Source: an uncultured Lachnospiraceae bacterium
Lineage (GTDB): Bacteria; Bacillota_A; Clostridia; Lachnospirales; Lachnospiraceae
Length of the DNA stretch: 17,673 bases
Assembly: GCA_947564305.1 (NCBI GenBank)
Contig: CANOBT010000112.1
Coordinates: 1 to 17,673 of the forward strand
Direction of reading: 5' to 3'
Part shown: positions 1 to 17,673 of the stretch, piece after piece
Layout of the letters: each line of letters starts with the position of its first letter
Position numbering within the stretch: the stretch's first letter is position 1
Notes under the pieces: model-generated
The model's input: the letters and a program-made list of their open reading frames with translations, nothing else
What the model was told of the DNA's origin: nothing
Databases searched by the model: none
Program-made: the position numbers and the translations under genes

Positions 1-1928
1 GTCTTTCCTTCATCGTATGTACGATTTGTACGACAGATTGCCTGGAGTAATGTATGGTCCTTCATTGGCTTGTCCAAGTACATAACCTGAAGAATCGGCG
101 CATCAAATCCAGTTAGAAGTTTTGATGTAACAATAACAATTTCAAGTGGATCGCCAGGATCTCTAAAACGGTCAAGAATCTTCGCTTCTTCATCCTTGTT
201 GCGTCGATATGCTTTATATTCATCAGCTTTATCATCATTGGTGTCCATTACAATCGTTGAACACTCCGGTCCCAGAAGCTTATCAAGCTCTGTTTTATAT
301 TTAATACAAGAAGGCCGATCGTAGACAACGACCTGCGCTTTATAACCATTCGGTTTAATCTTTTCTGTAAAATGCTTTGCAATATGAGCACAAACCTTAT
401 GGATTCGTTTTTCATTATACATAATTGCCTGCATATTAACTCTTTTTGAAAGCTCAGCCTTATCAAAATCAGAAAGTCCTCTCGTAAGAACATCAAACTC
501 ACGGTCCATCGTATCTCTGTCAACACGAAGATCTACTGGTACCGGTTCAAAATTCAATGGAAGTGTCGCATGGTCGCGAATCGAATCCGAAAAGGAATAC
601 TTACTCATATATCCGTTGCGATCTTCTGTTGCGCCAAATGTAGCAAAGGTATTTTTGTCTGTACGGTTAATTGGTGTTCCCGTCAAGCCAAAAAAGAATG
701 CTTTCGGAAGTGCTGTTCTCATCTTGATGCCAAGATCACCTTCCTGTGTCCTATGACATTCATCAACCATTACGATAATATTATCACGCTGACTAAGTTC
801 TTCCGTTACTTCCTGGAAACGGAAAATTGTCGTAATAATAATCTTACGAATATCCTGACGAAGCATCGTCATCAACTGCTCTCTGGTAGCTGCTGACGCC
901 AGATTTCCAACATCAGATGAATGAAACTGTGCGGTAATCTGGGACTCCAAATCAAGACGGTCATCCACAATGATAACTGTTGGATTCTTCAAGTCCGGAA
1001 GCATACGCATTTTCACCGCAGCAAACTCCATCAAATATGATTTTCCCGATCCCTGGAAATGCCAAATCAAGCCCTGTTTCGGATAGCCCGCACGCACACG
1101 AACAATGAGCATGTTTGCGCCTTCATATTGCTGATAACGGGCAATTACCTTGTATTTACGATACTTATTATCCGTTGCAAACAGAGTAAAAAACTGAAAC
1201 AGATCCATCACTTTATATTGCGTAATCATATCTTTAATACTTGTCTGTACTGCTGCCAGGCTTCCATCTGATTTATCTTCCGTTGTATGCCAGGGTCCCC
1301 ACTTTGCCGCAGGCATGCAAACCGATCCATAGCGATAGAATTTACCTTCCGTGGCAAAATTAAAAACATTAGATACAAACATTTGAGGAATACTCTGTTC
1401 GTATTTATTGATATCCTGTGCGCCATCCAACCAAGTAATTGCCGCACGAACCGGTGTCTTTAATTCTCCTATTACAAATGGAAATCCATTCACCAGTAAT
1501 ACAATGTCCAGACGTTTGCCGCCTTCTTTCTTAGGATAAATCCATTGATTGGTAACAACATATTGATTCTGATCCAGCTTACCGTTAATTTCAGTGCCGA
1601 AGAAATCAATAGATATCTGTTTACCATCCTGTGCATAAGGATAGGAATTCTTCTCAAAAACCATCTGCTTAAATGCCTCGTTCTGTGTAACAAGGTTCTG
1701 TGCATTGGTTGATAAGAAAAGAGTTCTCAACTTGTATATGATTTCATCTGCTCTGGATTCCTCTGCAGCAATTTCCGGATTTAAACGAATCAGTGCGTCG
1801 CGTACCATTGACTCGACCATGACATCACTCTCTTCACGATCAAGTTCTTCCGCCGGAATGTATTCCCAACCATTTTTACTAAGTGTGGTGATAATCATCT
1901 GTTCAGTTGTGTTATCCTCATTAAACAT
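1..1928 (-). CDS. hsdR: Type I restriction enzyme R subunit HsdR (partial, C-terminus beyond window)
   Basis: This is the motor and nuclease subunit of a type I restriction-modification system: it translocates DNA by ATP hydrolysis and cleaves unmethylated DNA while bound to the M and S subunits. The frame is open for 642 codons from ATG 1928 and runs off the left edge; family members are about 1000 residues, so the C-terminal part is missing. Visible motifs are the PD-(D/E)xK nuclease (D141, then E155-L-K157, in GKRLDIVL...GELK), Walker A FQGSGKS (291-297, ends near 1038-1058), the DEAD-box-like VDECH (388-392), the helicase motif GLTGTP (414-419), and QAICRTNR near the left edge. The ribosome binding site AAAGGAG (1935-1941) lies 6 bases before the ATG. 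hsdS ends 100 bases upstream. The same frame is also open about 31 codons upstream of the ATG, but without a ribosome binding site. Confidence 0.97.
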   Translation of the reverse strand, partial: MFNEDNTTEQMIITTLSKNGWEYIPAEELDREESDVMVESMVRDALIRLNPEIAAEESRADEIIYKLRTLFLSTNAQNLVTQNEAFKQMVFEKNSYPYAQDGKQISIDFFGTEINGKLDQNQYVVTNQWIYPKKEGGKRLDIVLLVNGFPFVIGELKTPVRAAITWLDGAQDINKYEQSIPQMFVSNVFNFATEGKFYRYGSVCMPAAKWGPWHTTEDKSDGSLAAVQTSIKDMITQYKVMDLFQFFTLFATDNKYRKYKVIARYQQYEGANMLIVRVRAGYPKQGLIWHFQGSGKSYLMEFAAVKMRMLPDLKNPTVIIVDDRLDLESQITAQFHSSDVGNLASAATREQLMTMLRQDIRKIIITTIFRFQEVTEELSQRDNIIVMVDECHRTQEGDLGIKMRTALPKAFFFGLTGTPINRTDKNTFATFGATEDRNGYMSKYSFSDSIRDHATLPLNFEPVPVDLRVDRDTMDREFDVLTRGLSDFDKAELSKRVNMQAIMYNEKRIHKVCAHIAKHFTEKIKPNGYKAQVVVYDRPSCIKYKTELDKLLGPECSTIVMDTNDDKADEYKAYRRNKDEEAKILDRFRDPGDPLEIVIVTSKLLTGFDAPILQVMYLDKPMKDHTLLQAICRTNRTYDEGK

Positions 1929-2028
1929 GATTTTCTCCTTTCTCGCGTGAGGCGATAGTATGCTTTTGTTTATAATTGTCTCAGTAAAATCTTTTAGCTT
2001 GTCTTGATTATCAGTAGGCAAATTCGAA

Positions 2029-3159
2029 TTATTTTAGTTCTTGTTGTATTAAAGATCTGAGTAGATTATCTACATCCTTTATGGCATGCTTTAATTCGAA
2101 TTTTGATTTATCACTCTGTCTAATAATTGAAGAAAAACTCTCTTGCTGATCTCTTGCCGGGACTGGTACCGGTAACTTTCCCACAAGTTCTTTGTTCAAA
2201 TTTTTTACGACACTTCCGGCTGCCATCGTTTCAAAGAAGCTCTTGGCATACTTTGATGACAGCAACGTATGGAGAAATAATTTATCAAATATCTCTTTTG
2301 TATCCCTAAGCACGAGCCATCCGTCGTGAATATATCCATCAATTGTCAGGATATAGGGCCGTCCAAAGCTCATCGAGTTACTAAGCAGAAAATCTCCTGG
2401 CTCTACGTATCGAGACTTTTTTGTACCTTCCTGGATGATTTTTTCTTTGGTATGCGTGATATATATGGAACCCTCCTCGGCATCGCCGATTTTTATCCAA
2501 TTTACTCCGTCTTCAGAATCGGTAATGTACTTTTCAATCGGTCGTGGTGATCCACCTCTTTCGATCACCATTAGTTCAGATAATGAGTGTAATTTATATC
2601 CATGAGTATTTTCCGTAAGATCTCCAAACATCTCTATAAACTGCGCCTTAATAAGCTCATCCGTTTCTCGAAGCAGCTTCTGATAAGCCTTGCGAGAATC
2701 ATTTATGGACCAAAACAACTCCGCTAGCTCTTTTTGCTTTTCTAATGAAGGTAGATTAAATTCATAATTTTTTAGATGCTGCCACTTGACGCGAGGTGAT
2801 AATGATCCCGCTGATTTTCCAACAGCATAATCAAAGAAGTCATTATTCTGAATAACAAACGGAAGTAACTCTGGAATCAACTTCTCACTTTTTGCACGTA
2901 TAACTGTTATATCCCCTGAACAAATTCCGTCAAATGGCGCTCTTGCCGCCTTCTTAAGATATGCCCTACGACGGCCAAACAGAATATCATCCTTTTGAAA
3001 CATCTTTGTAAAAGTATTCTTTATATTAACGCTCCAATTGGAAAGTGTCACTTCTTCCGGAGTGATATGTTCCAATCCAACAATAGGGTAACCGGTTTTA
3101 TCACCCTTATAGGTTTCCTTAGCTTCAGTCGCAACATCACCTAATTTTACAGTAGACAT
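2029..3159 (-). CDS. hsdS: Type I restriction-modification specificity subunit HsdS (two TRDs)
   Basis: HsdS sets the bipartite DNA target for the methyltransferase and the restriction complex. The protein (376 residues from the chosen start) shows the usual order: a first target-recognition domain (about 1-145) ending in a NLPSLEKQKELAELF conserved segment, a helical spacer (about 150-178), a second TRD starting at YKLHSLSELM (about 190) and ending in PVPARDQQESF, and a C-terminal helix. Two ATGs are available, 3165 and 3159. An AGGAGG at 3167-3172 is only 1 base from the first but 7 from the second, so 3159 is preferred. The longer start would give an ATGA overlap with the hsdM stop. The gene follows the second hsdM and precedes hsdR in an operon. 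No invertible or silent hsdS copy is visible in the window. Confidence 0.95.
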   Translation of the reverse strand: MSTVKLGDVATEAKETYKGDKTGYPIVGLEHITPEEVTLSNWSVNIKNTFTKMFQKDDILFGRRRAYLKKAARAPFDGICSGDITVIRAKSEKLIPELLPFVIQNNDFFDYAVGKSAGSLSPRVKWQHLKNYEFNLPSLEKQKELAELFWSINDSRKAYQKLLRETDELIKAQFIEMFGDLTENTHGYKLHSLSELMVIERGGSPRPIEKYITDSEDGVNWIKIGDAEEGSIYITHTKEKIIQEGTKKSRYVEPGDFLLSNSMSFGRPYILTIDGYIHDGWLVLRDTKEIFDKLFLHTLLSSKYAKSFFETMAAGSVVKNLNKELVGKLPVPVPARDQQESFSSIIRQSDKSKFELKHAIKDVDNLLRSLIQQELK

Positions 3160-3161
3160 TG

Positions 3162-4640
3162 TCATACCTCCTTAAGTAAATTCCCAAGAGCATCATAGTA
3201 CGCCCTTAAACGTTGAGATGTCTTATTCCACGTATCATAACTATCCTGCACCGTCATTACTCTTTCAATAGTAATAGCAGACGGATCTTTCACATATAAA
3301 GGAATACTCAACGAAAAATCATTCTTCTCAATATCACGAATAGAAACCTTTTTCGCAATATCATTGTCAGATTTAAACTTTTCATATGCTCTTGCGATCT
3401 TATCAATATGCTGTGTTTCCAGGTAACTCTGCGCATTTTTCCTTGTAACCTCATTTACAGCATTAATAAAAAGTATCTGACCTTTATTATTTTCCTGCTT
3501 CTTCGTTCTGCAGATAACAATACATGCCTCCATCGGTGAGTTATAAAACAGATTAGCACCCAAACCAATGACACATTCCAATAAATCAGAACGCACCAGT
3601 TTTTCTCTCATCTCCCTCTCTTCGTTTCTGAAAAGAACTCCGTGAGGAAAGAGTATTGCACATCTGCCGGTGTTCTGCTTCATACTTATCAAAATGTGCT
3701 GAAAGAAAGCATAATCAGCTCGCCCCTGCGGAGGCACCCCAAGAAAATTTCGTCCATACTTATCTGCTGTAAAAGCCTCCCGGTTCCACTGATTTATAGA
3801 GTAAGGTGGATTCGCTACAACTACATCAAACTGCTGCAGCTTTCCCCTTTCTATAAATGCAGGTGCTGCAAGAGTATCCCCATTGATAATCTTAAAATCT
3901 TCTATACCATGGAGGAATAAATTCATTCTGGCAATTGCAGACGTCAGAGCATTTATTTCCTGCCCATATAAAGATACATTTCTCCACTCTTTTCCATTGT
4001 CTCGTAAATGTGAAATAGCGGATATTAACATTCCGGCACTTCCACAGGTAGGATCATAAATAGACTCTCCTGATTTCGGCTTTAAAATCTCGGTCATCAA
4101 ATGTACAACAGTACGATTCGTATAAAACTCCTGTGCTGTATGTCCGCTATCATCCGCAAACTTCTTGATGAGATACTCATATCCTTGTCCCAGTTCATCT
4201 TCCGGACAATTCTCAATAGATAAAGTCTTACTGCTGAAATGTTCTAAAAGGTCTTTTAACAGTCTGTCAGGGAGTCGATTCTTGTTTGTCCATGTACCAT
4301 CGCCAAAAATCCCTTGTAATTTCTCATTGTTTGCCTTTTCAATAGCCCGAAATGCTTTCTGTATCGCTTTTCCTACATTCTCTGTTACATTTCTCACATC
4401 ATCCCAATGGGCATCATTCGGAATAACGAAGCTATGTATTTCTTCCCATATGGCAGCCTCCGGTCCGTTTTCCTTAACAGCTTTTTTTGTCTCTTCCTCA
4501 TAAACATCATTCAGACGTTTAAAGAAAAGAAGAGGAAAAATATATTGCTTATAAGCTCCGGCATCTATATGATTTCTTAAAAGGACCGCAGAACCCCAAA
4601 GATAAGATTCCAGCTCATCCTGGGTAATCTTCTTGCTCAT
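3162..4640 (-). CDS. hsdM: Type I restriction-modification DNA methyltransferase HsdM (stand-alone copy)
   Basis: This is an N6-adenine DNA methyltransferase subunit that works with HsdS. It has an N-terminal HsdM helical domain (about 8-140, with FPLLFFKRLNDVYEEE), then the Rossmann methyltransferase domain: the EFYTNRTVV segment, SAM motif I DPTCGSAG (about 196-203 from the chosen start) and catalytic NPPY (about 277-280). Motif I is a variant of the common DPACGTGG seen in the neighbouring fusion, but the key D, P, C and G residues are kept, so activity is plausible. Length (492 residues) is normal. The start is placed at 4640 because AGGAGG at 4649-4654 is 8 bases away, against 2 for the ATG at 4646. 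The start overlaps the 3' end of the upstream ARH-HsdM gene by 26 bases, which suggests translational coupling. It is the second of two HsdM modules in this operon; they are clearly diverged rather than a recent duplication. Confidence 0.95.
   Translation of the reverse strand: MSKKITQDELESYLWGSAVLLRNHIDAGAYKQYIFPLLFFKRLNDVYEEETKKAVKENGPEAAIWEEIHSFVIPNDAHWDDVRNVTENVGKAIQKAFRAIEKANNEKLQGIFGDGTWTNKNRLPDRLLKDLLEHFSSKTLSIENCPEDELGQGYEYLIKKFADDSGHTAQEFYTNRTVVHLMTEILKPKSGESIYDPTCGSAGMLISAISHLRDNGKEWRNVSLYGQEINALTSAIARMNLFLHGIEDFKIINGDTLAAPAFIERGKLQQFDVVVANPPYSINQWNREAFTADKYGRNFLGVPPQGRADYAFFQHILISMKQNTGRCAILFPHGVLFRNEEREMREKLVRSDLLECVIGLGANLFYNSPMEACIVICRTKKQENNKGQILFINAVNEVTRKNAQSYLETQHIDKIARAYEKFKSDNDIAKKVSIRDIEKNDFSLSIPLYVKDPSAITIERVMTVQDSYDTWNKTSQRLRAYYDALGNLLKEV
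3167..3172 (-). promoter_or_regulatory. Ribosome binding site deciding the hsdS start
   Basis: The minus strand reads AAGGAGGTATGACAATG. The AGGAGG is too close to the first ATG (1 base) and ideally spaced (7 bases) for the second, so the second ATG (3159) is the likely start. Confidence 0.6.
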
Positions 4641-7050
4641 TAACATACCCTCCTTCGATCAGAAGTCTCTTCATCTTGTCCTCAGCATTACGGACAGCTT
4701 TCAGCGCTGCATAGTATCTCATCCTCACTACGAATGGAGATACCGTTTCCTGCTTTTTCTTCTCAATATACTTATTTACGCTTAACTCATATCCGCCTGC
4801 TTCAACGTCTGCTAATGTTACGATTTTACATTTCTCAATTACATCTACATAGTCAGAATAGAGTTTATATAATGTATCGACATCTTTTGGTTCTAAAACA
4901 TTCTGTGCGCGCTTTGGTGTATAGATTTCTGAGCCATCAATCAAACAGATTTTTCCTTTATGGTTATACTGCTTTTTATGATTTAGAAACATAATGCAAG
5001 CTGATACCCCAGTACTATAAAATACGCCGCTTGCCAAGGTAATAACTGCTTCCAGTTTATCGGACTTGATCAACTGCTTACGGATTGTTCCCTCCTTACC
5101 GGAGTGAAACAAAACGCCTTGTGGAAGGACCACCGCACAACGTCCGGTCTTTGGATTCATAGACTTAATCATATGTTGAAGCCATGCGTAATCCGCACTT
5201 GAATCACTAGGACATCCCCACATATTTCTTCCATACATATCAGATTCAAACTGTTGTGCACCCCATTTCTCCATACCAAACGGAGGATTTGCGAGAACAC
5301 AATCAAACATTCTCATTTTTCCCTTATCTAAGAATAGTGGATTACGTAATGTGTCACCCTGTTTAATCTGTACATCCTTTGCCCCATGAAGATAAAGATT
5401 CATTCTGGCAATTGCAGATGTGGACAGATTATTTTCCTGGCCAAATATTCTGCCATATGCAAGCCGGTCATTTTTCATATGATGAATCGCCTCAATCAGC
5501 ATGCCACCTGTTCCGCAGGCCGGATCATAAACAGTCTCCCCCGGCTTAGGGTCAAGCAGACGAACCATCAGTTTCACAATCGGACGCGGCGTGTAGAATT
5601 CACCAGCGTTCTTTTTAGACATATCTGCAAATTTCTTAATCAAGTATTCATAACTGTCACCCATAATATCTGCAGAATAGTTTCTATTCCCGACCTTAAT
5701 CAGTGACATATGCTCAATCAGATTCTTTAATCTCTCATCTGTTAATTTATTTTTATCCGTCCAGGTCGCATCATCAAAACTGCTAAATACACCAGACAAA
5801 GTATCAGGATTGGCTTTTTCAATTCCAGTCATAGCCCTAACAATCGCCTTACCAACATTTTCACTCACTTCATGAACATCATTCCAATGACACTCCTCCG
5901 GAATAACAAATGAGTGCATATCCTCTGCCTCTGCATATTCTATATCTCCACCTGAGAATTCCATAGCCTCTTCATATTCTTCATCATAAACATCTGAAAT
6001 ACGCTTAAAGAAAAGAATGGGTGTCACATAGCTTTTAAACTCATCCTGATTGATGGGACCCCTCAAAATATTACAGGACTCAAATAAATGATTAAACAGC
6101 CTCTGACTGGTTGTTTCCTCTACAGTATTCTCAGAATCTACAACATCACTATCTGCTGCTTTTATGGCCGCCTCCATGATTGTTTCACGATTATCTCCTT
6201 TTATTTTTCGTGTTGTACTGCGGCTGACAGGTACACTTACATCTCCAATTTTCTTCTCCATAACCGGAGGATACTTATTCTCAAATGCAATCAATATCTG
6301 CATTAAACGCTCGTCGAGAAAAGTGAGTGCATGTTTTCTAATATCCGATGGAATACCATAATATGCCTCAGCCACACCACCACAGATTGCAGCAAGTGTA
6401 TCACTGTCCCCTCCAATAGAGATGGCATTACGAATCGCATCTTCAAAACTGACTGACTCAAAAAATGCTTCCAGAGCCTGTGGGACTGTTTCCTGACAGG
6501 TTTCATTAAACTGATATGTAGGCCTAATCTCATCGAGTGTAAAACCAATCTTATAATAATTTTTATCCATATAATCCCTAATCTCCAGCATATTGCTTCC
6601 TGTCTTAGCTAAGTAAATCGCAACTGCTATAGATTCCGCACCTTTGATTCCCTCTGGATGGTTGTGCGTTACTGCTGTAACTTTTTCTGAAAGCATCTTT
6701 GCTTCTTCAAGGCTAGTCGCTGCAAAACCTGCAGCACTTACTCTCATTGCAGCACCATTTCCAAAGCTGTTATAAGATTCTGGTTTATCAGAAAACATCC
6801 ATTGATAAAATCCTTTACCATAACCACAGTCAGGATAATTGCGTCCTATTTCCTGCATGCATTCCACAGCATTCTGTGAAAGATCACTGTAATCTGGTTT
6901 ACTTACTAATATTGCCTTGGCCAATGCCAATGTCATAATGCTGTCGTCGGTTGGAAAACATTTGTAAGTAAGAAAATCAAATTCTTTATTTCTATTGTTT
7001 TCCCATTCAAAACGGGAACCGACTATATCCCCGATGATTGCTCCTAACAT
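4615..7050 (-). CDS. ADP-ribosylglycohydrolase-HsdM fusion protein
   Basis: One continuous 811-residue reading frame carries two complete enzymes. Residues 1-260 are an ADP-ribosylglycohydrolase of the ARH/DraG type: GDIVGS (7-12), metal-ligand motif TDDS (34-37), THNHPEG (128-134) and the second metal motif GGDSDT (213-218). All expected Asp and Thr ligands are present, so hydrolysis of an ADP-ribose linkage is plausible; the substrate is unknown. Residues 261-312 are a polar linker. Residues 313-811 are a full HsdM: helical N-domain (FFKRISDVYDEE), GEFYTPRP, SAM motif I DPACGTGG (509-516) and catalytic NPPF (588-591). The start is ATG 7050 with AAAGGAG 7 bases upstream. It is preceded by the pseudo-methyltransferase gene (66-base gap) and overlaps the second hsdM. 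HsdM subunits are normally about 500 residues and stand alone, so the N-terminal hydrolase is the odd element. No stop or obvious frameshift lies at the junction. Confidence 0.93.
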   Translation of the reverse strand: MLGAIIGDIVGSRFEWENNRNKEFDFLTYKCFPTDDSIMTLALAKAILVSKPDYSDLSQNAVECMQEIGRNYPDCGYGKGFYQWMFSDKPESYNSFGNGAAMRVSAAGFAATSLEEAKMLSEKVTAVTHNHPEGIKGAESIAVAIYLAKTGSNMLEIRDYMDKNYYKIGFTLDEIRPTYQFNETCQETVPQALEAFFESVSFEDAIRNAISIGGDSDTLAAICGGVAEAYYGIPSDIRKHALTFLDERLMQILIAFENKYPPVMEKKIGDVSVPVSRSTTRKIKGDNRETIMEAAIKAADSDVVDSENTVEETTSQRLFNHLFESCNILRGPINQDEFKSYVTPILFFKRISDVYDEEYEEAMEFSGGDIEYAEAEDMHSFVIPEECHWNDVHEVSENVGKAIVRAMTGIEKANPDTLSGVFSSFDDATWTDKNKLTDERLKNLIEHMSLIKVGNRNYSADIMGDSYEYLIKKFADMSKKNAGEFYTPRPIVKLMVRLLDPKPGETVYDPACGTGGMLIEAIHHMKNDRLAYGRIFGQENNLSTSAIARMNLYLHGAKDVQIKQGDTLRNPLFLDKGKMRMFDCVLANPPFGMEKWGAQQFESDMYGRNMWGCPSDSSADYAWLQHMIKSMNPKTGRCAVVLPQGVLFHSGKEGTIRKQLIKSDKLEAVITLASGVFYSTGVSACIMFLNHKKQYNHKGKICLIDGSEIYTPKRAQNVLEPKDVDTLYKLYSDYVDVIEKCKIVTLADVEAGGYELSVNKYIEKKKQETVSPFVVRMRYYAALKAVRNAEDKMKRLLIEGGYVNEQEDYPG
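4649..4654 (-). promoter_or_regulatory. Ribosome binding site deciding the stand-alone hsdM start
   Basis: The minus strand reads AAGGAGGGTATGTTAATGAG. Spacing favours the second ATG (4640, 8 bases) over the first (4646, 2 bases). The site lies inside the 3' end of the upstream fusion gene, as expected for coupled translation. Confidence 0.6.
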
Positions 7051-7116
7051 GATATTGCTCCTTTCGATTATACTGACTCATACTGCATCTGAAGTTCAAA
7101 GACAATTGCAGCCTTA

Positions 7117-8721
7117 CTAGAAACTCTGCAGCTTAGCAAGAACACCCTGCCAGCGTTTTTCAGCTTCTGAAACTGTATTCATATACTTCTTCAATTCTTT
7201 TTTATATTCCTCAACGACTTTTTTCTGCTCATCCATCGGTGGAACAGGAATCTCAAGTGCTGCCAAATCCTTATAACTGATATTCATTATTGACGTCCCT
7301 TGCTGTGCACTACTTATCAATTTGTTTCCAAGTGGACTATCCAAGAATACTTTCAAATAAATACCATTTAATTTTTTCTCATCAGGTCTTATTATGATTA
7401 TATTGGAATGTGCAATACACGGAAAACTTTGTTCATGAAACACAGAAGTCCTTATTGCTGTGCCTCTTCCCGGAAGAAGAACATCTCCATCCTGAAGGAT
7501 ATAATTAGAAACCTTTCGCTCATCTTCATCAATCATATCTAAGTTTTCATAATCAATCTCATACTCTCCAATGTTGGATATGTTTATAACCCCTATTACA
7601 CCATTCCCAATTTTCTTAGTTACCGACTTGCCTCTAAATACTTGAGCAACATTCCCGAGAAAATCCTTACGAATACCTGAATTTTGATAGTTTAGATATT
7701 CATCATCCTGCTGTGCGAAAATACGGTCAATACTCCAATCGCCCTGTTGCTCTAACTCACTGAGCATTACAAAGGTATCATCCTGAATGTTGAGTTCTGT
7801 AACAGCAGCCCTTTTAGACTTGCGTTCCCCGGCAGAATATCTTCTTATGATAACATCATCGTCCTCCGGCCTGGTATTTTCTATATTAAGCAAATATGTC
7901 TTAATACCAGTACATTCCAAAACACCTTCCGGTAATTCTGCAATTTCTTTAATAGTGTAATTACTCTGCACAAATTTTCTCAGGTCTGCTATTTTCCCTG
8001 CTGCAAAAGTAATTCTTCCCGGAAGAATTATGTTCATCTTCCCTCCGCTATTTAAATGATAAGAGAGATTCTCCAAGGCAGCCATATCGTATTCCCGACA
8101 TATAAAAGTTCTTTCTTCAGTAAGTGTTCTGTTACCAAATATCGGTGAAGCAAGTATCAGATCAAAACGCTGATTGATAAACTCATATTCATAAATGCTT
8201 GCCTTTACAAGCTTAACATTATCATACTCTTTAAATACTTTTTCAAGTGCACCAATGTATCTTACATCTTGGCTAGTAAACGTAAATTCAGAATTGATAT
8301 GTTCGTCTACAATCCACTGTAAAAATGGGACAAACTTTTCTGCCTCAGCTATCAAAACTTTTTCTGTGTCACTAGTAATGTAAGTCGAAAATTTTCTAAT
8401 CAAAACCTCTGGAAGCATCGGATACTTGCAATTCTTAAAATCTAACATTAATGCCTGCTCCCATGGTATCTGACCCGTCACATTCGAAAATACTCTGTAA
8501 AACTGATCACTGTCGCCAAAAGGATTTTGTAAACCTTTCTTATCTGCAATCTTTAAAAGAAGCACATACAGTTCTTCCGGCGTCTTAGCTACATTGCCTT
8601 CTTCTATAGCTTGTCTGACCTCATTTACTAATAAGAAGGCCGGAATCATCTGATCCATTTTAACGTTTCCTCTCATAACATTCATTTCTTCATGAAGTCT
8701 GTCATTTCTTAAACTATTCAT
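7117..8721 (-). CDS. Degenerate N6-methyltransferase fold with single C-terminal TRD (HsdM/HsdS-like hybrid)
   Basis: This is the first gene of the restriction-modification operon, 534 residues long. Residues about 100-280 follow the layout of an N6-adenine methyltransferase (strand, helix, FDLILASPIFG at 187-196, a GGKMNIILPGR strand, then ECTGIKTYLL), but the SAM-binding glycine motif is not recognisable (VLIAEAEKF at 122-130 in its place) and the catalytic NPP(F/Y) is SPIF (192-195). Methylation by this protein is therefore unlikely. Residues about 350-495 look like one type I target-recognition domain (FLGNVAQVFRGKSV at the start, IPVPPMDEQKKVVEEY at the end), followed by a charged helix, probably coiled coil. 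The N-terminal 100 residues are not recognised. The start is ATG 8721 with GGAGG at 8730-8734, 8 bases away. It could be a targeting or regulatory partner of the two HsdMs, an accessory S-like subunit, or a type IIG-like relic. The domain reading is from motifs only. Confidence 0.85.
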   Translation of the reverse strand: MNSLRNDRLHEEMNVMRGNVKMDQMIPAFLLVNEVRQAIEEGNVAKTPEELYVLLLKIADKKGLQNPFGDSDQFYRVFSNVTGQIPWEQALMLDFKNCKYPMLPEVLIRKFSTYITSDTEKVLIAEAEKFVPFLQWIVDEHINSEFTFTSQDVRYIGALEKVFKEYDNVKLVKASIYEYEFINQRFDLILASPIFGNRTLTEERTFICREYDMAALENLSYHLNSGGKMNIILPGRITFAAGKIADLRKFVQSNYTIKEIAELPEGVLECTGIKTYLLNIENTRPEDDDVIIRRYSAGERKSKRAAVTELNIQDDTFVMLSELEQQGDWSIDRIFAQQDDEYLNYQNSGIRKDFLGNVAQVFRGKSVTKKIGNGVIGVINISNIGEYEIDYENLDMIDEDERKVSNYILQDGDVLLPGRGTAIRTSVFHEQSFPCIAHSNIIIIRPDEKKLNGIYLKVFLDSPLGNKLISSAQQGTSIMNISYKDLAALEIPVPPMDEQKKVVEEYKKELKKYMNTVSEAEKRWQGVLAKLQSF

Positions 8722-8765
8722 TGTATGAGCCTCCAGTATAGTACTCTATATGTTTATCTGTAAAT

Positions 8766-8794
8766 ACTTTATCATGCCATTTCAATATCGTCAA
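8766..8794 (-). promoter_or_regulatory. Promoter of the restriction-modification operon
   Basis: The minus strand has TTGACG (8789-8794), a 17-base spacer and TAAAGT (8766-8771) with an upstream TG (extended -10). Predicted transcription would begin near 8759, about 38 bases before ATG 8721 and ahead of its ribosome binding site. The -35 overlaps the edge of the inverted repeat at 8790-8835. Confidence 0.6.
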
Positions 8795-8835
8795 TATTAT
8801 ATTTTGATATTCAAATACCAAAATATAATATTGAC
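8790..8835. repeat. Perfect 17-bp inverted repeat, candidate operator
   Basis: GTCAATATTATATTTTG (8790-8806) is the exact reverse complement of 8819-8835, with a 12-base centre. It is very AT-rich, without GC-rich arms followed by a T-run, so it is not a normal intrinsic terminator. Both outer ends form TTGAC -35 cores pointing outwards. A regulator bound here would cover the -35 of both promoters. No regulator gene is visible nearby. Confidence 0.75.
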
Positions 8836-8859
8836 ATTATTATAGCTAACTGATATAGG
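8831..8859 (+). promoter_or_regulatory. Mirror-image plus-strand promoter
   Basis: TTGACA (8831-8836), a 17-base spacer and TATAGG (8854-8859) with TG one base upstream of the -10. It mirrors the operon promoter in both spacing and extended -10. Transcription would run into the 3' end of spmA as antisense; no convincing plus-strand gene with a ribosome binding site follows. Confidence 0.4.
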
Positions 8860-8945
8860 ATGAAAAATCTAAGAATATGTTATCAGTACGAAAAACCGTT
8901 AATGACAGCTTTTCTGAATATTATGATATAAAAGCGAAGAGCCTC

Positions 8946-9623
8946 TCACACTCTCCGCTTCCATTCCATCCCCTTACAAAACACCACCGCCACAACCGTA
9001 CTCACCGCCGTAGCCACAATCGCCGGTCCCACGATTGCCGTCGGGTTCACACTTCCATATTGACTACGATAGGCAATCACATTCATCGGAATCAACTGCA
9101 GCGATGAAATATTCAATATCAAAAACGTACACATCTCATTGCTGGCCACTCCCTTCGGAACTGCCGCCCTATTTCTTTTTCCTGACGCAATTCCGCCAGA
9201 CCTGTACATCCCCGTCGTTCCTCCACTCACTTCTCCTCCTCTGCTTCTCCTCCTCTCCTCCTCCAGATTCTCCAATTCCTCCATCGCCTTCAATCCCGCC
9301 GGAGTCGCCGCCCACCCCAATCCTAGAAAATTAGAAATAAAATTCACTGCAATATGTTCATTCGCCGGATGCCCCTCCGGTATCCCAGGGAACAAAAATC
9401 TAAGCAACGGCCGCATTTTCTTAGAAGCCAACTCGATAATCCCTGCCTTTGTTGCAATCTCCATCATCCCCACCCAGAAAGACATAACCCCCACCATGGT
9501 AATACACAGTGTCACCGCTTCCTTCGCGGAATCCAACGCTTCATTAGTAACTTCTGGCATTCTCCCATTAAACGCACCGAAAATCACCCCAATTATAATC
9601 ATACCTGCCCAAAGATAGTTCAT
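8946..9623 (-). CDS. spmA: Spore maturation protein A
   Basis: This is a membrane protein of the SpmA/nucleoside-recognition (Gate) family; SpmA and SpmB are needed for proper dehydration of the spore core in Bacillus. The 225-residue protein has an N-terminal membrane segment (4-18), the conserved SFWVGMMEIATKAG and FLFPGIP stretches, HPANEHIAVNFISNFLGLGWAATPAGLKAME (85-115 region), then SNEMCTFLILN and C-terminal membrane segments. Family members are typically about 195 residues; the excess is a hydrophilic Arg/Gly/Ser-rich insert at about 120-158. The start ATG 9623 has an AGGAGGAG ribosome binding site close upstream. The DUF885 lipoprotein gene ends 37 bases upstream and is probably co-transcribed. 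Its usual partner spmB is not downstream but on the opposite strand beyond that gene. Confidence 0.93.
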   Translation of the reverse strand: MNYLWAGMIIIGVIFGAFNGRMPEVTNEALDSAKEAVTLCITMVGVMSFWVGMMEIATKAGIIELASKKMRPLLRFLFPGIPEGHPANEHIAVNFISNFLGLGWAATPAGLKAMEELENLEEERRRSRGGEVSGGTTGMYRSGGIASGKRNRAAVPKGVASNEMCTFLILNISSLQLIPMNVIAYRSQYGSVNPTAIVGPAIVATAVSTVVAVVFCKGMEWKRRV

Positions 9624-9660
9624 AACTCCTCCTTTTTCCAGTCATTAAACAATCACACCG

Positions 9661-11547
9661 TTATTCTTCCAACCTTCCCATATATTTCTCCACCAGCTCG
9701 AAAGGTGCCGGTCCAATTGTCAGAACGTCCTCATGAAATTCCTTTTGAGAGAATCCCGCTCCTTTCTCGGCTGCATACGCTTTCTTCAACTCTAAAAATT
9801 CCACATAGCCGATATAATATTTCGCATAATTTCCCGGCGAGCCTAAAACCAAATCATAAATCCTGTTGACCGTATCCACATCCTGAATCCCATAATTGGA
9901 TAAAAACGCCATTGTATCAACTCTGCTCCACCCCTCATAGTGAATGCCAATATCCGTCAATGTATACAAGCCCAAAATAATTGAACTGTTTTTTTGTAAA
10001 ATTGTGGCCTGCTCCTTCGTAATGGGCGCCAGATAGTAACTGCACATCTCAGCATAGGTCGCCCAGCCTTCTATATAACCACCAATGCTGAACATACTGC
10101 GCAGCGGGTCAGGGTCTGTTGCAGCATAATACACGGTCTGATACAAATGCCCCGGAAATCCTTCATGAGCAAGCGTAGTAAACAGGGTCAACGCGTTTCC
10201 CATATGAGCCTGATTCACATAAATCACATTCTCCTCATAACTATCAATTGCCGGAATCATATAAAATGCAGGACTTAACTGGCCTTGCAAGGCTTCGGGC
10301 ACATATTTTACATTGACTGTCGTATCCGGAGCCATAGGAAATGTATTAGAAATTTCCTTTTTCAGCCCATTCAAAATACTAATTGGATTCGCCATATCCA
10401 TAGCAGCCGCCTCATGCGCTTCCTCTGGATTCCCTATCAGGGAAGCCACCTTCTGGGATACCTGTTTCTGCGCAGCGCTGCCAGCATTTTCCTGCGGCTC
10501 CGTATTCTTTCCATTATTCTGTCCGCCATCCTGCTGCATCGTATTCTCTCCATTATTCTCCCCCTCATCCCCCGTAATCCCAAGAACCCGCTCCATTGCC
10601 TCCAAGTCCTCGACAATCTGCTTCTGGGTCAGTTCCTTCATTTCTGATACAGACCGCTCAGAACCCGTAGAGGACCGTACCACCTGCTCATAGTATTCCT
10701 TCCCCTCCGGCAAATAGCATAGTCCCTGTTCATTCTGCCCTGTCCCCATCAATTTCTGTACTGCCGCGTACAATCGGCTATACGCAGGGAGCACATAACT
10801 ATGAAGCATCAGCGCATTCCTTTGAATATAAATTCCTTTCTCTTCCTCAGTCAGCCCTCTCACATGATCCAACCGTTCCACAAATGTCGAAATCAAATAA
10901 TTATCCTGCCCCATATCCATGAATGTTTTACACTGGTCCATAACCTGTGCCGCCGCATTTTCAGACATAAACAGTCCGGCATTTGACTTCGCCTCTTCAA
11001 ATGCAATCACCGACTGAAAATACTCTGGAGTTTCCTTGAGCAGCTCGAGATAAATATCCACATCTCTTTTTTCATAAAACTGATATTCCGAAAGCACTAC
11101 CGGAAGCTGCGTATGAATCCCGCTGACAAGCCCCAGAGGTTCATCATACAATGTAAATCTGCTTTCCTCCTCCAGACTTCCCAGATAATAGTCCAAAACA
11201 TCATACGTCAACTGATTCTGCACAGATAATTTCTGATAATCAAACTCCTCCACCCCGTTCCGAATACTTTCTATAGAAGCCAATGTCTCCTGCTGATTTG
11301 TTTCCAATGTCCCATATGTAATTGGTATTTCTTTAATTCCATACTCTTCCGGATTTTTTAGGGTATAATGTAGACTGATTGTATTAGACGCCGTTTCCTG
11401 GCAAAAGAGTTCTTTTGTAAATTTCTGAAACGCCTGATTTTGGCTCTCCTCTGTGTGACTCTGACAGCCTGTCAGAAAGAAACAAAACAAAATAAAAAAA
11501 GACATATAAGCAAAAATAAATCTTGCTTTCTTTACAAATGCAAGCAT
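9661..11547 (-). CDS. DUF885 family lipoprotein, putative zinc metallopeptidase
   Basis: This is a predicted extracytoplasmic lipoprotein of the DUF885 family. The N-terminus has a charged start (KKAR), a hydrophobic segment (10-25) and the lipobox LTGC with C28 as the lipidated residue. The family metal motif HEGFPGH is at 461-467 and the second conserved region EGWATYAE at about 493-500, consistent with an HExxxH-plus-Glu zinc site; peptidase activity is inferred from the family. Length (628) is normal to slightly long, the excess being a low-complexity Asn/Gly/Gln/Glu-rich stretch at about 325-362. ATG 11547 has GGAG about 6 bases upstream. It lies upstream of spmA on the same strand and divergent from spmB, so it splits the spm pair. 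Confidence 0.88.
   Translation of the reverse strand: MLAFVKKARFIFAYMSFFILFCFFLTGCQSHTEESQNQAFQKFTKELFCQETASNTISLHYTLKNPEEYGIKEIPITYGTLETNQQETLASIESIRNGVEEFDYQKLSVQNQLTYDVLDYYLGSLEEESRFTLYDEPLGLVSGIHTQLPVVLSEYQFYEKRDVDIYLELLKETPEYFQSVIAFEEAKSNAGLFMSENAAAQVMDQCKTFMDMGQDNYLISTFVERLDHVRGLTEEEKGIYIQRNALMLHSYVLPAYSRLYAAVQKLMGTGQNEQGLCYLPEGKEYYEQVVRSSTGSERSVSEMKELTQKQIVEDLEAMERVLGITGDEGENNGENTMQQDGGQNNGKNTEPQENAGSAAQKQVSQKVASLIGNPEEAHEAAAMDMANPISILNGLKKEISNTFPMAPDTTVNVKYVPEALQGQLSPAFYMIPAIDSYEENVIYVNQAHMGNALTLFTTLAHEGFPGHLYQTVYYAATDPDPLRSMFSIGGYIEGWATYAEMCSYYLAPITKEQATILQKNSSIILGLYTLTDIGIHYEGWSRVDTMAFLSNYGIQDVDTVNRIYDLVLGSPGNYAKYYIGYVEFLELKKAYAAEKGAGFSQKEFHEDVLTIGPAPFELVEKYMGRLEE
10501..10559. repeat. 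Short imperfect direct repeat within the DUF885 gene
   Basis: Two 20-base copies (10501-10520 and 10540-10559) differ at one base and are spaced 39 bases start to start, that is 13 codons, so copy changes would keep the frame. They encode the repeated NNGxNT segment of the low-complexity insert. Confidence 0.7.
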
Positions 11548-11585
11548 AGAAACTCCAAGATTTTTCTTTAGTTCATATCTATGCC

Positions 11586-11615
11586 TTATAAGAAATGGTT
11601 ATTCCGTAGAGACAA
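11586..11615 (-). promoter_or_regulatory. Possible promoter of the DUF885-spmA unit
   Basis: The minus strand has TTGTCT (11610-11615) and TTATAA (11586-11591) separated by 18 bases, about 40 bases before the gene start. The match is modest. A sporulation sigma factor promoter could lie here instead; none could be recognised with confidence. Confidence 0.25.
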
Positions 11616-11744
11616 ACTGTATTTTCTACCCATACAATTCCTCAATAAATTCCTCTGAACCGGAATCCTTTAAAATCTCATTCTAATCCCACCCATATAT
11701 TCATAATAATAAAAACAACAGCATTATAAAACACAGGAGAAACC

Positions 11745-12272
11745 ATGCAGCTATTTTTATATATTTCTGATTTTATTGTCCCCTTTTTAATTCTCGCCAT
11801 CGTATCCTATGGCATTCTGCAGGACACCAATGTATACGACAACTTCATCAAAGGTGCTCGCAGCGGGTTTCTCACAGTCATTAAGATTATGCCGACACTG
11901 ATTGGGCTGATGGTAGCCGTGGGCATCCTGCGCGCATCCGGCTTCTTAGATTTCCTCTCTGCCATCATCGGGCATTTTACGGCTTATATTGGATTTCCAG
12001 GACAACTCGTTCCTCTCTCCATTGTAAAAATGTTTTCATCTTCCGCTGCCACCGGTCTGCTGCTAGATATTTACAAAGAATCCGGGACAGATACTCTTCC
12101 CGGATTAATCGCGTCCATTTCCATGTCCTGTACGGAAACCATCTTCTATACTATGAGCGTCTATTTTATGAGTGTAAAAGTCACAAAAACCCGCTACACC
12201 CTTTCCGGCGCACTGCTCGCCACTTTTGCGGGACTGGCTGCAAGTGTTGTTCTGGCGAATATGATAATTTAA
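11745..12272 (+). CDS. spmB: Spore maturation protein B
   Basis: This is a 175-residue membrane protein of the SpmB/nucleoside-recognition family and partner of SpmA in spore core dehydration. It has an N-terminal membrane segment (about 5-24), VYDNFIKGARSG, the KIMPTLIGLMVAVGILRASG region, the SIVKMFSSSAATGLLLDI segment and the ISMSCTETIFYTMSVYF motif (about 127-143), all typical of SpmB, at normal family length. ATG 11745 follows AGGAGA by 4 bases. It is divergent from the DUF885-spmA pair (197-base spacer) and convergent with rsmI, the stops overlapping by 4 bases. It is the only protein gene on the plus strand in this window. Confidence 0.94.
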   Translation: MQLFLYISDFIVPFLILAIVSYGILQDTNVYDNFIKGARSGFLTVIKIMPTLIGLMVAVGILRASGFLDFLSAIIGHFTAYIGFPGQLVPLSIVKMFSSSAATGLLLDIYKESGTDTLPGLIASISMSCTETIFYTMSVYFMSVKVTKTRYTLSGALLATFAGLAASVVLANMII

Positions 12273-13111
12273 CGTAACAGTAAATTATAAATATCCCGCT
12301 TTGGCACCCCTCTATCTTTCGCTACTTTCTTCATAGCCTCTTTTTTGTCCATGCCCTGTCCCAAATACATTTCCATATGGGCCTGGACAGTCATGTTTTC
12401 CCACTGAGACTTCTTCTCGCTCTCAATTTCCTCCCGACTCCTTCCGGCAACCACCAAGACGCACTCTCCCTTCGGCTCATTTGTCTCATAATAGGCTGCC
12501 GCCTCGCCTAATGTCGCATGAAATGCAGATTCATACCGTTTTGTCAGCTCCCGGCACACGGTCACCTGCCGCATCTCTCCCAAACGTGTTGCCAAAAGCT
12601 CCAGGGTCTTTACCAAACGGTGAGGCGCCTCGTAAATCACCATCGTCCGGGTCTCTCTCTCCAATTCCTCCAGAATCCGCTCCCGTTCCTTTTTGTCCGC
12701 CGGAAGAAATGCCTCAAATGCAAATCGTCTTGTTTCAAGCCCTGACATCGTCAATGCGGTAATACATGCTGCCGGACCCGGAAGTGACGTAACCGCCACC
12801 CCTGCCTCATAACACATTTTCACCAATTCCTCCCCTGGGTCGGAGATTCCCGGCGTTCCCGCATCGGTCACCAGCGCCACATTCTGACCCTCTAAGAGTC
12901 TCTCCACCAGCTTCCGTCCTTTTTCAAATTTATTATATTCATGGTAACTGGTCATAGGCGTATGAATCTGAAAATGATTCAACAGCTTTACACTGTTGCG
13001 CGTATCTTCAGCCGCTATGATATCCACTTCTTTTAAAATACGGATGACCCGGAAGGTGATGTCCTCCAGATTTCCAATCGGTGTTGCACACAAATATAAG
13101 GTTCCTGGCAT
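12269..13111 (-). CDS. rsmI: 16S rRNA (cytidine(1402)-2'-O)-methyltransferase RsmI
   Basis: This enzyme methylates the ribose of C1402 in the decoding centre of 16S rRNA using SAM (B. subtilis YabC family, tetrapyrrole-methylase fold). It has an N-terminal LYLCATPIGNLEDIT, AAEDTRNS (about 33-41), the glycine-rich VTDAGTPGISDPGE (about 81-95), SLPGPAA (about 108-114), the IYEAPHR segment (about 158-164) and the typical C-terminal helix ending DIYNLLL. Length 280 residues is normal. GAGG lies 7 bases before ATG 13111. It follows the trmN6-like gene by 78 bases and is the last gene of the housekeeping run, with its stop overlapping that of convergent spmB by 4 bases. Confidence 0.97.
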   Translation of the reverse strand: MPGTLYLCATPIGNLEDITFRVIRILKEVDIIAAEDTRNSVKLLNHFQIHTPMTSYHEYNKFEKGRKLVERLLEGQNVALVTDAGTPGISDPGEELVKMCYEAGVAVTSLPGPAACITALTMSGLETRRFAFEAFLPADKKERERILEELERETRTMVIYEAPHRLVKTLELLATRLGEMRQVTVCRELTKRYESAFHATLGEAAAYYETNEPKGECVLVVAGRSREEIESEKKSQWENMTVQAHMEMYLGQGMDKKEAMKKVAKDRGVPKRDIYNLLLR

Positions 13112-13189
13112 AGTCGTTCCTCTATTTCTAAATATCTTTCACACTCTGAATTGCTCTGCACTGATATCCTAACTCTTTTAATCCCCCGC

Positions 13190-13897
13190 TCATCCTTCTT
13201 TATGGTACATAATAATCGGCGGCTCAATAGTCACCCTTGATTTTCCACCCTTCATCCCCTCAATCAAAACCATCGTCGGCTCCTTGTCCACATAGGGATG
13301 CACAAACTGTAACCTTTTCGGTTCAATTTTATAGTGACACATCTTATTTAAAATCTCTACCAATCGAAATGGCTTATGCACCATATAAAATCTTCCTTTA
13401 CTCTCCGGCAAAATCCTGCCGCTTTCCCGCAAGATATCATCCAGTGTACACAGCACTTCATGGCGGGCAATCGTCTTAGCATCTCCCATATTTTTTAATC
13501 CATGGTCATTCAACATATACGGTGGATTTGTCGTAATAACATCAAAAGAGGCTGTCCTGAAAATCTCCGCCGCCTCTTTGATATCTCCTGTTACAATATG
13601 AACCTTTTTGGAAAGCTTGTTATAAGCTACACTGCGTCTTGCCATGTCTGCGCTTTCTTCCTGGATTTCCAGGCCGGTGAAATGTTCTCCCTTTGTCTTT
13701 GCCTCCAGCAGAATCGGAATCACTCCGGTTCCTGTTCCCAAATCTAGTACCCGCTCTCCCGGTTTCACTCTCACAAAATCTGTCAGCAGTACTGCATCCA
13801 CGCCAAAGCAAAATCTTTCTGGATTCTGTATAATCTCATATCCGCTCAATTGCAGGTCATCCAGTCGTTCCCCTGCTCTTAAATACGTATCTGACAT
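13190..13897 (-). CDS. trmN6: tRNA1(Val) adenine-N6 methyltransferase family protein (YabB/TrmN6-like)
   Basis: This is a SAM-dependent N6-adenine methyltransferase of the TrmN6/YfiC/YabB group, which modifies A37 of tRNA in E. coli. The 235-residue protein has FCFGVDAVLL near residue 29, SAM motif I VLDLGTGTG (50-58), the acidic strand end GLEIQE and the catalytic TTNPPY (122-127). The C-terminus KEPTMVLIEGMKGG is typical. GAGG sits 5 bases before ATG 13897. It lies between ricT and rsmI, matching the ricT-yabB-rsmI(yabC) order of B. subtilis, but yabA and the small GIY-YIG gene found there are absent. The substrate is inferred from family and context. Confidence 0.9.
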   Translation of the reverse strand: MSDTYLRAGERLDDLQLSGYEIIQNPERFCFGVDAVLLTDFVRVKPGERVLDLGTGTGVIPILLEAKTKGEHFTGLEIQEESADMARRSVAYNKLSKKVHIVTGDIKEAAEIFRTASFDVITTNPPYMLNDHGLKNMGDAKTIARHEVLCTLDDILRESGRILPESKGRFYMVHKPFRLVEILNKMCHYKIEPKRLQFVHPYVDKEPTMVLIEGMKGGKSRVTIEPPIIMYHKEG

Positions 13898-13924
13898 TCT
13901 TTCCTCTTACTTATAGTGTTCTAT

Positions 13925-14803
13925 TTACTCTTTCTCCAGTTCTTCCAGACGCTTTAACTCTTCTTTTGAAATTTTCTGTTTCTTACGCCTTGGTTTAAAC
14001 TTCAGTTCATCTACATGATATTCCCGAATTTCCTTCTCATCGTCTTCCAAATTGACAACAACCTTCACCAATTTCCTCAAGATGCTCAGTGAATGTACCG
14101 TACCTTTCAATCCATCTGCTGTCATCACAGAATCACCTACCGATGGAAGATGGCTATTCAGCTCTTCATAAATCTCCTGCTCATTGGTCAAACAGCACAT
14201 CAGTCTTCCGCACACGCCGGAAATCTTCGTCGGATTCAAAGACAAGTTCTGCTCTTTGGCCATTCGAATCGACACTGCTGAGAACTCGGACAAATACGTA
14301 CTACAGCACAATGCCCTGCCACAAATTCCAATGCCGCCACGAATCTTGGTCTCATCCCGCACTCCAATCTGTCTTAACTCGATTCGGGTACGGAATACGG
14401 ATGCTAAGTCCTTGACCAGTTCCCGGAAATCAATCCGGCCATCCGCGGTAAAATAAAACAGCACCTTGTTGTTATCAAATGTATATTCCGCATCGATCAG
14501 CTTCATCTCCAGGCCATGTTTTTTTATCTTCTCCTGGCAGACCTGAAATGCTTCCTTTTCCTTTTCCCGATTCCGCTCCACAGTCTTCTTATCCTGTTCC
14601 GTAGCAATACGTATTACAGATTTCAAAGGCTGAACTACCTCTTCCTCTTTCACATCCTTAGGACCGCTGACCACTCTTCCATACTCCACACCTCGAGTAG
14701 TCTCTACAATTACATGGTCTCCCTGACATATTTCTAATTTTCCGGGTGAAAAGAAATAAATCTTCCCCGCTGTCCGAAAACGCACGCCAATTACTTTTAC
14801 CAT
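13925..14803 (-). CDS. ricT: RicT/YaaT family PSP1-domain iron-sulfur protein
   Basis: This matches RicT (YaaT), a PSP1-domain protein that in B. subtilis forms the Ric complex, which carries Fe-S clusters and influences RNase Y, sporulation and competence. The chosen start MVKVIGVRFRTAGKIYFF is the usual family N-terminus; an 18-residue extension back to ATG 14857 has no ribosome binding site and is rejected. AAAGGA lies about 11 bases before 14803. From that start the protein has 292 residues, with paired Cys motifs CGRALCC (161-167) and CGRLMCC (198-204) within the PSP1 domain, and a basic, charged C-terminal tail (RRKKQK). It is between holB and the trmN6-like gene, as in many Firmicutes. 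Confidence 0.92.
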   Translation of the reverse strand: MVKVIGVRFRTAGKIYFFSPGKLEICQGDHVIVETTRGVEYGRVVSGPKDVKEEEVVQPLKSVIRIATEQDKKTVERNREKEKEAFQVCQEKIKKHGLEMKLIDAEYTFDNNKVLFYFTADGRIDFRELVKDLASVFRTRIELRQIGVRDETKIRGGIGICGRALCCSTYLSEFSAVSIRMAKEQNLSLNPTKISGVCGRLMCCLTNEQEIYEELNSHLPSVGDSVMTADGLKGTVHSLSILRKLVKVVVNLEDDEKEIREYHVDELKFKPRRKKQKISKEELKRLEELEKE

Positions 14804-14877
14804 ATTTTGAACATTCCTTTCTAAAGTCCTAGTATGAGCAATATTAAATGACACCATGTTTCGCTTACGCTAAATAC

Positions 14878-15873
14878 TCAATTCTCTTTAATTGTCAGCA
14901 GCAGCAATTCCATGGTGAGTTCAAAATTTACATTCGCTTTCAACCGGACCTTCGCCTTTTCAATCGCAGTCAGTATTGTGCTGATTCCCTCATAGGAGCT
15001 CTTGCTTGCGCGTTGTTTAATATGCTTAAGCTGGTCTGAAAAAACAACCCGGTCCACACTCATTGTTGCCTTATAAATAAGTACGTCCCGATACCAAACT
15101 GCGATCATATCAAGATAGTCATTGATTTCCATCTTAAACTCAGCACATTTTTTTACTGCTTCAATCAGACCTTCCGTCTCCATCTCATCAATGTTGCGCA
15201 GCAAATGTACTGTCGCATCCTTCATCTCATTAAAGTCCTCAGAAGTTGCAAGGGAGATAGCTTTTCCTAAATTCCCCTGAGCAAATGCAACACAAATATC
15301 TGCCTTGTCTTCTGTAATTTCCATGTGCTCCATCAAATATTTTTTCACGAGCTGATCTCGAATATTGCGCAATTTTAATATCACACATCGGGAGCGTATC
15401 GTAGGAAGCAATGCCTCCGCATTCTCTGTCAAGAGTATAATTACTGCATATTCGGGCGGCTCCTCAATAGTCTTCAAAAGTGCATTCTGTGCCTGTACAC
15501 TCATCTTATCAGCTTCCCCAATGATGTAAACCTTATACTGACTTCCATATGGACGAATCATAATGTCATTGTTCACCTGGGTTCTAATCTCTTCTACACT
15601 GATAGTGGACGGCTTTTCGTGTGTTGTATGAATAATATCGGGCTGATTTCCGCCCATTGCCTGCCTGCACGACCGGCACTTCCCACAGGCGCTTCCATCT
15701 GCATCCCTAGCTTCACACTGTAGTCCCATTGCAAAAAAATCTGCCAAAAGTCTCTTTCCTGATCCTCGTTCTCCATTCAGAATATATGCATGGGAAACCA
15801 TACCGGAGGAACAAGCATTTTCTATATACTGAATAATCTGATTATGCCCAACAATCTCTTTAAATGCACTCAT
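14878..15873 (-). CDS. holB: DNA polymerase III delta prime subunit
   Basis: This is a clamp-loader subunit of the AAA+ family. From the chosen start MSAFKEIVGH the protein has 331 residues: NGERGSGKR (P-loop-like), the zinc-binding cysteine cluster spaced C-x9-C-x2-C-x2-C in CEARDADGSACGKCRSC, the NALLKTIEEPPE segment (Walker B/sensor region) and the SRC motif in IRSRC, all typical of delta prime. An upstream in-frame ATG at 15924 adds 17 residues with no family character. The chosen start has a GGGTGAT-type site about 4-5 bases upstream, which is modest, so the start is less certain than the identity. It precedes ricT, the standard Firmicutes arrangement. Confidence 0.93.
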   Translation of the reverse strand: MSAFKEIVGHNQIIQYIENACSSGMVSHAYILNGERGSGKRLLADFFAMGLQCEARDADGSACGKCRSCRQAMGGNQPDIIHTTHEKPSTISVEEIRTQVNNDIMIRPYGSQYKVYIIGEADKMSVQAQNALLKTIEEPPEYAVIILLTENAEALLPTIRSRCVILKLRNIRDQLVKKYLMEHMEITEDKADICVAFAQGNLGKAISLATSEDFNEMKDATVHLLRNIDEMETEGLIEAVKKCAEFKMEINDYLDMIAVWYRDVLIYKATMSVDRVVFSDQLKHIKQRASKSSYEGISTILTAIEKAKVRLKANVNFELTMELLLLTIKEN

Positions 15874-15933
15874 CTTATCACCCGCCGTCTCTTTATTCTG
15901 CCTCATCTCTAATGCATCGAACATCTATTAGCT

Positions 15934-15958
15934 AGTATAACATACTTCTCAAAGAAGT
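15934..15958 (-). promoter_or_regulatory. Possible promoter of the holB-ricT-trmN6-rsmI run
   Basis: The minus strand carries TGTTATACT, an extended -10 (TATACT at 15934-15939). Just upstream is the short palindrome ACTTCTTTGAGAAGT (15944-15958). No good -35 is seen, which is acceptable for an extended -10 promoter. Confidence 0.4.
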
Positions 15959-15999
15959 CCTACCCTTTTTTTCTTCCAAAGCCACGATTGAAAACACAA

Positions 16000-17484
16000 T
16001 TACAAAGTTTCTATATATCCTTCTCGTTTTACTCCTTCAATCTCAAATCCCATTTTTCTGTATTCTTTCATCATCCTCACCACCTCTTCGGAGATTCTCT
16101 CTCCTGGCACAATCAATGGGATACCCGGCGGATATAAATATGCATATTCCGTGGAAATCAATCCTGCACACTCCTCCCATGGCATTGCGGTATATGCTTT
16201 ACTCGAAATCCTTTCTATCTCCGCGCTGGAATATACCTTCTCCAATCTGGGAAGCCCAAATTCTACTCCTTTCCCAGAGCCTATGTTTGGGGTCCCCTCT
16301 TTCTGCGAAGCTGCAAACTGTTTTTCATCTTGCAACACAGAAACTTTATTTTCCCTCTCCAGCTCCTCATCAATCTGCGTCAATGCCTTCACAAGTCTCG
16401 TGAATCCTTCCTCTGTATCTGCCACAGATGTCATTGCCAGCACATAGGAACCGGCTGCCATTTCCATCTGCAGATGATACTCCTCCAAAAGCCGGAAATA
16501 CAATTGTCTGCCCGATAATTTTAACCCCTTCACTGAAATCAAAATTTTCGATAGATCGTGTCCTTCCAAATCGAGGAAATGTAACTTTTTCATCTGGCTC
16601 AATTGTTTCCGTGTCTTCTCCAGCAATCTCACATAATTATCAAATAATGGACCCCTTTTATCACTTGCAAGCCAATTGATACATGCGTCAATTCCAGACA
16701 TTAGTACATAAGAGGGACTACTTGTCTGAATCATACGCAAGTATTTCTTTATGCGCTCCTTATTTGCAAATACTCCGTTCATATGGAGCAGTGCTGTCTG
16801 TGTCAGAGAGGGCAGCGTCTTATGAATGCTATGAATTACAACATCTGCTCCCTTCGTATTTGAATTTTCAGGAAAATATGGGTGGAATCCAAAATGCGCC
16901 CCATGCGCCTCATCGACAATAAGTGGAATCTTATAAGCATGTACCACCTTTGCAATCTGTTCGACATCAGATACAATCCCATCATAAGTGGGAGAAGTAA
17001 TTACAACCGCCCGAATTCTTGTTGTACCCACCTCGGCTGCATCTTGTGCCAAAATATTCTGCACTGCTTCCGGGGTCACTTCCCCGTTTAACTCTTGGTT
17101 TTTATCAAACAGCGGATACAGATATACCGCATCCAATTCATTCATTTCTACCGCATGATATACGGATTTATGACAATTTCTTGTCATGAGAATCCGTTCT
17201 CCCCGCTGTGTACATCCTAAAATTGCACATAATATCCCTGCCGTACTTCCATTCACCAGGAAATAGCTCTCTTCCGCATGAAATACCTTTGCCGCACGCT
17301 CCTGTGCTTGTTTTAAAATCCCTTTCGCATGATGCAGGTCATCAAATCCCTCTATCTCTGTAATATCTATCTCATATGGAAGTGCAAACCCTGTCACACT
17401 TCTATTACGCTTATGTCCAGGCATATGAAATCCATAATAATCGGAATCTGCATAGTTTTTTAATTCATCATATAATATTTGCAC
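16000..17484 (-). CDS. Orn/Lys/Arg decarboxylase family PLP enzyme (YaaO/SpeA-like)
   Basis: This is a fold-type I PLP-dependent decarboxylase of the group that includes B. subtilis SpeA and YaaO; the substrate (arginine, lysine or ornithine) cannot be read from sequence. The 494-residue protein has the N-terminal GFHMPGHKRN (18-27), FLVNGSTAG (75-83), TSPTYDGI (163-170), DEAHGAHFG (191-199) and the PLP lysine in HSIHKT (K222). The C-terminal domain has LYPPGIPLIVPGE, a family signature. The start is a GTG at 17484 with no clear ribosome binding site; an in-frame TAA lies two codons upstream, so no longer form is possible. In B. subtilis yaaO is also upstream of the tmk-yaaQ-yaaR-holB run; here only a short gap separates it from holB. 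Confidence 0.9.
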   Translation of the reverse strand: MQILYDELKNYADSDYYGFHMPGHKRNRSVTGFALPYEIDITEIEGFDDLHHAKGILKQAQERAAKVFHAEESYFLVNGSTAGILCAILGCTQRGERILMTRNCHKSVYHAVEMNELDAVYLYPLFDKNQELNGEVTPEAVQNILAQDAAEVGTTRIRAVVITSPTYDGIVSDVEQIAKVVHAYKIPLIVDEAHGAHFGFHPYFPENSNTKGADVVIHSIHKTLPSLTQTALLHMNGVFANKERIKKYLRMIQTSSPSYVLMSGIDACINWLASDKRGPLFDNYVRLLEKTRKQLSQMKKLHFLDLEGHDLSKILISVKGLKLSGRQLYFRLLEEYHLQMEMAAGSYVLAMTSVADTEEGFTRLVKALTQIDEELERENKVSVLQDEKQFAASQKEGTPNIGSGKGVEFGLPRLEKVYSSAEIERISSKAYTAMPWEECAGLISTEYAYLYPPGIPLIVPGERISEEVVRMMKEYRKMGFEIEGVKREGYIETL

Positions 17485-17533
17485 AATTTATACCAAATCT
17501 TTCTCTTTTAGAACCATAGAAAAATAGATTAAA

Positions 17534-17561
17534 ATTTTATCTCTATTCATGGAATAAACAA
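17534..17561 (-). promoter_or_regulatory. Possible promoter of the decarboxylase gene
   Basis: The minus strand has TTGTTT (17556-17561), a 16-base spacer and TAAAAT (17534-17539), about 50 bases before the GTG start. It lies just downstream of the tRNA terminator, where a new promoter is expected. The match is moderate in AT-rich sequence. Confidence 0.35.
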
Positions 17562-17581
17562 ATTTCACTTTAATATAACAA

Positions 17582-17619
17582 AAAAATACCGGAAACCATT
17601 CTTGGTATCCGATATTTTT
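17582..17619 (-). terminator. Intrinsic terminator after tRNA-Phe
   Basis: A 16-base left arm (17582-17597) pairs with 17604-17619 around a 6-base loop with only two mismatches; the core is CGGA/TCCG and ACC/GGT. On the minus strand the stem ends in a run of seven T. It stands 5 bases beyond the tRNA 3' end. The A/T flanks on both sides could let it work in both directions. Confidence 0.85.
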
Positions 17620-17624
17620 AAAAA

Positions 17625-17673
17625 TGCCCAGAACCGGAATCGAACCAGTGACACGAGGATTTTCAGTCCTCTG
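17625..17673 (-). tRNA. tRNA-Phe (GAA), 3' part
   Basis: On the minus strand the sequence shows an anticodon stem GAGGA/TCCTC with loop CTGAAAA (17660-17666), anticodon GAA (17662-17664), a 5-base variable region, T-stem ACTGG/CCGGT with loop TTCGATT, then the acceptor 3' strand TCTGGGC and discriminator A at 17625. CCA is not encoded; T-rich sequence follows directly. The 5' half (D arm, acceptor 5' strand) is beyond the right edge. Confidence 0.93.

Follow-up and report, generated by a model that had tools for sequence, protein, structure and literature searches.

An ADP-ribosylglycohydrolase domain fused to the predicted m6A subunit of a PacII-type restriction-modification system

DraG reverses ADP-ribosylation of dinitrogenase reductase, and DarG, the eraser of DarTG, has a macrodomain fold. 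Type I restriction-modification (R-M) systems with m4C activity were reportedly studied by Morgan et al. in 2016. The described system that most resembles the locus considered here is PacII, a non-canonical m6A/m4C type I R-M enzyme in which an M1 subunit with NPPF is paired with an M2 subunit with NPPY (PDB 7vru/7vs4; PMC9613975). Among ADP-ribose erasers, the bacterial ADP-ribosylglycohydrolase (ARH) SCO5809 showed no activity towards ADP-ribose attached to RNA through guanosine or a 2'-OH (PMC11833690), and one published report describes a type I R-M locus that contains a DarTG2 (PMC12255303).

In the window, the whole 17,673-nucleotide stretch of DNA analysed here, a single 811-residue ATG-to-stop frame on the minus strand (ARH-M1; 4615..7050, read from 7050 to 4615) joins an ARH to an M1-type HsdM whose NPPF motif predicts m6A. 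The start codon is preceded by a gaaaggag Shine-Dalgarno sequence, and the first plus-strand frame across the same region contains many stops. An earlier note on this DNA had described one unbroken frame with ARH and HsdM motifs; its coordinates are right, though it did not give the strand, and all the motifs it named were found, TDDS at residues 34-37, GGDSDT at 213-218, DPACGTGG at 509-516 and NPPF at 588-591. Pfam places ADP_ribosyl_GH (PF03747) on residues 1-233 (E 4.2e-31; 109.1 bits, above the curated cut-off of 26.2 bits), HsdM_N on residues 320-448 (E 8.2e-23) and N6_Mtase on residues 459-768 (E 2.1e-94).

The ARH domain (6268..7050, minus strand; residues 1-261) has an ARH3-like fold with E15, T34 D35 D36 S37, GNGAAMR at 97-103, H129, D215, D217 and T218. 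The HsdM part (4615..6102, minus strand), made up of HsdM_N and N6_Mtase, has PacII M1 (7vru_A) as its top PDB match. The linker between them (6103..6267, minus strand; residues ~262-316) is the least conserved stretch: mean pairwise identity is 45.8% over residues 256-312 and 76% on either side, and residues 310-338 of the predicted structure have pLDDT below 50. Over 14 rows, with the duplicate locus L127 counted, the ARH part is 76.2% and the methyltransferase part 75.7% identical on average. Judged from the sequence, both active sites are intact, and there is purifying selection. The score above the cut-off, the ARH fold and the kept metal site predict an ADP-ribosylhydrolase that is seemingly catalysis-competent. 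Its best sequence match is ARH3 (1.5e-15, compared with 7e-9 for DraG), and because identity to ARH3 is only ~25%, its substrate is not readable from the sequence.

The fusion lies in an operon of the order pMT - ARH·M1 - M2 - S - R. Downstream are a second HsdM (M2; 3162..4646, minus strand; 494 residues, NPPY, predicted m4C), which overlaps the last 32 bp of ARH-M1, then HsdS (2029..3165, minus strand), with two target recognition domains (TRDs), and HsdR (3..2021, minus strand), of which the N-terminal 673 residues are present before the gene runs past the window edge; the complete HsdR homologue in locus L001 has 989 residues and is 93% identical over the shared part. The top PDB matches of M2 and HsdS are PacII M2 (7vru_B) and PacII S (7vru_C). 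These three genes and the upstream pseudo-methyltransferase/TRD gene, pMT, are all absent from the earlier note, in which the ARH was joined to an HsdM that normally stands alone; the fusion is real, but its partner is the M1 of a PacII-type m6A/m4C system with two different HsdM subunits. Across the window and the loci read, NPPF occurs in 20/20 M1 and NPPY in 18/18 M2 proteins, and R24 of the window M2 aligns with the PacII M2-specific R29. In HsdS, TRD1 is conserved and TRD2 hypervariable, and the stretch GRRRAYLKK is present in 14 of the 17 S genes read; it was not found in those of L078 (cut), L122 and L002. The best reading of ARH-M1 is as the M1 subunit, predicted to make m6A, in a non-canonical type I R-M system of the PacII type.

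pMT (7117..8721, minus strand; 534 residues) combines a pseudo-methyltransferase of M.TaqI/CamA-like fold with one TRD; motif IV reads SPIF, and the methyltransferase domain is predicted to be dead. It is present in 13/13 loci, with L127, a duplicate of L080, counted once. Among 392 genomes, pMT is present in 4/4 fusion systems and 0/2 ARH-less systems, a difference that is not significant (Fisher p 0.07), and the ARH-less L199 has its own split pseudo-M and single-TRD pair. pMT is not specific to the fusion, since it also occurs without ARH-M1 in L103 (type III), in L246 (ordinary type I) and beside GmrSD_N in L102, where the cut contig ends 13 bases upstream. No plasmid record matches pMT at E<=1e-40, and two further proteins, that of L160 and the 979-residue protein of L248, match it in the TRD only. 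Upstream of pMT lies the palindrome TTTGATATT-NN-AATACCAAA (8803..8822, no strand assigned), the core of a 28-nt inverted repeat at 8784-8841 and a candidate operator of the operon. The exact degenerate pattern alone is not diagnostic, because only 1 of the 41 IMG/VR stretches that contain it has pMT; no palindrome was found upstream of L248, where the best fit had 9 mismatches and 783/1000 shuffles were equally good, and the L160 sequence holds no DNA upstream of its match. pMT probably acts separately from the fusion, controlling the operon through the candidate palindrome. The pairing of this gene with the palindrome suggests a possible role for dead DNA methyltransferases as controllers of R-M systems.

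The earlier note had held that recurrence in distant genomes with the same neighbours would support a real system, and the searches show that the fusion recurs. The ARH part matches 4294 proteins at E<=1e-3 (candidates of 446-1419 residues); among the 120 matches listed, 119 carry PF03747, PF12161 and PF02384 together, the exception (P0002) being a tandem ARH, and 86 are exactly 805 residues long, with 20 shorter than 700 residues, several of them from short contigs. The R-M operon neighbours of the fusion are constant; among the 16 distinct loci read, the M part of L081 is split across two frames, and the L077 and L125 loci start at contig ends. This recurrence across genomes rules out an assembly artefact or chance fusion. 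Loss of the ARH metal ligands, which the note had counted against its reading, was not seen: the residues of the TDD and GGDSDT site, which we take to be metal-binding, are invariant in 126-127 filled rows (the 119 listed matches of the 4294, the window and 7 loci) and align with ARH3. No plasmid or phage record covers 80% of the fusion. The ARHs of four long-frame proteins (G040, G241, G161:C28 and G003) are 34-42% identical, and these proteins have no HsdM similarity at E<=1e-4 and so add nothing to the fusion counts.

Unfused close relatives, which bear on the note's other counter-argument, do exist. An ARH tree was made by a quick method from 172 hits, reduced to 140 rows (the window and 7 database proteins among them) by leaving out duplicates, hits below ~225 positions and hits with a stop. 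All fused ARHs in it belong to a single supported set, whose 27 rows comprise 21 fused and 6 unfused ARHs. The flanks of the six unfused ARHs (L082, L083, L085, L086, L088 and L253) show no intact HsdM downstream in any case. In L083 a 42-residue HsdM remnant (43% identity, E 2e-5) directly follows the ARH; this favours loss of HsdM from a fused ancestor over a split gene in the window. Four changes between fused and unfused labels are needed, and the starred branches force at least three; one gain with losses and several gains both fit the tree.

The note's functional reading, that ARH-M1 reverses ADP-ribosylation by phage or toxin or switches the methyltransferase, may hold but stays an inference. 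We tentatively propose, with somewhat less than even confidence, that a PacII-type M1 with a tethered ARH3-fold eraser keeps the R-M system working under ADP-ribosylation attack, by de-ADP-ribosylating its own subunits or the clamped DNA. A linker that is variable and probably flexible would hold the ARH at the M1 N-terminus; if, by analogy with PacII, M1 nucleates assembly on S, every M1M2S or R2M1M2S complex would hold one ARH beside its target DNA. This ARH would hydrolyse ADP-ribose off the subunits of the complex or off the DNA that it clamps, and methylation and restriction would stay functional when ADP-ribosylation, most likely by phage or competitor enzymes, is turned against the complex. 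Against this explanation, the sister m6A/m4C systems L199 and L200 lack the ARH with M1 proteins 69% and 64% identical, and the six ARHs that stand unfused within the fused clade indicate that some lineages can do without the linkage. The inactivity of SCO5809 on RNA-linked ADP-ribose and the negative search for a writer also count against it. The fusion brings together, on one subunit of a larger complex, sequence-specific DNA methylation/restriction and the predicted reversal of ADP-ribosylation, both of them chemistries of bacterial conflict. With a solved relative in PacII, this opens to direct test whether ADP-ribosylation attacks or controls type I R-M enzymes.

The search for an ADP-ribosylating writer was negative. 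DarT was found in 0/7 fusion genomes, which are possibly incomplete, and in 2/52 others, a comparison of little power that does not support a host DarT as the writer; none is linked in the operon part within the window, which ends inside HsdR. Known ADP-ribosyltransferase families were absent from the 10 cassette-inserted genes scanned with Pfam. A DUF2971 gene between pMT and ARH-M1 was rejected as the writer, as it occurs in 1/16 loci only (L079) and the literature searched makes no joint mention of DUF2971 and ADP-ribosylation.

A narrower form of the proposal, whose likelihood overlaps with it, is that the eraser acts on DNA alone: removal of ADP-ribose from bases or ends would let the complex read, methylate or cut that DNA. 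The tether to a DNA-enclosing clamp (PMC9613975) and the NADAR fusions of sister ARHs argue for it; the inactivity of SCO5809 on guanosine-linked ADP-ribose of RNA and the absence of DarT from the seven fusion genomes make it doubtful. A composite reading, in which the R-M machine has its own ADP-ribose eraser and the M1M2S clamp cleans either itself or the DNA at or close to its sites of ADP-ribose, becoming resistant to ADP-ribosylation warfare or a partner in it, and in which pMT with its dead methyltransferase and fixed TRD controls operon transcription, is likewise unlikely as a whole. We regard as quite unlikely a DraG-like regulatory switch, in which restriction is lowered when a host enzyme encoded elsewhere modifies M1, M2, S or R with ADP-ribose, a mark that the fused ARH then removes: no writer was found in the cassettes or, as DarT, in the fusion genomes, the domain is closer to ARH3 than to DraG, and ARH-less sister systems exist. 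Action on soluble O-acetyl-ADP-ribose, ADP-ribose-phosphate or NAD-derived signals, by which the ARH would clear or sense a defence metabolite, would fit the related ARHs that share a multidomain protein with HD_4 plus SseB (L093) or with DUF6508 (L091), and ARH3 is reported to hydrolyse O-acetyl-ADP-ribose; this seems distinctly improbable, as it does not explain why the partner is the M1 of one R-M type and not an effector, and no recurring effector of that sort appears in the cassettes read. A non-enzymatic role for the ARH, as a passenger or as an assembly or steric part, is very improbable: the fold by itself would suffice and the variable linker is in part modelled with low confidence, but active-site positions are invariant and the ARH part is conserved like the methyltransferase part.

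Set against known systems, the locus resembles DarTG in placing an ADP-ribose eraser within a defence setting, but differs in that no DarT or other writer was found in the window operon and in that the eraser has an ARH fold instead of the DarG macrodomain. It shares with ARH3/DraG-type (PF03747) enzymes the whole-domain fold and the TDD and GGDSDT metal motifs, and E15 aligns with the ARH3 glutamate (E41 in PDB titles), whereas the domain is shorter (~255 residues) and fused to a DNA methyltransferase. The C-terminal TRD third of pMT resembles Esub1 (PDB 8vsq and 8vsr, 'Co-crystal structure of Prx with Esub1'; 36-37% identity, TM 0.89-0.91 by target length over 183-194 columns), and pMT differs in its extra dead methyltransferase domain; a literature search on the name Esub1 returned unrelated papers only. 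MADS (mad2, mad5) shows weak domain similarity to M and S, but membership was rejected, as the scores of 86.4 and 52.3 bits against 720, and of 49.1 and 54.4 bits against 400, lie far below the NCBIfam MAD2 and MAD5 cut-offs. The likeness to PacII extends subunit by subunit, to two M proteins (NPPF and NPPY), one two-TRD S and an R with corresponding top matches, and to R75, R76, Y78 and K81 of TRD1, which are kept in the window HsdS. This TRD1 has L for Q79 and D for H94, so that the CCC half-site is not assured, and the window system differs further from PacII in carrying an ARH at the M1 N-terminus and a pseudo-methyltransferase/TRD gene upstream.

The ADP-ribosylglycohydrolase (ARH) that an earlier note had placed in one unbroken frame with a type I HsdM at 4615..7050 is indeed encoded there by a single ATG-to-stop frame of 811 aa on the minus strand (7050→4615), termed ARH-M1. 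A gaaaggag Shine-Dalgarno sequence precedes its start codon, and three Pfam domains were all well above cut-off: ADP_ribosyl_GH (residues 1-233), HsdM_N (320-448) and N6_Mtase (459-768). The minus-strand operon runs in the order pMT, ARH-M1, M2, HsdS and HsdR. The pseudo-methyltransferase pMT (8721→7117; 534 aa), with a degenerate N6_Mtase and a single Methylase_S domain, is separated by a 66-bp gap from ARH-M1, which overlaps the second HsdM, M2 (4646→3162; identified by Pfam), by 32 bp; M2 overlaps HsdS (3165→2029) by 4 bp, and a 7-bp gap precedes HsdR, which starts at 2021 and leaves the window at its edge. The rest of the contig carries ordinary chromosomal genes according to Pfam (Gate nucleoside recognition, DUF885, tetrapyrrole-type methylase, small methyltransferase, PSP1, DNA polymerase III delta' and Orn/Lys/Arg decarboxylase).

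A protein search with ARH-M1 residues 1-310 (E ≤ 1e-3; candidate lengths 446-1419) gave 4294 matches. Among the 120 matches listed, 119 combine PF03747, PF12161 and PF02384, a length of 805 aa is shared by 86, and 20 are shorter than 700 aa; the few source names given there read 'N-6 DNA methylase' or 'type I restriction enzyme M protein'. In whole genomes, ARH-M1 was rare and patchy, with fused frames in 3/299 genomes of the family of genome G001 (E ≤ 1e-20), 4/392 of its order (E ≤ 1e-78) and 2/398 of its phylum (E ≤ 1e-78), the last being G001 again, which is included in all three counts, and G640, whose M part is divided between two frames. IMG/VR added nine fusion loci. With L127 dropped as a duplicate (CDS identical to the L080 CDS), 16 distinct fusion loci were compared (the window, L001, L076-L081 and L119-L126). 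The recurrence with the same neighbours that the earlier note had named as support for a real system was found: M2 comes after ARH-M1 in 16/16 loci, and pMT is upstream in all 13 loci with upstream DNA, L077, L123 and L125 being cut upstream and outside this count. pMT directly adjoins ARH-M1 in 10 of these 13; the intervening genes are DUF2971 in L079 (4951-5913), HsdR in L119, and three genes in L122 (2335-5873), of which one has a weak, below-cut-off likeness to SRA and another a Schlafen-group helicase domain.

Of the 392 order genomes, 6 encode an M2 orthologue with 69% identity or more, and 4 of these have both ARH-M1 and pMT. In the other two, G097 and G533, M1 is unfused and pMT was not found at E ≤ 1e-30; the association of pMT with ARH-M1 is suggestive in this small sample (p = 0.07). 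At the same place, the G097 locus (L199) carries a standalone pseudo-M and single-TRD gene. A tyrosine recombinase gene lies between HsdS and HsdR in L121 (14061-15083), L123 (5648-6688), L126 (14037-15032) and L127 (13085-14065; the same as L080), with a nearby extra HsdS-like gene 21-31% identical to the window HsdS, and specificity in these loci is therefore likely phase-variable.

In the ARH tree, a single supported set of 27 rows (SH-aLRT 96) holds the fused ARHs. Of the separate ARH and HsdM genes that the earlier note had considered for close relatives, the first part exists, as six unfused ARHs within this set, but an intact HsdM was not found after any of them. In L083 (8223-9206), an unfused, 72% identical ARH is immediately followed by a 42-residue HsdM remnant, so this locus seems to be a fusion that lost its methylase secondarily. 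In sister ARHs the fusion partner is NADAR, HD_4/SseB or DUF6508. An ARH of the same subfamily is joined to NADAR in L089 (5942-7321), a protein that thereby combines two distinct ADP-ribose erasers; among the 120 proteins listed, ARH-NADAR is repeated in three (P0241, P0242 and P0244), one a near-copy of L089 (98%).

At the level of sequence, the architecture, the intact active sites and the constancy of the cassette are evident. Each M1M2S complex would carry one ARH, and the tethered ARH would act as a local ADP-ribose eraser, shielding the R-M machine, its DNA or both against hostile ADP-ribosylation. We favour this protective role, since ARHs are known erasers that remove ADP-ribose from proteins and, according to PMC11833690, from RNA phosphate ends, and a Pfam scan of 10 genes inserted in cassettes revealed no ADP-ribosyltransferase writer, with DarT in 0/7 fusion genomes. 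The lack of a writer among these genes disfavours a toxin-antitoxin pair. The bacterial ARH described in PMC11833690 shows no activity towards RNA carrying guanosine- or 2'-OH-linked ADP-ribose. No description of an ARH-HsdM fusion was found in the literature searched, which covered search listings, passages of PMC9503650, PMC11833690, PMC12839542 and PMC12255303, and few subscription papers.

Motif IV of pMT is without the second P in 17/17 rows shown, [NDS]PP[FYW] is absent from residues 171-220 in all 120 homologues listed, and motif I was not seen. The predicted model (pLDDT 86.3) resembles CamA, M.TaqI and M.BseCI, with an Esub1-like final third; mean identity is 63.9% for the TRD versus 41.5% for the MTase part (n=13, including the L080/L127 duplicate). 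A palindrome, TTTGGTATT-NN-AATACCAAA or an A/T variant, occurs, with no more than 3 of 18 positions mismatched, upstream of 15/15 pMT genes with upstream DNA, from 12 fusion loci, L138, the type III locus L103 and L246; L119 and L138 share an identical site and are maybe one lineage. It lies at 8803-8822 in the window, at L001:8208, L076:341, L078:6556, L080:7733, L081:7804 and L103:7720, and about 67 bases before pMT in L246, the distance being 64-107 bases except in L122 (330 bases). Shuffles matched as well in 0/1000 in 13 cases, 1/1000 in L103 and 4/1000 in L079, a test that is in-sample because the pattern was drawn from the same loci, except for L246, a locus retrieved once the pattern had been settled and matching it with one mismatch. 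The L246 pMT is 36% identical and neighbours a type I system of the ordinary, single-M kind. M1M2 loci without pMT gave background only (5, 7 and 7 mismatches), and all sites in 1.80 Mb of fetched loci that differ from TTTGGTATTNNAATACCAAA at no more than one position were upstream of pMT. The exact degenerate pattern across IMG/VR gave 41 stretches, only 1 with pMT, so the palindrome alone is not diagnostic. Palindrome-bearing loci span PacII-type, ordinary type I and type III R-M; because pMT is common to them and R-M type is not, pMT may bind the palindrome as an operator. It is possible that a separate regulator acts there instead: a related 626-676 aa protein is encoded downstream of the cassette in six loci (L001:18038-20017, L119:14928-16808, L120:10398-12311, L122:14242-16194, L124:9694-11643 and L125:7627-9657); in its L001 member, HTH_26 scores above the cut-off and an IrrE-like domain below it. 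With pMT as the operator-binding protein, a dead MTase+TRD may serve as a portable autoregulator of R-M operons.

The closest known system is PacII, which gave the best PDB matches for the fused HsdM (M1, 6.3e-135), the second HsdM (M2, 4.6e-175) and HsdS (S, 2.7e-30). Type I systems of a non-canonical kind, in which one M subunit, M1 (NPPF), makes m6A and a second, M2 (NPPY), makes m4C, are described in PMC9613975. NPPF is present in M1 of 20/20 loci, 3 of them unfused and 17 fused with duplicate L127 counted, and NPPY in M2 of 18/18; window M2 R24 aligns with the M2-specific R29 of PacII. TRD1 of the window HsdS keeps PacII R75, R76, Y78 and K81, although Q79 and H94 are not kept, and the stretch with these residues was found in 14/17 S genes examined. 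Because of the subunit matches and the NPPF and NPPY motifs, we assign the window system to the m6A/m4C kind of type I R-M. In HsdS of this system (2029-3165 in the window), TRD1 is conserved and TRD2 hypervariable (mean identity 64.6% and 18.7%, n=10). Variation in specificity therefore seems confined to a single half, which by likeness to PacII would be the M1/m6A half.
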